Positions 1 through 64,000 of a DNA stretch of 64,000 nucleotides are shown here, piece after piece. Every line of letters begins with the position of its first letter. Position 1 is the stretch's first letter. A model generated the notes under the pieces. The model saw only the letters and a list, made by a program, of their open reading frames with translations. It ran no database searches and had not been told where the DNA came from. Origin of the DNA: Pseudomonadota bacterium (lineage in GTDB: Bacteria; Pseudomonadota; Gammaproteobacteria; Burkholderiales; Rhodocyclaceae); assembly GCA_026399515.1 (NCBI GenBank), contig JAPLQT010000041.1, forward strand, positions 1 to 64,000. Reading direction: 5' to 3'. A program made the translations under genes and the position numbers.

Positions 1-714
1 GCGCATCACGCCGAGTTGCGCCGTCATTGCCGACCCCGAGCGACCCGCCACCAGCACCGCCCCCAGCACCGGCCCCAGCTCGCGGATGATGCCCAGGCCG
101 AGAATATTTACGATGTAGATATCCGCGCCGAACTGCTTGAGTTGCAGCGACGAGAGATAGGAAAGCACGATGCCGATGAGAAAGCCGACCAGCGCAGTGA
201 CCGGCATCGCCTGCACGCCGCTCTTGAACAGGTTGGCGGCGATCTCGCGCCACGGTATGTCGCGCGGATGACTCAGCAGATGCAGCGCATCCAGCAGCAA
301 CTGGCCGACCAGGGTGATGAAGTCCACCAAGCTATGCCAGAACCGCAGCGCTCCGCGACCGAGGACGATGGCAGCCTCGAAAGGCGAATGCGGCACTTCC
401 CTCGCGGGGGCACGATGGTCGGCGTTTTCGAGATGTTCGAAAATGCGCAGCTGTTCCGGCCGCGCCAGCAGCAATCCGGGCAGGCGGCGTTGCCAGGCCC
501 GCCACAGCAGGATGGCGCCGGTGCTGTCCAGCGCCTCGATGTCCAGGCAATTCCAGGTCACCTCTCCCGCTACCGCCTGCTCCGCGAGCGCCTGTCTCAA
601 ATTGTCTATCTTGGGCGCCAGCATGTTCAAGGTCCAGCGGCCGGAGAGCAGGACCTTGCGACCGCCATCGGCCCGGGTAAGAATCTTGATGCTCGGGACG
701 GCCATCGGGTTCAT
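1..714 (-). CDS. MlaE-family lipid ABC transporter permease with N-terminal STAS domain (partial)
   Basis: Reading leftward from an ATG at 714, the frame stays open to the window edge (238 codons seen), so the C-terminus is missing. The first ~100 residues look like a STAS domain, with a segment reading LDIEALDSTGAILLW. The rest begins a membrane permease and carries the hallmark RELGPVLGAVLVAGRSGSA of MlaE/YrbE permeases. These proteins sit in the inner membrane and work with an MlaF-type ATPase and an MCE protein to move phospholipids or hydrophobic compounds between the membranes. The STAS fusion is seen in a subset of the family. It starts 18 bases after the ppx stop on the same strand, so the two are probably co-transcribed. 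The substrate cannot be told from the sequence. Confidence 0.88.
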   Translation of the reverse strand, partial: MNPMAVPSIKILTRADGGRKVLLSGRWTLNMLAPKIDNLRQALAEQAVAGEVTWNCLDIEALDSTGAILLWRAWQRRLPGLLLARPEQLRIFEHLENADHRAPAREVPHSPFEAAIVLGRGALRFWHSLVDFITLVGQLLLDALHLLSHPRDIPWREIAANLFKSGVQAMPVTALVGFLIGIVLSYLSSLQLKQFGADIYIVNILGLGIIRELGPVLGAVLVAGRSGSAMTAQLGVMR

Positions 715-732
715 GCCCAAGGGATATCCGGA

Positions 733-2256
733 TCAGCCGGCGGCCAAGACGTCGCTGTTCCTGGCTTTCGTGCGGCGCAGGCGAAACTCCATGTTCAAGC
801 CGGCCCATTGTTTCGCCTCTTCATCAAGCGCCGCGGCTGTCATCGGCGAGACCGACAACCAGGCCTCATCGACCGTCATCTGAAAGCCGCGTTCGATGAT
901 GGCGACCGAGTAAGCGGGCGGGGACTCATCGTCGCGGGCTCGATGCAGCAGCGCCGCCAGGCGCATGCAAAATATCAGCAGCCAGTCGCTCGACTCCCGG
1001 GTGATCGCCTGCAGCCTCTCCAGCTTGCCGCGGTGTGCCAGTACCAGGCGCGAAAGACGGCCCTGGTCCATCTTGGAAAAACCGGGCATGTCGGCGTTGG
1101 CAAGTATGTAGGCACTGTGCTTGTGGTAACTGGAATGCGCGACCGAAATCCCGATCTCGTGCAGGCGCGCCGCCCACACCAGGAACTGGGCACCTGTCTG
1201 CTCCCGTGTATCCGGGTCGGGTAGCAGTTGTTGCAGCAACGTCAGTGCGCTCTGGCTGACGCGCGCCGCCTGACGCCGATCGACCTGATAGCGTTGCATG
1301 AAATGACCGACCGTCGCCTCGCGCTGATCGTCGTGGTGATAGCGGCCCAGCAAGTCGTACAGCACTCCCAGGCGCAGCGCGCCCTCGGAGAACAGCACGT
1401 GCTCCAGTCCGAATTCCTTGAACACCGCCGACATGATGCTCAGTCCTCCGGGCAGCACCGGCACACGATCCGCCCGCAAGCCTTCGAGGCGCAACTGGCC
1501 GATTTCTCCCGCGCGCAACAGCAAGCCCTTGAGCCGCTCGATGCCGCCCAGGGTAATGCCGGGCAGCGCGTCATCGTTGAGCCCATTGAGCTCCAGCAAA
1601 TCGACGATGGCCTTGGCGGTGCCGGAGGAACCCACCGCTTCCTCCCATCCCGTCTCGCGATAAGCGGACACGATGGTTTGCAATTCCTTGCGCGCCGCCA
1701 GCTCGGCCTCCTTCATGGCATGCTTGAGGATGCGCCCGCGCGGAAAATATTTCAGGCTGTGGCTGACGCAACCCATGTACAGGGATTCGAGTTGCAGCGG
1801 CACGAAGTTGCGCCCGACGATGAACTCCGTCGAGCCTCCACCAATGTCGATCACCAGTTGCTGGGTACGCGGATTGGCCAGGCTGTGGGCGACACCCAGA
1901 TAAATCAGGCGGGCCTCCTCTCGTCCGGCGATGACCTCGATCGGAAAGCCGAGTGCGGCTTCCGCCTGTGCCAGAAACTGCGGGGCGTTCTTCGCCACGC
2001 GCAGAGTGTTGGTCGCCACCGCCCGCACCGCACCGGGAAGAAATCCACGCATGCGTTCGCCAAAACGGCCCAAGGTCTCCAGCGCCCGCAGTTGGGACGC
2101 GCCGTCGAGGGTCCTTTCCTCGGTCAGTCCGGCCGCCAGCCGCACCGCTTCCTTGAGAGAGTCAAGGGGATAAATCTGATTCCCGACGATGCGCCCAACC
2201 TGCAGGCGAAAACTGTTCGAGCCAAGGTCAACCGCGGCAATCAGTTCGTAAGTCAA
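733..2256 (-). CDS. ppx: Exopolyphosphatase (Ppx/GppA family)
   Basis: This 507-residue cytoplasmic enzyme removes terminal phosphates from polyphosphate and may also act on pppGpp, as the Ppx/GppA family does. The N-terminal actin-like ATPase fold shows the first phosphate loop near residues 10-17 (DLGSNSFR), a GREEA segment at 111-115 with the expected catalytic glutamate, and the second loop VIDIGGGSTEF at about 135-145. The C-terminal third (about 315-507) matches the HD-like helical domain of long Ppx proteins. It is divergent from ppk1, the polyphosphate-making enzyme, across about 150 bases, a common pairing. No clear Pho box was found between them. Which activity dominates, polyphosphate or pppGpp, is not visible. 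Confidence 0.93.
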   Translation of the reverse strand: MTYELIAAVDLGSNSFRLQVGRIVGNQIYPLDSLKEAVRLAAGLTEERTLDGASQLRALETLGRFGERMRGFLPGAVRAVATNTLRVAKNAPQFLAQAEAALGFPIEVIAGREEARLIYLGVAHSLANPRTQQLVIDIGGGSTEFIVGRNFVPLQLESLYMGCVSHSLKYFPRGRILKHAMKEAELAARKELQTIVSAYRETGWEEAVGSSGTAKAIVDLLELNGLNDDALPGITLGGIERLKGLLLRAGEIGQLRLEGLRADRVPVLPGGLSIMSAVFKEFGLEHVLFSEGALRLGVLYDLLGRYHHDDQREATVGHFMQRYQVDRRQAARVSQSALTLLQQLLPDPDTREQTGAQFLVWAARLHEIGISVAHSSYHKHSAYILANADMPGFSKMDQGRLSRLVLAHRGKLERLQAITRESSDWLLIFCMRLAALLHRARDDESPPAYSVAIIERGFQMTVDEAWLSVSPMTAAALDEEAKQWAGLNMEFRLRRTKARNSDVLAAG

Positions 2257-2409
2257 GAAACCTCCCGATCGGAAGCGTGCATTTTACACAGGTGACCGCC
2301 GCCAGGCGCGAATGCCGATGCCCGGCATCCTCTCCCACCACTTCACGCAGGAAAATGACTCATAATGTGAATATACCAATCCGGCCACGCTCTTCTCCGC
2401 CTTCAGCCC

Positions 2410-4494
2410 ATGCAAACCACCCGCCACAATCCGCCCAAGCATTTCCTCAACCGCGAACTGTCGCTGCTCGCCTTCAACCGACGGGTCCTGGCGCAAGCCG
2501 CCGACTCCAGGGTGCCGCTACTGGAAAGACTGCGCTTCCTCTGCATCGTGTCCTCCAACCTGGATGAGTTCTTCGAGATCCGGGTCGCCGGTCTCAAGGA
2601 GCAGATCAAGCTGGGCAGCCACACTCCGGGCACCGACAGCCTGGCGCCGCAGGAAGTATTCCGCCGCGTCGGACTACAAGCGCATACCTTGATCGCCGAG
2701 CAATATTCCCTGCTGAACGACGCGATCCTGCCGGCGCTGGCCAATGAGGGGATCGTGTTTCTCCGCCGCAGTTTGTGGAACGAAGCCCAGGGTGAGTGGA
2801 TACGCGATTATTTCCTGCGCGAGGTGATGCCGGTGTTGACGCCGATCGGCCTCGACCCGGCCCACCCTTTCCCACGCGTGCTCAACAAGAGCCTAAACTT
2901 CGCCGTCGAGCTGGAAGGCACAGACGCCTTCGGCCGCAGTTCCGGCGCCGCCATCGTCCAGGCGCCACGGGCTCTGCCGCGAGTGATCCATCTGCCCAAG
3001 GAATTGACCGGTGTCGATTATGGTCACGTATTTCTCTCCTCGGTCGTGCATCAGCATGTAGGCGAACTGTTTGCCGGCATGAACATCCTCGGCTGCTACC
3101 AGTTCCGCGTCACGCGGAACTCCGACCTGTTCGTCGACGACGAGGAAGTCAAGAACCTGCGCACCGCCTTGCAGGGCGAACTGCCGCAACGCCACTTCGG
3201 CGACGCGGTGCGGCTGGAAGTCGCCGAAAACTGTTCGGAAGTCATGGCCGGGTTCCTGTTGCAGCAATTCGGCCTGGATCGGCAGGATCTGTTCAGCGTG
3301 CCGGGCATCGTCAACCTGGTGCGACTGATGTCAGTACCCGACAGTGTCGACCGGCCCGACCTCAAATACGCGCCGTTTCAACCGGGTTTGCCGAAAACCC
3401 TGACCAAGCGCTACGACATTTTCGAGGCGCTCAACAAGGGCGACATCCTGTTGCACCATCCCTTCCAGTCATTCACCCCGGTCATCCATTTCCTCCAGCA
3501 GGCCGCCGACGATCCGCAGGTGGTGGCGATCAGGATGACGGTGTATCGCACCGGCAACGATTCGATATTGCTGGAACACTTGCTGCGCGCGGCGCAACAA
3601 GGCAAGGAAGTCACCGTGGTGGTGGAATTGATGGCGCGCTTCGACGAGGAGGCCAACATCAACATCGCGGCACGGCTGGAGGAAGTCGGCGTCCATGTGG
3701 TGTACGGCGTGTTCGGTTACAAGACCCATGCCAAGATGCTCCAGGTGCTGCGCCGCGAGGAGAAAGGCAAACCAGGCGGCTACCGGCGCTATTGCCATCT
3801 CGGCACCGGCAACTATCATCCGCGCACCACCCGCTTCTATACCGATTTCGGCCTGCTCACCTGCCACGAAGAAATCAACGCCGACGTCAATGAAATATTC
3901 AAGCAGCTCACCGGCCTGGGCAAGGCCAATGCCTTGCGTCACCTATGGCAGGCGCCCTTCTCCCTGCATGCCAATACCCTCGCCGCGATAGCCGCGGAGA
4001 CCGAGGCGGCGCGCGCCGGGCGCAAGGGATGCATCATCGCCAAGATGAATTCGCTGGTCGAACCGGAAGTCATCGAAGCGCTGTACGCGGCATCGCAAGC
4101 CGGCGTCGAGATCGACCTGATCGTGCGCGGCAGTTGCATCCTGCGCCCCGGCGTCAAGAACCTCTCGGAAAATATCCGGGTGCGCTCGGTCATCGGACGC
4201 TTCCTCGAACATTCGCGGATATTTTATTTTTACGCCGAAGGCCAGGAGAAGGTCTACCTCGCCAGCGCCGACTGGATGGAACGCAACTTCTTCCGCCGCA
4301 TCGAGTCCTGCTTTCCCGTGCTCGACCCCAAGCTCAAGCGCCGCGTCATCAAGGAAGGCTTGCGCCCCTATCTGGCCGACAACAGCCAGGCTTGGGACAT
4401 GGACAAGGACGGCGATTTTGCCCTCCGTCCCACCCGCCGCACCCGCAGTTGCGCGCAGGAATCGCTGCTCACCGAACTGGCGCAGAGTGCGTGA
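2410..4494 (+). CDS. ppk1: Polyphosphate kinase 1
   Basis: This 694-residue enzyme reversibly transfers the gamma-phosphate of ATP to polyphosphate. The length matches the PPK1 family. The N-terminal domain starts with FLNRELSLLAFN (about 12-23) and includes SNLDEFFEIRVAG (49-61). The catalytic region has YGVFGYKTHAKM, whose His440 is the expected autophosphorylated histidine, followed by CHLGTGNYHPRTTRFYTD, and the phospholipase-D-like C-terminal block LEHSRIFYFYAEG with ASADWMERN. ATG at 2410 is chosen because homologues begin just before the NRELS motif. A CATAAT at 2361-2366 could be a -10 element, but no good -35 accompanies it. The divergent ppx suggests coordinated polyphosphate turnover. 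Confidence 0.96.
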   Translation: MQTTRHNPPKHFLNRELSLLAFNRRVLAQAADSRVPLLERLRFLCIVSSNLDEFFEIRVAGLKEQIKLGSHTPGTDSLAPQEVFRRVGLQAHTLIAEQYSLLNDAILPALANEGIVFLRRSLWNEAQGEWIRDYFLREVMPVLTPIGLDPAHPFPRVLNKSLNFAVELEGTDAFGRSSGAAIVQAPRALPRVIHLPKELTGVDYGHVFLSSVVHQHVGELFAGMNILGCYQFRVTRNSDLFVDDEEVKNLRTALQGELPQRHFGDAVRLEVAENCSEVMAGFLLQQFGLDRQDLFSVPGIVNLVRLMSVPDSVDRPDLKYAPFQPGLPKTLTKRYDIFEALNKGDILLHHPFQSFTPVIHFLQQAADDPQVVAIRMTVYRTGNDSILLEHLLRAAQQGKEVTVVVELMARFDEEANINIAARLEEVGVHVVYGVFGYKTHAKMLQVLRREEKGKPGGYRRYCHLGTGNYHPRTTRFYTDFGLLTCHEEINADVNEIFKQLTGLGKANALRHLWQAPFSLHANTLAAIAAETEAARAGRKGCIIAKMNSLVEPEVIEALYAASQAGVEIDLIVRGSCILRPGVKNLSENIRVRSVIGRFLEHSRIFYFYAEGQEKVYLASADWMERNFFRRIESCFPVLDPKLKRRVIKEGLRPYLADNSQAWDMDKDGDFALRPTRRTRSCAQESLLTELAQSA

Positions 4495-4507
4495 ATAAAA
4501 CCCCTGA

Positions 4508-5059
4508 TTAGGGCAAACCGGCAAGCAGCTTTTCCACGCCGGCGACTTCCGCGTACAAGCCCTGCAAAGCGGCCATGAAAGCCGCATGCACCTGCGCTGC
4601 GGACACCTCCATCCCATTGAAGCTCAATGCCCTGGCCGCGCATGCGTCATGGGCGAGGCGGCAGCGGAAACCCAGGTCGGCCGCGGCGCGCACGGTGGCG
4701 TCGATGCACATATTGCTCATCATGCCGCCGATCAGCAGTTCGTCGCAGCCCATGCCCCGCAGATGTTCGAGCAGGCCGGTATTGCGGAAACTGTTGGGAA
4801 AGTTCTTGTGGATCACGGCCTCGCCGGCAAGCGGCGCGACGCAGGAATGAATCTCGACACCCGCGCTGTTCGGCACGAAGAAAGTCGCGCCGGGCCGGGT
4901 CGATAGATGCTGGACATGCACGACCGGGACGCCCCGCTGGCGGCACGCCGCCAGCAGCTCTCCGGCACGCAGTCCGGCGACGATCGACCCTTCGAGGGCC
5001 ATCGCACCGCCGGGGAAATAGTCATTCTGTATGTCGATCAACAGCAGTGCTTGGCTCAT
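4508..5059 (-). CDS. Isochorismatase-family cysteine hydrolase
   Basis: A 183-residue alpha/beta hydrolase of the isochorismatase-like superfamily. The catalytic triad is visible as Asp9 in LLLIDIQNDYF, Lys85 in VIHKNFPNSF and Cys118 in MMSNMCIDAT. The family includes nicotinamidases, ureidoacrylate hydrolases and other small amidases, and the exact substrate is not decided by these motifs. It stands alone, convergent with ppk1 (13 bases between stops) and upstream of relA on the same strand with a 190-base gap. A GGAG sequence sits shortly before the ATG. Nothing in the neighbourhood suggests a pathway. Confidence 0.85.
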   Translation of the reverse strand: MSQALLLIDIQNDYFPGGAMALEGSIVAGLRAGELLAACRQRGVPVVHVQHLSTRPGATFFVPNSAGVEIHSCVAPLAGEAVIHKNFPNSFRNTGLLEHLRGMGCDELLIGGMMSNMCIDATVRAAADLGFRCRLAHDACAARALSFNGMEVSAAQVHAAFMAALQGLYAEVAGVEKLLAGLP

Positions 5060-5162
5060 CTTCCGCTCCTCAAATTAGCGTGGAATACAGTTGCGAGGTG
5101 CCCCGCACCCTAACCCCAAAGTCGGGCACCCGTCACCCATGAGCGCCGCGAGCAATTTGTAG

Positions 5163-5180
5163 CCCCCGCCCTGGCGGGGG
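5163..5180. repeat. GC-rich perfect inverted repeat downstream of relA
   Basis: Eight-base arms CCCCCGCC and GGCGGGGG are separated by two bases. No run of T follows on either strand, so it is not a textbook intrinsic terminator, although it lies where relA transcription should end. The surrounding 5095-5200 stretch is rich in CCCC/GGGG and holds no convincing gene. Confidence 0.5.
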
Positions 5181-5251
5181 TTGGGAGTGGGGGCGTCAAT
5201 GCTGTTCTTGAACGATTTCATGGCACGGGGGTGGTCTGACGACGATGCAAG

Positions 5252-7492
5252 TCAAGCCCGCCAGGCATCGACCACGCCGGGGACATCCTTGACCAGTTTC
5301 AGGATGCGTTGCAGTTGCGCCACGCCATTCATCTCCACGGTGAAGGACATGCGCGCCGAGCCCGCCCGGGACAAGGTCTTCACAGCGGTGACGTTGATCT
5401 TCTCGCGAGACAGAACTTCCGAGATATCCCGCAGCAAGCCTTGGCGGTCCTGGGCATCCAGCGCGATATCCACCGCGTAAAGGCCTTCCTGCTTGGCGGT
5501 CTCACCGACATTTCCCCATTCCGCGCCGATCACCCGTTCCGGATTGTGCGCCGCCATGCCCTTGAAACTCTTGCATTCGACACGATGGATCGAGACGCCC
5601 TTGCCGCGCGTGACGAAACCCGAGATGGGATCCGGCGGAACCGGTTTGCAGCAACGGCCGAGCTGGGTCAGGATCTTGCCGACACCCACCACTAGGATGC
5701 GGCTGTCGGTCTCTGCCGCCTTGCTGCGCTTGGTATGGATTTCCGGTTCGACCGGCAACGCCTCGGCCTCGCCACGCACGGCCACCTGGATCTGGCGCGT
5801 GCCCAGTTCACCGCGTCCGCCCGCCAGGTACATGTCATCGCCGTTCTTGTAGCCGAGCTTGTGCGCCAGTTCGTCGATATTCGCCTGGGTCTGACCCAGG
5901 CGCTGCAACTCGCGCCCAACCAGGTTGCGCCCCTGCGCCAGCGTCTCGGCCTCTTCCTGGGCGGTAAACCATTGTTTGACTTTTTGCCGCGCCCGGCTGG
6001 TGGCGAGATATCCCTGGGTCAGATTGAGCCAGTCGCGCGAAGGCCCCCCCTGCTTGGTGGAGACGATCTCGATGCGCTGGCCGCTGGCCAATGGAGTATT
6101 CAGCGGAACCATCTGGCCATTCACGCGAGCGCCGCGACAGCGGTGGCCCAGGTCGGTATGCACGCGGTAGGCGAAGTCGATCGGCGTGGCGCCGCGCGCC
6201 AGGTCGATCACCCGGCCTTGGGGGGTAAGTACGTAGATAGTGTCGTCGAGGGCAGCACGCTTGAACTGCTGCACCCATTCGGCGCTGTCGGTAATTTCAT
6301 CGCGCCAGGAGAGCAGTTGGCGCAACCAGGCAATCTTGTCGTCGTAGGCACTGTCGGCCCGGGTCGCCGATTTCGACTGGCTGCCCGCTTCCTTGTAGCG
6401 CCAGTGCGCGGCCACGCCCAGTTCGGCATGGCGATGCATCTCCTGGGTGCGGATCTGCACCTCGAACGGACGGCCATCCTCGGCCATCACCGCGGTGTGC
6501 AGGGAACGGTAGTAATTCCCCTTGGGATGCGAGATGTAATCGTCGAACTCGCCGTTGATCGGTTGCCACAGATGATGGACCAGTCCCAGCGCGGCGTAGC
6601 ATTCATTCACCTCATTCACCAGCACGCGCAGGGCGCGCACATCGTAGACCTCGCCGAAGTCGATATCCTTGCCGTGCATCTTGTTGCGGATGCTGTAGAT
6701 ATGCTTGGGACGGCCATACACTTCCGCGTCGATGCCGGAGGCCGACAGCTCTGACTTGAGCCGGGCAACCGCATCGACGATGAATTGCTCGCGCTCGACG
6801 CGCTTCTCGTCCAGCATGCGGGCGATGCGCTTGTAGGTCTCCGGTTCGATGAAGCGGAACGACAGATCCTCCAGCTCCCACTTTAACTGCCAGACGCCGA
6901 GCCGGTTGGCCAGCGGCGCATAGATCTCCAGGCTCTCGTGGGCGACGTCTTCGCGCTCACGGCCCGGATGATCGGTGAAATAGCGCAAGGTCTGGGTACG
7001 GCTGGCGAGGCGCAGCAAGACGACGCGGATGTCCTCGACCATCGCCAACAGCATCTTGCGCAGCGTCTCGGTCTGCGCGGTGACATCGGCGGAAGCGCCG
7101 GTCTGCGGCCGCATCAGCAGCCGCAGGCCTTTGAGGCGATGCAGTCCGTCGACCAGCCGCGCCGGCGTTGCCCCGTATTCCGCATCGAGTTTTTCGCGCC
7201 ACTCGCGCTGGTCGCCGAAATGATCGGCGATGGCGAACAACAGCGCCGCCAGGCGCGTATCCAGATCGAGGTTGAGCGACGCGGCGATCATTGCCATGCC
7301 GATGGCATGATCCAGGGTCGGCTCGTCGGTGCCCAGCGTGGCGCCGCCATACAAGCCGGTCACCAGCGCCAGGGCGCGCTCGATCTGGCGCTGCCCTTCA
7401 GGCGGGATCCCAGCCACAAGCAGCGCCAGCGTGTCCGCGGAAACGGCGGCATGTACGGTGGATTGCGGCAGGGCATGGACGACGGAAACCAT
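5252..7492 (-). CDS. relA: GTP pyrophosphokinase RelA (synthetase-only type)
   Basis: A long RSH protein of about 746 residues making (p)ppGpp in the stringent response, normally on ribosomes stalled by uncharged tRNA. Domain order: pseudo-hydrolase region, synthetase (YGRPKHIYSIRNKM through HAELGVAAHWRYKE), TGS domain (DDTIYVLTPQGRVIDL), conserved cysteine region (LGRCCKPVPPDPISG) and C-terminal ACT domain. The hydrolase His-Asp motif is absent; the matching stretch reads LFAIADHFGDQ. The synthetase carries EFDD, the EXDD motif of monofunctional RelA, instead of the RXKD of bifunctional SpoT/Rel. The frame is open upstream to 7558, but ATG 7492 is preferred because the upstream codons overlap the divergent gene and lack homology. 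A separate spoT is expected elsewhere in the genome. Confidence 0.93.
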   Translation of the reverse strand: MVSVVHALPQSTVHAAVSADTLALLVAGIPPEGQRQIERALALVTGLYGGATLGTDEPTLDHAIGMAMIAASLNLDLDTRLAALLFAIADHFGDQREWREKLDAEYGATPARLVDGLHRLKGLRLLMRPQTGASADVTAQTETLRKMLLAMVEDIRVVLLRLASRTQTLRYFTDHPGREREDVAHESLEIYAPLANRLGVWQLKWELEDLSFRFIEPETYKRIARMLDEKRVEREQFIVDAVARLKSELSASGIDAEVYGRPKHIYSIRNKMHGKDIDFGEVYDVRALRVLVNEVNECYAALGLVHHLWQPINGEFDDYISHPKGNYYRSLHTAVMAEDGRPFEVQIRTQEMHRHAELGVAAHWRYKEAGSQSKSATRADSAYDDKIAWLRQLLSWRDEITDSAEWVQQFKRAALDDTIYVLTPQGRVIDLARGATPIDFAYRVHTDLGHRCRGARVNGQMVPLNTPLASGQRIEIVSTKQGGPSRDWLNLTQGYLATSRARQKVKQWFTAQEEAETLAQGRNLVGRELQRLGQTQANIDELAHKLGYKNGDDMYLAGGRGELGTRQIQVAVRGEAEALPVEPEIHTKRSKAAETDSRILVVGVGKILTQLGRCCKPVPPDPISGFVTRGKGVSIHRVECKSFKGMAAHNPERVIGAEWGNVGETAKQEGLYAVDIALDAQDRQGLLRDISEVLSREKINVTAVKTLSRAGSARMSFTVEMNGVAQLQRILKLVKDVPGVVDAWRA

Positions 7493-7520
7493 GGCGTGAT
7501 TATCCCAGATTGAAGCGCAA

Positions 7521-8462
7521 ATGACCTGGCTCGCGCATAATCGGATTTTCCCCTTCACATTGCCGCCAGTGCCGCAACGACCCGCCGTTTCAGCCTATCT
7601 GCTGCTCATCCTCACCAACCTTTTCTGGGCCGGCAACTGGGTCGTCGGCCGCGCCATCCGCGACGACGTGCCGCCGATCGCGCTGGCCTGCTGGCGTTGG
7701 GCCATCGCCCTGCTGTTGATCCTGCCGCTGGCCTGGCCGCACCTGCGCCGCCAGTGGCCGCTGCTGCGCGGCCACTGGCGCTGGATGGTGGTCTTCGGCG
7801 TCCTCGGCACCGGTTTCTATAACGCCCTGGCCTATATCGGCCTGCAACACACCACCGCGACCAACGGCCTGTTGTTGAATTCATTCATTCCGATCATCAT
7901 CGTCGCATTTTCCTGGATGTTTCTCGGCAAACCGCTGCGACTGATCGAAGGCATCGGCGTCGGCGTTTCCTTGCTGGGCGTGCTGGGCATCGTCGCGCGA
8001 GGCGATCCGTCGGTGCTGTTGGGGCTGCACCTTAACGTCGGAGATTTATGGGTGCTGGCCTCTGCCGTTGCCTGGGCCGCCTACACCCTGCTCCTGCCGC
8101 ACCGGCCGGCGGAGGTGCACCAATACGCCTTTCTGGCGGCGATCACCGTTGTCGGCCTGATCGCCATGCTGCCGCTGTATGCCTGGGAGATATCCGGCGG
8201 CAAGCTGATCCATCCCTCGCCAGTGGCGTTTTCCGCGATCGCCTACACGGGGATATTTCCGGCATTTCTCGGTTACCTTCTGTGGAACCGCGGCGTGGTC
8301 GCGGTCGGGCCTAGCCGCGCAGGAGTGTTCATGCACCTAATGACCGCCTTCGGCATCCTGCTATCGATCGTCTTCCTCGACGAACGCCCCAGGCTGTATC
8401 ACCTGGTCGGCATCACCCTGATCTTCAGCGGCATTTTCCTGACCACGCGGCGGCGCCGATGA
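7521..8462 (+). CDS. EamA/DMT-family inner-membrane exporter
   Basis: A 313-residue hydrophobic protein with about ten membrane segments arranged as two repeated EamA units, as in RhaT/YdcZ/RarD-type drug/metabolite transporters. The first unit begins near LTNLFWAGNWVVGRA and the second near LWVLASAVAWAAYTLLL. The substrate is unknown; relatives export amino acids or other metabolites. The start is uncertain. ATG 7521 lies only 28 bases from the divergent relA start, while a GTG at 7569 follows a CATAAT sequence (about 7537-7542) that could be a -10 element, so the true protein may begin 16 residues later. Its stop overlaps the mtfA-like start by four bases, indicating translational coupling. 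Confidence 0.85.
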   Translation: MTWLAHNRIFPFTLPPVPQRPAVSAYLLLILTNLFWAGNWVVGRAIRDDVPPIALACWRWAIALLLILPLAWPHLRRQWPLLRGHWRWMVVFGVLGTGFYNALAYIGLQHTTATNGLLLNSFIPIIIVAFSWMFLGKPLRLIEGIGVGVSLLGVLGIVARGDPSVLLGLHLNVGDLWVLASAVAWAAYTLLLPHRPAEVHQYAFLAAITVVGLIAMLPLYAWEISGGKLIHPSPVAFSAIAYTGIFPAFLGYLLWNRGVVAVGPSRAGVFMHLMTAFGILLSIVFLDERPRLYHLVGITLIFSGIFLTTRRRR

Positions 8463-9229
8463 TCCGGCGTCTGCGCGAATGGCTGCGCCGGCGCAAGGCG
8501 GCGCGCATCAAGGTGACCGACGACGAGTGGTCGCGAGTCGAAGGGCGCCTGCCCTTCCTCAATTACCTGCGCCCCGAGGATCGTCGCAGACTGCGCGATC
8601 TGACGCTGCAATTCCTCGCCGAGAAGCAGATGAGCGGCGCCCGCGGACTGTCGCTGCGTCCGGAGATGCAGCTTTCCATCGCCTTGCAGGCCTGTCTGCC
8701 GGTGCTCGAACTCGGACTGGAGTGGTACCGGGGTTGGGTCGGCATCATCGTTTATCCGGGCGATTTCGTGATTCCGCGCCAGGAAATGGACGAACTGGGC
8801 ATCGTCCATGAGTTCGACGACGCCGTCCTGGGAGAAGCCTGGCTCGGCGGCCCGGTGCTGCTGTCGTGGTTCGAGCACGAAGAGGACAGCGCGGGCATCA
8901 ACGTGGTGATCCATGAGTTCGCCCACAAGCTCGACATGCGCAACGGCCGCGCCGACGGCCTGCCACCCTTGCACGAAGGCATGTCGAAGCAGGCCTGGGC
9001 CGATGCCCTGGGCCTGGCCTTCGAGGATTTCGGCCGGCGCGTGGCAAACAGCGAGTTTACCGGTGAAGCGTTGGCACTGGACCCATACGCCGCCGAGGCT
9101 CCGGCCGAATTCTTCGCCGTCATGAGCGAGGCATTCTTCGAGACTCCGTCGCTCCTGGCGGCGGAATATCCCGCGGTATATGAACAGTTGCGGCTCTTCT
9201 ATCTGCAAGATCCGTTGCTGCGGAGATGA
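8459..9229 (+). CDS. mtfA: MtfA-like zinc metallopeptidase
   Basis: A 256-residue protein of the MtfA/YeeI family. In E. coli, MtfA is a cytosolic peptidase that binds the Mlc repressor and so influences the glucose phosphotransferase system. The zinc site is clear: HEFAH at residues 152-156 inside VVIHEFAHKLDM, with a downstream acidic helix APAEFFAVMSEAFFE supplying the third ligand as in the family. A short basic N-terminus (RRLREWLRRRKAAR) precedes the domain. It overlaps the EamA exporter by four bases (ATGA) and is probably translated with it. Whether an Mlc-like partner exists in this organism is unknown from the window. Confidence 0.88.
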   Translation: MIRRLREWLRRRKAARIKVTDDEWSRVEGRLPFLNYLRPEDRRRLRDLTLQFLAEKQMSGARGLSLRPEMQLSIALQACLPVLELGLEWYRGWVGIIVYPGDFVIPRQEMDELGIVHEFDDAVLGEAWLGGPVLLSWFEHEEDSAGINVVIHEFAHKLDMRNGRADGLPPLHEGMSKQAWADALGLAFEDFGRRVANSEFTGEALALDPYAAEAPAEFFAVMSEAFFETPSLLAAEYPAVYEQLRLFYLQDPLLRR

Positions 9230-9286
9230 TCCCGCCGCGACACAAGTCGATGTCATATGCCCCATACGACGCCAAGGACTATCCGT

Positions 9287-9292
9287 TATAAT
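9287..9292 (+). promoter_or_regulatory. Probable -10 element of fabI
   Basis: A perfect TATAAT lies 30 bases before the fabI ATG. The -35 position (about 9264-9269) reads ATACGA and is weak. A GAGGA ribosome-binding site follows at 9311-9315, fixing the start at 9322. Confidence 0.5.
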
Positions 9293-9321
9293 CCCGCCGG
9301 ACTTCAACTCGAGGACAAATA

Positions 9322-10134
9322 ATGGGGTTTCTAGCCGGCAAGCGCATTCTCATCACGGGCCTGGTTTCCCACCGTTCGATCGCCTATGGCATTGCCAAGG
9401 CGATGCACCGTGAGGGCGCCGAACTGGCATTCACTTACCAGAACGAACGTATCCTGGATCGCGTCACCAAGTTGACGGCGGAGTTCGGCTCCCCGCCGAT
9501 TTACGTCTGCGATGTCGCCAATGATGCCCAGATCGACGCGCTGTTCGCCGATATCGGCAAACTATGGGGCGGTCTCGACGGCCTGGTGCATGCCATCGCC
9601 TACGCCCCCAACGAGGCGCTCGAGGGCGACTTCCTCAGCGGCCTGACGCGCGAGGCGTTCCGCATCGCCCATGAAGTGTCGGCCTACAGTTTTCCGGCGC
9701 TGGCCAAGGGCGCGAGGCCGTTGATGCAGGGGCGCAACGGCTCGCTGCTGACCTTGACCTATCTGGGCGCGATGCGCACTGTCCCTTATTACAACGTGAT
9801 GGGCCCGGCCAAAGCCAGCCTGGAAGCGTCGGTGCGTTACCTCGCCGCCTGCCTCGGCCCGGAAGGCACTCGGGTGAACGGCATCTCAGCCGGACCGATC
9901 AAGACCCTGGCGGCGGCCGGCATCGCCAACTTCGGCAAGCTGCTGTCCATCAATTCGATGAACGCGCCGCTGCGCCGAAATGTCACCATCGAGGAAGTCG
10001 GCAATGCCGCCGCCTTCCTCTGCTCCGACCTGGCCAGCGGCATGACCGGCGAGATCATGTATGTCGACGCCGGCTTCAACACCACCACGATAGCCCACGC
10101 CCCCAACGGCAACGGAGCGGATCCCGGCAAGTAA
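9322..10134 (+). CDS. fabI: Enoyl-[acyl-carrier-protein] reductase (NADH), FabI
   Basis: A 270-residue short-chain dehydrogenase that completes each fatty-acid elongation cycle by reducing trans-2-enoyl-ACP. The nucleotide site [13 protein letters not shown] is at 13-25, and the atypical FabI catalytic set is present: Tyr147 in TYLGA, and Tyr157 with Lys164 in YYNVMGPAK (Tyr-six residues-Lys). Length and motifs match E. coli FabI almost residue for residue. The position equivalent to E. coli Gly93 is alanine, as in several other proteobacterial FabI proteins. It is monocistronic, with its own RBS, a TATAAT upstream and a terminator hairpin directly after the stop. Confidence 0.96.
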
Positions 10135-10137
10135 AAA

Positions 10138-10164
10138 ACCCAGCCGCTGGTGCAATGGCTGGGT
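10138..10164. terminator. Bidirectional intrinsic terminator between fabI and ppiD
   Basis: Arms ACCCAGCC (10138-10145) and GGCTGGGT (10157-10164) form an eight-pair stem with an 11-base loop. The rightward strand continues TCTCTTT; the leftward strand continues into six T residues. It therefore ends both converging genes and is stronger for ppiD. Confidence 0.8.
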
Positions 10165-10186
10165 CTCTTTGGCGGTCGGCGGTACT

Positions 10187-12109
10187 CTACTGCACGCGTT
10201 CCTTGCTTTCCAGGATAGTCTTGTTGATCTCGACGGGATAACGCAGGCGCAAGGCCGCCAGCCAGGCCGAAAAATCCTCGTCGGCCAGGATGTTGGCATA
10301 TTGCTCGCGCAGGCTCTTGGTCTGCGCATTGTCCTCGGCGCCGGCCACGAAAGGCTTGACTTGGGCGATGCGGTACAGGACATAGCCGCCCGCCGCTGAG
10401 GCCACGCCGGCGTAGGCCGGCAGTTTTGCGACGGAAGCGGCGAAGACCGCGCGTACCGCGGGTGCTGCTAGGCCAGGGGCACTCACCCTCGAAATTCCGC
10501 GCGGTGCACCCCAGGCAAGATTGACCGGTTCGCCCTTGAGCAGCTTGGCGAGAGCGGCCTCGCCCTCCTTCTGAGCAAGCTTCAGCGCTTCCTCGCGCAC
10601 CAGGCGCTTCTCGATATCCGCCTTGACGGCTTCCAGCGGCTGTAGCGCCGCGGCCTTGTATTCCAGCACACGCGCGGCAACCAAAGTCTTGGGCGCGACC
10701 TCGACGGCATCGGTATTGCGCTTGTTCTTGACGGCATCGTCGGAAAACAGGGCGGCGTTGAGTTTCTGGTTGCCGAACGGACTCGGCGCGGGGCTGGCCA
10801 CACTCGCTCCCTTGGCGAACCAGGGACTTTGTTGCAGAGGCAACTTGAATTTGTCGGCTGCCGGCTTGAGGCTGTCGGCCTGCTCATAAACAGTGTTGCC
10901 GAAAGCCTCGGCAAGCTCGGCGTATTTCTTCGCCGCGCCTTGACGTTTCAGTTCGTCGGCGATTTCCGCGCGCACTTCCTGCAGCGGTTTGGCCCGCTCC
11001 GCCTTGATGCCGGTAAGTTTGATGATGTGAAAGCCGAAATCGGAGCGGACCACGCCGCTGAGTTCATTTTCCTTGAGCGAGAAAACCGCTTCCTCGAAAG
11101 GTTTGACCATCATGCCACGCGCGAACCAGTTGAGATCGCCGCCTTTTTCCGCCGAACCCGGGTCCTGAGAATATTGCTTGGCCAGCTTGGCGAAATCGGT
11201 CGGCGCTTTTTTCAGTTGCTGAAGAATATCCTCCGCCTTGGCTTGCGCCGCCTTGACATCGGCGGCCGAGGCATCCTTGCCCGCGAGCAGCAGGATATGG
11301 CTGGCACGGCGTTCCTCGCCCTGTTTGTAACGATCGATCTGGCCCTGATACCAGTTGTTGATTTCCTGGTCGCCGACGGTGATCTGAGCTGCCAGCAAGT
11401 CCTGGCTCAGCGTCAGATACTCGGCCCGCACTTGTTCGGGTGTTTCGAATGCCTTCCGGTTGGCTTCGTAATATGCCTTCAGCGCCTCCGCGGAAGGCTT
11501 CACCTGAGCCGCGAATTGTTCGGGCTTGAAGGCGAACTCGCTCACGTCGCGATCTTCCTGCAGCGCGGCGATCCAGCGGTTGCTCCCTTCACGCGCGGCG
11601 ACCCTGCCTTCGCGCACCGCGGACAAAGTCTGCCGCAACGAGAGATCCTGGCGCAGGCGCTGCTCGAACTGCGCCTGGCTCATGTTCAGCGAGCCAACGT
11701 AAGCATCGTAAAGCTGCCGCGAGAACTTGCCGCCTTCCTGAAAGTCGGGAGCCGACTGGATGGTCGCGCCGAGCTGCGCGTCGCCGACCATTACGCCTGA
11801 TTTTGCCGCATGCAGCGCCAGGATGCGCTGGTTGACCAGCGAATCCAGCACGGCGCGGCGAATTTCCGGGCTGTCGAGCATTTCCGCGGGAATTTCCCGG
11901 CCCAGTTGCTGGCGCATCCGCCCCTGCTGGTCGCGCAGCGCCTGTAGCAATTCCTGCTGGGAAATCTTGCTGCCGCCGACACTGGCCACATCGTTCCCGC
12001 CGCCCGCATTGCGAACATAGGACTCGACGCCCCAGAATGCGAATGGCAGGGTGATCAGGGCCAGAAATACTTGAACAATTCTCTTATTGTTGCGGATGTA
12101 ATCGAACAT
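10187..12109 (-). CDS. ppiD: Periplasmic folding chaperone / peptidyl-prolyl isomerase PpiD
   Basis: A 640-residue membrane-anchored periplasmic chaperone that helps newly exported proteins fold near the Sec translocon. A single N-terminal membrane anchor (VQVFLALITLPFAFWGV, about 12-29) follows a short cytoplasmic head. Next come a SurA-type N-domain rich in helices, a parvulin PPIase domain at about 265-365 (RRASHILLL through SDFGFHIIKLTG), and a long C-terminal SurA-like region. Organisation and length are typical of PpiD. It lies downstream of tRNA-Asp, whose terminator separates the two units. No hupB gene precedes it here, unlike in enterobacteria. Confidence 0.92.
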   Translation of the reverse strand: MFDYIRNNKRIVQVFLALITLPFAFWGVESYVRNAGGGNDVASVGGSKISQQELLQALRDQQGRMRQQLGREIPAEMLDSPEIRRAVLDSLVNQRILALHAAKSGVMVGDAQLGATIQSAPDFQEGGKFSRQLYDAYVGSLNMSQAQFEQRLRQDLSLRQTLSAVREGRVAAREGSNRWIAALQEDRDVSEFAFKPEQFAAQVKPSAEALKAYYEANRKAFETPEQVRAEYLTLSQDLLAAQITVGDQEINNWYQGQIDRYKQGEERRASHILLLAGKDASAADVKAAQAKAEDILQQLKKAPTDFAKLAKQYSQDPGSAEKGGDLNWFARGMMVKPFEEAVFSLKENELSGVVRSDFGFHIIKLTGIKAERAKPLQEVRAEIADELKRQGAAKKYAELAEAFGNTVYEQADSLKPAADKFKLPLQQSPWFAKGASVASPAPSPFGNQKLNAALFSDDAVKNKRNTDAVEVAPKTLVAARVLEYKAAALQPLEAVKADIEKRLVREEALKLAQKEGEAALAKLLKGEPVNLAWGAPRGISRVSAPGLAAPAVRAVFAASVAKLPAYAGVASAAGGYVLYRIAQVKPFVAGAEDNAQTKSLREQYANILADEDFSAWLAALRLRYPVEINKTILESKERVQ

Positions 12110-12188
12110 GCTGATCTACCGGGAACGGACGACGATGTAAGCGAAAACGCGTGCTGCAAACGCGAGGCATACTTTCTAATGCAAAAAA

Positions 12189-12213
12189 GGCGAACCTGTG
12201 TCAACGGTTCGCC
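12189..12213 (-). terminator. Intrinsic terminator of the tRNA-Asp transcript
   Basis: Arms GGCGAACC (12189-12196) and GGTTCGCC (12206-12213) enclose a nine-base loop. Read leftward, the stem is followed by six T residues. It sits 24 bases past the tRNA 3' end and before ppiD. Confidence 0.8.
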
Positions 12214-12236
12214 TTTGCCGCCTTTACCTTAAGGTC

Positions 12237-12313
12237 TGGCGGAGTGGACGGGACTCGAACCCGCGACCCCCGGCGTGACAGGCCGGTATTCTAACCAACT
12301 GAACTACCACTCC
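12237..12313 (-). tRNA. tRNA-Asp (anticodon GTC)
   Basis: The leftward strand folds into a canonical 77-base tRNA. The acceptor stem is GGAGTGG pairing with CCACTCC, the D-arm contains AGTTGGTTAGA, the anticodon loop is CCTGTCACG with GTC, and the T-arm is CGGGTTCGAGTCCCG. The discriminator G is followed by an encoded CCA (12237-12239 on the complementary strand). It closely resembles E. coli tRNA-Asp. Confidence 0.97.
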
Positions 12314-12369
12314 CGATTCCTGCACTGATTATCTATACCTTCAATAAATATCCGCCAGAAAGCACGCGC

Positions 12370-12375
12370 ATTATA
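12370..12375 (-). promoter_or_regulatory. Probable -10 element of the tRNA-Asp promoter
   Basis: A leftward TATAAT (in CGTATAATGCGC) lies about 57 bases before the mature tRNA 5' end. Seventeen bases upstream is TTCCAT, a weak -35 match. The trailing GCGC resembles the GC-rich discriminator of stable-RNA promoters. Confidence 0.5.
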
Positions 12376-12428
12376 CGAGAAGACGACCCCTCATGGAAGA
12401 GATGTCGGCGGAACCTGCCACGGACCGC

Positions 12429-14240
12429 TTACTGCGCTTGCGCCGGCGGTGCGACCTTAAGCACTTCTTCGATGGTCGTCAGCCCGGCGGCGATTTTCAT
12501 CGCTCCCGAAATGCGCAGCGGCTTCATGCCTTCGCGCGCCGCCTGGTCGCGAAGTTTCGCCAAGTCGGCGTTGGCGACAATGAGTTGTTTGAGTTCCGGC
12601 GACAGCAACAATATCTCGTAGATGCCGATACGCCCCAGGTAGCCGGTCATGCGGCATTCGAGGCAGCCGACCGGGTGGTAAAGCTGCGTCGGCTTGGCGG
12701 ATTTCCACGGCGCCACCAACTCGTTCCAGAGCGCTTCGTCCTCGGCGGAGAGGCTCGTGGCTTTCTTGCAATGCGGGCAGAGGGTGCGCACCAGGCGCTG
12801 TCCCATGACACCGAGGATGGTGGCGTTCAGCAAGTAAGCCGGCACGCCGAGATCGAGCAGGCGCGCGATGGCCGCCGGCGCGTCGTTGGTGTGCAGCGAC
12901 GACAGCACCAGGTGGCCGGTCAACGCAGCCTGGATGGTCATCTCGGCGGTCTCGATGTCGCGGATTTCGCCGACCATAATGATGTCCGGATCCTGCCGCA
13001 TCAGCGCCCGAATGCCTTCCGCGAAACCCATGTCGATGGCATGCTGGACCTGCACCTGGTTGAAGGCGGGTTCCACCATCTCGATCGGGTCCTCGATGGT
13101 GCACACATTGACTTCCGGTTTCGCCAGCGTCTTCAGCGTGGTGTACAGGGTCGTCGTCTTGCCGGACCCGGTCGGCCCGGTCACCAGGATGATGCCGTTG
13201 GGCTGAGCCGTCATCTGCTTCCAGCGCGCGTTGTCCTCTTCCGAAAAACCCAGGTCGCGGGTATCCCGGACCAGCACCTCGGGGTCAAAAATGCGCATCA
13301 CCAGTTTCTCGCCGAAGGCGGTCGGCAGCGTAGACAGGCGCAACTCGACTTCCTCGCCGGCCGGTGTGCGGGTCTTGATGCGGCCGTCCTGTGGACGCCG
13401 TTTCTCAACCACGTCCATGCGGCCGAGGATCTTGATCCGGCTGGTCATGGCATTCAATACCTGCATTGGGATCTGGTAGACCTGGTGCAGGACGCCGTCG
13501 ATACGGAAACGCACGATGCCCAGGTCCCGCCGCGGTTCGATGTGGATGTCGCTGGCGCGTTGCTCGAAGGCATACTGCCAGAGCCAGTCGACGATGTGCA
13601 CGATGTGCTGGTCGTTGGCGTCGAGGGCACGATTGCCCTTGCCCAACTCGACCAGTTGCTCGAAGTTGGTGATGCCGCTGGCGCCGCTGACATCGCCTGC
13701 CTGTAACGCTTTCTTCACCGATTTTGCCAGGTTGTAGAACTCCACCTGGTAGCGGGCGATATCGCCGGGATTGGCTACGACGCGGCTGATTTTTTTGCGC
13801 AGGATGGGCGCCAGCTCTTCCTCCCAGGCACGCTCGAAAGGCTCGGCGGTCGCGATCACCACTTCGAGGGGTTTCACTTCGACCGGCAACACCCGGTAAC
13901 GCGTGGCATAGGCGCTGGACATCACTTCGGTGACGGCGGAGAAGTTGATCTTCAACGGATCGATGTGGAAATAATCCAGCCCCGCCCAGCCGGCCAGCCA
14001 TTGCGTCAGCGAATCGAGATCGAGAAGACGCGAGGGCCGGCCCGGCGCCGCGATGGATTTCCACTTCTGCTCGGCGATGGCGATCAGCGGGTGGACGGCG
14101 CCACGAAAATAGCGCCGTTCCTGCTTGAATTGTTCGGCCGCCGCGACCGGCACCCAGCCGTCGGCAACCAGGGCGTCGATGGTTTCGACGAGGGTCAGGC
14201 GATGTTCTTTGTGCTGCGGCGCTGGCGCGGCGGTCTTCAT
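12429..14240 (-). CDS. GspE/PulE/PilB-family secretion or pilus assembly ATPase
   Basis: A 603-residue cytoplasmic hexameric ATPase that powers type II secretion or type IV pilus assembly. It has an N-terminal GspE_N-like domain, then the ATPase core with Walker A GPTGSGKTTTLYT, the Asp box (TIEDPIEMVEP), Walker B IIMVGEIRD and the His box (SSLHTNDAP). The zinc-binding four-cysteine region follows: CPHCKK and, about 45 residues later, CLECR. The C-terminal helix IGIYEILLLSP completes the family pattern. No other secretion or pilus genes lie beside it, so it is an orphan whose machinery must be encoded elsewhere. Motifs alone do not separate GspE from PilB or MshE-type proteins. Confidence 0.9.
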   Translation of the reverse strand: MKTAAPAPQHKEHRLTLVETIDALVADGWVPVAAAEQFKQERRYFRGAVHPLIAIAEQKWKSIAAPGRPSRLLDLDSLTQWLAGWAGLDYFHIDPLKINFSAVTEVMSSAYATRYRVLPVEVKPLEVVIATAEPFERAWEEELAPILRKKISRVVANPGDIARYQVEFYNLAKSVKKALQAGDVSGASGITNFEQLVELGKGNRALDANDQHIVHIVDWLWQYAFEQRASDIHIEPRRDLGIVRFRIDGVLHQVYQIPMQVLNAMTSRIKILGRMDVVEKRRPQDGRIKTRTPAGEEVELRLSTLPTAFGEKLVMRIFDPEVLVRDTRDLGFSEEDNARWKQMTAQPNGIILVTGPTGSGKTTTLYTTLKTLAKPEVNVCTIEDPIEMVEPAFNQVQVQHAIDMGFAEGIRALMRQDPDIIMVGEIRDIETAEMTIQAALTGHLVLSSLHTNDAPAAIARLLDLGVPAYLLNATILGVMGQRLVRTLCPHCKKATSLSAEDEALWNELVAPWKSAKPTQLYHPVGCLECRMTGYLGRIGIYEILLLSPELKQLIVANADLAKLRDQAAREGMKPLRISGAMKIAAGLTTIEEVLKVAPPAQAQ

Positions 14241-14377
14241 GGGATATCCTGAACTTCCAACCGGAGGAACTATAGTCGACTACCGCGATCGGCTCAATCG
14301 GGATGGCTGTCCTGGTCAACCGGCATGTCGCTCCATCGTTATTTCACCTGCATGCCATTCATGACTGGGCTAAATCA

Positions 14378-14731
14378 ATGAACCGATCCCTGATTGCAGC
14401 AGGACTCATGACGATGATGTTCTCCCTGCCCGGCATCGCCGAGATCGGATCGGGACCCAAAGGCGAATGCGACTCGGCCCGCGACCCGCTGCGTTGCATG
14501 GCGCTACAGAAGGCGCGCAGCGCGTGCAAAGAGAAACGCGGCATCGGCAAGCAGAAGTGCATCCAGGAAAAGCTGCCCGCGCCGGATTGCACTCGTGACA
14601 AGGATCAAAGCCGCTGCGAAGCGCGCCAAGTCGCGCGGGAAGCCTGTAGAGGCAAGACCGGCAAGGCAAAGCAGTCGTGCCTGCGAGACATGAGCTTGGC
14701 TACGGACGGCCGGGTGCAAATAAGAAAATAG
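14378..14731 (+). CDS. Small exported protein with a duplicated four-cysteine motif
   Basis: I do not recognise the family. The 117-residue product starts with a signal peptide (about residues 1-21, MNRSLIAAGLMTMMFSLPGI). The mature part holds eight cysteines at 31, 40, 50, 61 and 71, 80, 90, 101. The two halves are an exact 40-residue duplication in spacing: Cys-8-Cys-9-Cys-10-Cys repeated, with shared residues such as CDSARD/CTRDKD and ARSAC/AREAC. The mature protein is strongly basic. Disulfide-stabilised helical hairpins in the periplasm are a reasonable inference. The frame is open upstream to 14303, but ATG 14378 is chosen because it begins the signal peptide. It stands alone between gspE and the glycosylase gene. 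Confidence 0.72.
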   Translation: MNRSLIAAGLMTMMFSLPGIAEIGSGPKGECDSARDPLRCMALQKARSACKEKRGIGKQKCIQEKLPAPDCTRDKDQSRCEARQVAREACRGKTGKAKQSCLRDMSLATDGRVQIRK

Positions 14732-14752
14732 CCGGGACGTACCGCTGCTGCG

Positions 14753-15235
14753 CTAACTTCCCAGCACCGCCCGCCACGCCGCGAGCTTCTTCTCTACAAC
14801 CAGCGTATGAAGGGGACTGGAGGAAGGCAGCACGTGCGTTGCGTAGCCGAGTTCCTCGAATTGCCGCGCGAAGCGGGCGGCCTTCTGGCCGTTGAAGCAG
14901 ACTCGCCGCAGCCTCGGCGCGAGCTTCTTCAACTTCTCAAAGTCGTTGGCCTGCGCGTTGCGGATGGCGCTATCCAGGCTGCCGGCGCGCTCGCAACTGG
15001 CATACACATCCCACACCGCAATGCCGGCGCGATGCAGCGCGGCCTTCCGGTCTGAATAGTCCATCACCGACAGCGGCACGCCCAGCACCGCTGCGAGCAG
15101 CGGCCAGAACTGATTCCGCGAGAAAGCATAATATTGTCGGGCTCTCAGGGACTCTTCGGAAGGGAAACTCCCGAGAATCAAGGTGCCGGCAGCCTTATCA
15201 ATAATCGGCGGAAAACCACGCAGCACCTTGGTCAT
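14753..15235 (-). CDS. DNA-deoxyinosine (hypoxanthine) glycosylase, uracil-DNA glycosylase superfamily
   Basis: About 160 residues with the fold signature of the UDG superfamily family-6 enzymes, which remove deaminated adenine (hypoxanthine) from DNA. Motif 1 is LILGSFPSEESLRARQYYAF followed by SRNQFWPLLA. The middle motif RVCFNGQKAARFA and the C-terminal loop LPSSSPLHT match the substrate-binding loops. The frame extends to 15271, overlapping the htpG stop; ATG 15235, giving MTKVLRGFPPI, fits family N-termini better. It follows htpG directly and may be transcribed with it, which would make a base-repair enzyme part of a heat-shock transcript. Confidence 0.8.
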   Translation of the reverse strand: MTKVLRGFPPIIDKAAGTLILGSFPSEESLRARQYYAFSRNQFWPLLAAVLGVPLSVMDYSDRKAALHRAGIAVWDVYASCERAGSLDSAIRNAQANDFEKLKKLAPRLRRVCFNGQKAARFARQFEELGYATHVLPSSSPLHTLVVEKKLAAWRAVLGS

Positions 15236-15251
15236 GACATCACGGAGCAGA

Positions 15252-17201
15252 TCAAGCCTTTGCCGCGCCACCCATCTCCAGCATCAGGTGGTTGATGCGT
15301 CGTACGAAGCCGGCCGGGTCGTCGAGCTGGCCGCCTTCGGCCAGCATGGCCTGGTCGAACAACACCGCCGCCCAGTCGTCGAAATGCTGCTCCTCGTGGC
15401 GGATGCGCAGCACTACCGGATGCTTGGGGTTGATTTCGAGGATGGGCTTGGAATCCGGCGTCTTCTGGCCCGCCGCCTTGAGCATCCGCGCCAGGTTGCC
15501 GCCGATGTCGTGTTCGTCGGCAACCAGGCAGGCCGGGCTGTCGGTGAGGCGGTGAGTGACACGGACTTCCTTGACGCGCTCGCCGAGCGACTTGGCGATT
15601 TTCTCGATGAGGTCCTTGAACTCACCGGCTTCCTTTTCCTGCTCCTGCTTCTCGGCCGCATCCTCAAGAGTGCCGAGATCGAGGCCGCCCTTGGCCACCG
15701 ACTGCATAGGCTTGCCGTCGAATTCCGTGAGGTTGCCCGTCACCCATTCGTCGACGCGATCGGACAGCAGCAGCACTTCGATGCCCTTCTTGCGGAAGAT
15801 TTCGAGATGCGGGCTGTTTTTCGCCGCATTGAAACTGTCGGCCGTGACAAAATAAATCTTGCTCTGACCTTCCTTCATGCGAGCCACATAGTCGGCGAGC
15901 GACACGCTTTCCTCCGTCGTGTCGGCATGGGTCGAGGCAAAACGCAGCAGAGCGGCGATCTTGGCCTTGTTGGAGAAATCCTCGCCGACGCCTTCCTTGA
16001 GGGCGCGGCCGAACTCTGACCAGAACTTGGTGTACTGATCCTTCTGGTTTTCTGCCAGGTCTTCCAGCAGGCCCAGCACCTTCTTGGTACAACCGGCGCG
16101 GATCGCCTCGATGTCCTTGCTCTCCTGCAATATCTCGCGCGAGACATTCAGCGGCAGATCGTTGCTGTCGACCACACCGCGGACGAAGCGCAGGTAATGC
16201 GGCATCAATTGCTCGGCGTCGTCCATGATGAAGACGCGCCGCACATACAGCTTGATGCCGTGGCGAACATTGCGGTCCCACAGGTCGAAGGGCGCATGCG
16301 CCGGCAGATAGAGCAACTGGGTGTATTCCTGGCGGCCTTCGACGCGGGCATGGGTCCAGGCGAGCGGATCCTCGTAGTCGTGGCCGACGTGCTTGTAGAA
16401 CTCGCGGTATTCTTCTTCGCTGATCTCGCTCTTGGCGCGCGCCCACAGCGCGCTGGCTTGGTTGATCGTCTCGTCCTCGGCGCTGATCTTCTGCGCCTTG
16501 GCCTCCTGGTCCCATTCTTCCTTCTTCATGACGATCGGCTGAAGGATATGGTCGGAATACTTGCGGATGATGCCGCGCAGCTTGAAGCCGGCCAGCAGGT
16601 CGTCCTGGCCTTCGCGCAGATGCAGGGTGATCTCGGTGCCGTGGGCGGCCTTGTCCACCATCTCGACGGAAAACATTCCGCCGCCCTCGTTGGCCATATC
16701 GCATTCCCAGCGCACGCCCTGGCCTGGCTGCTCGCCGGCGCGGCGCGTCACCACGGTGACTTTTTCGGCGACGATGAAGGCGGAATAGAAACCCACCCCG
16801 AACTGGCCGATCAGGTGCGCGTCCTTCTGCTGGTCGCCGGAAAGCCGCGAGAAGAATTCCCGGGTGCCGGACTTGGCGATGGTGCCGAGGTTCTGGATGA
16901 CCTCGTCGCGGCTCATGCCGACGCCGTTGTCGGCGATGCTGAGAGTGCGTGCCGCAGCATCGTAGCCGATGCGGATATTCAACTCTGAATCGCCTTCGTA
17001 CAGGGCCGGATTGTGCAGTGCCTCGAAGCGTAGCTTGTCGCAGGCATCCGAGGCGTTGGAAATCAGCTCGCGGAGGAAAATCTCGCGGTTGCTGTAAAGG
17101 GAATGGATCATCAGTTGCAGCAACTGTTTGACTTCGGCCTGGAAACCGAGAGTTTCGCGCGAGGTCGTGGAAGTTGGCGCTTCAGCGGTAGAGTTGGTCA
17201 T
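15252..17201 (-). CDS. htpG: Chaperone protein HtpG (bacterial Hsp90)
   Basis: A 649-residue ATP-dependent dimeric chaperone. The N-terminal GHKL ATPase domain shows [15 protein letters not shown], the DNGVGM box and [11 protein letters not shown]. The middle domain includes the catalytic-arginine region [11 protein letters not shown], and the C-terminal dimerisation domain ends in [11 protein letters not shown]-like sequence. Length is close to E. coli HtpG (624). An AGGAA ribosome site precedes the ATG at 17201. A sigma-32-like promoter lies just upstream at 17235-17260, so heat-shock control is expected. The deoxyinosine glycosylase follows closely on the same strand. Confidence 0.97.
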
Positions 17202-17234
17202 GTTAAGTTCCTGTCAGAAAACGTGATTTACAAA

Positions 17235-17260
17235 ATTGGGGCGGTCGCGAAAATTTCAAG
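17235..17260 (-). promoter_or_regulatory. Sigma-32 (RpoH) heat-shock promoter of htpG
   Basis: Read leftward there is CTTGAAA (17254-17260), then a 12-base spacer, then CCCCAAT (17235-17241), close to the heat-shock consensus CTTGAA-N13-CCCCAT. It lies 34-59 bases before the htpG ATG, and the -10 box falls just past the emrB stop. Confidence 0.75.
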
Positions 17261-17266
17261 CGGCGC

Positions 17267-18859
17267 TCATGGTGTTGTTTCCGCTTGGCGGCGAGTGAAA
17301 TGACCGCGTTGCATCAGCAGCAGCAAAGGCAGTGCGGCCAGCAAGGCAATCCCGAACACCAGGAACAAGCGCTCGAAGGCCAGCATCGCCGCCTGTTTGC
17401 TGACCTGGGCATTGAGCAGCAGCAGTGCCTTGGTCTGTGCCAACGCCTCGGGCGTGCCGTGAGAGAGATAGAGTGCCTTGAATTGCGCCAGGCGCTGCAT
17501 GCTGGCTTCGGAGAACTGGTTCACATGGCGCAGTAGTTCTCCCCGATTGGCGTGCTGGAACTGGGAGTACAGGGTGGCCGAAGTGGCGATGCCAACGCTG
17601 CCGCCCAACTGCCGGGTCAAGTTGTAAAGGCCGCTGCCGCCGGCGATCTGCTGCGGCTGAAGGTTGCCCAACGCCAGGTTGTTGAGCGGGATGAAAACCA
17701 TGCCCAGTCCGATGCCGCGAAGTATCACCGGCACCAGGAAATCGTCCCAGCCGGATTGGGTGGTGAACAACGAATGGCGCCACATCGAGTAACCGAAGAC
17801 AACCGCCCCGATCACCACGAACACCCGCAGATCGATATGGGTCGAGGCGGTCAGGCGCCCCATCAGCGCCATGGTGACGCCGCTGGCAATCGCGCTGGGA
17901 AGTATCACCAGGCCGGTCTCCCAGGCGGTGAAGCCAAGCAAGGTCTGCGCATACACCGGAAACACGAACACAGTCGAGAACAAAGCAGCGCCCACCAGGA
18001 AGGTAAAGAACAACGAAGCGGCGAACTGCGCGTCGTGAAGGATGCGCAAGTCGACTATCGGATGCCCGTGGCGCAATTCCTGGCGCACGAACAGGACCAA
18101 TGCGACGGTGCTGACGACGGCATAGGTGACGATCTCGCGCGAGTCGAACCAGTCGAGCTTTTCGCCGCGCTCCAGCAGGGTTTGCAGGCAACCGACGCCA
18201 ACCGCCAACAGCAGGAAACCGAGGCCGTCGACCTCCTCGGCGCGCGTGCCGTATTTCGAGTCCGGGACGAACATCAGCGCCAACAGCAAGGCCAGGGCGC
18301 CCAGCGGGATATTGATATAGAAAATCCACGGCCAGGACCAGGCGTCGGTAATCCAGCCGCCCAGCGTCGGGCCAAGCATCGGACCGACCATGATGCCCAG
18401 GCCGAAAATCGCCATCGAGGTGCCTGCCTCACGCGGCGGAAACGTCTCGTAGAGCGTCGCCTGCGCCGTCGAGATCAGTCCGCCGCCGCCCAGTCCCTGG
18501 ACGATGCGCCAGAAGACGAGGCCCTCCAGCGACGTGGCGTTGCCGCAGAGAAACGAGGAGAGCGTGAATACCACGATGGACAAGGCGAAATAATTGCGCC
18601 GGCCGATGAAACTGGCCAGCCAGCCGGAGATCGGCAGGACGATGACATTGGCCACTACATAGCCGGTTGACACCCAGGCCACTTCGTCCAGCGTGGCCCC
18701 CAGCGTGCCCATCATATGAGGAATGGCGACATTGACGATGCTGGTGTCGAGCAGTTCCAGCACCGAAGCCAGGGTCACCGTGATGGCGATTACGTAGCGC
18801 TGGGCGTAAATCTCCGCGTCCGTCTCGACACGGCGCAGGGCAGGCAGGATGGACTTCAC
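17267..18859 (-). CDS. emrB: EmrB/QacA-family multidrug MFS exporter (DHA2, 14 TMS)
   Basis: A 530-residue proton-driven exporter with about 14 membrane segments. Motif C-like and DHA2 signatures are visible: LDTSIVNVAIPHMMGTLGA in the first helix region, VSTGYVVANVIVLPISGWLA, and RIVQGLGGGGLIS. It overlaps the membrane-fusion gene upstream by four bases (ATGA), so the two form a tripartite pump with a TolC-type outer-membrane channel not present here. Substrates of relatives are hydrophobic toxic compounds, fitting an organism that handles aromatics, though no specific substrate can be inferred. Confidence 0.92.
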   Translation of the reverse strand: MKSILPALRRVETDAEIYAQRYVIAITVTLASVLELLDTSIVNVAIPHMMGTLGATLDEVAWVSTGYVVANVIVLPISGWLASFIGRRNYFALSIVVFTLSSFLCGNATSLEGLVFWRIVQGLGGGGLISTAQATLYETFPPREAGTSMAIFGLGIMVGPMLGPTLGGWITDAWSWPWIFYINIPLGALALLLALMFVPDSKYGTRAEEVDGLGFLLLAVGVGCLQTLLERGEKLDWFDSREIVTYAVVSTVALVLFVRQELRHGHPIVDLRILHDAQFAASLFFTFLVGAALFSTVFVFPVYAQTLLGFTAWETGLVILPSAIASGVTMALMGRLTASTHIDLRVFVVIGAVVFGYSMWRHSLFTTQSGWDDFLVPVILRGIGLGMVFIPLNNLALGNLQPQQIAGGSGLYNLTRQLGGSVGIATSATLYSQFQHANRGELLRHVNQFSEASMQRLAQFKALYLSHGTPEALAQTKALLLLNAQVSKQAAMLAFERLFLVFGIALLAALPLLLLMQRGHFTRRQAETTP

Positions 18860-19926
18860 TTGGTACTGATGGTCACGAGCACGCTCATGCCCGGCCGCAG
18901 CGGCCGGGCCGGATCGGCGCTCTGCTTGATGCGTATCTTCACCGGGACGCGTTGCACCACCTTGGTGAAATTACCCGTCGCGTTATCCGGCGGCAGCAGC
19001 GAGAAACGCGCGCCGGTGGCGGGGCTCAACGACTCGACCCGCCCTTCGGTCTTGAACCCGGCATAGGCGTCGACGTCGATCTCGGCCGGGGCGCCCACCT
19101 TGAGATCGCCCAGATCGGTTTCCTTGAGGTTGGCGATGACCCAGATGTCGTCCAGCGACACCACCGACAGCAACGGCGATCCGGCCTGCACCAGTTGCCC
19201 CGGCTCGACATTCCGGTTGCTGACGACGCCGGACGCCGGCGCCACGATGCGCGTATCGGCCAACTGATTGGCCGCGAAATCGCGGGCCGCGCGCGCCGCG
19301 TCGACCCTGGCCACGGCGGCGCGCAGCGCGGCGCCGGAGGCCATCACCTGATCGCCCGCCGACACTGCGCTGTCGCGGCTCGCTCGCACCTGTGCCAGCG
19401 AGGCGCGCGCGGCAGCTTCGGCTGAATCCAGCGCCTGCGGCGAGACCATCTTCTGGGCCACCAGTCCGCGCATGCGTTCGAGATCCTTCTGCGCCTTGTC
19501 GGCATTGGCCAGCGCCTGCTCGATCACCGAGTGTGCCGCGGCGGCATTGGCGCGCGCTGCTGCCACTTGCGCCGCCGCCTGGCCGCGTTGTGGCCCGCTC
19601 TCGCCCTCCTTGCCCGCATTGGCCAGCGCCAGTTGTAACTCGGCTTCGGCCTGCGCCAGCTTGGCCCGGTAATCGCGATCGTCGATCTGCGCCAGCAGAT
19701 CGCCGGCCTTGACCGCCTGGTGATCATTCACCTGGACGGCGATGACGAAACCACCCACCTTGGGCATCACCGGCACGATATGCCCTTCGATCTGGGCGTT
19801 GTCGGTACTGACGTGCGACAGTCCCCACCAGACTTTCCAGCCCAGCCAGCCGGCAATGGCGAGGAAGGCGATCAGGAAAACCAGGCGCGGGAGGTTGTTC
19901 TTACGAGGACTGATTGCGTCGTTCAT
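18856..19926 (-). CDS. emrA: EmrA/HlyD-family membrane fusion protein
   Basis: A 356-residue periplasmic adaptor anchored by one N-terminal membrane segment (LPRLVFLIAFLAIAGWLGWKV). A lipoyl-like half follows (GHIVPVMPKVGGFVIAVQVNDHQAVKAGDLL), then an alanine-rich coiled-coil hairpin (about 80-190) and the second lipoyl half (IVAPASGVVSNRNVEPGQLV). It links the EmrB pump to an outer-membrane channel. A GGAG ribosome site stands before the ATG. It lies 49 bases downstream of greB on the same strand, and no local regulator gene (EmrR) is seen. Confidence 0.9.
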   Translation of the reverse strand: MNDAISPRKNNLPRLVFLIAFLAIAGWLGWKVWWGLSHVSTDNAQIEGHIVPVMPKVGGFVIAVQVNDHQAVKAGDLLAQIDDRDYRAKLAQAEAELQLALANAGKEGESGPQRGQAAAQVAAARANAAAAHSVIEQALANADKAQKDLERMRGLVAQKMVSPQALDSAEAAARASLAQVRASRDSAVSAGDQVMASGAALRAAVARVDAARAARDFAANQLADTRIVAPASGVVSNRNVEPGQLVQAGSPLLSVVSLDDIWVIANLKETDLGDLKVGAPAEIDVDAYAGFKTEGRVESLSPATGARFSLLPPDNATGNFTKVVQRVPVKIRIKQSADPARPLRPGMSVLVTISTK

Positions 19927-19975
19927 GGAGGAGCCAATTTTTATGAAGGGGTGGATTGTCGCTTATTCCACCAGG

Positions 19976-20521
19976 TCAATACAGAATTTCGATGATCTCG
20001 ATTTCGCGCAGCCCAACCGGACTCTGAAAACGCACCAGGTCGCCCAGGCGGGCTTTCATCAGGGCCCGCGCCAGCGGCGAGATCCAGCTGATGCGGCCGG
20101 CGGATGCATCGGCTTCGTCGACGCCGACGATCTGGTAACAGGCTTCCATGCCATCGGCATCGATGATGGACACCCTGGCGCCGAAGAACACCTGATCGAG
20201 GTTTTCCTGGCGGCCCGGATCGACCACCACGGCGTTTTCCAGCCGCTTGGTGAGATAGCGCAGGCGTTTGTCGATCTCCCGCAGCCGCTTCTTGCCATAG
20301 ATGTAGTCGCCGTTCTCGGATCGGTCGCCGTTGCCGGCAGCCCAGGAAACCACCTGCACCAAGGCCGGCCGCTCCACCTTGACCAGGTGCTCGAACTCGG
20401 TCCGAAGCCGGGCATGACCATCCATCGTCATGTAATTCTTGCTGCCGGGCGGGAGCGCGGGCATGCCGACGGGTTCGTCGTCGTCCTCTTCCTCGCTTTC
20501 CTTGACGAAGGCCTTGTTCAT
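19976..20521 (-). CDS. greB: Transcription elongation factor GreB
   Basis: A 181-residue factor that rescues backtracked RNA polymerase by promoting transcript cleavage. The N-terminal coiled coil carries the acidic tip in GDRSENGDYIYGKKRLREIDKRLRYL, and the C-terminal FKBP-like domain includes ISWISPLARALMKARLGD. The sequence around GDYIYGKK identifies GreB rather than GreA. The start ATG 20521 gives MNKAFVKE, usual for GreB; longer upstream reading overlaps the divergent azlC. The acidic stretch EEEDDD near residues 10-15 is also typical. Confidence 0.93.
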   Translation of the reverse strand: MNKAFVKESEEEDDDEPVGMPALPPGSKNYMTMDGHARLRTEFEHLVKVERPALVQVVSWAAGNGDRSENGDYIYGKKRLREIDKRLRYLTKRLENAVVVDPGRQENLDQVFFGARVSIIDADGMEACYQIVGVDEADASAGRISWISPLARALMKARLGDLVRFQSPVGLREIEIIEILY

Positions 20522-20564
20522 CGGTGTTTGGTCAAATGCGCTGCGTTTGCAAAGTCGACATTGT

Positions 20565-21296
20565 ATGATGCCGACACTCATGGCGACACCCCATCCCTCC
20601 CTGCCGCCTCGTAGGGCGCTTCTCGCCGGCGCCAACGCCAGCCTGCCGTTGCTGATGGCCGTCATTCCCTTCGGCGTGGTCTGCGGGGCCAGCGCCGCCA
20701 GCATCGGCCTGAGCTTCGGCCAGGCCTTCGCCCTGTCCTGGCTGGTGTTCGCCGGTTCCTCCCAGGTCGTCGCGATGCAGCTCATGGCCAGCGGCGCCCC
20801 GGTGTGGGTGATCGTGCTGACCGGCTGGGTGGTCAACCTGCGTTTCATGATGTACAGCGCGGCGCTGGCGCCGCATTTCCGCGAGCGTTCGCGGGTCGGC
20901 CGCTGGGTTGCCGCTTACCTGCTCACCGACCAGGCCTTCGCCGTCACCCTGGCGCGCATTGCCGAAGGCCGCGAATTACGCGAGACGGCCTGGTTCTACC
21001 TCGGCCTGGCGCTGTCGACCTGGCTGTTCTGGCAGATCGCCAGCGTCGCCGGGATACTCCTGGGCAGTTTCATACCGGCGCGCTGGTCCATGGATTTCGT
21101 CGTCGCTCTGACCTTCATCGCGCTGCTGGTGCCCCTCCTCAACGACCGCCTGATGCGGGCTGCCGCCTTGGTCGGCGGCGTCGTGGCGCTGGCGCCGCAG
21201 CTCCCCTTCAAGCTCAATCTGATGACGGCGGCATTGGCCGGCGCGGCCATCGCCCTGCTCATGGAAAGAATATGGAAACGACCTACGTCTGGCTGA
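20565..21296 (+). CDS. azlC: AzlC-family branched-chain amino acid exporter, large subunit
   Basis: About 243 residues with several membrane helices, matching the AzlC/YgaZ family that with AzlD/YgaH exports valine and similar amino acids. Characteristic stretches are MAVIPFGVVCGASA, LVFAGSSQVVAMQLM and WVVNLRFMMYSAALAPHF. Start choice is uncertain: ATG 20565, 20568 and 20580 are all in frame, and no strong ribosome site separates them. It overlaps azlD by 25 bases. The gene is divergent from greB with about 43 bases between starts. Confidence 0.9.
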   Translation: MMPTLMATPHPSLPPRRALLAGANASLPLLMAVIPFGVVCGASAASIGLSFGQAFALSWLVFAGSSQVVAMQLMASGAPVWVIVLTGWVVNLRFMMYSAALAPHFRERSRVGRWVAAYLLTDQAFAVTLARIAEGRELRETAWFYLGLALSTWLFWQIASVAGILLGSFIPARWSMDFVVALTFIALLVPLLNDRLMRAAALVGGVVALAPQLPFKLNLMTAALAGAAIALLMERIWKRPTSG

Positions 21297-21607
21297 TCAT
21301 CCTGACCCTGGCGGCCGCCACCTTCGCCACCCGCCTGTCCTTCATGGGCCTTCTCGCCCATGTCCAACTGCCGCGGCTGTGGCAGCGGGCTTTGTCCTAT
21401 GTGCCGCCGGCCATCCTCGCCGCGATCATCGCACCACAGGTATTTCCCGTCGTCCAGAATTTGCCGACATTCGACAGTCCGCGCCTGATCGCGGCCCTGG
21501 TCGCCTTCGCCGTCGCCTTCCACACCCGCAGCACCCTGGCCACGGTCTGTGTCGGCATGCTGGTGCTGTGGGGTTTGCAGGCGGTGGGAGGGGTAGGTGC
21601 GGGTTGA
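21272..21607 (+). CDS. azlD: AzlD-family branched-chain amino acid exporter, small subunit
   Basis: A 111-residue membrane protein with four predicted helices, the usual AzlD/YgaH size. Family features are ATRLSFMGLL near the N-terminus and RALSYVPPAILAAIIAP in the second helix. The ATG at 21272 lies inside the end of azlC in another frame, a coupling arrangement normal for this pair. Confidence 0.88.
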   Translation: METTYVWLIILTLAAATFATRLSFMGLLAHVQLPRLWQRALSYVPPAILAAIIAPQVFPVVQNLPTFDSPRLIAALVAFAVAFHTRSTLATVCVGMLVLWGLQAVGGVGAG

Positions 21608-21645
21608 GGGTTGCCAAGTGTGCTAGGCGCGCATAATATTCGCCC

Positions 21646-21855
21646 ATGGATACCGCAGACTCCCCCGAACAGCTAAAAGCCCGGCTGCAAGAGCTGGCTG
21701 TCGAGCACCGCGATCTCGACGACGCCATCGCCCAGCTCATTGCTACGCCGCCCATGGATGAACTGCTGCTGCGCCGCCTGAAGAAACGAAAATTGAACTT
21801 GAAAGACCGCATCACCCTGATCGAACGCATGCTGGATCCGGACGATCTCGCCTGA
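21646..21855 (+). CDS. YdcH-like DUF465 small protein
   Basis: A 69-residue protein matching the DUF465/YdcH family: a helical hairpin with EHRDLDDAIAQL in the first helix and LLLRRLKKRKLNLKDRI in the second. Function is unknown in the family. A CATAAT box (21632-21637) ends only eight bases before the ATG and there is no clear ribosome site, so a leaderless or near-leaderless transcript is possible. metY follows 21 bases downstream on the same strand. Confidence 0.82.
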   Translation: MDTADSPEQLKARLQELAVEHRDLDDAIAQLIATPPMDELLLRRLKKRKLNLKDRITLIERMLDPDDLA

Positions 21856-21876
21856 CCGCTGCCTGATTTAGCTCCG

Positions 21877-23172
21877 ATGGCCGATCCCAAGTCTTACGGT
21901 TTAGACACGCTGAGCCTGCACGCCGGCCAGGTTCCGGACACCCAGTACGGCGCCCGTGCCACCCCGATCTACCTGACCACCTCCTTCGTCTTCAAGGACA
22001 GCGACCAGGCCGCCGCGCTGTTCAACATGGAGCGCGCAGGCCACGTCTATTCGCGCATCTCCAACCCCACCAACGCAGTGCTGGAAGAGCGCATCGCCGC
22101 CCTCGAAGGCGGCGTCGGCGCCATCGCCACGGCCTCGGGTCAGGCCGCGCTGCACCTCTCTATTTGCACGCTGATGGGCGCCGGCAGTCACATCGTGGCA
22201 TCGCGCGCGCTCTACGGCGGTTCGCACAACCTGCTGGAATACACCCTGCCGCGCTTCGGCATCGAGACCAGCTTCGTCAATCCGCGCGACCTCGACGGCA
22301 TACGCGCGGCGATCCGCCCAAACACCCGGCTGATATTCGGCGAGACGCTGGGCAACCCCGGACTCGACGTGCTCGACGTGCCGCGCGTCGCCGACATCGC
22401 CCACGCCCACGGCCTGCCCTTGCTGGTCGATGCCACGTTCACCACGCCCTGTCTGATGCAACCGCTGGAACTGGGCGCCGATCTGCTCTTCCATTCCGCC
22501 ACTAAGTTCCTCGGCGGCCACGGCGTCGCCATCGGTGGCCTGCTGGTCGATGGCGGCAGCTTCGATTGGGAAAAATCCGGCAAGTTTCCGACGCTGACCG
22601 AGCCCTACGTCGGCTTCCACGGCATGGATTTCGCCGAGGAATCGACCGTTGCGGCTTTCCTGCTGCGCGCCCGCCGCGAAGGCCTGCGCGACTTCGGCGC
22701 CTGCATGTCGCCGCTCACCGCCTTCCAGTTGCTCCAAGGCATCGAGACCCTGCCGCTGCGCATGGCGCGCCACGTCGAGAATACACGCAAGATCGTGGCG
22801 CATCTCGCCGCCCATGCCGCGGTGGAATCCATCTCCTACCCGGAACTGCCCGACCACCCCGACCACGAACTGGCCCAGCGGCTGCTGCCCAAGGGTTGCG
22901 GCGCGGTGTTCAGCTTTGTGCTGAAAGGTGGACGTCCCGCCGGCAAGCGCTTCATCGAGAACCTGCGCGTCTTCTCGCACCTGGCCAACGTCGGCGACGC
23001 CAAGTCCCTGGTGATCCACCCGGCCAGCACCACCCACTTCCGCATGAGCGCCGAAGCGCTGGCCGCCGCAGGCATCTTTGAGGGCACGGTACGCCTGTCG
23101 ATCGGATTGGAGGATGCCGGCGACCTGATCGAAGACCTGAACCGCGGCCTGCATGCGGCGGCCAAGGCATAG
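21877..23172 (+). CDS. metY: O-acetylhomoserine aminocarboxypropyltransferase / sulfhydrylase
   Basis: A 431-residue PLP enzyme of the Cys/Met metabolism class, making homocysteine from O-acetylhomoserine and sulfide. The PLP lysine is Lys210 in FHSATKFLGGHG; other family marks are YSRISNPTNAVLEERIAALEGG (split here at about 58-79) and VDATFTTPCLMQP. The 425-435 residue length and the central insertion favour MetY over the shorter MetB/MetZ/MetC enzymes, though MetZ activity cannot be excluded. It is followed after three bases by an alpha/beta hydrolase gene, likely the same operon. Confidence 0.88.
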   Translation: MADPKSYGLDTLSLHAGQVPDTQYGARATPIYLTTSFVFKDSDQAAALFNMERAGHVYSRISNPTNAVLEERIAALEGGVGAIATASGQAALHLSICTLMGAGSHIVASRALYGGSHNLLEYTLPRFGIETSFVNPRDLDGIRAAIRPNTRLIFGETLGNPGLDVLDVPRVADIAHAHGLPLLVDATFTTPCLMQPLELGADLLFHSATKFLGGHGVAIGGLLVDGGSFDWEKSGKFPTLTEPYVGFHGMDFAEESTVAAFLLRARREGLRDFGACMSPLTAFQLLQGIETLPLRMARHVENTRKIVAHLAAHAAVESISYPELPDHPDHELAQRLLPKGCGAVFSFVLKGGRPAGKRFIENLRVFSHLANVGDAKSLVIHPASTTHFRMSAEALAAAGIFEGTVRLSIGLEDAGDLIEDLNRGLHAAAKA

Positions 23173-23175
23173 CGC

Positions 23176-23994
23176 ATGGAACTGAGCGTCAACGGCCTTG
23201 CCAGCTATGCCTATACCGGAGGCAAGGTACTCAACCCCGCACGGGACGCCGCGCTGCCGGCGGTGGTATTCATTCACGGCGCCGAACTCGATCACTCCTG
23301 CTGGGGCCTGCAAAGCCGCTGGTTCGCCCACCACGGCTTTGCCACGTTGGCGGTCGACCTGCCCGGTCATGGCCGTAGCGCGGGAGCGCCGCTGTCGAGC
23401 ATCGCGGAAATGGCGGCCTGGGTCATCGCCCTGCTCGATGCCGCCGGCATTGCCAAGGCGGCGCTGGTGGGCCACAGCATGGGCTCGCTGGCGGCGCTCG
23501 AAGCGGCGGCCAGGTTTCCCGATCGCGTCAGCCGCATCGCCCTGCTCGGCAATGCGACCCCTATGCCGGTCTCCAAGTCCCTGCTGGATGCCGCTCGCGA
23601 CGACACGAGCCGCGCCGAGGCCATGATCAATGCCTGGTCGCACAGCCCGCATGGCCACATCGGCGGCAACACGGCACCGGGAATGTGGCTATACGGCGCC
23701 GGCCGCCGCCTGATGGCGCGCGCCGAACGCGGCGTGTTGTTCAACGACCTTTCGGCCTGCAACAATTATGCGCAAGGCCTGGAACAAGCCACCCGCGTTC
23801 GCTGCCCGGCCTTGGTGTTGAGCGGCAACCGCGACCAGATGACCTCGCTCAAGGCCGCGCAGAATCTTGCCAAGACGCTACCCGACGGGCACCTACAGGT
23901 GCTGCCCGGCGCCGGCCACGCCATGATGGCCGAGCAACCCGACGCGGTCCTCGATGCCTTGCGCGCATTCCTGGTGGAAACGCAGGCAGCTTGA
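23176..23994 (+). CDS. Alpha/beta-fold hydrolase
   Basis: A 272-residue alpha/beta hydrolase. The oxyanion-hole region is [15 protein letters not shown], the nucleophile elbow is GHSMGS with Ser101, the acid is in [11 protein letters not shown] and the terminal histidine in [10 protein letters not shown]. Substrate is not predictable. It starts three bases after metY. The MetX acetyltransferases share this fold but are longer and have different motifs, so MetX is unlikely. Confidence 0.82.
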
Positions 23995-24019
23995 GCCCGC
24001 AGTCGCCCCGAGGTCACCG

Positions 24020-24751
24020 ATGGAATTGGTACGCATCTCCAAGCTGATGTCCGAACAGGGCATCTGCTCGCGCCGCGAGGCCGACAGCTATATCGAGCGG
24101 GGCTGGGTGTTCGTCGATGGCGAACGCGTCACCGAACTGGGCAGCCGCGCCTATCCCAACCAGAAGATCAGCCTCGACAAGGCCGCGCAGACCAGCCAGA
24201 ACTCGCGGGTCACCCTCCTCCTCAACAAGCCGATCGGCTATGTCTCGGGGCAGGCCGAGCACAACTACCAGCCCGCCGTGACGTTGATCAAGGCCGAATC
24301 CCGTTACAGCGAAGATCGTTCGCCGCAGCGTTTCAGCCCGGCCCAGTTGAAAGGCTTGGCGCCCGCCGGACGCCTCGACATCGACTCGACCGGCCTGCTG
24401 GTGCTGACCCAGGATGGACGCATCGCCAAACAGTTGATCGGCGAGGACTCCGGAATCGACAAGGAATATCTGGTGCGCGTCGAAGGCCAACTGTCGGAAA
24501 GCAATCTGGCGCTGTTGAATTTCGGCCTGAGCCTGGACGGCAAGACCCTCAAGCCGGCCCAGGTCGGCTGGCAGAACGACGATCAGTTGCGCTTTGTGCT
24601 GCGTGAAGGCAAGAAGCGCCAGATCCGCCGCATGTGCGAACTGGTCGGATTGAAAGTCACCGGCTTGAAGCGCATTCGAATCGGCAAAGTCATGCTGGGC
24701 GACTTGCCCATAGGGAAATGGCGTTACCTGCGTGCCGACGAGCGTTTTTGA
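24020..24751 (+). CDS. rluF: 23S rRNA pseudouridine synthase RluF-like
   Basis: A 243-residue enzyme converting a uridine of 23S rRNA (U2604 in E. coli) to pseudouridine. An N-terminal S4 RNA-binding domain ([25 protein letters not shown]) precedes the RsuA-family catalytic domain, whose aspartate is Asp120 in [32 protein letters not shown] is the second signature. The frame is open upstream, but ATG 24020 begins the S4 domain. The last 28 bases overlap the 3' end of the convergent MFS gene. Confidence 0.9.
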
Positions 24752-25947
24752 ACGGTCAGCACCGTGAATATCGCCAGCGTCTGCAACAGCGCCACGCCGC
24801 CTATCACGGTTGAAATCTGTCCGGCATCCATGAGTGGGCCAAACACCAGCGGCGCAAACACGAAACCCACGTCGCCGCCGGAATAGACGAAGCCATAAAT
24901 CCGCCCATAGCCTTGCGATCCCATCGCCACCAGCGACGCCTTGCGGATCATCAGGTCGCGTGAAGGCGCGGCTATGCCCACGCAAAAACCCATCCCGGCC
25001 ATCAAGGCCAGGATGCTCCATTCCGGCGGTATGGCCGAGGCCAGCAGACCGGCGACCACAGCCGCCAGGCCCAGGCTGACGACGATCACGCGCATCTCGG
25101 ACTCCCCGCGCCCGGCAAGAAATCCGCCGAAGACGATGCCGCAGGCGCTGCCGACCATATACACCGTCAGGGCGGAGGTTGCGGTCGCCAGGGAAAGCGC
25201 ATACAACCTGTTCAGGATCGTCGGCGAAAAGTTCTGTAGGACCCCGAGCGCCATGGTGGTCAGCAGAAAAAAGAAAAAGCACAGCCACACCACGCGGACC
25301 TTCAGGAATTCCAGGTCGATGGGTTTATCCGCCGCCTGTCCGGCCCGCGCCGGCAAATCGTCTACCGCAATCGAGCGTCGCTGCCAGTACAACAGCAGCA
25401 GCATGGCAAACCCCCAGCCACCCGCTGCGAATCCGGCTGCATGCCAGCCTGCCGTGCCGGCGATTCCGGCCATGGTCAATGGCGCCGCTGCCCAGCCGAG
25501 ATTTCCGCTCAAGCCATGTGCCGAGAAGGCGTGGCCGAGCCGGGCCGGCGTGACGCGACGGTTGAGGATGGTGAAATCGACCGGATGAAACACGCTGTTG
25601 CCCAGACCCGCCAGGCCCGCCGCGCAGAGCAGCATCTGATAACTCTGCGCCAAGCCGAGTGCGATTCCGGATAGTCCAAGCAAGCCCATGCCCCAGAACA
25701 GCACGCGCAGCGGGCCGATGCGGTCGACGAGGAAGCCCGACAAGGCCTGGCCGATACCCGAGATCAAGAAAAAGACGCTCATCAGAAAACCGGCCTGGGT
25801 GAAGCTCAGCGAGAATTCCGGCATCAGCCAGGGAAACAACGGCGGCAGCATCAGATGGAAGAAATGCGAAGTGCCGTGCGCCAGGCCGACCAGGGAGATC
25901 GTCGAATAATCGCTACGGGCGGCAGGATCGATAACAACAGCGGTCAT
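24724..25947 (-). CDS. MFS transporter, fosmidomycin-resistance-like subfamily
   Basis: A 407-residue carrier with 12 predicted membrane segments. The opening [24 protein letters not shown] and the region [14 protein letters not shown] resemble the Fsr/YnfM-like group. The loop [13 protein letters not shown] carries the MFS motif A position. Substrate is unknown. It is divergent from an exported phosphoesterase across a spacer containing two 18-base direct repeats, and its 3' end overlaps rluF. Confidence 0.85.
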
Positions 25948-25980
25948 GGTGGAATAATTTTCGCTCCGGATTGCGCACTA

Positions 25981-26016
25981 TACCCTCTGGGGCACACGTA
26001 CCCTCTGGGGCACGCG
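25981..26016. repeat. Two 18-base tandem direct repeats in a divergent spacer
   Basis: Units at 25981-25998 and 25999-26016 (TACCCTCTGGGGCACACG and TACCCTCTGGGGCACGCG) differ at one base; a third partial start TACC follows. They lie between the MFS gene and the phosphoesterase gene, where an operator would be expected. A plain duplication is equally possible. Confidence 0.6.
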
Positions 26017-26088
26017 TACCGTCTCGATGGTGATCAACGACGTTGTTGTTGCTATCATCCCAACTTCCCATCTTCGGAACTTGCGATC

Positions 26089-27591
26089 ATGAACCTTCGC
26101 CTCGTATATAAGCTGAGTACCATCGCCCTGTGCTGCCATGCCGCTTTTGCCTTGGCTGAGGGCGCTCCAGACCGTGAAATCGACGCCGGCCTCAAGCGGA
26201 TCGAGCATATCGTGGTGATCTATGCCGAAAATCGCAGCTTCGACAATCTGTATGGGCTGTTCCCGGGCGCCAACGGCATCAGCCGGGCGAAACAGGCGGA
26301 ATTTACCCAAACCGATCACGACGGCCGGATCCTTCCCCGTCTGCCCAAGGTCTGGAGCGACAAGGCTGGACTGATCAAAGGCGACCTGCCCAATCGCCCG
26401 TTCCGCCTCGATGAACCACCGTTCAACCAGGGACTGGACGTCAAGACGCCGGACTTGGTGCACCGCTACTATCAGAACATCGAACAGATCAACGGCGGCA
26501 AGCTGGATCGCTACGCCGCCCTGTCCGATGCCGGCGGGCTGACCATGAGCTATTACGACGGTTCCAAAATGCCGATGTGGAAGTATGCGAAGGAATACGT
26601 CCTGGCCGACAATTTCTTCATGGCGGCTTTCGGTGGCTCCTTTCTCAATCATTTCTGGCTGGTCTGCGCCTGCACGCCCTATTTTCCCGATGCGCCGGAC
26701 AAGCTCAAAGCACAACTGGGTCAAGACGGTAAGCTGAAACGGCACACGGAATCACCGGCCAGCGCCCTCGACGGTCCGCCGAAACTTTATGACAACGAAC
26801 TGACGCCCGACGGTTATGCGGTGAACACCATGCAGCCGCCCTACCAGCCCAGCCGCGTCCCGCCCGCACCCGGCGGCGATCCGCGCTACGCCGACGCGCA
26901 CGGACATCCGCTACCACCGCAGAACTTCACCACGATCGGCGATACGCTCTCGGCCAAGGGCGTCAGCTGGGCGTGGTACGCCGGCGCTTGGCAGACGGCG
27001 CTGGCCGACGGCATGCAGGCTTCCGATGCGCGTCGCCAAGTGATCTACAGCCGGAAGATGCCCAGCCTCGAAGCGCACCATCAGCCGCTCAATTATTTCG
27101 CCCGCTTCGCTCCCGGCACGCCGGATCGCGAAAGGCACCTCAAGGACGGCAGCGAGTTTATCAAGGCGATCGAATCCGGCAAGCTGCCCCAGGTGGCGTT
27201 CTACAAACCTGAAAGCAGCCTGAACGAACATCCTGGATATGCCGACGTACTGTCTGGCGACGCCCATATCGCCCAGCTGATAGCCAAGCTGCAAGCGAGC
27301 CCGGCGTGGGCCAAGACCGCGATCATCGTCACCTACGACGAGAACGGCGGCCTATGGGATCACGTGCCGCCGCCCGCGGGGGAAGGCTGGAGCGACCGCT
27401 GGGGGCCGGGAACGCGGATTCCGGCGATCATCATTTCGCCTTTTGCGAAGCGAGGCTACATCGACTCGACGCCCTACGACACCACTTCGATCCTGAAATT
27501 CATCACTCGCCGCTTCGGACTGGAACCCTTGCCCGGCGTGCGTAAGAATGCGGGGGATATGGTCAACGCCTTCGATTTCGGCAGGCGTTGA
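26089..27591 (+). CDS. Exported AcpA-type phosphoesterase (phospholipase C / acid phosphatase superfamily)
   Basis: A 500-residue periplasmic or secreted phosphoesterase of the family that includes Francisella AcpA and Pseudomonas phospholipases C. The signal peptide is about residues 1-22 (LSTIALCCHAAFALAEG). The core starts with IEHIVVIYAENRSFDNLYG, whose Glu-Asn binds metal. AAFGGSFLNHFWL supplies the serine nucleophile expected by analogy with AcpA, and YDENGGLWDHVPPP and GPGTRIPAIIISPF are further family blocks. ATG 26089 is chosen because the signal peptide starts there; the upstream reading crosses the repeat spacer and the MFS start. Substrate (phosphomonoester or phospholipid) is undecided. 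Confidence 0.86.
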   Translation: MNLRLVYKLSTIALCCHAAFALAEGAPDREIDAGLKRIEHIVVIYAENRSFDNLYGLFPGANGISRAKQAEFTQTDHDGRILPRLPKVWSDKAGLIKGDLPNRPFRLDEPPFNQGLDVKTPDLVHRYYQNIEQINGGKLDRYAALSDAGGLTMSYYDGSKMPMWKYAKEYVLADNFFMAAFGGSFLNHFWLVCACTPYFPDAPDKLKAQLGQDGKLKRHTESPASALDGPPKLYDNELTPDGYAVNTMQPPYQPSRVPPAPGGDPRYADAHGHPLPPQNFTTIGDTLSAKGVSWAWYAGAWQTALADGMQASDARRQVIYSRKMPSLEAHHQPLNYFARFAPGTPDRERHLKDGSEFIKAIESGKLPQVAFYKPESSLNEHPGYADVLSGDAHIAQLIAKLQASPAWAKTAIIVTYDENGGLWDHVPPPAGEGWSDRWGPGTRIPAIIISPFAKRGYIDSTPYDTTSILKFITRRFGLEPLPGVRKNAGDMVNAFDFGRR

Positions 27592-27693
27592 ACGCAGTCT
27601 CAATAACCAACCGAGGTGCCAGTCGAAATTGACTCCGCCTCAACGCCAGGCTGGCCGTTGATTCAAATCGAATGCGGCCGCTTTGATTCTTCC

Positions 27694-28464
27694 TCAGCGC
27701 TTTTTCTGAACGACCATGAATAGTCGTCGGAACGGGAATAGTGTCTTTCCATCCGGTTGCGGTGGATACGCCAATTCGACGCGCCCGGCATAATCCTCTT
27801 CAAACGCCAAACGCTCGGATATATCGAGTGGATCAAGAAACTGCTTCAACCATGTTCCTTTGGTCCATTCCTTGACCGGATTTTTCCCGTCCAGCACTTG
27901 CAGGTATTCGGTTTCCCAAATATCGATGCTTGAGGCACTCGGAGCGAGCAGTTCGTAGTAAAAAATCGGATCACCGACAGGCGCTGGACGCAGAAGATGT
28001 TCGAGCCTTGAGCGCCAATGGCCACCGCGTATGGTTTCAGCAATGAGTGTATGCGAGGGGGCGCCGAAGTTTCTCGGCATTTGAACGGCGAGCGTCCCGC
28101 CAGGCGCCAGAAACGCCATCAATTTTGGAAACAAGTCCGCGTGGTCGGGAAGCCAGTGCAAGGCCGCGTTGGAGAAGATTAGATCGGCTGGTTGCTCGGG
28201 AACCCACTGGGCAATGCTTTGTTGTTGCCATGTGATGAGGGGCTGCTCCTTCGCCGCTCGGCCCAGCATTTCTTCCGAATCGTCGATGCCTGTGACCTTG
28301 GCGAGGTTCCAGCGCAAGGCAAGCAATTGGGTTCCGTTACCGGTGCCGCAACCGAGGTCATAGACAAGCTGCGGATCCTCGGCATCGATGCGTGCCAGCA
28401 GATCCTGGGCCGGACGAAATCTCGGCTGGGCGAATTTCAGATACTGACTCGGATTCCACGCCAT
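27694..28464 (-). CDS. tam: Trans-aconitate methyltransferase-like SAM methyltransferase
   Basis: A 256-residue class I methyltransferase. The SAM motif is VYDLGCGTGNGTQLL, and the start MAWNPSQYLKFAQPRFRPAQDLL is highly typical of Tam, which methylates trans-aconitate, an inhibitor of aconitase. FSNAALHWLPDH and the C-terminal FPFRRLFMV also match. The upstream ATG at 28485 would add seven residues; ATG 28464 is preferred by family alignment. The gene is monocistronic and downstream of, but separate from, the ABC transporter operon. Confidence 0.88.
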   Translation of the reverse strand: MAWNPSQYLKFAQPRFRPAQDLLARIDAEDPQLVYDLGCGTGNGTQLLALRWNLAKVTGIDDSEEMLGRAAKEQPLITWQQQSIAQWVPEQPADLIFSNAALHWLPDHADLFPKLMAFLAPGGTLAVQMPRNFGAPSHTLIAETIRGGHWRSRLEHLLRPAPVGDPIFYYELLAPSASSIDIWETEYLQVLDGKNPVKEWTKGTWLKQFLDPLDISERLAFEEDYAGRVELAYPPQPDGKTLFPFRRLFMVVQKKR

Positions 28465-28545
28465 CGATGGCTCCTGTAAGGACAAGGACCTTGTTGATTC
28501 ACGAAACTCCCATCATAGAGTTTCTCAGTCAGCGGCACTGAAGGC

Positions 28546-29322
28546 CTACAAGTTATCGAGAAATTCGACCAAGGCGCGAATCACCGCTTCCGGCTGATCC
28601 TTGTGAGCCGAATGGCGGCAATCGGCAAGCTTCAGCAGGGAGACGTCAGACGAATTGAGCGCTTGTGTAGCAATCGCATCGATCTGCGCCAGGCTGCCGT
28701 ATTCGTCGTCCTCGCCCTGGATGGCGAGTATCGGACAGCGTATAACCGGCAGATAGGACTCGATGTTCCAGGCGCGAAAATCGGGATGCAGCCAGATGTC
28801 GTTCCAGCCCCAGAAAGTCTTCGCCGCATCGCGATGATAGCGTGACAGCTTCTGCAACAACTCGGTGTTGAGCGCCGCGGTCTTGGCCGCCTCAATGCTG
28901 GCGATCGAGATGTCTTCGACGAAGCAGTGCGGCGCCATGACCACCAGACCCGCCAGCGGATGGCCGCTGCCCGCGTGGATCAAGGCGATCGAAGCGCCGT
29001 CGCTGTGGCCGACAAGCACCGGCTGGCAGATTTCCAGGGCGGCCAGCAAATCCGGCAGGACCTCTTGCGCTTCGCGGTGCATGTAGTCGGTGCCGAAGGG
29101 CGCGGCGAGGACATCCGACTGGCCGTAGCCGTAACGCGAATAGACGAGGCTGCGGCAGCCGGTCGCCTGCGCCACGCGGGCAGGAAAGTCGCGCCACATC
29201 GCCACGCTGCCCAGTCCCTCATGGAGGAACACCAGGGTCGGACGATTCAGTTGACGCGCCGGGTGCAGTACGCATTCGAGCCTGTGGCCGCCGGCATTTA
29301 CGAAAAGGGTCACAGCCGACAT
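28546..29322 (-). CDS. Alpha/beta hydrolase at the end of the ABC importer operon
   Basis: A 258-residue alpha/beta hydrolase. Motifs are LVFLHEGLGSVAMWRDFP near the oxyanion hole, the nucleophile elbow VGHSDGASIAL (serine in GHSDG), ILAIQGEDDEYG for the acid and CRHSAHKD for the histidine. Its ATG overlaps the livF-like stop by one base (TGATG), so it is translationally coupled to the importer. That context suggests an ester or thioester of the imported compound as substrate, but this is inference. Upstream in-frame codons to 29844 run antiparallel through livF and are not coding. Confidence 0.85.
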   Translation of the reverse strand: MSAVTLFVNAGGHRLECVLHPARQLNRPTLVFLHEGLGSVAMWRDFPARVAQATGCRSLVYSRYGYGQSDVLAAPFGTDYMHREAQEVLPDLLAALEICQPVLVGHSDGASIALIHAGSGHPLAGLVVMAPHCFVEDISIASIEAAKTAALNTELLQKLSRYHRDAAKTFWGWNDIWLHPDFRAWNIESYLPVIRCPILAIQGEDDEYGSLAQIDAIATQALNSSDVSLLKLADCRHSAHKDQPEAVIRALVEFLDNL

Positions 29323-30041
29323 CACACGCCCAGGTATTTCTGCACGATCTCGCCGGTCAGCTTGTCGGACGCATCGTCGAACACCACCGTACCCTTGATC
29401 ATCACCACGCAGCGGTCGGCCAGGTCCATCACGGCGGCATAATTCTTGTCCACGATCACGGTTGCAATGCCCGAGCCGCGGATGTCGCCGATGATCCGCC
29501 AGATATCCCGGGCGATCAGCGGCGCCAGGCCCTCGGTCGCTTCGTCGAGAATCAAGAGGTCCGGGTTGGTCAACAAGGCGCGGCCGATGGTGAGCATCTG
29601 TTGCTCCCCTCCCGAGAGTTGCCCGCCGCCGTGATCCAGGCGCTCCGCCAGGCGAGGGAAAGTCTCCAGGACGCGCTGGTAAGTCCACTCGCGTCGGCCA
29701 TCCACACCTTCGCGTGCCGCCATCAGGAGGTTTTCCTTGACCGTAAGGTTGGGGAAAATGCCGCGCCCTTCCGGGACATAAGCCACGCCCAGGCGGGCGA
29801 TGCGGTGCGGCGCCGATTCGGTGACATCCTCGCCGCGCAAGCATACCTTGCCCTGGCGCGGTCTCACGTGTCCCAGCATGGAACGGATCAGAGTGGTCTT
29901 GCCCATGCCATTGCGGCCCATCAGGCCGACGGCCTCGCCTTTGCCGATACGGAAATCGACGCCGTGCAGGATGTGGCTCACGCCATAATAAGTATGGATG
30001 CAGGTGGCTTCCAACAAGGGCTCAGCCATTGAAGCCTCCAT
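29322..30041 (-). CDS. livF: Branched-chain amino acid/aromatic acid ABC transporter, ATPase (LivF-like)
   Basis: A 239-residue ATPase of the HAAT importer class. Walker A is GLMGRNGMGKTTLIRS, the signature is LSGGEQQML, Walker B is LLILDEATEGLAP, and the His-switch position reads VIVDKNY, where lysine takes the place of the usual histidine, a known LivF feature. It energises uptake together with the LivG-like ATPase. The 5' end overlaps livG by 20 bases; a second in-frame ATG lies four codons downstream. Confidence 0.92.
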   Translation of the reverse strand: MEASMAEPLLEATCIHTYYGVSHILHGVDFRIGKGEAVGLMGRNGMGKTTLIRSMLGHVRPRQGKVCLRGEDVTESAPHRIARLGVAYVPEGRGIFPNLTVKENLLMAAREGVDGRREWTYQRVLETFPRLAERLDHGGGQLSGGEQQMLTIGRALLTNPDLLILDEATEGLAPLIARDIWRIIGDIRGSGIATVIVDKNYAAVMDLADRCVVMIKGTVVFDDASDKLTGEIVQKYLGV

Positions 30042-30801
30042 GCGCGTCGCCCAGATAGGCCTGCTGCACCTTCAGGCTGGCGCGAATTTCCGCCGGCGCT
30101 CCCGATTCGATCACCTCGCCGTTCACCATCACCGTCAGGCAATGGGCGACGGCGAACACCGCATCCATGTCGTGCTCGATCAGCATGATGGCGTGAGCGG
30201 GTGTGAGCTGGCGGATCAATTCGATGATGCGCTGCGATTCCTGCGGCCCCATGCCGGCCAGGGGTTCGTCCAGCAACAGGACGCGCGGCTGGGTCTCCAG
30301 GCACATGGCGATCTCCAACTGGCGCTGCTCGCCGTGGGAAAGCGCCGCGGCCGGCATCTCGCTGCGCTCGCTGAGTCCCGCCGCCTGCAAAGAACGCTCG
30401 GCAATTGCGTTGACATCGGCATATCGGTCGGCGCCACGGAATATCCGCCAGGCGCGCGGCAGCCTCGATTGGGCGGCGAGGCGGCAATTCTCGAAGGCCG
30501 TGAAAGGCAGGAAGATGTTGGTTTTCTGATAGCTGCGGCCGATGCCGAGTCTGGCGATGCGGTCGGACTTCATCCCGGCAAGATTGTGCCGGACTTGCGC
30601 CTCGTCGAGGTAGTGGATCACACCCGCACTGGGCGGCAAGTCGCCCGAAAGCAGGTTGGTCAGGGTTGACTTCCCGGCGCCATTCGGGCCGATCACCGCA
30701 TGCACCTGACCGACATGCAATTCCAGCGTAACCTCGCTGACGGCGGTCAGGCCGCCAAAGCGCTTGGTCAGGCTTTCCGCACGGAGTATGGCTTCACTCA
30801 T
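30022..30801 (-). CDS. livG: ABC transporter ATPase (LivG-like)
   Basis: A 259-residue ATPase pairing with the LivF-like subunit. Walker A is AVIGPNGAGKSTLTN, the signature region LSHGEQRQLEIAM, Walker B VLLLDEPLAGMGP and the switch histidine is in MLIEHDMDAVF. The C-terminal extension of LivG proteins (QQAYLGDAHGG) is present. It overlaps the permease gene by eight bases, so the operon is tightly packed. Confidence 0.92.
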   Translation of the reverse strand: MSEAILRAESLTKRFGGLTAVSEVTLELHVGQVHAVIGPNGAGKSTLTNLLSGDLPPSAGVIHYLDEAQVRHNLAGMKSDRIARLGIGRSYQKTNIFLPFTAFENCRLAAQSRLPRAWRIFRGADRYADVNAIAERSLQAAGLSERSEMPAAALSHGEQRQLEIAMCLETQPRVLLLDEPLAGMGPQESQRIIELIRQLTPAHAIMLIEHDMDAVFAVAHCLTVMVNGEVIESGAPAEIRASLKVQQAYLGDAHGGFNG

Positions 30802-31786
30802 CGACAGATTTCGCCTTGCCAGTGAAATAGCCTGCCACGCCCATGAGCCCCATCAAACCCCTTGGCAGCAGCAATGCCACGCCGATGATGAACAAGCCCA
30901 TGGCCAGTTGCCAATGCTTGGCGACAGCGCCGAACCAGGACTGATTGGAGAGCACCTCCTGCAACAGGATGAATGCGAAGGCACCCAGGGCCGCGCCATG
31001 CACGCTGCCCATGCCACCGAGAATGACCATCATCAGTACGCCGCCCGATGTATGCCATCCGAGTATCTCCGGATTGACGAAACCGAACTGCGCGGCGGCA
31101 AGGTAGCCGGCCAGACCGGCCAGCGTGCCGGACAGCATATAGCTCGCCAGCTTGTAGCGGAAGGTGGGGAAACCCAGCGCCTGCAGACGGTGCTCGTTGG
31201 TCTTGATGCCGACCAATGCGCGGCCGAAGTTGGAATCCAGCACGCGCCGCAGGAACAGGTACACCACCGCCATCAGGCCCAGCACGAACCAGAAGAAGAC
31301 GCTGCGGTCTTCCAGGTCGAGCAAGGTGGTCTCGCCGATTTTCACCAGCGGCTTGGCGTAGATGTAGATGCCGTCGGAACCGCCGCCTATGGGTGTGTCG
31401 TGGAACACGAAGAACAGCATCTGTGCGAAGGCCAGCGTCACCATGATGAAATAGACGCCGCTGGTGCGCAGCACCAGCAAGCCGGTGAGCAGCGCAAACG
31501 CGGCGCAGGCAGCCATCGCCAACGGCAGCGTGGTCCACAGACTGGCGGGCTCGTATTGCGGCGCCACCCGCGCCAGGACATAGCCGGCCAATCCGTAAAA
31601 TGCCGCGTGGCCAAGGCTGACCAGGCCCGTGTATCCCACCAGCAGATCGAGGCTCATGGCGAAGATCGCCATGATCATCACCTTGGTAAGCAACTGGATG
31701 TAGAAGGTTTCGCCCACCAGCGGAAAAACCGCCAGCAGCAGCGTCAGCAAGACGAGAGGTAGGAGCACAGCCCGCTTGGTTCTCAT
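30794..31786 (-). CDS. livM: ABC transporter permease (LivM-like)
   Basis: A 330-residue inner-membrane permease with about nine helices. LivM features are MAIFAMSLDLLVGYTGLVSLGHAAFYG, the coupling region NFGRALVGIKTNEHRLQALGF, and MMVILGGMGSVHGAALGA. It forms the translocation pore with the LivH-like subunit, whose stop lies one base upstream of this start. Confidence 0.92.
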   Translation of the reverse strand: MRTKRAVLLPLVLLTLLLAVFPLVGETFYIQLLTKVMIMAIFAMSLDLLVGYTGLVSLGHAAFYGLAGYVLARVAPQYEPASLWTTLPLAMAACAAFALLTGLLVLRTSGVYFIMVTLAFAQMLFFVFHDTPIGGGSDGIYIYAKPLVKIGETTLLDLEDRSVFFWFVLGLMAVVYLFLRRVLDSNFGRALVGIKTNEHRLQALGFPTFRYKLASYMLSGTLAGLAGYLAAAQFGFVNPEILGWHTSGGVLMMVILGGMGSVHGAALGAFAFILLQEVLSNQSWFGAVAKHWQLAMGLFIIGVALLLPRGLMGLMGVAGYFTGKAKSVDE

Positions 31787-31787
31787 T

Positions 31788-32654
31788 CTAGATCCGCTTG
31801 AACAGGCCTTCGGGGCGCCACAGCAAGACCAACGCCATCAGCAGGTAGGTGGATACGCCAGCGTATTCAGGCAGCAGGACTTTGCCGAAAGTATCGGTCA
31901 GTCCGATCAGCACCGATGCCAGCAGGGCGCCCCACACCGAGCCGATGCCGCCGATCACCACGACGACGAAACAGATGATCAGCACCTGCGCCCCCATGTT
32001 CGGATACACCGACGACACCGGCGCCGCAATCATGCCGGCAAAAGCCGCCAGCGCCACGCCCAAGGCGAAGATCAGCGTGTATAAGAGCTTGATGTTGATG
32101 CCCAGCGCCTGGACCATTTCGCGGTTGGTCGAGCCGGCCCGGATCATCATGCCCAGCCGGGTCTTCTGGATCAGCCAGTAGAGGCCGCCGGCGAGCACCA
32201 GGCAGATCACCGAAATGGCCAGGCGATAGATCGGGTAGGACAAGTTGTCGGTCAGCGGTATCGAGCCCGCGAGCAAGGCCGGCACGGCCACGCCATGCAC
32301 GTCGTCTCCCCAGACGAGCGAGCGCAGTTCCTCGAATACCAGGATCAGCCCGTAGGTCATCAGCACCTGGTAGAGATGGTCGCGCGCATACAAATAGCGG
32401 AACAGCAACCATTCCAGCAGCATGCCCAGCAGCACCGTCAGAGGGATGCCGAGCAGGATGGCCAGCGCCAGGTTGCCGGTCATGCTGGCAAGGGACCAGG
32501 CGATGTAGGCGCCGATCATGTAGAAGCTGCCATGGGCCAGGTTGATGATGCCCATGATGCCGAAAATCAGCGTCAGGCCGCAGGCCACCAGGAACAGCAG
32601 CAGGCCGTATTGCAGGCCGTTGAGGAGCTGGATGAAGAAGAAGGCCGTATCCAT
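31788..32654 (-). CDS. livH: ABC transporter permease (LivH-like)
   Basis: A 288-residue permease with about eight helices. Family features are LNGLQYGLLLFLVACGLTLIFGIMGIINLAHG and, near the C-terminus, GGIGSVWGALLASVLIGL. ATG 32654 is chosen because homologues begin at this LLNGLQYG segment. The frame upstream runs through a hairpin-rich spacer and into the binding-protein gene and encodes arginine-rich nonsense. It is separated from the binding-protein gene by 170 bases. Confidence 0.92.
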   Translation of the reverse strand: MDTAFFFIQLLNGLQYGLLLFLVACGLTLIFGIMGIINLAHGSFYMIGAYIAWSLASMTGNLALAILLGIPLTVLLGMLLEWLLFRYLYARDHLYQVLMTYGLILVFEELRSLVWGDDVHGVAVPALLAGSIPLTDNLSYPIYRLAISVICLVLAGGLYWLIQKTRLGMMIRAGSTNREMVQALGINIKLLYTLIFALGVALAAFAGMIAAPVSSVYPNMGAQVLIICFVVVVIGGIGSVWGALLASVLIGLTDTFGKVLLPEYAGVSTYLLMALVLLWRPEGLFKRI

Positions 32655-32694
32655 GGGGCGGGTTTCTTCGGAGTCCCGGTTATGGGGGATCAAT

Positions 32695-32754
32695 AAGGGG
32701 GCTTGCCCCCTTGTTCCTGCTCGGGGGATAAACAAGGGGAGTTCTCCCCTTGTT
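32695..32754 (-). repeat. Two tandem hairpins between the binding-protein and permease genes
   Basis: Hairpin A has arms AAGGGGGC/GCCCCCTT (32695-32702 and 32705-32712). Hairpin B is a perfect 11-pair stem AACAAGGGGAG/CTCCCCTTGTT (32731-32741 and 32744-32754). Both have two-base loops on paper, and their flanks are similar, so B looks like a diverged copy of A. Neither is followed by a proper T run. They probably protect the binding-protein mRNA end or partly terminate transcription, giving more binding protein than permease. Confidence 0.65.
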
Positions 32755-32823
32755 CGTGCCAGTTGCTTTTGCCGGCGACGCCGCCTCCCCTTCCTGCTCT
32801 GCTTCCGGCTCGCCCGGCCTGCC

Positions 32824-34032
32824 TTACGCCTTGCAGCCGCGTGCCGGATCGGCGAGGGCCTTCCAGGCGACATTCACAACCTTGTTCTCCTTGCCGACCA
32901 CCCTGCGCAAATACATGTCCTGCACCGGGTTGTGCGACTTGGACAACGTCCATTGGCCGCGTGGGCTGTCGATCTTGGCGGATTCCATGGCCTTGATGAG
33001 GCCTGCCTTGTTGTTCATATCGCCCTTCACCGCCTCCAGGCCGGCCGCAAGCAATTGACCCGCATCGTAACCCTGCACCGCATACACGTCGGGTTGCAGC
33101 TTGTAGGCCTTGACATAGGCCAGGCGGAAAGCGTTGTCCTTCTTGGTGTTCAGTCCGTCCGCGTAGTGCAGCGTGGTTTCGACGCCTTCGGCGGCATCGC
33201 CCACGGCATCCAGCACGCCGTCGGTGAGGAAGCCCGATCCATAGAGCGGAATCTTGCCCTTGAGGCCGGCCGCCTGATAGTCCTTGAGAAACTTGGCCGC
33301 ACCGCCGCCGGCAAAGAAGGCAACGACCGCATCCGGTTTGATATTGGCGATTTCGGTCAACAACGCCTGGAACTCGACTTGAGGGAAGGGCAGGTAAAGT
33401 TCCTTCACCAGCTTGCCGCCCTCCTTCTCGAAGCCTTCCTTGAAACCGACCATCATCTGCTCGCCGGCGGCATACTTCCAGGTGATGAATACGGCGGTCT
33501 TGTGTCCCTTGGCCTTCATCACCTTGCCCAGGGCATGGGTGGTCTGCCAGTTGGAGAACGAGGTGCGGAAGATGTTCGGCGCGCACAACGCACCGGTGAC
33601 GTCGTCGGCGCCGGCGTTGGGATTGATCCACAGCGTACCGGACTCCCTGACCACCTTGGCGATGCCCATCGCCACGCCCGAGTGCACCGTGCCGATGATG
33701 ACTTCGGCCTTGTCGCGCTGCACCAGCTTGTTGGCGTTTTCGGCCGCCTTTGGTGGATCCGACTCGTCATCGACCTTGAAAAATTCGAGCTCACGGCCGG
33801 CGAATTTCCCGCCGCGTTCGGCCAGGGCCAGGCGAAACCCGTTCTCGATGGCCACGCCGAGCTGGGTATAGGTGCCGGTGTAAGGCAGCATCAGGCCGAC
33901 CCGAATCTTGGCGGCAACCCCTTGTGCCTGGGCCAGCGATACCGGCAGCAGCGCTCCCGCGACGCTCGCTCCGGAAAACGCGGCTAATGCGGCGCTGCTT
34001 TTCAGGAAATCCCGACGGTTGTAGTCAGACAT
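32824..34032 (-). CDS. ABC transporter substrate-binding protein (LivK/aromatic-acid type)
   Basis: A 402-residue periplasmic binding protein of the Peripla_BP_6 group. The N-terminus NRRDFLKSSAALAAFSGA is a twin-arginine-type signal, with processing expected near SLAQAQG (about 36). The fold begins with IRVGLMLPYTGTYTQLG. Related proteins bind branched-chain amino acids or aromatic acids. Location beside a MarR regulator and an aldehyde oxidoreductase favours an aromatic or acyl ligand, but the ligand pocket cannot be read reliably. It is the first gene of the leftward importer operon, with a GAGGAGAACGAG ribosome site. Confidence 0.9.
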   Translation of the reverse strand: MSDYNRRDFLKSSAALAAFSGASVAGALLPVSLAQAQGVAAKIRVGLMLPYTGTYTQLGVAIENGFRLALAERGGKFAGRELEFFKVDDESDPPKAAENANKLVQRDKAEVIIGTVHSGVAMGIAKVVRESGTLWINPNAGADDVTGALCAPNIFRTSFSNWQTTHALGKVMKAKGHKTAVFITWKYAAGEQMMVGFKEGFEKEGGKLVKELYLPFPQVEFQALLTEIANIKPDAVVAFFAGGGAAKFLKDYQAAGLKGKIPLYGSGFLTDGVLDAVGDAAEGVETTLHYADGLNTKKDNAFRLAYVKAYKLQPDVYAVQGYDAGQLLAAGLEAVKGDMNNKAGLIKAMESAKIDSPRGQWTLSKSHNPVQDMYLRRVVGKENKVVNVAWKALADPARGCKA

Positions 34033-34169
34033 CTCGTTCTCCTCGCTTTAGGTTTAAATAGTTATCGTCTGCGCTGCTTGGTGACGGTCGCAAAATCATA
34101 ACCTATTTGTATCAATTCAGTTTAGATCCTAGGTTTGGAGATCGGCATAGTTGCAACCAATTGACACAG

Positions 34170-34213
34170 ATCAAGCTTGTTAGATGACAAACTGTTTGAT
34201 ATCCAATTATAAT
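34170..34213 (+). promoter_or_regulatory. marR promoter with overlapping palindrome
   Basis: ATGACA (34184-34189), an 18-base spacer and TATAAT (34208-34213) make a good promoter for the MarR gene. An imperfect palindrome, ATCAAGCTTGT to ACAAACTGTTTGAT around 34170-34200, covers the -35 box and is a candidate MarR operator controlling both divergent units. The 240-base spacer is notably AT-rich and repeats CAATT four times. Confidence 0.55.
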
Positions 34214-34274
34214 CTCGCAGTCGTTTGCGGCAGCGCAAAGACGCCGGATGCAATCCAATTGAGGCGATATAGAA

Positions 34275-34736
34275 ATGACACATAGACTTAGGGAGCCAGG
34301 CAGTGAAATCGACTTCGGCCACCTCCCCGATCTCATCGGCTACCAGTTGCGCCTGGCGCAAATTGCGATCTTCCGCGATTTCGCGCTGACCCTGGGCGAA
34401 CTCGATATCACCCCGGGCTTGTTCGGGGTGCTGACCATCATCGAAGCCAACCCCGGACTGAAGCAAACCGAGTTGGCCAAGGCGACACATCTGGACCGCT
34501 CCACGGTCGTCTCGGTGATCGATAACCTGGAGCGTCGCGTCCTGGTCGAGCGGCGTGCCGCAGCAAGCGATCGGCGCTCGAATTCCCTGCACCTCACGGC
34601 CGAAGGCAAAACCCTGTTGAAGAAACTCAAGAAGCTGGTCGCCGAACACGAACAACGCATCAAGGGCAATCTGAGCGAAGCCGAGCAGGCGACGCTGATC
34701 CGCCTGATGCGCAAAATCCTGCCGGAGCATCGTTAA
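34275..34736 (+). CDS. MarR-family transcriptional regulator
   Basis: A 153-residue winged-helix regulator. The DNA-binding core is LKQTELAKATHLDRSTVVSVIDNLE with the wing AAASDRRSNSLHLT, flanked by dimerisation helices. MarR proteins of this type (BadR, HbaR-like neighbours, PaaX-independent aromatic regulators) often release DNA when bound by an aromatic acid or CoA thioester. Position supports control of the divergent importer and of the downstream oxidoreductase, 27 bases away. The effector is unknown. Confidence 0.88.
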   Translation: MTHRLREPGSEIDFGHLPDLIGYQLRLAQIAIFRDFALTLGELDITPGLFGVLTIIEANPGLKQTELAKATHLDRSTVVSVIDNLERRVLVERRAAASDRRSNSLHLTAEGKTLLKKLKKLVAEHEQRIKGNLSEAEQATLIRLMRKILPEHR

Positions 34737-34763
34737 TCGCAGCGAATGTTAGGAGAATCGAAC

Positions 34764-37088
34764 ATGGATATCCGCCAAAAAGTCGACCTGCTGTGCCAGC
34801 GCATGTACGATGCGCCGCAGTTTCCCAGCCAGGGCGCGGTGCTGTTCGTCGACCTGGAACGACAGACCACCCGTCGCAAATACCTGTCGGCCGATGTGTT
34901 GCGCTCCTTCCTCGGCGGCCGCGGCGCGAACATGTATCTGCTCTATAACTTGTTGCAGGAAGAACTCGAAGCGCTGAATCCGGAAATCCCCTTGATATTC
35001 GGCGCAGGCACACTCACCGGCAGCATGCCCTCCGCCACCCGCGGCAACTTCACCAGCAAGTCGCCCGAGTCCCACGCCATTCTCGACACCAATGGCGGAG
35101 ATTACTTTCCGGCTTTCGTCAAGCGCCACGGCTACGACCACCTGGTCATCTATGGCCGGGCCGCCCAATGGTCGCTGCTCAAGATCGCCTACGACCATGT
35201 CGAGTTTCTCGATGCCACGCCCTATGTCGGATTGGACAACCTCGACATGGCCAGCGCCGTCGAGCGCGATTTCGATTGCACCGAACGCAAGGACATGGCC
35301 ATGGCGCGCATCACCAGCGCCGGGGAGAACCTGGCCCTGTGCAGCGGCATCATGGGCGGAATCAAGGCGATCTGGGCGCGAGGCGGCGCCGGCGCAAAAA
35401 TGGGCGCGCACAAGCTGAAGGCGATCGTGGTGCTGGGCAAGCCCATCGAGCAGGAGGAGAAGGGCGCGCTCAAGGCCTACAACAAGGTCATCGGCAAGAA
35501 GATCACCTCGACCAGCGTCATCAAGAATGCCTTGAAGAAAGTCGGCACGCCTTTCCTCTACAAGCCCAGCCGCGTGCTCGGCGCGATGGGCGCCTTGAAC
35601 AACCAGCAGACGACTTGGCACGCCACGCTCGACGCGGACAATTTCGATCCCTACCGGCCCGGAATGGACGGCTGCTTCAAGTGCCCCGTGCATTGCCGCA
35701 ACCAGAACGACATGCTGCCCGAAGGCAAAGGTGGCTGGGGCGCCGCCGCGCTCAAGGGTCTCAACGGTAACGCCAGCTACGACAAGGCCCAGGCCCAGAT
35801 CGACCATCAGAAGCTACGGACCTATCATGGCATCCACGGCAACGATGTTTATGACAAATACGACAAGGGCGACGGCCCGGAATACGTGACCCTCGGCAAG
35901 TTCGGTCCGTTGATCGGCATCAAGGAACCCGAGCAGGTACTGCGCCTGAACAACATCCTCAACGACCTGGGGCTGGATTCAGCCAGCACCGGTAGCGCCA
36001 TCGCCTGGGCCATGGAACTGTGGCAGCGCGGCATCATCAGCGCGAAGGATACCGGCGGCCTGGATCTCTCCTGGGGCAACTACCCGGTGATCGAACAATT
36101 GTTGTTCATGACCGCCAGGCGCGAAGGCTTCGGCGACACCATCGCCGATTCGGCGCGCGCCGCGGAGAATGGTAAATACCCGGCGGAGGCGCTCGACTAC
36201 TGCATGGCGGTGAAGGGGCTGTTCCAATCCGATCCCCACGATGCGCGCATCCTCAAGGCCTTCGCGCTCGGCCTGTCGGTGGCGACGCGCGGCATGGACC
36301 ATCTGCGCAACCGGGTCACACTCGAGATCAACGCCCGCATCAACGACGACCCTGCCTTCAAGGCTGCCCTGTATGGCGGGTCGGTATCGGCGCTGCCAAC
36401 CTCATACGACGGCAAGGAGTATGCCGTGCGCCGCTGCGAGAACACTTTCGCCGCCGGGGATTCCATCGGCATGTGCCGCTTCAACACCAAGCTGTTTAAT
36501 TCGCCCACCCTGCCCGACTGCGAAGACTTTGCCCAGCAACTCAGCGCGCTGACAGGCGAGGCTTTCGATGCCGCGAAAGTGGACGAGAATGGACACAACA
36601 TCAGCGGCCTGGAGCACATGCTGAACTTCCGGCTCGGCTTGCGCGCCAAGGACGACACGCTGCCCAAACGCTGGTTCGAGGAAGCCATCGTGTCCGGGCC
36701 TTTCAGCGGTGAAAAGATCGACCGCGCCCAGTTCGAGGAACTCAAGAGCCGCTTCTACCGGCTCACCGGCCTGAATGCCGAAGGCACGCCGTCTGTTCCA
36801 TGGCACGAACAGCTGTCAAGAATCACGACTGGATTTTCGCTGCGCGTCGACCTGCCTCGGGCTCTGCCCGGCGCGCCCGAAAAGGCCATTGTCATCGACG
36901 AGCCGGTCGGCAACGTGAGCGAATTGCGCCGTGAACTGAAGCGCCGGCTGCCAGAGGCATCCGCCGATCTCGACGACAAGACGCTGAATGTCGCGGTCAA
37001 TGGCCATATGCTGCTGGCCGGCGAAGGCGGTGCCGCCTTGTCCAGCGGCGACCGGGTGACGCTGGTGCCGATATTCGCTGGGGGATAG
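34764..37088 (+). CDS. Aldehyde:ferredoxin oxidoreductase-family tungsto/molybdoenzyme with C-terminal MoaD/ThiS-like domain
   Basis: A 774-residue member of the AOR family, which oxidises aldehydes to acids using a bis-pterin tungsten or molybdenum centre and a [4Fe-4S] cluster. Domain 1 starts at about residue 24 and contains LGGRGANMYLLY and SKSPESHAILDTNGG. The cluster cysteines are Cys304, Cys307 and Cys311 (CFKCPVHC) with the distal Cys571 in GDSIGMCRF, matching the Cys-x2-Cys-x3-Cys and DSxGxC pattern. Residues from about 690 form a separate beta-grasp domain ending VTLVPIFAGG, like MoaD or ThiS with their terminal Gly-Gly. Such a fusion is unusual; AOR proteins normally end near 600-650. 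ATG 34764 has an AGGAG site. No AorA/AorC-type electron partners are adjacent. BamB, also of this family, is an alternative but lacks its partner genes here. Confidence 0.85.
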   Translation: MDIRQKVDLLCQRMYDAPQFPSQGAVLFVDLERQTTRRKYLSADVLRSFLGGRGANMYLLYNLLQEELEALNPEIPLIFGAGTLTGSMPSATRGNFTSKSPESHAILDTNGGDYFPAFVKRHGYDHLVIYGRAAQWSLLKIAYDHVEFLDATPYVGLDNLDMASAVERDFDCTERKDMAMARITSAGENLALCSGIMGGIKAIWARGGAGAKMGAHKLKAIVVLGKPIEQEEKGALKAYNKVIGKKITSTSVIKNALKKVGTPFLYKPSRVLGAMGALNNQQTTWHATLDADNFDPYRPGMDGCFKCPVHCRNQNDMLPEGKGGWGAAALKGLNGNASYDKAQAQIDHQKLRTYHGIHGNDVYDKYDKGDGPEYVTLGKFGPLIGIKEPEQVLRLNNILNDLGLDSASTGSAIAWAMELWQRGIISAKDTGGLDLSWGNYPVIEQLLFMTARREGFGDTIADSARAAENGKYPAEALDYCMAVKGLFQSDPHDARILKAFALGLSVATRGMDHLRNRVTLEINARINDDPAFKAALYGGSVSALPTSYDGKEYAVRRCENTFAAGDSIGMCRFNTKLFNSPTLPDCEDFAQQLSALTGEAFDAAKVDENGHNISGLEHMLNFRLGLRAKDDTLPKRWFEEAIVSGPFSGEKIDRAQFEELKSRFYRLTGLNAEGTPSVPWHEQLSRITTGFSLRVDLPRALPGAPEKAIVIDEPVGNVSELRRELKRRLPEASADLDDKTLNVAVNGHMLLAGEGGAALSSGDRVTLVPIFAGG

Positions 37089-37112
37089 ACTCCATCCGCC
37101 CTGAAGTCGGGA

Positions 37113-37934
37113 TTGACAGATTTTTTGGAAACGAAGAACGCATCGTCAGATGATCTCGATTTGTCCGCGTATCTTGAGCGGATCGAATATGCCGGCGATC
37201 TTGGCCCCAACCAGACCGTCCTCGAAGCGCTGCACCTCGCCCACGCCACGCACATACCTTTCGAGAATCTCGACATCCTGCTGGGCAAACCGATCCGGCT
37301 CGACATCGCCAGCCTGCAAGCCAAGCTGGTCAAGGGTCGGCGTGGAGGCTACTGCTTCGAGCAGAACCTGCTGTTCTCAGCGATGCTGCAATCGCTGGGA
37401 TTTTCGGTCACCCAACTCGCCGCGCGTGTCCGTTATCGCACGACCACGATCCTGCCGCGCACCCATATGCTGCTGCTGGTCGAATTGGCCGATGAACACT
37501 GGCTGGCGGATGTCGGTTTTGGCGCCGAGGGTTTGCTGTTGCCGGTACCGATGAAGTCGAACCAGGGCGTGCGCCACTTCGCCTGGAGCTATCGGGTGAT
37601 CGAAGAGGACCGGCTATGGGTCCTGCAATCCCTGAGGGATTCAACCTGGATGGATCTGTACGCCTTCACGCTGGAACCCCAGCAGGCCGTCGATTACGAG
37701 ATTGCCAATCACTACGTATCGACTCATCCGGCTTCGCGCTTCGTGCAGACGCTCACCGCGCAAAGGCTGTCGCCGGAGGTACGGCATATCCTGCGCGACC
37801 GCGAACTGATCGAGGATCGTGGCGATAAGCAGACCGTCCGGATGCTGGCCGACAATGCCGAACTGCTGGATGTTCTCAAGCAAACCTTTGGCCTGAGCTT
37901 TCCTCCCGGAACACGCTTTTCTGGTCTACGATGA
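37113..37934 (+). CDS. nat: Arylamine N-acetyltransferase
   Basis: A 273-residue NAT that transfers acetyl from acetyl-CoA to aromatic amines or hydrazines. The catalytic triad is visible: Cys81 in RGGYCFEQN, His118 in RTHMLLLVE and Asp133 in WLADVGFG. HIPFENLDILLG is another family block. There is no in-frame ATG near the start; TTG 37113 is the best candidate, 24 bases after the oxidoreductase stop. It is probably the last gene of the marR unit. Its place there suggests modification of an aromatic amine or thioester, but the physiological substrate is unknown. Confidence 0.88.
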   Translation: MTDFLETKNASSDDLDLSAYLERIEYAGDLGPNQTVLEALHLAHATHIPFENLDILLGKPIRLDIASLQAKLVKGRRGGYCFEQNLLFSAMLQSLGFSVTQLAARVRYRTTTILPRTHMLLLVELADEHWLADVGFGAEGLLLPVPMKSNQGVRHFAWSYRVIEEDRLWVLQSLRDSTWMDLYAFTLEPQQAVDYEIANHYVSTHPASRFVQTLTAQRLSPEVRHILRDRELIEDRGDKQTVRMLADNAELLDVLKQTFGLSFPPGTRFSGLR

Positions 37935-37952
37935 GATATAGGCGGTAGAAGA

Positions 37953-38016
37953 TCGGATGGTGGCCGAGGGAGAGGCTGACGGCGCCGCTACGATCTACTT
38001 CTCGCCGCCGCGTCAG
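37953..38016 (+). pseudogene. Relic of a histidine-kinase C-terminus
   Basis: In the spacer before the TonB receptor, one frame reads MVAEGEADGAATIYFSPPRQ. This aligns with the end of the CHASE8 kinase encoded 5 kb downstream (TWAEGKPDGGATFYFSLPHS): 11 of about 20 positions are identical, including AEG, DG, AT and YFS. There is no start or upstream domain, and it begins just after the nat stop. It looks like what remains of a kinase gene deleted or recombined at this junction. Confidence 0.55.
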
Positions 38017-38030
38017 ATTGGAGGCTCGCT

Positions 38031-40415
38031 ATGGACATGCTCTTGATCCCAGCTTTTCCGACGTGGCAGGCTCATAGCGCGGCAGTCGTGATCGCGGTGG
38101 CGCTCGGTCTGACGCCGAGTCCGGTTTCGGCCACCCACGCCGAGGCGTCGGCGGGTTCGACGAAAGACGTGGCCGATATGGACCTAGACGAGTTGACGAA
38201 TGTCAGCGTCTCTCCCTTCGACGTTTCCACCCACCTGGACAAGGGCTACCGGGCTTCGAACTCCGTGGCCGGTTCGCGCTACGACAGGCCGATCCGGGAT
38301 CTCCCGTTCGCCATCCAGGCCTTCACCGAGACCTTCATCGCGGACCAGAAGCCAGTGAACATCTTCGACGTCGCTCGCTACTCGCCGGGCGTCACCTACC
38401 GCAGCAACGACTTCAACGAGGGCAACGCCAACCTGGCGATCCGCGGCTTTGCCGTCAGTTCCACCGCCGGCAATGTCCAGATACTGCGCGACGGCTTTCA
38501 TGGCCCCTCGATCTTCGACTTCACCAACATCTCCCGCGTGGGGGTGGTCAAGGGCCCGGCTTCGTTTCTCTACGGCCAGGTCGCTCCCGGCGGTATCGTC
38601 AACATCGTCACCAAGAGCCCACAGCCTCAGTTCGCTGCCAGCGTCGATGTCACCTACGGTTCCTACGATCAATACCGGTTGGATGCCGACGTGACCGGAC
38701 CGGCATCGAAGACGCTGTTCTACCGGCTCGCGGCCTCCTACAGCCAGGACATGCACTACTGGGCTCCCTACGACGCCCATTCCACGGATATCGCCCCGTC
38801 ACTGCTGTGGCAGCCCAGCGAGCGCGTGAGCGTTTCCCTCAAGTATGAGAATTTCCACAAGGTGGAGACGCCTCAAGTTATGCAAAAGCCTGGTTACATC
38901 AACCAGACCGGAGTTGTTCCGACCCCATCCGACCCCAATCTCATCGGCGTCGATGTGCCCGGCCTGCCGAACAACTGGAACAGCATGTCCTACGCCGACT
39001 TCCGCCGCAGTGACACCAAGGGCCTGAGTTCTTGGATCGACTTCAAGGCCGACGATCACTGGAATCTGCGTTCCAGCTATTCCCAGCAAACGTACCAGGT
39101 CGATGCGGTCTTTTCCGGCAACTTCGGCATGGCCAATAACACCACGGTGATGCAGGGGCGCCGCTTCAGGCGCACCATTTATACCAATTGGGACGACACG
39201 TACGAAATCCAGGCCCTCGGCAAGTACGTGTTCGACCATGCGAGTCTGCGTCTGCTCGTCGGCGGGCAGTACGTCGACCGCAAATTCGACAACTGGGCAG
39301 GCCAGGCGCCCAACGACCCGGCGCTCGGCAGCAATCCCACCGCATCTCCGTTGCCATTATGGGATTTGAGCGAGCCATCCACCTGGAACCGCGTCGTCAC
39401 GATGCCGCTCTCCGCGCTCACTGCGAGCCGGGTCGACCAAAGTACTCACTATCTGGACAAGTCCGTATACGGCGGTGCCACTTTCGGCTTCTTCGACGAT
39501 CGGTTGTTGGTTCTTGCTGGCTGGCGCCGGACCGCAACGGAAAGCCAACTCAGCAACAACCTGACCGGCCGATCCGATCCCAGGTTCACCGCAAGCGCGG
39601 TCACACCCCAATACGGTGTGCTCTACAAGTTCACACCGGAACTTTCGGCGTTTGCTTCCTATGCAGAGTCGTTCGTTCCCGGCTCGCAAATACTCAACAA
39701 CCCCGACGGGACGACCAAGCCTGCAGCACCCACCGAGGGGCGGGGCTATGACATCGGCTTCAAGGCTGATCTGTTTGCCGGTCGCGCCTCCAGCACGCTT
39801 TCTTTCTTCGATATCCGTAACCGGAATATTGTCAATGATTTGGCGCTCCTAGACCCAGCCACGGGCGTCCAGAGAATCTACAATCTCCAAAGCGGTGAAC
39901 AGCGTTCCCGTGGCGTCGAGTTCGACGCCACGGCCACGCTGACCGACAACTGGCAGCTCTACCTGTCCTATAGCTACATGAAGGCGCGCATCACCGAGTT
40001 CAGTGGCAACGACAACGCCGTCCTCGCCCAAGACCCGGCTATGCTCGATGCTGTAGGCCGAGCGAACTACAAGAATGTGATGGCGTTTCATGATGCCCCA
40101 CTGCAAATGAGCGCACCGCACCTCGCCAATCTCTGGACGCGCTATAACTTCACGCAAGACTGGCTCAGAGGTGTCTACATCGCCGGCGGCGCCAATTTCG
40201 TCTTCGATCAGACGATTCTCCCCAATGCCCCGAGTTCTGCCCGTCAGACCTACACGCTCATTAACGCGCTGGTCGGCTACTCATGGGCGTCGAGTGGTCG
40301 CCGCATGAGCCTGGACTTCATGGGCAAGAATCTCGCCGACGCACACTACCGGCCCTCGCAAAGCACGCGGGACCGCCCCCGCGAGTTTCTCCTGACGTTC
40401 AAAGCCAGCTTCTGA
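38031..40415 (+). CDS. TonB-dependent outer-membrane receptor (siderophore type)
   Basis: A 794-residue outer-membrane receptor for energy-dependent uptake, of the ferrichrome/FhuE-like class. After a signal peptide (cleavage probably near SPVSATHA, about 40) comes a short region VADMDLDELTNVSVSPFDVSTHLDKGYRASNSVAGSR, then the plug domain (DLPFAIQAFTETFI, IRGFAVSS, RVGVVKGPASFLYGQVAPGGIVN). A 22-strand barrel follows, ending with the expected aromatic residue (LLTFKASF). No Fur box was recognised upstream. It heads a run of genes encoding a YfiR-like protein and two-component proteins, which suggests sensing linked to ligand uptake, but it may also simply be adjacent. The ligand is unknown. 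Confidence 0.9.
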   Translation: MDMLLIPAFPTWQAHSAAVVIAVALGLTPSPVSATHAEASAGSTKDVADMDLDELTNVSVSPFDVSTHLDKGYRASNSVAGSRYDRPIRDLPFAIQAFTETFIADQKPVNIFDVARYSPGVTYRSNDFNEGNANLAIRGFAVSSTAGNVQILRDGFHGPSIFDFTNISRVGVVKGPASFLYGQVAPGGIVNIVTKSPQPQFAASVDVTYGSYDQYRLDADVTGPASKTLFYRLAASYSQDMHYWAPYDAHSTDIAPSLLWQPSERVSVSLKYENFHKVETPQVMQKPGYINQTGVVPTPSDPNLIGVDVPGLPNNWNSMSYADFRRSDTKGLSSWIDFKADDHWNLRSSYSQQTYQVDAVFSGNFGMANNTTVMQGRRFRRTIYTNWDDTYEIQALGKYVFDHASLRLLVGGQYVDRKFDNWAGQAPNDPALGSNPTASPLPLWDLSEPSTWNRVVTMPLSALTASRVDQSTHYLDKSVYGGATFGFFDDRLLVLAGWRRTATESQLSNNLTGRSDPRFTASAVTPQYGVLYKFTPELSAFASYAESFVPGSQILNNPDGTTKPAAPTEGRGYDIGFKADLFAGRASSTLSFFDIRNRNIVNDLALLDPATGVQRIYNLQSGEQRSRGVEFDATATLTDNWQLYLSYSYMKARITEFSGNDNAVLAQDPAMLDAVGRANYKNVMAFHDAPLQMSAPHLANLWTRYNFTQDWLRGVYIAGGANFVFDQTILPNAPSSARQTYTLINALVGYSWASSGRRMSLDFMGKNLADAHYRPSQSTRDRPREFLLTFKASF

Positions 40416-40498
40416 CCCCGGCCCACATGCCTGCGCGCGCCCAGCATCTCTCCCACTCGACCTCCTCGCCGCGCACGATCGCCGGCGGAGACGCATGG

Positions 40499-41074
40499 AT
40501 GCGGATGCGGCTTATGCCATGGATCGGCTTGTTTGGCTTGGTGTTAGTATGTTGCCGGCCATGTTTTGCAGTGGGCGAGGAAATGCCGCATGCAAATCCG
40601 AGTATGGTCAAAGCCGCCTACCTGCGCAATTTTGCCCGCTACGTGACGTGGCCGGCACATGCTTTCGCCGACGACCGCGCTCCCTGGTATATCTGCATCC
40701 TGGGCAGCGATCTCTTTGACGAAGTTCTGGAGCAGACCCTCAAGGGCCGCACCGAGCAGGGGCGCCCATTTGAAGTATTCCGCGCGCCAACGCTGGATCA
40801 ACTACCGCCTTGTCAGATCGTCTTTGTCGGCTATCAAAATGCGGCGAAACGCCGGGCCGCCCTTGTCGAGTTGAAACACAAGCCGGTCCTGACAGTGGGC
40901 GATGCGCCCGAGTTTTTGCAAGAGGGCGGAATCATCCAGTTCCAGGTGGGCGACCACGTGGATATGAGCGTTAACCTCGATCAGGCCCGTTCCGTTTCGT
41001 TGATGATTCAGACCAAGATGCTGGAAGTCACCCGTGAAGTAGTCGAGAACGGGGCGCTCCGCAGGCGCAGGTGA
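40499..41074 (+). CDS. YfiR/DUF4154-family periplasmic protein
   Basis: A 191-residue exported protein. The signal peptide covers MRMRLMPWIGLFGLVLVCCRPCFAV. The mature part starts with SMVKAAYLRNFARYVTWPAHAF and continues with WYICILGSDLFDEVLEQ, CQIVFVGYQNAA, LTVGDAPEFLQEGGIIQF and VNLDQARSVSLMIQTKML, all typical of YfiR. In Pseudomonas, YfiR sits in the periplasm and represses the CHASE8 diguanylate cyclase YfiN. Here the next gene, three bases on, encodes a CHASE8 histidine kinase, so the partner is probably that kinase. ATG 40499 has a GGAG site; an upstream in-frame ATG at 40427 would put 24 residues before the signal peptide. Confidence 0.87.
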   Translation: MRMRLMPWIGLFGLVLVCCRPCFAVGEEMPHANPSMVKAAYLRNFARYVTWPAHAFADDRAPWYICILGSDLFDEVLEQTLKGRTEQGRPFEVFRAPTLDQLPPCQIVFVGYQNAAKRRAALVELKHKPVLTVGDAPEFLQEGGIIQFQVGDHVDMSVNLDQARSVSLMIQTKMLEVTREVVENGALRRRR

Positions 41075-41077
41075 TCC

Positions 41078-42943
41078 ATGTTTCGGCAAATCAGCATCCA
41101 CAACAAGCTTGCTCTGGCCCTGACGGGCGCCGCGCTACTGGCGTTCGCCGTGGCGGGTGCGGCGTTGGTGCTGTTCGGCAACTTCACGCTGGAACATCGC
41201 GCCCGGCAAATCATGGCACCCTATGCGCAGCTGGTTTCGGTCGGGGCGGAAGCGGCGGTGGCCTTCGAGGACAGCATACGGGCGCGCGAAATTCTCCACA
41301 CCTTACGCGTCAATCCCCATATTTTGGAAGCGGAAATTGTTTTGTCGAACGGACGCTTGCTGGCTGGCTACGGCAGCGGCGCCGATGCAACATTCCGAAT
41401 CCATCCGCTCAAAGCCGATGGTGTTTACTTGACCGATAACGCCGCGGAGTTGATGCAGACCCTGGAAGCCGGCGCGCATTTGCGCATGGTCATGAGCCTT
41501 GAGGAACTCAACCGCCAAACTCAAATCATCTTGCTGGTGTTTGCCGCCGGGGAGTTCGTCCTGCTGGTGGCCACCGCACTGGGCCTGCGGGCGGTATTGC
41601 AAAGAGCCATCGTCCACCCGATTGCCAAGCTGGCGGAGACCGTGGAACAGGTTCGCACCCTCGCCGACTACCAGCAGCGCGTGCCGGCGGTCGGCGCCGA
41701 CGACGTGGCGCGGTTGGGCCAGAGCTTCAACGCCATGATGGCGGCGATCCAGGAGCGGGAAGATGAATTGCGCAGGGTCACGCGCTTCCAGTTCACGATT
41801 CTGGACAACGCGGCTTACGGCATCATCTCCACGACCCCCGAAGGCATTGTCACCAGCTTCAATCCCGCCGCCGAACGCTTGCTGGGTTACACAGCCGACG
41901 AAGTGGTCGGCAAGGTGACGCCGGCGTGCTGGCACGATCCGCAAGAGATCGGACGGCGCGCCCTTCAGTTGTCCGAAGAACTGGGCGTAACCGTTTCGCC
42001 GGGATTCGATGTGTTTACTGCCCGCGCCCGACACAACCAGCCCGACGAAAACCGGTGGACTTTCGTTCGCAAGGATGGGACCACCGTGCCGGTACTGCTG
42101 TCCGTGACCGCCCTGCGAGGCGAGAGCGGCCAGATCACCGGATTTCTCGGTCTGACCTATGATCTTACCGAGCGTCAGCGGGCAGAAGAAGATATCCGTC
42201 AACTAAATCAGGAACTCGAACAGCGCGTCGCCGACCGAACCGCCGAGCTGCAAGCGGCGAACAAGGAACTCGAAACTTTTGCCTACTCCGTCTCGCACGA
42301 CCTGCGCGCGCCGCTGCGCCACATCGACGGCTTTCTGGGTCTGCTCAAGAGCAGACTTGCAGCGGAACTCGATGCAGAGAGCCGGCGCTACATGACCAAT
42401 ATTTCAGCCTCGGCCTTGCGCATGGCTACATTGATCGACGACCTGCTTTCCTTCTCGCGGACCGGGCGAGACGAGATGAGAAAGGCTCAAGTGGACCTTG
42501 GCGCCCTGGTCCGGGACGTCATCCGCGAAACGGCGCCCGAAACACCGGGTAGAGTCATCGCCTGGCGCATCGCCCAGCTTCCCGCCGTCGCGGCGGATCG
42601 CGCCATGTTGCGGGTGGTGCTGGTCAATCTGATTTCAAATGCCTTGAAGTTCACCCGGACGCGCACGCAAACGGAAATCGAGATCGGCTGTCTCCCCGAC
42701 CACGAAACGGAGACCGTCGTATTCGTGCGCGACAACGGCGTGGGCTTCGACATGGAGTATGTCGACAAGCTCTTCGGTGTCTTCGAGCGCTTGCACCGCG
42801 CAGATGAATTCGAAGGAACCGGGATCGGCCTGGCGAATGTCCGCCGGGTCATCGACCGGCATGGCGGCCGGACCTGGGCGGAGGGAAAGCCTGATGGCGG
42901 CGCCACCTTCTATTTCTCGCTGCCGCACTCACTCGGAGAATGA
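41078..42943 (+). CDS. CHASE8-HAMP-PAS sensor histidine kinase
   Basis: A 621-residue inner-membrane kinase. Order: first membrane helix (about 10-34), periplasmic CHASE8 domain (35-145, with SVGAEAAVAFEDSIRAREILHTL), second helix (148-172), HAMP (173-225), PAS (235-365), coiled coil, HisKA with phospho-acceptor His407 in YSVSHDLRAPLRH, and HATPase with NLISNALKF and GTGIGLANVRRVI. CHASE8 is the sensor of YfiN, so regulation by the neighbouring YfiR-like protein is likely. The stop overlaps the next kinase start by four bases (ATGA). The C-terminal sequence resembles the relic at 37953-38016. Confidence 0.9.
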   Translation: MFRQISIHNKLALALTGAALLAFAVAGAALVLFGNFTLEHRARQIMAPYAQLVSVGAEAAVAFEDSIRAREILHTLRVNPHILEAEIVLSNGRLLAGYGSGADATFRIHPLKADGVYLTDNAAELMQTLEAGAHLRMVMSLEELNRQTQIILLVFAAGEFVLLVATALGLRAVLQRAIVHPIAKLAETVEQVRTLADYQQRVPAVGADDVARLGQSFNAMMAAIQEREDELRRVTRFQFTILDNAAYGIISTTPEGIVTSFNPAAERLLGYTADEVVGKVTPACWHDPQEIGRRALQLSEELGVTVSPGFDVFTARARHNQPDENRWTFVRKDGTTVPVLLSVTALRGESGQITGFLGLTYDLTERQRAEEDIRQLNQELEQRVADRTAELQAANKELETFAYSVSHDLRAPLRHIDGFLGLLKSRLAAELDAESRRYMTNISASALRMATLIDDLLSFSRTGRDEMRKAQVDLGALVRDVIRETAPETPGRVIAWRIAQLPAVAADRAMLRVVLVNLISNALKFTRTRTQTEIEIGCLPDHETETVVFVRDNGVGFDMEYVDKLFGVFERLHRADEFEGTGIGLANVRRVIDRHGGRTWAEGKPDGGATFYFSLPHSLGE

Positions 42944-45900
42944 CGGAGATGCCGGATAAACTCAGAATCCTGATGCTGGAGGACGAGCCCGCCGACACCG
43001 AGTTCGCGGTGGAGGCGCTGCGCAACGCCGGCATGTTGTTTTCGTCCCTGCGGGTGGATACCCGTGTTCGCTTCATCACGGCGCTGGAAGAGTTCCGACC
43101 GAACGTCATCCTCGCCGACTACCGGCTTCCGGGTTTCGATGGCCTGGAGGCGCTGGCCATAGCTGTAAAACGGACGCCGGAAGTACCCTTCATTTTCCTT
43201 TCTGGGGCCATGGGCGAAGAGTTCGCCATCGAAACCCTGCACCAGGGTGCTGCGGACTATGTGCTCAAGGGTCACCTCAATAAGCTGGTGCCAGCGGTCA
43301 AACGCGCTCTTCTCGCCGCCGACGAACGACGCCGCCGCAGACTGGCCGAGGAGTCGCTCAAGAAAAGCGTGGAGATGTACCGGTCGCTTGTGCAGACCAT
43401 CCCCGACCTGGTGTGGTTGAAAGACCCGGAAGGTGTCTACCTGAATTGCAATCCGCAGTTCGAGCGCTTCTTTGGCGCCCGCGAGGCGGATATCGTCGGC
43501 AAGACGGACTACGACTTCGTGGACCGGGAACAGGCCGACTTCTTCCGCGAACACGACCGCAAGGCAATGGTGGCCGGTGGACCGCGCGTCAACGAGGAGT
43601 GGATCACCTATGCCAGCGACGGTCGCCGGGCCTTGCTGGAAACCATCAAGACGCCGATGCAAGACACGGAGGGGAAGGTCATCGGGGTACTCGGCGTCGC
43701 CCGCGACATCACGCAACGGCGCCAATTGGAAGAGGCGCTGCGGGAAAGTGAGGCCAAGTACCGCTCCTTGTTCGAAGCCATTCCCAACCCGTTCTATTAC
43801 AAGGACCGCGACGGCCGCTTCATCGGCTGCAACATTGCCTTCGAACGTTACCTGGGCATATCCAGGGACGAAATTCTTGGACGAACGGCCTATGATATCC
43901 AACCAAAAAAACTCGCGGACGTCAGTAGTGCGGCCGACAGGGCATTGATCGATCATCCTGGGAACCTGGTCTACGAAGCCAAAGTACGCTGGGCTGACGG
44001 TTCTTTGCGAGACGTAATATTCCACAAGGCCACGTTTAACCGGGCCGACGGCGGCCTCGCCGGCATCGCCGGCCTCATCATCGACATCACCGAACGCAAG
44101 GCCGCCGAAGATCAACTCCGCAAGCTATCCCTGGCGGTGGAACAGAGCCCGGAGAGTGTCGTCATCACCGACATCGACGCCCGGATCGAATACGTGAACG
44201 ATGCCTTCGTCAAGACGTCGGGCTACAGCCGCGAGGAAGCCATCGGTAAGAACCCGCGCATCCTGCAATCGGGTAAGACCTCCCGGCAAACCTATGCGGC
44301 ACTCTGGGATGCTCTGACCCATGAGAGGGCATGGAAGGGCGAGTTATACAACCGGCGCAAGGACGGCAGCGAGTTCATCGAATTCGTCCACATCACACCC
44401 ATCCGCCAGCCGGACGGGAACATCACCCACTATCTGGCGGTCAAAGAGGACATCACCGAGAAGAAACACATGGGCGAGGAATTGGACCGCCACCGGCATC
44501 ACCTGGAAGATCTGGTCGCCAGTCGCACGGCGCAGCTGGCCGAGGCACGGGAGCACGCCGATGCAGCCAACAAGGCCAAGAGTTCTTTCCTTGCCAACAT
44601 GAGTCACGAGATCCGCACGCCGCTCAATGCCGTGCTGGGGCTGGCGCGGATCGGCATGCGCGACAACCAGGGACGCGAGACCGTCAAGACCTACGCGCGA
44701 ATTTCCGCATCCGGCGAACACCTGCTCGGCGTGATAAACGGCATCCTCGACTTCTCCAAGATCGCGGCGGGAAAACTCAAAGTCGAGAAGCGACCCTTTG
44801 CCCTGTTTGCCGTCATCGACAACGTGAAGAGTTTTGTCGCCGCTCACCAAGCGGAGGCCAAGGGCTTGGCGCCGGTCGTTTCCCTCGCCCCCGACCTGCA
44901 CGACTGGGTGGAGGGCGACTCGATGCGCCTGGCCCAGATACTCACCAATCTGCTGTCCAATGCCATCAAGTTCACCAAGAGCGGCGAGGTGCGGCTATGC
45001 GCCGCGCGCGACGGCGACAGGGTCTGCTTCCGGGTGGCCGACAGCGGTATCGGCATGAGCGAAGAGCAGTTAGCGCGTCTGTTCCAATCCTTTGAGCAGG
45101 CCGATAGTTCCACCACCCGCAACTACGGCGGCACGGGTCTGGGGCTGGCTATCAGCCAGGGCCTCGCCCACCTCATGGGTGGCGACATCAGCGTGGACAG
45201 CCGACCCGGCGAGGGCAGCAGTTTTACCCTGGAGTTGCCCCTGCCGGTAACGGCCGTCCCGGCACGCATGAGCCGTCCCGGGTGTGCCATGGGCGAGGCC
45301 GGCCCGCGACTCAGCGGTCTCTCGGTACTGGCGGCCGAGGACGTCGAGGTCAACCGGCTCATCCTTGAAGATCTGCTGAAGCATGAAGGCGCCGGTGTCG
45401 TCTTTGCCCATGACGGCCAGCAAGCCTTGGAACGGATCGATGACCTCGGAGCGAACGCCTTCGACATCGTGCTGATGGACGTACAGATGCCGGTGATGGA
45501 TGGCATCGAAACGGCACGGCGCATCGCGATGATCGCTCCCGATCTTCCCGTCATTGGCCTGACAGCCCACGCCCTGGCCGAAGAGCGGGACAAGTGCCTG
45601 GCCGCCGGCATGGTCGAACATGTCACCAAGCCCATCGACACGGACATGCTGGTCGCGGCCATTCTGCGCCACATACGCTGCGGCGTTGCGGCGTCGGATG
45701 TATCCCCACCGGCAAGCGCGGCATTGCCGGTTCCCGCGGCGGGCCTGATTGACCACACGGCCTTGCTGGCCCGCTTCAAAGGCCGTCGTGCCTTCATCGC
45801 GCGGCTTGCCGCCTCGGTGTGCAAACACCATTCCACCACACCCGTCAAATTACGGGAGGCGACCGGCGCTGGAAACCGTGAGACACTGGCGTTCATTGCC

Positions 45901-46089
45901 CACAGTTTGAAGGGCGTCGCCGGCAATCTCGATATCCGCCCACTGCGCGAGGCAGCCCAGGCGCTGGAGGCAGCCGCCGTTGATGGATGGGGTGATCTGC
46001 GGACCGTGGCCGGGCAACTGGCCGACTTCATGGAAGCGACCCTGAGCGAATTGGCCAAACTGGAAAACGACGGAGAGACCGGTGAGTAA
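42940..46089 (+). CDS. Hybrid histidine kinase: REC-PAS-PAS-PAS-HisKA-HATPase-REC-HPt
   Basis: A 1049-residue soluble hybrid kinase. An N-terminal receiver (1-125, Asp60 in ILADYRLPG) is followed by three PAS domains (about 145-260, 272-388, 395-508) and a HisKA domain with His556 in NMSHEIRTPLNAVLG. Then come HATPase (to about 768, with NLLSNAIKF and GTGLGLAIS), a second receiver (795-912, Asp847 in VLMDVQMPVMDG) and a C-terminal HPt domain with His988 in IAHSLKGVAGNL. It has no membrane segment. The N-terminal receiver could take phosphate from the CHASE8 kinase that overlaps it, and the HPt could pass it to the downstream regulators, giving a complete phosphorelay; this order is inference. 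Confidence 0.9.
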   Translation: MTEMPDKLRILMLEDEPADTEFAVEALRNAGMLFSSLRVDTRVRFITALEEFRPNVILADYRLPGFDGLEALAIAVKRTPEVPFIFLSGAMGEEFAIETLHQGAADYVLKGHLNKLVPAVKRALLAADERRRRRLAEESLKKSVEMYRSLVQTIPDLVWLKDPEGVYLNCNPQFERFFGAREADIVGKTDYDFVDREQADFFREHDRKAMVAGGPRVNEEWITYASDGRRALLETIKTPMQDTEGKVIGVLGVARDITQRRQLEEALRESEAKYRSLFEAIPNPFYYKDRDGRFIGCNIAFERYLGISRDEILGRTAYDIQPKKLADVSSAADRALIDHPGNLVYEAKVRWADGSLRDVIFHKATFNRADGGLAGIAGLIIDITERKAAEDQLRKLSLAVEQSPESVVITDIDARIEYVNDAFVKTSGYSREEAIGKNPRILQSGKTSRQTYAALWDALTHERAWKGELYNRRKDGSEFIEFVHITPIRQPDGNITHYLAVKEDITEKKHMGEELDRHRHHLEDLVASRTAQLAEAREHADAANKAKSSFLANMSHEIRTPLNAVLGLARIGMRDNQGRETVKTYARISASGEHLLGVINGILDFSKIAAGKLKVEKRPFALFAVIDNVKSFVAAHQAEAKGLAPVVSLAPDLHDWVEGDSMRLAQILTNLLSNAIKFTKSGEVRLCAARDGDRVCFRVADSGIGMSEEQLARLFQSFEQADSSTTRNYGGTGLGLAISQGLAHLMGGDISVDSRPGEGSSFTLELPLPVTAVPARMSRPGCAMGEAGPRLSGLSVLAAEDVEVNRLILEDLLKHEGAGVVFAHDGQQALERIDDLGANAFDIVLMDVQMPVMDGIETARRIAMIAPDLPVIGLTAHALAEERDKCLAAGMVEHVTKPIDTDMLVAAILRHIRCGVAASDVSPPASAALPVPAAGLIDHTALLARFKGRRAFIARLAASVCKHHSTTPVKLREATGAGNRETLAFIAHSLKGVAGNLDIRPLREAAQALEAAAVDGWGDLRTVAGQLADFMEATLSELAKLENDGETGE

Positions 46090-46155
46090 TGCCATGCCGG
46101 GTGGTAGCCGCTACCGCCTTAGACTATGCTGAGAATTGGCTAATTGGGAATGATC

Positions 46156-47301
46156 ATGGACGTTGTCGCCCGCATCCTCGTCGTCGACGATGAACCGGCC
46201 AACCGGTTGATCCTGGAGGATATGCTCGGCGGCCACTATGCCGTCCAGACCCTCGGTGGCGGCCGGGAGGCGCTGGATTACCTGATGACCGGCGCGGCGG
46301 TCGACCTTATCCTGCTGGACGTGGTGATGCCGGGAATGGACGGCTTCGAGGTGTGCCGGCAAATCAAGGCCACGCCGCGTCTATGCGACGTGCCGGTGTT
46401 GTTTCTCACCAGTCTCGACAGCACGGCGGGCGAAGAACGCGGCCTGTCGCTCGGGGCGGAGGACTTCATCCACAAACCGTTCTCGCCGCCGGTGGTGCTG
46501 GCGCGGATGCGCAACCATCTCGAACTCTTCCGCGCCCGGCGCCGCTTGCGTGATCGTAATGCGGATCTCGAGCAAATGGTGGCGGAACGCACGCGCGAAA
46601 TCCTGCGTCAATCCGAGGAACTGATGCACCGGGAGAAGCAGGTGATCGCTGCCCAAAGCGCCACCATTACCGCATTCTGCGCACTGGCGGAGGCGCGCGA
46701 CAACGAGACGGGCAACCATATTCGCCGCACCCAGCGCTATGTCGAAGCACTGGCGAGGAACCTAGCTGGCCATCCGCGCTTCGCCGCCGAGCTCGACGAG
46801 GAAACCATCCAGTTGCTGTTCAAATCCGCCCCCTTGCATGACGTGGGCAAGGTCGCCATTCCCGACCGCATCCTGCTCAAGCCGGGCAAGCTCGACCGCG
46901 AAGAGTGGGCAATCATGCAGCGCCACAGCGAATACGGACACGCCGCCATCGCCCAGGCCTGCGCCGATTTCGGCGAGGCCGCCGGCTTCCTGCGATTCGC
47001 CAGCGAAATCGCCTATAGCCACCATGAGAAGTGGGACGGCAGCGGCTACCCGCAGAAGCTGGCGGGTGAGGCTATCCCTTTGTCCGCACGCCTCATGGCG
47101 GTCGCCGACGTCTATGACGCGCTGATCAGCCGGCGCGTCTATAAGCCCGCTTATCCGCATGAGCAAGCCATCACCATGATCACCGAGGGACGTGGCACGC
47201 ACTTCGACCCGGACATCGTCGATGCGCTGCGCGACATCGCCGGCGAATTCCAAATGATCGCGACCAGTTATCGCGATGAGGACCAGGAGACAACTCCATG
47301 A
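46156..47301 (+). CDS. Response regulator with HD-GYP output domain
   Basis: A 381-residue regulator. The receiver (about 1-125) has Asp in LILLDVVMPGMDGFEV and the conserved Lys in FIHKPFSPP. A coiled coil links it to an HD-GYP domain: GNHIRRTQRYVEALA, LHDVGKVAIPDRIL, MQRHSEYGH, and SHHEKWDGSGYP carrying the GYP motif. Such proteins hydrolyse cyclic di-GMP. All main metal-ligand histidines appear present, so it is probably active. A GGGA site favours ATG 46156 over 46150. The stop overlaps the next gene by four bases. Confidence 0.92.
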   Translation: MDVVARILVVDDEPANRLILEDMLGGHYAVQTLGGGREALDYLMTGAAVDLILLDVVMPGMDGFEVCRQIKATPRLCDVPVLFLTSLDSTAGEERGLSLGAEDFIHKPFSPPVVLARMRNHLELFRARRRLRDRNADLEQMVAERTREILRQSEELMHREKQVIAAQSATITAFCALAEARDNETGNHIRRTQRYVEALARNLAGHPRFAAELDEETIQLLFKSAPLHDVGKVAIPDRILLKPGKLDREEWAIMQRHSEYGHAAIAQACADFGEAAGFLRFASEIAYSHHEKWDGSGYPQKLAGEAIPLSARLMAVADVYDALISRRVYKPAYPHEQAITMITEGRGTHFDPDIVDALRDIAGEFQMIATSYRDEDQETTP

Positions 47302-48431
47302 CAGAGCCGGCACCGAACATATTTGTAGTCGACGACGACCCGTCGGCGCGGATGGTCGCCACATTCCAGATGGACGGCTCGGATGCACGCGTACGCGAGT
47401 TCGGCGACGGAGAGTCCTGCCTGGCGGCGCTCGACGAGGGACCGGACATCGTCATTCTCGACATCGAGATGCCCGGCACCGACGGTATCGCCGTCTGCCG
47501 GGGCATCCGCGCGGCGGGACTCGACGAAGCCCAGATCATTTTCGTTTCTTCCCACAACGATCTGGAAACCCGCCTGACGGCTTACGATGCGGGCGGCAAC
47601 GATTACATCATCAAGCCCTATGCTCCGGAGGAATTGGCGCGCAAGATCGAAGTCGCCAAACGGGCCATCGAGGCAAAGCGCACCGGCGCCATGCAGGCCA
47701 GAATGGCACAACAGGCGGCCTTCGCGGCCATGTCCTCGATGGGCGAGACGGGCGTGACGCTGGAGTTCCTGCGGGCTTCCTTCGCTTGTCAGACACCCGA
47801 CGAACTGGGGCAGGTCCTCTGCAATGCGATAAAACAATACGATCTGAAAGGCCTGGTGGAGTTACGCGAGGGACCGCAGAGCCATTGCTATTCGACTCAT
47901 GGCGAATGCACAGCACTTGAGACTTCCATTATTGCCCAAGTGCGTGGCATGGATCGCATATTCCAGTTTCGTGACCGTCTGGTGATCAACTATCCCCGAG
48001 CCACGGTGCTGATTCCCAACCTCCCTCTGGACGATCCGGATCGAGTCGGCCGGCTGCGCGATCACCTGGCGGTGCTGGCCGAAGGAGCGGAGGCGCGCTT
48101 CCTGGTGATGATCAACGAGTCGCGGCGTATCGCCCAGGCGGAAAGCATCATCGGCGCCGTGGCCGACCTCACCAAGACGCTGAACGAGATCGAGAAGAAT
48201 CAGGAGGATCAACGGATACAGGCGCTCGTCATTGCCAACACCCATATGCAGGCGCTGACCGGAGCCTTCGTCCACCTTGGACTGACCCAAGGCCAGGAAG
48301 AGTCCCTGGTCGCGCTCACCCAGGAAGTGATCGACCAGATCGCACATCTACAGGACTACGGCGTCTCGGTGAGCCAGCGCCTGCGCGATGTCACCGCGCG
48401 TTTGAGGGACATGACGGCGGGCAACATGTAG
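47298..48431 (+). CDS. Response regulator with uncharacterised C-terminal helical domain
   Basis: A 377-residue protein with a receiver at 1-120 (Asp in IVILDIEMPGTDG, Lys in YIIKPYAPEEL). The remaining 250 residues are not a DNA-binding, GGDEF or kinase domain that I recognise. A middle part (about 150-265, with GLVELREGPQSHCYSTHGEC and LVINYPRATVLIPNLPL) looks GAF-like by pattern, and the C-terminal 100 residues are long amphipathic helices, possibly a coiled coil. It is translationally coupled to the HD-GYP gene and ends the signalling run. It may serve as a phosphate sink or a protein-protein switch. Confidence 0.82.
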   Translation: MTEPAPNIFVVDDDPSARMVATFQMDGSDARVREFGDGESCLAALDEGPDIVILDIEMPGTDGIAVCRGIRAAGLDEAQIIFVSSHNDLETRLTAYDAGGNDYIIKPYAPEELARKIEVAKRAIEAKRTGAMQARMAQQAAFAAMSSMGETGVTLEFLRASFACQTPDELGQVLCNAIKQYDLKGLVELREGPQSHCYSTHGECTALETSIIAQVRGMDRIFQFRDRLVINYPRATVLIPNLPLDDPDRVGRLRDHLAVLAEGAEARFLVMINESRRIAQAESIIGAVADLTKTLNEIEKNQEDQRIQALVIANTHMQALTGAFVHLGLTQGQEESLVALTQEVIDQIAHLQDYGVSVSQRLRDVTARLRDMTAGNM

Positions 48432-48533
48432 GTCCGGTGAGCCGGGAAACCCTATCACCGATATTGAATTGTCCACTCGCCTGTTCTATTATTTACAGTG
48501 TAGTTTGAAACGCTGAATAGACAGGAGACCGCC

Positions 48534-50708
48534 ATGAGAATACCTTTCAGGTTGACGATACTGGCAACCGCCATCGCATTTGCTTACACCGGCAATGTGT
48601 TTGCCCAGACTACAACCGCAACGCCGCCGGCCACGACGTCGACATCAACTGCAACGACAAGCACGCAACTCCCTGCCGGCCTGGTGGCCGAACTGACCGC
48701 CGCCATTCCTGGACTGACCGTCGGCAGCGACGGCCAACTCAAGATAGGAACCCAGTCGCTGATTCCCATCCTGCCACCCGGTTACGACGCCAGCAAGCTC
48801 AATGCCAAGCTTGCGGACTTCAAGCAGATGACCGACGGTTCGTTCGTCGGCACCGGGAACCTGCAATTCGTGCCGGTTCAGCAGACGCCCGGGTCGCTGC
48901 CCAAACTTCCGGATAATTTCACTCCGGTTGCCGGCGGCACCTTCCCGTCGAACTTCAGCCCCCCCGCAGGTTTTGTCACGCCCTCCAACCTCGCGCTACC
49001 CACCGGGGTGACCGCTCCGCTGAAGTCGCCGGAAGCCCTGATCAATGACATGGTGGATGCCGGTGCGATTCCCAAGGGTCTGGTGACCTTCAATAGCGAT
49101 GGCACTGTCCAGACCAGCAATGGCCTGTCGTTCATCCCCTTCGTGCCTTCCGCGGCGCAGCAAGGCAAGTACAAGTCCGGCGGATCGACCGGTGTAACGA
49201 TAGACCCGACGACCAATGCCATCACCTTCCCCGATGGCACGGTGCTGGCACCCTTGGTGAATGGAACGAATCCCGGCGACAAGACGCTCCCGGCCGGCTT
49301 TACGCCACCCACGGACGTCACGATGCCCAAGGAAGTAACGTTGCCACCCCAGTTTGAGATTCCCAAGAACATGCCGCTGCCGAACGGCGTTACCTTGCCG
49401 GCGGGCGTGAGCATTCCCAGCGACTATGCCTACATGATCCCGCCGGGCACCCAAATGCCCGCGGGAGCCAACATTCCGTCAGGCGTCAAGGTGTCGTCGG
49501 ATGTGGTGATTCCGCCGGGGATCACCTTACCGCCCGGCACGAAGATCGACTCCGCCAGCAACCTGCCCAAGGGCACGACGGTGCTTCCCGACGGATCGGT
49601 AGTGGTTCCCGGCACGCAGATTCCCAGCAACATCAAACCCCCGGATTCATGGACGCCACCGACCGGCGTGACCAAAGACAGCACCGGCGCCTACTACGTG
49701 CCGCCACCGCCCACCGGTGGCTATGCTGAATCACAAGCGCCGAAAGCGATCAATGCGGATGGCTCCATTGTCATTGCGGTGCCTGTGGGCACGGACCCGA
49801 GCAAGCTTCCCACCGGCGCTACAAAGAATTCCGATGGAACCTATACGTTGCCGGCGCCTTCATTCATTGGCAAGGTTGATGACACTGGCAAGATCGCCGG
49901 ATTCAGCGGGGTGGGTGCGACCAGCATGCCCACCGGTTTCACGCCGCAGAGCGGGTTTCAGACAGGATCTGCGATAAGCGGCGCGACCGCTCCTGCAACG
50001 ATGGGATCGGATGGCAAGGTCACCATGCCTGCGCCGCCAGCCGGTACTGCCCCGCCAACCGGTGCGGTCAAGAATCCGGACGGCTCTTATACCGTTCCTG
50101 CGCCGGCAGGTTTCGAAGCACCCAAGGTCGGCGAGGACGGCAGTACGACCGTGAAATTGCCGCCTGGAGCAACACCGCCGCCAGGTGCCAAAGTGAACGA
50201 CGACGGCACGGTCACGATAGGGGCGGCTCCTCCGCCATCGATCCCTGGCGGAACCACGATGCCTCCTACGGGTGGCGGAACCACACCACCTACGGGCGGT
50301 GGGACTACTCCTCCGACCGGCGGTGGCACCACGCCTCCGACTGGCGGTGGCACCACGCCTCCGACTGGCGGTGGCACCACGCCTCCGACTGGCGGTGGTA
50401 CAACGCCGATACCTACACCTACGCCGACGCCAACGCCGACGCCGACTCCAACTCCAACTCCAACTCCAACTCCGACTCCGACTCCGACTCCGACTCCGAC
50501 TCCGACTCCGACTCCGACTCCGACTCCAACTCCGACTCCGACTCCAACTCCAACTCCAACTCCAACTCCGACTCCGACTCTAAACCTCAATCAATTTGCA
50601 GATAAACCTCAATCAATTTGCCGCAGAAATCACCCGGCAATCAAAGCCGAACCCGTCCGGGTTCGGCTTTTTCATTTCAGGTCTACCGGAACGACTTACT
50701 TCGATTGA
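48534..50708 (+). CDS. Large exported repeat protein (hexapeptide, GGGTTPPT and Pro-Thr repeats)
   Basis: I do not recognise the family. The frame encodes 724 residues with a signal peptide (about 1-24, cleavage near NVFAQ). Residues 48-240 hold loose repeats of a SDGT-type. Residues 252-370 are a run of six-residue units ending in Pro, such as TDVTMP, KEVTLP, NGVTLP, AGVSIP, SGVKVS and PGITLP, a pattern suggestive of a beta-solenoid. Then come N/S-DGT(Y)TLPAP units, six GGGTTPPT copies, and 28-29 Pro-Thr dipeptides. The last 42 residues are doubtful: they cross a 22-base duplication and a strong terminator hairpin, so the true stop may be near 50583 in another frame. A CAGGAG ribosome site precedes the ATG. 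A surface or matrix role is inference. Confidence 0.75.
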   Translation: MRIPFRLTILATAIAFAYTGNVFAQTTTATPPATTSTSTATTSTQLPAGLVAELTAAIPGLTVGSDGQLKIGTQSLIPILPPGYDASKLNAKLADFKQMTDGSFVGTGNLQFVPVQQTPGSLPKLPDNFTPVAGGTFPSNFSPPAGFVTPSNLALPTGVTAPLKSPEALINDMVDAGAIPKGLVTFNSDGTVQTSNGLSFIPFVPSAAQQGKYKSGGSTGVTIDPTTNAITFPDGTVLAPLVNGTNPGDKTLPAGFTPPTDVTMPKEVTLPPQFEIPKNMPLPNGVTLPAGVSIPSDYAYMIPPGTQMPAGANIPSGVKVSSDVVIPPGITLPPGTKIDSASNLPKGTTVLPDGSVVVPGTQIPSNIKPPDSWTPPTGVTKDSTGAYYVPPPPTGGYAESQAPKAINADGSIVIAVPVGTDPSKLPTGATKNSDGTYTLPAPSFIGKVDDTGKIAGFSGVGATSMPTGFTPQSGFQTGSAISGATAPATMGSDGKVTMPAPPAGTAPPTGAVKNPDGSYTVPAPAGFEAPKVGEDGSTTVKLPPGATPPPGAKVNDDGTVTIGAAPPPSIPGGTTMPPTGGGTTPPTGGGTTPPTGGGTTPPTGGGTTPPTGGGTTPPTGGGTTPIPTPTPTPTPTPTPTPTPTPTPTPTPTPTPTPTPTPTPTPTPTPTPTPTPTPTPTPTLNLNQFADKPQSICRRNHPAIKAEPVRVRLFHFRSTGTTYFD
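50271..50408 (+). repeat. 24-base tandem repeats encoding GGGTTPPT
   Basis: Five full 24-base units and one partial unit start at 50271, 50295, 50319, 50343, 50367 and 50391. Units three to five are nearly identical, showing recent expansion; being 24 bases long, copy-number changes stay in frame. Confidence 0.85.
50410..50580 (+). repeat. Hexanucleotide microsatellite (CCGACT/CCAACT) encoding Pro-Thr
   Basis: About 28 copies of a six-base unit, with ACTCCG and ACTCCA variants, run without interruption. Slippage by whole units keeps the frame; partial slips would move the end into a frame that stops at TAA directly after the tract. Confidence 0.85.
50581..50621 (+). repeat. 19-base direct repeat with 22-base period
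   Basis: TAAACCTCAATCAATTTGC occurs at 50581-50599 and again at 50603-50621. Each copy begins with TAA, which is a stop in one of the non-annotated frames. It lies between the Pro-Thr tract and the terminator. Confidence 0.75.
50643..50673 (+). terminator. Strong intrinsic terminator inside the annotated 3' end of the repeat protein
   Basis: Arms AAGCCGAACCC (50644-50654) and GGGTTCGGCTT (50659-50669) with a four-base loop form an 11-pair stem followed by a run of T. It precedes the stop codon of the open frame at 50706, which is not expected for a true gene end. Confidence 0.85.
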
Positions 50709-50883
50709 ACGGGTCAGCTTCACGCTAATTCCCCACTAACCTTGTCAACCGGACTACCGGTAAACCCATACCCATTTGCCCATATAGCATAAACGCCCAA
50801 CTGACTATAGAGTACGCCGCATGCGCCGGACCAAAAATAATCGGTCCTGCTTATCGGCTGTTGGAAGGTTTGGCGACGCGAGG

Positions 50884-51063
50884 ATGGGCATGGAAGACGC
50901 AAGGGAAGACCTCGGTCGCCCCCTGATTCCGGAAGAACTGTCATGGCTGCTGGGCAGCCTCAGCAGCTTGTTTCGCCTGCCCTTCGACGGCGCGCTGGTC
51001 GAGAGTCAATTCCCACCGACTACGGAGAACCTGAGATCGGGTGTCTCTCAATCTTTAACTTGA
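50884..51063 (+). pseudogene. Truncated type I secretion ABC transporter (N-terminal peptidase-like domain only)
   Basis: The reading frame gives 59 residues from ATG 50884. The part ELSWLLGSLSSLFRLPFD followed by GALVESQFPPTTENL resembles the start of the C39-like N-domain in LapB/HlyB-type type I secretion ATPases, where a helical segment and QFPP are conserved. The similarity stops after about 45 residues and the frame ends, with no membrane or ATPase domains downstream. It is best read as a relic. Its position right after a large exported repeat protein hints that this locus once had its own type I exporter. Confidence 0.5.
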
Positions 51064-51086
51064 AACCTTTCTGGAGTCACATAACC

Positions 51087-51485
51087 ATGACGAACAATAC
51101 ATGCATAAAAACACTGATTCGATTTGTAATCGTTTGGGCGAGTCTGCTGGCGGCAAGCGCGGAAGCGGCTGGACCGTATGATGGTATTTGGACCATCAGC
51201 TACCTCGGTACACCTGTTAGGTACTATTCGGTCCATGAGAACGACGGAATGATGATTATGCTTCAGCTACCTACTACCGGAAGCTGGGAAGCATTTTATG
51301 GGACCAGAAACGGAAATGCGGTTATCGCTACGACACTTGCATCGGGCGTGAATCTAAATGCTTCCGTTACGTTCACCTCAACGACTACTCTAACGATCAA
51401 GATTAATTCATGCGTTGCTGTTCTCGCCGGATGGCACTGTAGCTTTTCGGCGGGCAATACACTGCAAGGAATCAAGATTTTCTGA
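51087..51485 (+). CDS. Small exported protein of unknown function
   Basis: A 132-residue product with a signal peptide (about 1-27, ending ASAEAAGPYDG). The mature part is about 105 residues of beta-rich sequence: DGIWTISYLGTPVRYYSVHENDG resembles small beta-barrel proteins that begin with a G-W-T strand. Two cysteines in the C-terminal half could form a disulfide (SCVAVLAGWHCSF). ATG 51087 has a CTGGAG ribosome site. The base composition is lower in GC than in its neighbours, hinting at acquisition. No function is proposed. Confidence 0.7.
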   Translation: MTNNTCIKTLIRFVIVWASLLAASAEAAGPYDGIWTISYLGTPVRYYSVHENDGMMIMLQLPTTGSWEAFYGTRNGNAVIATTLASGVNLNASVTFTSTTTLTIKINSCVAVLAGWHCSFSAGNTLQGIKIF

Positions 51486-51652
51486 CATCCCAATTGCTCG
51501 TGAGGAAGAATCGCTTAAGAAGCATCGTTTGATTCGCCATACGTCGCATGTCAGCCAATGGTGGTAGTGGAGCCACGCCGAAGAAACGAGGGAAAGACCT
51601 AAGCACGGATGCAGCGTTGATCCAGATTTCAACCATATTTGCGAGGGGCACA

Positions 51653-53020
51653 ATGAACGACAGGGGATTTGGCAAACGGCTGGCGCAGGAGCTGCCGCGC
51701 TGGCAAAAAGAAGGATGGGTAAGTGCTGAGGGTGGGCAGGCCATCCTCGCCGATCTTGACGCACGACATCAGAAGCTGGCCTGGGCCTCCTCGCTTGCGC
51801 TGATCGGCGCGCTCCTGCTCGGCATCGGCGTCATCACATGGTTTGCCGCACACTGGAACGAGATCAGCAAGCTCATGAAGCTTGTTCTCATCTTCCTCGC
51901 TTTGGTCGCGAGCCATGTCGCACATGGTTTCTGCCAGACCCGCGGTGCGCTGCCGAAACTGGCGCAGGGCATGGCCTTCCTTTCGGTGCTGTTCTTCGGT
52001 GCCGCGATCATGCTGATCGGGCAGATATATCACATCGACGCGCACTTTCCAGACGGCATAGCGCTGTGGGCGGCCGGCGGCCTGCTGACGGCGTGGCTGC
52101 TCGGCTCGCAGCCGGCGATGGTGACTTCTATCGCACTGGCTGCTTTGTGGACCTGGACCGAGCAAGTCGAGTACCGGGCGATGAACTGGCCGCTGCTCGG
52201 GTATCTGACGCTTGCCACCGTGCCGCTTCTTCGCCACGACTGGAAGATCGCGGCGCGCGGCTGGGGCGGCCTGTCGATTCTCTGGATGATCGGCTGGCAC
52301 GCCCAGCCTTGGATCGGTGAAGTATGGGAATCGTATGCACACATTCGCCTGTTCGCCCTGCAGGTGCTCGGCATCGCCGGCTGCTGGGCGCTGGCGCAGG
52401 CAAGTGAGCATCCGTTGGCACGCGCAGTGCGCGGCGATTTTCTGCTCGCCGCGCTGATCGGTGCTTTCGTCTTCACCTTCCCCGACTTTGCCTCGCATCA
52501 CGCTGTGCCAGCGGGTGAGATGGCACCGTGGTTCGCCGCCCTGGTGGGCGCCGCGGCGTTATATGCCGCGGGCATCCTGCGCCTCGTCCGCGCCAGCGAC
52601 CTGGCGACCAAACGGCTGCGCATTGTCATCGCACTGTCGACATGCTTCGCCTTGCTGCTGGCATTCGAAGTCTTCCCACAAGGGGATTTCCTTCGGGGCA
52701 TTCCCCAGGGGGATTTCCTTCGGGGCATCGGGCCGCGCGGCGGCGGACTGCCGGCGTTGTTGTGGAATGCCCTTTTCCTCGGCGTACTGTACTGGATCGG
52801 CGATCTCGGTATCCGCCACGGCGACCGCCTCATGGTGAATCGCGCCTTCATCGGCTTTTCAATCTGGATGCTGGCGCGCTACTTCGATACTTTCTGGTCG
52901 CTCTTGGACCGCGCGCTGTTTTTCATGGCCGGAGGCATACTGCTCCTGGCCGGCGGCGGCTGGCTGGAGCGCAGGCGCCGGGCGCTGTTGCACGACATCG
53001 AAGAACGGAGGCAATCATGA
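51653..53020 (+). CDS. DUF2157-domain polytopic membrane protein
   Basis: A 455-residue inner-membrane protein. The cytoplasmic head ELPRWQKEGWVSAEGGQAIL is the DUF2157 signature, followed by about 11-12 membrane segments starting at ASSLALIGALLLGIGVITWFAAHW. Function is unknown in the family; partners are often GDYXXLXY proteins, exactly as here. Residues 342-359 are a tandem nine-residue duplication (PQGDFLRGI twice) in a loop, from a 27-base repeat. ATG 51653 has a GAGGGG site. The last bases overlap the following gene (ATGA). Confidence 0.85.
   Translation: MNDRGFGKRLAQELPRWQKEGWVSAEGGQAILADLDARHQKLAWASSLALIGALLLGIGVITWFAAHWNEISKLMKLVLIFLALVASHVAHGFCQTRGALPKLAQGMAFLSVLFFGAAIMLIGQIYHIDAHFPDGIALWAAGGLLTAWLLGSQPAMVTSIALAALWTWTEQVEYRAMNWPLLGYLTLATVPLLRHDWKIAARGWGGLSILWMIGWHAQPWIGEVWESYAHIRLFALQVLGIAGCWALAQASEHPLARAVRGDFLLAALIGAFVFTFPDFASHHAVPAGEMAPWFAALVGAAALYAAGILRLVRASDLATKRLRIVIALSTCFALLLAFEVFPQGDFLRGIPQGDFLRGIGPRGGGLPALLWNALFLGVLYWIGDLGIRHGDRLMVNRAFIGFSIWMLARYFDTFWSLLDRALFFMAGGILLLAGGGWLERRRRALLHDIEERRQS
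52676..52729 (+). repeat. 27-base in-frame tandem duplication
   Basis: Units 52676-52702 and 52703-52729 both encode PQGDFLRGI and differ at only three bases. The duplication lengthens a loop of the DUF2157 protein without changing the frame. Confidence 0.85.
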
Positions 53021-53604
53021 ATCTCTGGCTGAAGATCACTCTGCTGGTGGTTGTTCAGGTCGCCGCGCTGGCGGCAATGATCGCCGACAAGCAGTGGACG
53101 CTCAACACCGGCACGCCGGTCGTGCTGCAAACAGAGCCAGTCGACCCGCGCTCATTGTTCATGGGCGATTACGCACGGTTCGCCTATCCGATCAGCCGGT
53201 TGCGCCTCGACGGCGAAACAGCGCTCGGCGGCGATAAGGATTTCAAGCAACACGATACGTTATGGGTCGCGCTCAAACCCGATCCCGACGGCGCAAAGGC
53301 CGTCTCCGTGCATCACCAGCGCAGTGCTATTGGACCCGAACTGTTGGCGCTCAAGGGCGAGGTGCAGTCTCTCAACGAAAACGAGTGGGATCGCGCGACC
53401 AACAAATCGATCCCACAAAGGACGCTGAACGTGCGCTACGGGATCGAGCAATACTATGTTCAGGAGGGCACCGGCGGAGAGGTCGAACGGCCGCGTGGCG
53501 GCGAGAAAGTATCGATCCTCGTCGCGATCGATGCGCGTGGCAAGGCCGGTATTCTGGCAGTGCTGCTCGATGGACGGGAGCGCTACCGGGAGAGCCTGTT
53601 TTGA
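53017..53604 (+). CDS. GDYXXLXY-family membrane-anchored protein
   Basis: A 195-residue protein with one N-terminal membrane helix (ITLLVVVQVAALAAMIADKQW). The outer domain carries the family signature FMGDYARFAYPISRL (Gly-Asp-Tyr then aromatic residues), preceded by VLQTEPVDPRSL. It is coupled to the DUF2157 gene by a four-base overlap, the usual arrangement for this pair. Cellular role is unknown. Confidence 0.86.
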   Translation: MNLWLKITLLVVVQVAALAAMIADKQWTLNTGTPVVLQTEPVDPRSLFMGDYARFAYPISRLRLDGETALGGDKDFKQHDTLWVALKPDPDGAKAVSVHHQRSAIGPELLALKGEVQSLNENEWDRATNKSIPQRTLNVRYGIEQYYVQEGTGGEVERPRGGEKVSILVAIDARGKAGILAVLLDGRERYRESLF

Positions 53605-53901
53605 TTCACGCGCAAAATGCTTGCGAGAGATACATCGGGTCGATCTGCTCCCGGATGCTCAAAGGCCTCCGATGGCCAACTCGATTCATCCAATATTTTT
53701 CTCCAAAGAAGACATTCCGTCTGCACTAGGTACATATTGCCGTCGAGCAAAATTGGACGCACAATACTATGACAAACAAGTGGGATACGTGAGTATCATG
53801 GATCGACTTGGAAGTATCTAGGTGAAACAGTCTTTCAGGTTTTGCCCGCTCGTTGGTCGCATTTCATCTTTTATTGCCGCTGGTTAATCTGGAGATGCCT
53901 C
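53605..53901. other. Spacer without a recognisable gene
   Basis: About 300 AT-richer bases after the GDYXXLXY gene. A 49-codon frame (53672-53821) begins MANSIHPIFFSKEDIPSAL but lacks a ribosome site and any recognisable family, so it is not called. No hairpin terminator or clear promoter was seen. Confidence 0.5.
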
Positions 53902-54276
53902 ATGGACACACTTTCAAGAATTTCATTCGCCACCTGGCTGATAGCCGCAACAATCGGTAGCGCTCTTGCCGATAATGACACCCAAGCAGGACGTGCCGTA
54001 AACGAATCCGTGCAGACCAGCGGCCATGCCAGTGCCAGCGCGGCTCACAGTATCGCCGCCTCCGGACAAGTGACATTTGCAGTATCGGCCGTGCCGCTCT
54101 CAGTGGGCGGTGCCGTGTTGGGCTCAGGTGGCGCTGTCAGTGCGGCAGCCGCTCGCGATTCGATGAGAGCAGCAACTGCACCGATCGGAACTCCCCTAAA
54201 AGTCACCGATGAAACGATTTCCGTCGTTCCTCCCAATGAGGCATTGAAAGCCAAGAGCAAGGCAACGGCACCTTAG
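53902..54276 (+). CDS. Small exported alanine/serine-rich protein
   Basis: A 124-residue product with a signal peptide (about 1-23, ISFATWLIAATIGSALA). The mature part is low in complexity: GHASASAAHSIAASGQVTFAVSAVPLSVGG and VLGSGGAVSAAAARDSM, with a possible single membrane-inserting or amyloid-like hydrophobic stretch in the middle. ATG 53902 has a CTGGAG site. The two DUF2145 genes follow on the same strand 55 bases later, so it may belong to their transcript. Family and role are unknown to me. Confidence 0.7.
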   Translation: MDTLSRISFATWLIAATIGSALADNDTQAGRAVNESVQTSGHASASAAHSIAASGQVTFAVSAVPLSVGGAVLGSGGAVSAAAARDSMRAATAPIGTPLKVTDETISVVPPNEALKAKSKATAP

Positions 54277-54331
54277 TCAAGTCGATAGCCAGACTATGTC
54301 GTTACCCAAAGTCAATTCAAGGAGCATTTCC

Positions 54332-55141
54332 ATGCGGTATTTGCGACGTTCATTATTTATCCTGTTCGCCACATTCGCCATTGGTATCGACTCCAATGCC
54401 GCCGGCTTCAGTTCCAGTAGCAGCCAAGCCGGCGAGGAAGTCCACTTCAAGCCTGAGCAGATCATCTCATTTGCCAAGAAAGTGGAACGGACCATGGCGG
54501 CTAAAGGTGCGCGGGTTGCAATTCTGGCCCGCATGGGACGCCCGGTGTCCGAGCTACCGGAGGGAATGCACTTTACCCATGTAGCATTCGCGATCTATTC
54601 TGAAATTACTACGAAGGATGGTAGAACGCTGCCTGGGTACTCGATTTACAATCTCTACCAGAAGGACGATCACCCCGAGATCAGCGCCCTGGTCCAGGAC
54701 TATCCAGTCGATTTCTTTGCTGGCGTCGCTCAGCTTGAGGCGGGGGCGATCTTTCCATCACCGGATTTGCAACGGCGATTACTCGAAGTGATTGCGTCAC
54801 CGACCTATGCGGCGCTACATGATCCTCACTATTCAGTGATCGCCAATCCTTATACCTTGGGAAAGCAGAACTGCACCGAATTCGTTCTCGACGTGGTCAA
54901 TTCCGCCATCTACCAGACCGGCGATATCAACATAATCAAGGCCAATGAAAAGGCTTATTTTGTTGCCCAGCCAGTCAACGTCAACCCATTCAAGTTGATG
55001 TTGGGTGCGATGTTCAGTTCCGAGGTATCCACCTCCGACCAGCCCAGTTCACCGCCGGTCACCGCGACCTTCGAAAAGCTTGGGGAATATCTGCTGAAAT
55101 ATGACGCCGGCTCCTCCGTACTCACGATCCTTCCGGACTAA
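54332..55141 (+). CDS. DUF2145-family exported protein
   Basis: A 269-residue product with a signal peptide (about 1-24). It matches DUF2145 by the blocks PEQIISFAKKVERTMAAKGARV, RMGRPVSELPEGMHFTHVAFAIYSE and NPYTLGKQNCTEFVLDVV. His83 (FTHVAFA) lies before Cys181 (QNCTEFV), the order seen in permuted NlpC/P60-like (YiiX/LRAT-type) cysteine enzymes, so a peptidase or amidase acting in the periplasm is a reasonable inference; no activity is established. An AAGGAG site precedes ATG 54332. A paralogue follows directly, two bases after the stop. Confidence 0.83.
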   Translation: MRYLRRSLFILFATFAIGIDSNAAGFSSSSSQAGEEVHFKPEQIISFAKKVERTMAAKGARVAILARMGRPVSELPEGMHFTHVAFAIYSEITTKDGRTLPGYSIYNLYQKDDHPEISALVQDYPVDFFAGVAQLEAGAIFPSPDLQRRLLEVIASPTYAALHDPHYSVIANPYTLGKQNCTEFVLDVVNSAIYQTGDINIIKANEKAYFVAQPVNVNPFKLMLGAMFSSEVSTSDQPSSPPVTATFEKLGEYLLKYDAGSSVLTILPD

Positions 55142-55143
55142 AC

Positions 55144-56439
55144 ATGGACTATTCCACAATTGGGATTGCCTTTCGGGGTCTACTCCGTAACGCCCTTCTC
55201 ATAAGCATATCGATTTGTATTCCGGCTTACGCGGCCAGCTTCAGCGCGAACGGTGGTACAGGGACTGGCCCGGTCTATTTCAAGGCTGAGCAGATCATCA
55301 GTTTGTCCAAGAAAATGGAGAGAACCCTTGCGGCCAAGGGGGCACGCGTCGCGATCATCGGTCGCGTTGGTCGTCCTGTCTCGGAACTGCCTGAAGGAAT
55401 GCACTACACGCATGCAGCATTCGCGGTCTATTCAGAAATTACAACGGGCGACGGCCGGCATGTACAAGGCTATGCGATGTTCAACGAATACCAAGTTGAC
55501 GAACGTCCAGATACAAGTACTCTCGTACAGGACTATCCAGTGGATTTCTTTGCCGGAGTCGCGGAGTTGAAAGCGGGAATCATCATTCCATCAGCGGAGT
55601 TGCAAACACGCCTGTTGGAGGTGATCGCTTCGCCGACCTACAAAGCTTTGCATGAGCCCCGCTACTCTGCGATCGCCAATCCGTATACTTTAGGCCGCCA
55701 GAATTGCACTGAATTTGTGCTTGACGTCGTTAATGCCGCCATATATCAGACTGACGACATCCGTGTCATTAAGGCGAATGAGAAAGCCTTTTTTGTCGCT
55801 CAGCCGGTGAATGTCAATCCCTTGAAGTTGATGTTGGGCGCTATGTTTAGCTCGGAAATCTCCATGTCCGATCAACCTGAGGCGCCCGTCACCGCGACAT
55901 TCGAAAGACTCGCCGATTACCTCCAAAAATACGATCGCGGATCAGAAGTATTCACCGTCGCTCCCGATTTTGTTCAGGCCCCCGAACGGCAAAGACTGGA
56001 CAAGGAGAGAAATGGGCGCATTACCATCAGCGGGCTGGGATTCGACTTGGGCGATGATGTGCAAACGGTCAAGGCCGCTTTGAAGACCGCGATTGATCCA
56101 GAACCCATGGAGAGGAATGCCGCGCTCCCAGCAATCGCGATGGATCCGAATAGAGGAAAAACCTTCCTTCACTTGAGAACAAAAGGTATCTGGGCGTTTT
56201 TCAACGCGCGCGGCAAACTGGAAACCATTCGTCTCGATGCCCCATTCTCAAATGCCGTTCTAGGAATCAGGATCGGCGATAGCTTGGGGAAATTGACGTC
56301 CACGCTTGGGAATCCCCTGAAGAAGCCGTGGATCGCCTTTGGAACGCTGGAGGTATATCAATTCGCATTGGATGACACTGCGTACGTGAATTTCGACGTC
56401 AACGACGACGGAGTTCAATTGATATTTATCACGCGATAA
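55144..56439 (+). CDS. DUF2145-family exported protein with extra C-terminal domain
   Basis: A 431-residue paralogue of the preceding gene. Its first ~275 residues align along the whole first protein, with the same His90 (YTHAAFAVYSE) and Cys188 (RQNCTEFVLDVV). Residues about 290-431 are an added domain with no match known to me: ITISGLGFDLGDDVQTVKAAL, FLHLRTKGIWAFFNARGKLETIRLD and VLGIRIGDSLGKLTSTLG are repeat-like beta-alpha elements resembling BamE/SmpA-type folds in pattern only. A tandem duplication followed by domain gain explains the pair. It converges with paaK with 24 bases between stops. Confidence 0.82.
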   Translation: MDYSTIGIAFRGLLRNALLISISICIPAYAASFSANGGTGTGPVYFKAEQIISLSKKMERTLAAKGARVAIIGRVGRPVSELPEGMHYTHAAFAVYSEITTGDGRHVQGYAMFNEYQVDERPDTSTLVQDYPVDFFAGVAELKAGIIIPSAELQTRLLEVIASPTYKALHEPRYSAIANPYTLGRQNCTEFVLDVVNAAIYQTDDIRVIKANEKAFFVAQPVNVNPLKLMLGAMFSSEISMSDQPEAPVTATFERLADYLQKYDRGSEVFTVAPDFVQAPERQRLDKERNGRITISGLGFDLGDDVQTVKAALKTAIDPEPMERNAALPAIAMDPNRGKTFLHLRTKGIWAFFNARGKLETIRLDAPFSNAVLGIRIGDSLGKLTSTLGNPLKKPWIAFGTLEVYQFALDDTAYVNFDVNDDGVQLIFITR

Positions 56440-56463
56440 CAATACCGTTCTGCTACCACAGGA

Positions 56464-57777
56464 CTACTTCGGCCGCTTATCCACCACCCGCTTGGCCTTG
56501 CCGACGATGGTGCGCTCGACTTTGCCTTCCTCGACCACGTGCACGTCGCAACTGACGCCGATGTAGCTCTTGATGTTGTGTTGGAGCTCTTTGCCTATCA
56601 TCTCCCTGCCCATGAGCCCGAGCTGCTCGAGCAGTTCGGTGCGAACTTCGGCATAGACGTCCAGCTTGTCCATTGGGCCGTCCTTCTCGACGTGGAGTTG
56701 ATATACCGGGGTCAATTCAGGATGCCTGAGGATCAGCTCCTCAATCTGCGAAGGTAACACATTCACGCCGCGGATGATCAGCATGTCATCGGAACGGCCG
56801 GTGATCTTGGCCATGCGCCGCATGCTGCGCGCCGTTCCGGGCAGCAGCCGGGTGAGATCGCGGGTGCGGTAGCGGATCACCGGCATCGCCTCCTTCGACA
56901 GCGAGGTGAATACCAGTTCGCCCAGTTCGCCGTCGGGCAAGGGCGCACCGCTGACCGGGTCGATGATCTCGGGATAGAAATGATCCTCCCACAGCGTCAG
57001 GCCGTCCTTGGTCTCGACGCATTCGCAGGCGACGCCGGGGCCGATCACTTCGGACAGTCCGTAAATGTCGATGGCATTGCAGTCGAAACGCGCCTCGATT
57101 TCCAGGCGCATCGCCTGGGTCCACGGCTCGGCGCCGTGGATGCCGAGCTTGATCGAACAGGTGCGCGGATCGATGCCCTGGCGCGCCATCTCCTCGGCTA
57201 TCACCAGCATGTAGGAAGGCGTCACCATGATGACGGTGGGCCGGAAATCCTGGATCAGTTGCACCTGCTTCTCGGTCTGCCCGCCGCCCATCGGAATCAC
57301 CGCCGCACCCAGCCGCTCGGCGCCGTAGTGCGCGCCGAGACCGCCGGTAAACAGGCCGTAGCCGTAGGACACCTGGACGATGTCGTCGCGCCTGCCGCCG
57401 GCGGCATAGATCGAGCGCGCCATGACATCCGCCCACATGTCGATGTCCTTCTGCGTATACCCGACCACCGTCGGCTTGCCGGTGGTGCCGCTGGAGGCGT
57501 GGATCCGAACCACTTCGCCCATCGGCACCGCGAACATGCCGTAAGGGTAATTGTCGCGCAGGTCGCGCTTGTCGGTGAGCGGGAACTTCGCCAGATCGGA
57601 AAGTTGTTTCAGGTCGCCCGGATGCACGCCCGCCGCCTCGAATTTCTTGCGGTAGTGCGGGACATTTTTGTACACGTGATTCAGCGACCATTGCAGGCGC
57701 TGCAATTGCAGCGCGCTGATCTCGTCGCGGCTGGCGGTCTCGATCGGGTGCAAGCCCGCCCCGGTTTTGCCTGTCAT
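56464..57777 (-). CDS. paaK: Phenylacetate-CoA ligase
   Basis: A 437-residue AMP-forming ligase that activates phenylacetate with CoA. The ATP loop is HASSGTTGKPTVVGYT, and other family blocks are SYGYGLFTGGLGAHYG, GIHGAEPWTQAMR, DIYGLSEVIGPGVACEC and GRSDDMLIIRGVNVLPSQIE. Length matches PaaK; benzoate-CoA ligases are longer (about 520) with a different layout. A GGGGGAG site precedes the ATG. It is the last gene of the leftward ring-cleavage operon, 42 bases after oah, which suggests that phenylacetate feeds into benzoyl-CoA degradation. Confidence 0.93.
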   Translation of the reverse strand: MTGKTGAGLHPIETASRDEISALQLQRLQWSLNHVYKNVPHYRKKFEAAGVHPGDLKQLSDLAKFPLTDKRDLRDNYPYGMFAVPMGEVVRIHASSGTTGKPTVVGYTQKDIDMWADVMARSIYAAGGRRDDIVQVSYGYGLFTGGLGAHYGAERLGAAVIPMGGGQTEKQVQLIQDFRPTVIMVTPSYMLVIAEEMARQGIDPRTCSIKLGIHGAEPWTQAMRLEIEARFDCNAIDIYGLSEVIGPGVACECVETKDGLTLWEDHFYPEIIDPVSGAPLPDGELGELVFTSLSKEAMPVIRYRTRDLTRLLPGTARSMRRMAKITGRSDDMLIIRGVNVLPSQIEELILRHPELTPVYQLHVEKDGPMDKLDVYAEVRTELLEQLGLMGREMIGKELQHNIKSYIGVSCDVHVVEEGKVERTIVGKAKRVVDKRPK

Positions 57778-57819
57778 ATCTGCGTCTCCCCCTGAATTTC
57801 TTGGAATTTTATAGCTTTA

Positions 57820-58950
57820 TCACGCCTTCGGCTTGGCCATCACCTGCTCGGCGAACTTGTCGTCGAACAGCGCCCCTTTCGCCACCAGCTGGCGGAACTT
57901 CACGAAGTCGACGACGTCCTTGCCGGTGGTCTTCTTCGCGTCGAAGGCGTTGAAACCCAGCCAGGCCTCGTGGTTCATGTTGGCGGCGAGCCAATGGCGA
58001 TTGGGCAGCTTCATCTGGTCCCAGAAGAATTTCTTCTTGCCGCGGATGCCGTCGATGGAATTGATCAGACAATTCGGGAACAGGTTGGCAAACTTCCACA
58101 CCAGGCGATTGACCTCGGCGTCGAGCAGTTCGAAGTCGATCTTGCATTCGGCCACCAGAGCCTTCGCCGCGGCGACCTTGTCGGCGGCGACCGCCTCGCC
58201 ATAGACGATCTCGCCGTCGTCGACATAGGTATCGGTGCGCACCATGGGATTCCTCACCCACTGACCGTCCTTCTTCAGTACCGGCACCACCTTGGTGACA
58301 AGGCCCTTGTCCTTCATCTTGTAGGCACTCCAGGTCTCGCAGGAGATGCAGTTGTACATGGCATCCTCCATCGACAGGAACCACGGCAGGAAATCGGTCG
58401 AACCGCCCACTGGCGCGGAGCCGTGCTTGGGGCCGGCCTGGCCGTAGATCGCCAGGTCGGAGGACACGGTGATGTCGGTGGCCATGCCGATTTCCTGGCC
58501 GCCGGCCACGCGCATGCCATTGACGCGGCAGATCACCGGCTTCTTGCAATTCAGGATGCCGTCCACCATGGTGTTGAAGAGGTCCATGTACTCGCCGTAT
58601 TCGTTGGGGCGCTTGGAGTAATAGGCGGAGTATTCCGCGGTGTTGCCGCCAGTGCAGAAGGCCTTGTCGCCGACGGCGGTGAATACCACGGCGACGATCT
58701 TGCGGTCGCTCGATGCGCGCTGGAAACCGGCGATCACACCCTTCACCATGTCGGTGGTGTAGGAGTTGTATTGGCTCGGATTATTGAGCCAGATCCAGGC
58801 GGCGAAAAGTCCCTCCACCGCCGCTCCCTTGTCGTCCAATACCGGGCGCTCTTCGTAGATGATGGTCGGTGCGTCCTTGCCGAAATGGCTGTTGTCGAAA
58901 AGTTGATGATCTTTGAGCTCGTTGTCCCTGCGCAGCCATTCCAATGCCAT
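57820..58950 (-). CDS. oah: 6-oxocyclohex-1-ene-1-carbonyl-CoA hydrolase (ring-opening)
   Basis: A 376-residue crotonase-superfamily enzyme, also named BamA, which adds water and opens the alicyclic ring to give 3-hydroxypimelyl-CoA, a key step of anaerobic benzoyl-CoA breakdown. Family-specific stretches are DAPTIIYEERPVLDDKGAAVEG, the oxyanion-hole region FTAVGDKAFCTGGNTAEY, NGMRVAGGQEIGMATD and GPKHGSAPVGGSTDFLPWF. Length fits Oah, about 100 residues longer than ordinary enoyl-CoA hydratases. An AGGAGA site precedes the ATG. It lies between had and paaK, 36 bases after had. bamA is widely used as a marker gene for anaerobic aromatic degraders. Confidence 0.95.
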   Translation of the reverse strand: MALEWLRRDNELKDHQLFDNSHFGKDAPTIIYEERPVLDDKGAAVEGLFAAWIWLNNPSQYNSYTTDMVKGVIAGFQRASSDRKIVAVVFTAVGDKAFCTGGNTAEYSAYYSKRPNEYGEYMDLFNTMVDGILNCKKPVICRVNGMRVAGGQEIGMATDITVSSDLAIYGQAGPKHGSAPVGGSTDFLPWFLSMEDAMYNCISCETWSAYKMKDKGLVTKVVPVLKKDGQWVRNPMVRTDTYVDDGEIVYGEAVAADKVAAAKALVAECKIDFELLDAEVNRLVWKFANLFPNCLINSIDGIRGKKKFFWDQMKLPNRHWLAANMNHEAWLGFNAFDAKKTTGKDVVDFVKFRQLVAKGALFDDKFAEQVMAKPKA

Positions 58951-58986
58951 GTCGTTCTCCTGTTAAGTGTGTTTAATGTGAATATC

Positions 58987-60054
58987 TCAGAAATCGGGGG
59001 TCAGCACCACGCGCTTGTTCAGCTTGCCGTGATGCGCGTCTTCAAAGACTTGCTGAATCTGGCTCATCGGCCGCGTCTCGACGAAAGGCGCCAGGGCGAT
59101 CCGGCCGTCTACGCACATCTCCAGCACCTGCGGATAATATTCGGGCAGGCAGCCCCAGGTGCCGATCAGTTCGGCATCGAAGGCCATCAGTTTGGAAAGC
59201 ATATAGGAGGTCTCGGCCGTCCCATAGCCGACCACCACCAGCATGCCGACAAAGGACAGCAGCGCCAGCGCCAATTCCTGGCCGGGTTGGCTGCCGGTCA
59301 CTTCGAAGACCTTCCAGCCGTAGTTGGCGGGCAGTCCCTGCTCCTTGCAGTAGCCCTTGATCAATTCCTTGACTTCCTTGGCGCTCTTGCCGCGCGGGTC
59401 GATGGTGAAATCGGCGCCGTAGCCTTTCATGAATTCCAGTTTCTCGGTGTTGATGTCGATGCCGATCACCGCCCTGGCGCCCATGCCCTTTGCCACCTGA
59501 ACCATGAAACTGCCGACGCCGCCGGCCGCACCGATGACGATCACCCGATCGCCCGCCGCGAGTTTCGCCCGCTTCGCGGCTTGAAACGGCGTGGTCACGG
59601 CATCGGCAACGACCGACAGGTGTTCCAGCGGAACCTTGCCGCGATTGCCGACGACGCACAGATCCTTTGCCGGCACCGGAATATGGCTGGAAAACCCGCC
59701 ATAGATGCCCATCGAGTTGCCCGGCATTTTCTGCGCGAGGCAGCGGTTACCGCGTCCGCTCTTGCAAATTTCGCATTCGTTGCAAGGCAGTACCGCCGGG
59801 ATGATGACTTCCTTGCCGACCATGGCCGCATCGCCGGCCACCACGACGCCGGAGATCTCGTGACCGAGCGTCAGCGGCGGCTTCTGCACGGTCGGCACAC
59901 CCATGTAGAAATACGAAAGATCGGTGTGGCAAACGCCACAGCCGTGGATTTCAACCAGCACCTCGCCAGCCGCGAGCGTCGGCACGGGAATCTCGGTACG
60001 CAACAACTTGCCCGGCTCGGTCATCTGCCAGGTTTGGATATTCTTGGGAATCAT
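58987..60054 (-). CDS. had: 6-hydroxycyclohex-1-ene-1-carbonyl-CoA dehydrogenase
   Basis: A 355-residue zinc-type alcohol dehydrogenase that oxidises the hydroxylated ring intermediate with NAD. The catalytic zinc region is HGCGVCHTDLSYFYMG and GHEISG; structural zinc cysteines are in PCNECEICKSGRGNRC; the nucleotide fold is VIVIGAAGGVGSFMVQVA. ATG 60054 with a GAGGAC site is chosen; the frame continues upstream over the dch stop without homology. Position between dch and oah matches the pathway order hydratase, dehydrogenase, hydrolase. Confidence 0.94.
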   Translation of the reverse strand: MIPKNIQTWQMTEPGKLLRTEIPVPTLAAGEVLVEIHGCGVCHTDLSYFYMGVPTVQKPPLTLGHEISGVVVAGDAAMVGKEVIIPAVLPCNECEICKSGRGNRCLAQKMPGNSMGIYGGFSSHIPVPAKDLCVVGNRGKVPLEHLSVVADAVTTPFQAAKRAKLAAGDRVIVIGAAGGVGSFMVQVAKGMGARAVIGIDINTEKLEFMKGYGADFTIDPRGKSAKEVKELIKGYCKEQGLPANYGWKVFEVTGSQPGQELALALLSFVGMLVVVGYGTAETSYMLSKLMAFDAELIGTWGCLPEYYPQVLEMCVDGRIALAPFVETRPMSQIQQVFEDAHHGKLNKRVVLTPDF

Positions 60055-60079
60055 AATGTCCTCATTGAGATTGATTTCG

Positions 60080-60853
60080 TTACTTGTTGGTCCACACCGG
60101 CTTGCGCTTCTCCATGAAGGCGTTGAGTCCCTCGATCGCATCGGCGGTGGACATGAGTTCCTTCAGGTAGATCTGTTCGACGTTGAACAGCGCCTCGAAG
60201 AACGGCTTGCCGGACGCCTCGCGGATCGCCCGCTTGGTGTAAATCAGCGCGACGCGCGACAGGGACAGGAATTGCTCGACGAAGACGCGCGCGTCCTGGG
60301 CGAAAGTGGCGCGCGGAAACACCTTGTTCAACAGGCCCAGATTGAGCGCTTCCTGGGCTCCGATCAGTCCACCGCCGAGCAGCAGTTCCATCGCCTTGGG
60401 CAAGGGCATGGTCTTGGGCATCAGGATCGCCGCAATCGGCGGAAAAACGCCCAGCTTGATCTCCGGCTGGCCGAGCTTGGTATCCTCGGTCGCCACCACC
60501 ATGTCGCAGGCGATCGCCAGTTCGCAGCCGCCGCCCATGGCGGAGCCGTTCAATGCCGCCACGGTGGGCAGCGGAAAGACCATCAGGCGCTTGAGGATGC
60601 CGTGGAAAACTTCGATCATCTGCACCACCTTGTCGGGCGTGTGATCCATGACATCGACACCGGCGGAAAATGTTTTTTCGCCTTTGGCGGTGATCATCAG
60701 GACTTTCGCCGATTCATCCTTTGCGGCGATATCCAGCGCGCGGTTCAGCTCCTCCATCAGGACGATATCGAGAACGTTGTAGGGCGGCCGGTTGATGGCG
60801 ATCGTCACCAACGCATCGGCGGATGTATATTCGAGAAACTTGAATTCGGACAC
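60080..60853 (-). CDS. dch: Cyclohexa-1,5-diene-1-carbonyl-CoA hydratase
   Basis: A 257-residue crotonase-family hydratase acting on the dienoyl-CoA produced by benzoyl-CoA reductase. Family blocks are AINRPPYNVLDIVLMEEL, the oxyanion-hole region FSAGVDVMDHTPDKV and NGSAMGGGCELAIACDM, and GQPEIKLGVFPP. GTG 60853 is taken as the start because a GGGAGG site lies seven bases before it and the product begins with the typical SEFKFLEY; the longer frame to 60919 overlaps the preceding gene. Co-occurrence with had and oah secures the assignment. Confidence 0.92.
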   Translation of the reverse strand: MSEFKFLEYTSADALVTIAINRPPYNVLDIVLMEELNRALDIAAKDESAKVLMITAKGEKTFSAGVDVMDHTPDKVVQMIEVFHGILKRLMVFPLPTVAALNGSAMGGGCELAIACDMVVATEDTKLGQPEIKLGVFPPIAAILMPKTMPLPKAMELLLGGGLIGAQEALNLGLLNKVFPRATFAQDARVFVEQFLSLSRVALIYTKRAIREASGKPFFEALFNVEQIYLKELMSTADAIEGLNAFMEKRKPVWTNK

Positions 60854-60884
60854 GTTGCGGCCTCCCAGGATTATTGAGCTTGGT

Positions 60885-63443
60885 TCAAAATAGATCGTCC
60901 ATCTCGTCCGTCCCGACACCCGGCGGCATGCCGCCGTATTGTTGCATGTAGGACTGGATCAACTGGTTCTCGCGCTGGCTGAAGAACGGCGCCTCCTCAA
61001 CCACGAAGAACTTTGCAATATCGGCCTTGTCGAGCAGCGCTTCGAGCCCCGCGCGCAGGTTTTCCACACCCTTGATCATCAACACCTTCTTGTCGGCATC
61101 GAGCAGTTGCAACACGCCCGCTTCGGAGCTCACCGGTGCGACCGCGGCCGCATTGAACTCCAGCCATGACTCCGGCGGCAGTACCGCATCGACGATCTGC
61201 GCCGCCAGATTGCATTTCAGGCAGCGTTGCCCCTCGGCCTGGGCGGTCTCGACGGTGTAGCCAAGCTCGACCTCGTTCCAGTTCTTGCGCTGGTCCGGGG
61301 ATATGAACACCGGATGGAAGCGCCTGGTCCGATTGAAGCCCTCCTCGCGGCCAATATGCGGATCGGTATCCCAGTCGTCGGGCAACAGCTTTTCCTCGAT
61401 GTTGCCATCCCCGCCGAGAAACGCGTCCATCGCCGCGGCGGCCTTGCGTCCCTGCGCGACCGCCCCGATCAGGCTGGCCGGACCGAGCACCGCGTCGCCG
61501 CCGGCATAGACCCCCGAGCGGCTGGTCAGCAGCGTGTCCTCGCGCACCTGGATGCGGTTGGCCTGATCGGTACTGACACCGAATTTTTCGAAGGTCTGCG
61601 GGCGCTGACCGATGGCTGCAATGACTAGATCCACGTTTTCCTGATACTCGCTGTTGGGAACCTCGATGGGGCGCCGGCGGCCGCTGGCATCCGGCTCACC
61701 GAGTTGCATAGCGGCGTAGGTTATCTTGAGCGCGGAAGTGCCGTCTTGATTCAGGTCAATGCGCTTGGGCACGGTGAGGAAGCGCAGATTCACTCCCTCG
61801 TCCAGGCACCCCTGGACCTCGTCCTCGCGGGCAGGCATCTCGTTCCGAGTGCGGCGGTACACCATGTCCACGACCTCGCCATTGAGGCGGCGCGAGGAAC
61901 GGCTGTTGTCGGTAGCGACATTGCCGCCGCCAATGACGGCGACATGCCGGCCGACGCGGATGCCCGATTCGTGCTTTCCGGGGCCGACAAGACCCTGGGT
62001 CACGGCGCGCAGGAAGGTCGGGCTGTCCACTACGTTGGGCAAATCGTCGCCGGGAATTCCCAGCCGGTCGCCGTTCTGGGCGCCGATGGCGATGAATACC
62101 ACTTGATAGTCCTGCATCAGGTCGTCGATATTCTCGACCTTGGTATTGAAGCGGAACTCGACGCCGAGCTTCTCGACTTCCGAAACTTCCTGGTCGATGA
62201 CTCTATGCGGCACACGGTAGGAAGGGATGCCATAGCGGGCCATGCCGCCGGCAGCCGGCAAGGCATCGAAAACCGTGACCGCATGGCCTTTCTTGGCCAG
62301 GTAGTAAGCTGCAGTCAGGCCAGCCGGTCCAGCGCCGATCACCGCGGCGCGGCGGCCGCTGGGCGGCAATTGCTTGGACAGCTTGCGCCACAGGCCGTTA
62401 TCGTTGTCGGCGGCAATGCGCTTGAGGCTGCGGATGGATAGGGGATCGTCGAGATGTTTGCGCCGGCAGGCGGTTTCACACGGGGAAAAGCAGGCCCGGC
62501 CGAGGATGCCGGGGAAGGGCAGTTTCTCGCGCACCACCGCAGTGGCTTCCGAGTATCTGCCGAGCCCGACCAGTTGCACGTAGCGCGGCACGTCGATGCC
62601 GGCCGGACAGGCCGCTTTGCACGGCACCTGGGACTCCTCGCGGTGGGCCACGTCGAGCGTGCGATCCATCAAGGCGCCGGTCGGACAGACGGTGACGCAT
62701 GCGCTACAGAACTTGCAGCCGGACTCGATCAGCGTCGGCGCGATGGTGCCGACCCAGGTTCGACCGCCGGTATTCTTGATCTCCAGGCAGCCGACGCCAC
62801 GCACCTCGTTGCACGCCACCAGGCAGCGGCGGCAGTCGATGCACAGGTTATAGTCGCGATCGTAGAAAGGTTCGTCCTTGATCACCGGCAACTGGATGGA
62901 TTTGTAGGCCGGGGTGTTGTTGGGAATGACTATGTAGTCGGATATCTTGCGCAATTCGCAGTTGCCGAATATCGAGCAGCAACGCGCTTCGACCGGATTG
63001 CCGAAAGAACAGGTGGTGCGGCTGCAGCCGTCGCGCTGTGGGCAGGTGAGGCAGACATGCGGATGGTTGCCGAGGACGCGGGCCAGATTGGTCTGGCGCT
63101 CGCGCTGGATCGCCGGGGTGTTTGTGGAAACAACCATGCCCGCCTCGACCGTAAGCGAACAGGCTTTCTGCAATCCCGCCCTGCCTGCGACTTCCACCAG
63201 GCACAGATTGCACCCGGCACCGGCGCCATCCTTGCAAGCGCGTTGCTCGGCCGGCGGCAGGTCCGGATGGGCACACAAGGCCGGGATGTACAGGCCTGCG
63301 GTATTGGCTGCGTTCAATACCGAGGCACCGGTGGGAGCTTCGACAGGCTTGCCGTCGATGGAAAGCTCGACGGCCGGACCGAACGACTTCATGGCCGCGG
63401 GGCGGCTGGCCTTCCACCAGGTAATAGTCTGAATTCCGTCCAT
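60885..63443 (-). CDS. Multidomain Fe-S flavoprotein (NuoG-like head fused to GltD-like NAD(P)H oxidoreductase)
   Basis: An 852-residue electron-transfer protein. The N-terminus (about 25-110) is a [2Fe-2S] domain (PALCAHPDLP, GCNLCLVEV, KACSLTVEAG), followed by a NuoG-type cysteine segment (CLTCPQRDGCSRTTC) and two 4Fe-4S motifs (CIDCRRCLVAC, CKFCSACVTVCPTG). From about 280 it is GltD-like: CKAACPAGIDVPRYV and CFSPCETACRR, the FAD site VIGAGPAGLTAAYYLAKKG, the NAD(P) site VIGGGNVATDNSRS, and AGGDAVLGPASLIGAVA. The C-terminal 150 residues are extra. In Thauera and Azoarcus a comparable flavin-iron-sulfur subunit links 2-oxoglutarate oxidation, ferredoxin and NADP for ring reduction, so a role in supplying or balancing low-potential electrons is likely here. 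GGAGG precedes ATG 63443. No korAB genes are in the window. Confidence 0.85.
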   Translation of the reverse strand: MDGIQTITWWKASRPAAMKSFGPAVELSIDGKPVEAPTGASVLNAANTAGLYIPALCAHPDLPPAEQRACKDGAGAGCNLCLVEVAGRAGLQKACSLTVEAGMVVSTNTPAIQRERQTNLARVLGNHPHVCLTCPQRDGCSRTTCSFGNPVEARCCSIFGNCELRKISDYIVIPNNTPAYKSIQLPVIKDEPFYDRDYNLCIDCRRCLVACNEVRGVGCLEIKNTGGRTWVGTIAPTLIESGCKFCSACVTVCPTGALMDRTLDVAHREESQVPCKAACPAGIDVPRYVQLVGLGRYSEATAVVREKLPFPGILGRACFSPCETACRRKHLDDPLSIRSLKRIAADNDNGLWRKLSKQLPPSGRRAAVIGAGPAGLTAAYYLAKKGHAVTVFDALPAAGGMARYGIPSYRVPHRVIDQEVSEVEKLGVEFRFNTKVENIDDLMQDYQVVFIAIGAQNGDRLGIPGDDLPNVVDSPTFLRAVTQGLVGPGKHESGIRVGRHVAVIGGGNVATDNSRSSRRLNGEVVDMVYRRTRNEMPAREDEVQGCLDEGVNLRFLTVPKRIDLNQDGTSALKITYAAMQLGEPDASGRRRPIEVPNSEYQENVDLVIAAIGQRPQTFEKFGVSTDQANRIQVREDTLLTSRSGVYAGGDAVLGPASLIGAVAQGRKAAAAMDAFLGGDGNIEEKLLPDDWDTDPHIGREEGFNRTRRFHPVFISPDQRKNWNEVELGYTVETAQAEGQRCLKCNLAAQIVDAVLPPESWLEFNAAAVAPVSSEAGVLQLLDADKKVLMIKGVENLRAGLEALLDKADIAKFFVVEEAPFFSQRENQLIQSYMQQYGGMPPGVGTDEMDDLF

Positions 63444-63464
63444 GTCCGCCTCCGTAATTCGTGA

Positions 63465-64000
63465 CTACGAGCCAGCCTGCATCGTAGCTTGATAAGGCCG
63501 GTAGTAGGCAGCGCTACAGCGCCCCGTCCGGATCGCCGCGATGAAGCCGGCCATATCGCTCACCGGATCCAGGAATTCCGTCGCGCAGCGCCCCACCGCC
63601 GCGGTCTTGTGGCAGTCGCTGCCGCCCAGCGTGGGTAACCCCATATGCGTCGCGGCCTGCAACGCCAGGTCGTTGTCGCTGTCGAGATTGCAGCCGTTGT
63701 GGGTTTCCACCGCGGCGATGCCCTGCACTTCCAGCAGACTTTCCAGCAGGCTGCACAGGCCGATCTCCCGGAACGGATGGGCCGGCACGCAAATACCGCC
63801 CAGGCTGTTGATCCGCATGATCACTTCATCCAGCGGAAGGTAATTGTCTTGGCCCCAGATGTTCCAGCCATCGTCCTCTACCCCGTACGCCAGCAAATGG
63901 CCGCGATCTGTGGAGATTTCCACTCCACGCAGCACCAACAATCCCTCATCCTTTCCCACAGCCTCAACCGGGGCTGAGGCCTCGTAAGAATAATGTTCGG
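63465..64000 (-). CDS. PHP-domain metal-dependent hydrolase (partial)
   Basis: The gene continues past the right window edge, so its N-terminus is missing; the visible frame reads from about residue EHYSYEASAPVEAV to the stop at 63465. Blocks typical of PHP (polymerase and histidinol phosphatase) proteins are LLVLRGVEISTDRGHLLAYGV, GGICVPAHPFRE, AVETHNGCN and TLGGSDCHK, which together supply metal ligands (Glu, His, Asp-His). Members hydrolyse phosphoesters; the substrate is not evident. It lies 21 bases upstream of the Fe-S flavoprotein gene and is probably part of the same transcript, though no PHP role in benzoyl-CoA metabolism is established. Confidence 0.83.
   Translation of the reverse strand, partial: EHYSYEASAPVEAVGKDEGLLVLRGVEISTDRGHLLAYGVEDDGWNIWGQDNYLPLDEVIMRINSLGGICVPAHPFREIGLCSLLESLLEVQGIAAVETHNGCNLDSDNDLALQAATHMGLPTLGGSDCHKTAAVGRCATEFLDPVSDMAGFIAAIRTGRCSAAYYRPYQATMQAGS

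Follow-up and report, generated by a model that had tools for sequence, protein, structure and literature searches.

An AOR-family tungstopterin oxidoreductase with a C-terminal sulfur-carrier-like domain encoded in a Rhodocyclaceae bacterium

Carriers encoded next to oxidoreductases of the AOR family have been proposed to serve tungsten cofactor synthesis, as stated in the accessible parts of the corresponding reports (PMC1779556; aorD/aorE, PMC6365974; WorX, PMC13328260), and the AOR-MoaD clusters described in 2006 often include MoeB (PMC1779556). Experimental information comes from Thermococcus kodakarensis. With pyruvate, deletion of an AOR-adjacent Ubl left about 54% of the AOR activity and no detectable FOR activity, while with elemental sulfur the Ubl triple mutant showed no difference; other Ubls could partly stand in, and Thermococcus Ubls both carry sulfur and form conjugates, according to the accessible text of that study (PMC11323500). 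Concerning the enzyme itself, a 2026 classification describes, in its accessible part, Thr243, Glu313, Tyr427 and His448 of the P. furiosus enzyme as little varied, especially in most aldehyde-oxidising members (PMC13328260).

The gene analyzed here lies in a window of 64,000 nucleotides, i.e. the whole stretch of DNA that was studied, and encodes an AOR-family core with a carrier-like C-terminal domain. A preliminary description of the locus regarded such a fusion as a new arrangement, which has to be corrected, since a MoaD-AOR fusion was reported for Azoarcus by Iyer, Burroughs and Aravind in 2006 (PMC1779556). The open-access literature yielded no later work on the fused protein.

The fused gene and its C-terminal domain

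The features of the locus are as follows.

34275..34736, + strand: MarR-family regulator (PF01047, E 8.7e-13), 27 nt upstream of the fused gene, probably in the same operon
34751..34755, + strand: AGGAG, likely ribosome-binding site for ATG 34764, read directly
34764..37088, + strand: fused gene, AOR-family tungstopterin oxidoreductase with a C-terminal ubiquitin-like (ThiS/MoaD superfamily) domain, 774 aa
34836..35438, + strand: AFOR_N, residues 25-225 (PF02730, E 6.1e-48)
35484..36809, + strand: AFOR_C, residues 241-682 (PF01314, E 2.6e-85)
35673..35696, + strand: cluster cysteines C304, C307 and C311, each in 58/58 homologues
35886..35888, + strand: V375, aligned with Glu313 of P. furiosus AOR (55 Val, 1 Ile and 2 Ala of 58)
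36237..36239, + strand: H492, aligned with Tyr427 of P. furiosus AOR (His in 58/58)
36474..36476, + strand: fourth cluster cysteine, C571 (DSIGMC), in 58/58
36834..37085, + strand: ubiquitin-like sulfur-carrier domain, residues 691-774 (about 84 residues; PF02597; MoaD fold, Z 11)
37080..37085, + strand: terminal Gly773-Gly774, stop directly after, as in 62/62 fused 3' ends
37113..37934, + strand: arylamine N-acetyltransferase-like gene (PF00797), 24 nt downstream

The AGGAG stands 8 nt 5' of ATG 34764, and M1 is conserved at 90% or more among the 58 aligned homologues. In the 774-aa protein AFOR_N, AFOR_C and ThiS (PF02597, residues 710-774) all score above cut-off, PF02597 giving 32.1 bits (E 1.7e-7) on the whole protein and 36.3 bits (E 8.1e-9) on the tail alone, for a cut-off of 22.5. 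The core of the predicted model matches 9mqx_D with a Z of 42.0 (562 residues, rmsd 2.3) and 1aor_A with a Z of 38.5, and the four cluster cysteines pointed out in the preliminary description (304, 307, 311 and 571) are kept by every one of the 58 homologues. The PF02597 match and the predicted fold confirm that the gene product is an AOR-family core with a beta-grasp tail of the ThiS/MoaD superfamily ending in Gly-Gly, as had been proposed from the sequence.

AlphaFold2 modelling of the whole protein (mean pLDDT 79.8) gives the tail a beta-grasp fold, with pLDDT of 81-94 in ten-residue blocks from residue 691 and 47 in the last block; residues 685-774 modelled alone, a check proposed earlier, take the same fold (mean pLDDT 83.1). 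The best PDB match of the tail by VIA-align is MoaD (1nvi_D, Z 11.3, rmsd 2.1, 78 of 81 residues; Z 11.1 for residues 692-774 of the whole-protein model), with CysO (4n6e_B, Z 10.6) and SAMP1 (4hro_B, Z 10.3) within about 1 unit of it; ThiS follows at Z 7.5 and Urm1 is also among the matches. Plain Foldseek places SAMP1 first (E 2.5e-4) and MoaD fifth (7.3e-4).

Which kind of carrier the tail represents was addressed with curated models, a tree and a profile. The original reading of the tail "as in MoaD" is valid for the MoaD-like fold and the superfamily match and does not extend to MoaD proper: TIGR01682 (molybdopterin converting factor 1) gives 18.9 bits for a cut-off of 66.15, and the archaeal-MoaD model 22.4 bits for a cut-off of 49.5. 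In a carrier tree of 30 rows and 92 columns, short of columns, a branch with 96/100 support parts the fused and split carriers from three MoaD proteins, each adjoining MoaE; two carriers of the xanthine-dehydrogenase-adjacent kind stand on the MoaD side, and the fused and split carriers are grouped together with only 72/64 support. An HMM built on the tail scores 76.6 bits on the separate carrier of the split locus L062 (see below), 15-26 bits on the three MoaD proteins and 34 bits on the best of 20 other carriers tried, L091, which is also the best unlinked free carrier and which we take to be CysO-like. Judged by curated cut-off and tree, the tail is not a canonical MoaD. The carrier found behind the Fd-AOR-flavoprotein operon of the same genome was considered as an identical kind and rejected by HMM (5 bits) and tree.

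The stop follows Gly-Gly exactly in 62 of 62 fused 3' ends. These comprise the 58 rows of alignment A1, L009, L010 and the second copies in L013 and L036; copies cut by a contig end (L051, L053, L055, L041), the split L062 and the other AORs L002/L003 were left out. The ends are related by descent and hence do not represent 62 independent cases; chance is excluded as the source of the Gly-Gly-stop. From residue 685 onwards only eight positions are invariant in all A1 rows (G690, V695, P705, L721, N746, G762, G773 and G774), and the tail alignment A2 (56 rows, split L062 carrier included) has six invariant columns, the last two being the GG. With so few invariant columns, the GG tip is among the most constrained parts of the tail. 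Median dN/dS is 0.37 for the tail and 0.27 for the core, with 0.97 for the highest pair (1158 non-independent pairs, tail dS 0.1-1.2), and the tail is under purifying selection.

Distribution of the fusion and split relatives

Scanning contigs for the family, in line with the proposed search for the same fusion in other genomes, gave 56 loci, 52 with the whole fusion, three cut by the contig end before the tail (L051, L053, L055) and one split (L062). As five of the six scan patterns fall in the core, the set was not picked for the tail alone, and among the scanned loci L062 is the only complete core ORF of this family lacking the tail. Whole fusions occur in Azoarcus sp. Aa7 and in seven Aromatoleum species (buckelii, anaerobium, diolicum, tolulyticum, toluclasticum, evansii and toluvorans), and the fusion is a clade-wide architecture, present in Pseudomonadota and Myxococcota. 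The concern that the extension could be standard throughout the clade and bear no similarity to sulfur carriers is borne out in its first half, for the complete fused-type homologues seen, and not in its second, as the tail resembles sulfur carriers. The family is thinly spread among sampled genomes, being found in 3 of 300 genomes of the order (the window's own included), in 1 of 398 of the phylum (the window's own) and in 1 of 195 of the phylum of L061 (the L061 genome itself). Eight loci hold a tandem pair of fused AOR paralogues (L011, L013, L015, L022, L024, L036, L041 and L059), and, L015 excepted, each of them has a MarR gene called ahead of the second copy.

Among 396 genomes searched in the L062 phylum (titled Acidobacteria), 12 gave a match with an E value of 1e-100 or lower. 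L122 stands apart from the others, being a 44% relative that belongs to another type and is followed by an iron-sulfur gene. The remaining 11 are L062's own record and ten that are 65-88% identical to L062. In all 11 the core ends by itself and the carrier is a separate downstream ORF, directly adjoining in ten and placed after one small ORF in G943. The possibility that the L062 split is a mere sequencing frameshift was therefore rejected, nine more genomes having the carrier directly downstream and a tenth one gene on. Stop-to-stop frames of 757-775 in L115, L116 and L120 were likewise discarded as candidate fusions, being upstream extensions. In one genome the small ORF that parts the AOR from its separate carrier (L128, about 1734-2147, minus strand) is TIR-domain-like.

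The split carrier ends exactly in GG in 8 of the 11 relatives; two residues follow the GG in L111 (the L062 record), two in L112 and one in L116. On the core tree the fused and split states need two changes, and a topology that unites all fused forms in one clade is not significantly worse (p-AU 0.114). Since split relatives keep the carrier next door, the link between enzyme and carrier is independent of fusion, and no other observation argues as strongly that they function jointly. As in AOR-linked carriers of the WorX/AorD kind, there is a genetic link to a tungsten oxidoreductase, the carrier being fused or at most one gene away.

Active site and gene context

Thr243, Glu313, Tyr427 and His448 of P. 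furiosus AOR align with T262, V375, H492 and H513. T262 and H513 are invariant (58/58 each), while the residue set typical of aldehyde oxidation is broken at the other two positions, with Val, Ile or Ala for Glu and His for Tyr in all 58 rows. Val and His also occupy positions 375 and 492 in the 11 relatives with a separate carrier; L122 has Thr and His. Among the five other AORs of the genome three keep the Glu, one of these three having His for Tyr, and two have no Glu aligned there. Hence, the changes are not unique to the fused family, as other AORs of the genome vary at these positions too. The AFOR domains, the cysteines and the fold place the protein in the AOR family as first described; the name "aldehyde:ferredoxin oxidoreductase" is uncertain, because two of the four typical aldehyde-oxidising residues are replaced. 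It should be noted that some 50 residues between the cysteine motif and GPEY (residues 318-368), modelled with low confidence, are present in 56 of the 58 fused rows. The stretch shrinks to 12-17 residues in L060 and L061; L111-L120, which are split forms, also have a short version, and L121 has a long one.

The neighbours scanned in the window comprise the MarR regulator, the N-acetyltransferase, a TonB receptor, a transporter binding protein and a hydrolase; a branched-chain amino-acid-like transporter lies with the alpha/beta hydrolase on the other strand. The BLAST cluster of the arylamine N-acetyltransferase-like gene was not seen in the other gene maps. The window holds no adjacent WorS/WorN subunit gene, as for a single-subunit Class I WOR. 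The earlier statement that partner subunits are not adjacent is accurate for the window and fails for the sister paralogue, many copies of which stand beside 2-oxoacid:ferredoxin oxidoreductase and ferredoxin genes. In the core tree the window belongs to a 25-row clade (97% SH-aLRT) in which MarR was called as the immediate upstream gene in 10 of 25 rows; in a second clade of 23 rows (100% SH-aLRT) a KorA-type gene was called upstream in 18. These counts are approximate because the gene maps depend on filtering ORFs by G+C at codon positions and on BLAST clusters, among them c1, into which 490 ORFs are lumped.

The fullest second context, L056:3528-10773, contains KorA, KorB, a ferritin-like gene, ferredoxin, the fused AOR and an AMP-binding CoA-ligase-like gene (a label checked against sequence in both L034 and L056, but against Pfam in L056 alone), an operon that suggests an aldehyde/acid/acyl-CoA route. 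The contexts suggest a role in the turnover of organic acids, aromatic or similar ones, in which ferredoxin would be the likely electron partner. Rfam at gathering scores finds only a tRNA in the window, and therefore no molybdenum-cofactor riboswitch.

Maturation genes and the role of the tail

The genome encodes five separate carriers elsewhere, namely MoaD, ThiS, two AOR-linked ones and one beside a xanthine-dehydrogenase-like gene. It has one MoaE match (contig C82), with the ordinary MoaD adjoining, and three ThiF-family E1 matches, an E1/MoeB-type one being on contig C16; neither an E1 nor a JAB match lies on the window's contig, C90. A MoaE match is present in 17 of the 20 genomes with the family, the other three being metagenome-assembled. 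With the genome's own proteins as tblastn queries, no E1, MoaE, MoaD or MoeA homologue was found in the window or in 59 related loci; for ThiG these loci offered no positive control, and the MoaD negative says little on free carriers, as this query missed even the fused tails.

Several other loci were observed along the way. In the same genome, L077 and L109 (contig C80) pair a JAB-peptidase match with an adjacent E1 match and may represent a ubiquitin-like system of their own, and L071 (contig C87) holds a free carrier ending PPIAGG directly beside a large subunit like those of the xanthine-dehydrogenase family; a very similar carrier occurs in L097. In L085:328-1782 (minus strand) a single open frame combines a carrier with E1 and rhodanese-like parts and adjoins JAB-like and cysteine synthase-like ORFs, a CysO-type cluster by our reading.

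The reading that we favour, and consider somewhat probable, is that of a single-subunit (Class I-like) tungstopterin oxidoreductase whose fused tail is a sulfur carrier dedicated to tungstopterin assembly and activated by an E1 encoded elsewhere. Speaking for it are the domain make-up and the predicted fold, the invariant GG at the constrained tip, purifying selection on the tail, the neighbouring carrier in all 11 split relatives, the MoaE and E1 matches of the genome, and the published work on AOR-adjacent carriers cited at the outset. Of the roles considered, sulfur supply for the pterin, which corresponds to the self-supply first suggested, is the best supported. In such a scheme the E1/MoeB-type enzyme of contig C16 would adenylate Gly774 and a sulfurtransferase would turn the adenylate into a thiocarboxylate; we infer this thiocarboxylation. 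The sulfur would then go from the tail, most likely via the MoaE of contig C82, into the pterin dithiolene of the bis-pterin tungsten cofactor that the same enzyme uses, and the tether would keep sulfur delivery near the apo-enzyme and apart from the genome's ordinary MoaD. As that MoaD stands beside MoaE, the tail is not obviously needed for general pterin synthesis. Against a dedicated cofactor carrier stand the failed MoaD models and the separation from the MoaD proteins in the tree, the higher HMM score of the presumably CysO-like carrier, the tblastn negatives for maturation genes in the window and the related loci, where the AOR-MoaD clusters of 2006 often include MoeB, the three of 11 split carriers in which GG is not terminal, and the partial replacement of one Ubl by others in Thermococcus.

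AORs can gain activity from sulfide. The tail could carry sulfur to a different destination, either to the tungsten of its own enzyme, where the sulfur would be a terminal ligand, or to another pathway, as CysO does for cysteine. Its HMM lies nearer the presumably CysO-like carrier than canonical MoaD, a supported branch separates it from MoaD, and in fold CysO and SAMP1 trail MoaD by about 1 Z unit at most; V375 and H492 make the active site unusual, and a tail attached to a single enzyme would be suited to a role confined to it. Yet it is for cofactor synthesis that AOR-adjacent carriers have experimental support, in the accessible text of the Thermococcus study (PMC11323500), and we regard another destination as unlikely.

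That the tail is a structural or docking domain, for assembly or for binding an electron partner, with no chemical use of the GG, seems to us improbable. Between the last helix of the core (678-689) and the first strand of the tail (693) the confidently predicted connection is only a few residues long, which would fit a packed domain, but docking requires GG before the stop neither in 62 of 62 fused ends nor in 8 of 11 split carriers.

More doubtful still is that the AOR-fold site, in which the customary catalytic Glu and Tyr are replaced, draws in cis on the thiocarboxylated tail, either to obtain a terminal sulfur ligand for its tungsten or to act upon the group that the tail carries; were this true, the protein would be an oxidoreductase carrying its own sulfur donor and not a plain aldehyde oxidase with a maturation tag. 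We know of no protein modifier with a 690-residue enzyme attached. A SAMP/Urm1-like tail joining the enzyme covalently to other proteins through Gly774 is the least credible proposal, in spite of SAMP1 and Urm1 among the fold matches, the dual sulfur-carrying and conjugating Ubls reported in the accessible text on Thermococcus (PMC11323500) and the JAB-peptidase match beside an E1 match on contig C80, as there is no E1 or JAB match on contig C90 and tblastn finds no E1 near the related copies.

The wider question is how sulfur and tungsten reach the proper client in a cell that has several pterin enzymes. It becomes directly testable with a carrier that is tied to its client and a natural control clade in which the two genes are separate. 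The locus also draws attention to a little-studied family of tungsten enzymes whose active site is altered and which occurs in Aromatoleum and Azoarcus, both of which have cultivated representatives.

Compared with known systems, P. furiosus AOR (1aor) and the bifurcating WOR (9mqx) share the core fold and the four cluster cysteines at 27-29% identity (structural alignment), whereas the present protein has the extra tail, about 20 extra N-terminal residues and, with respect to 1aor, Val for Glu313 and His for Tyr427. MoaD of molybdopterin synthase (1fm0, 1nvi) shares with the tail its fold (Z 11), about 26% identity and the terminal GG; the tail, in contrast, scores below the MoaD cut-offs, is not free and has no MoaE adjoining. 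AorD/AorE and WorX are ThiS/MoaD-like carriers encoded beside a tungsten oxidoreductase, as described in the accessible parts of PMC6365974 and PMC13328260, whereas here the carrier is fused, and the tail is distant (5 bits) from the genome's carrier behind the Fd-AOR-flavoprotein operon. The Azoarcus fusion has the same architecture, with the carrier at the AOR C-terminus, and is presumably orthologous; the accessible part of that report names one organism and is silent on the distribution, the residues and the function of the fused protein (PMC1779556). The fusion itself was thus known, and what is new here is its clade-wide extent across Pseudomonadota and Myxococcota, the split-gene relatives in another phylum, the non-canonical carrier, and the replacement of Glu by Val (rarely Ile or Ala) and of Tyr by His.
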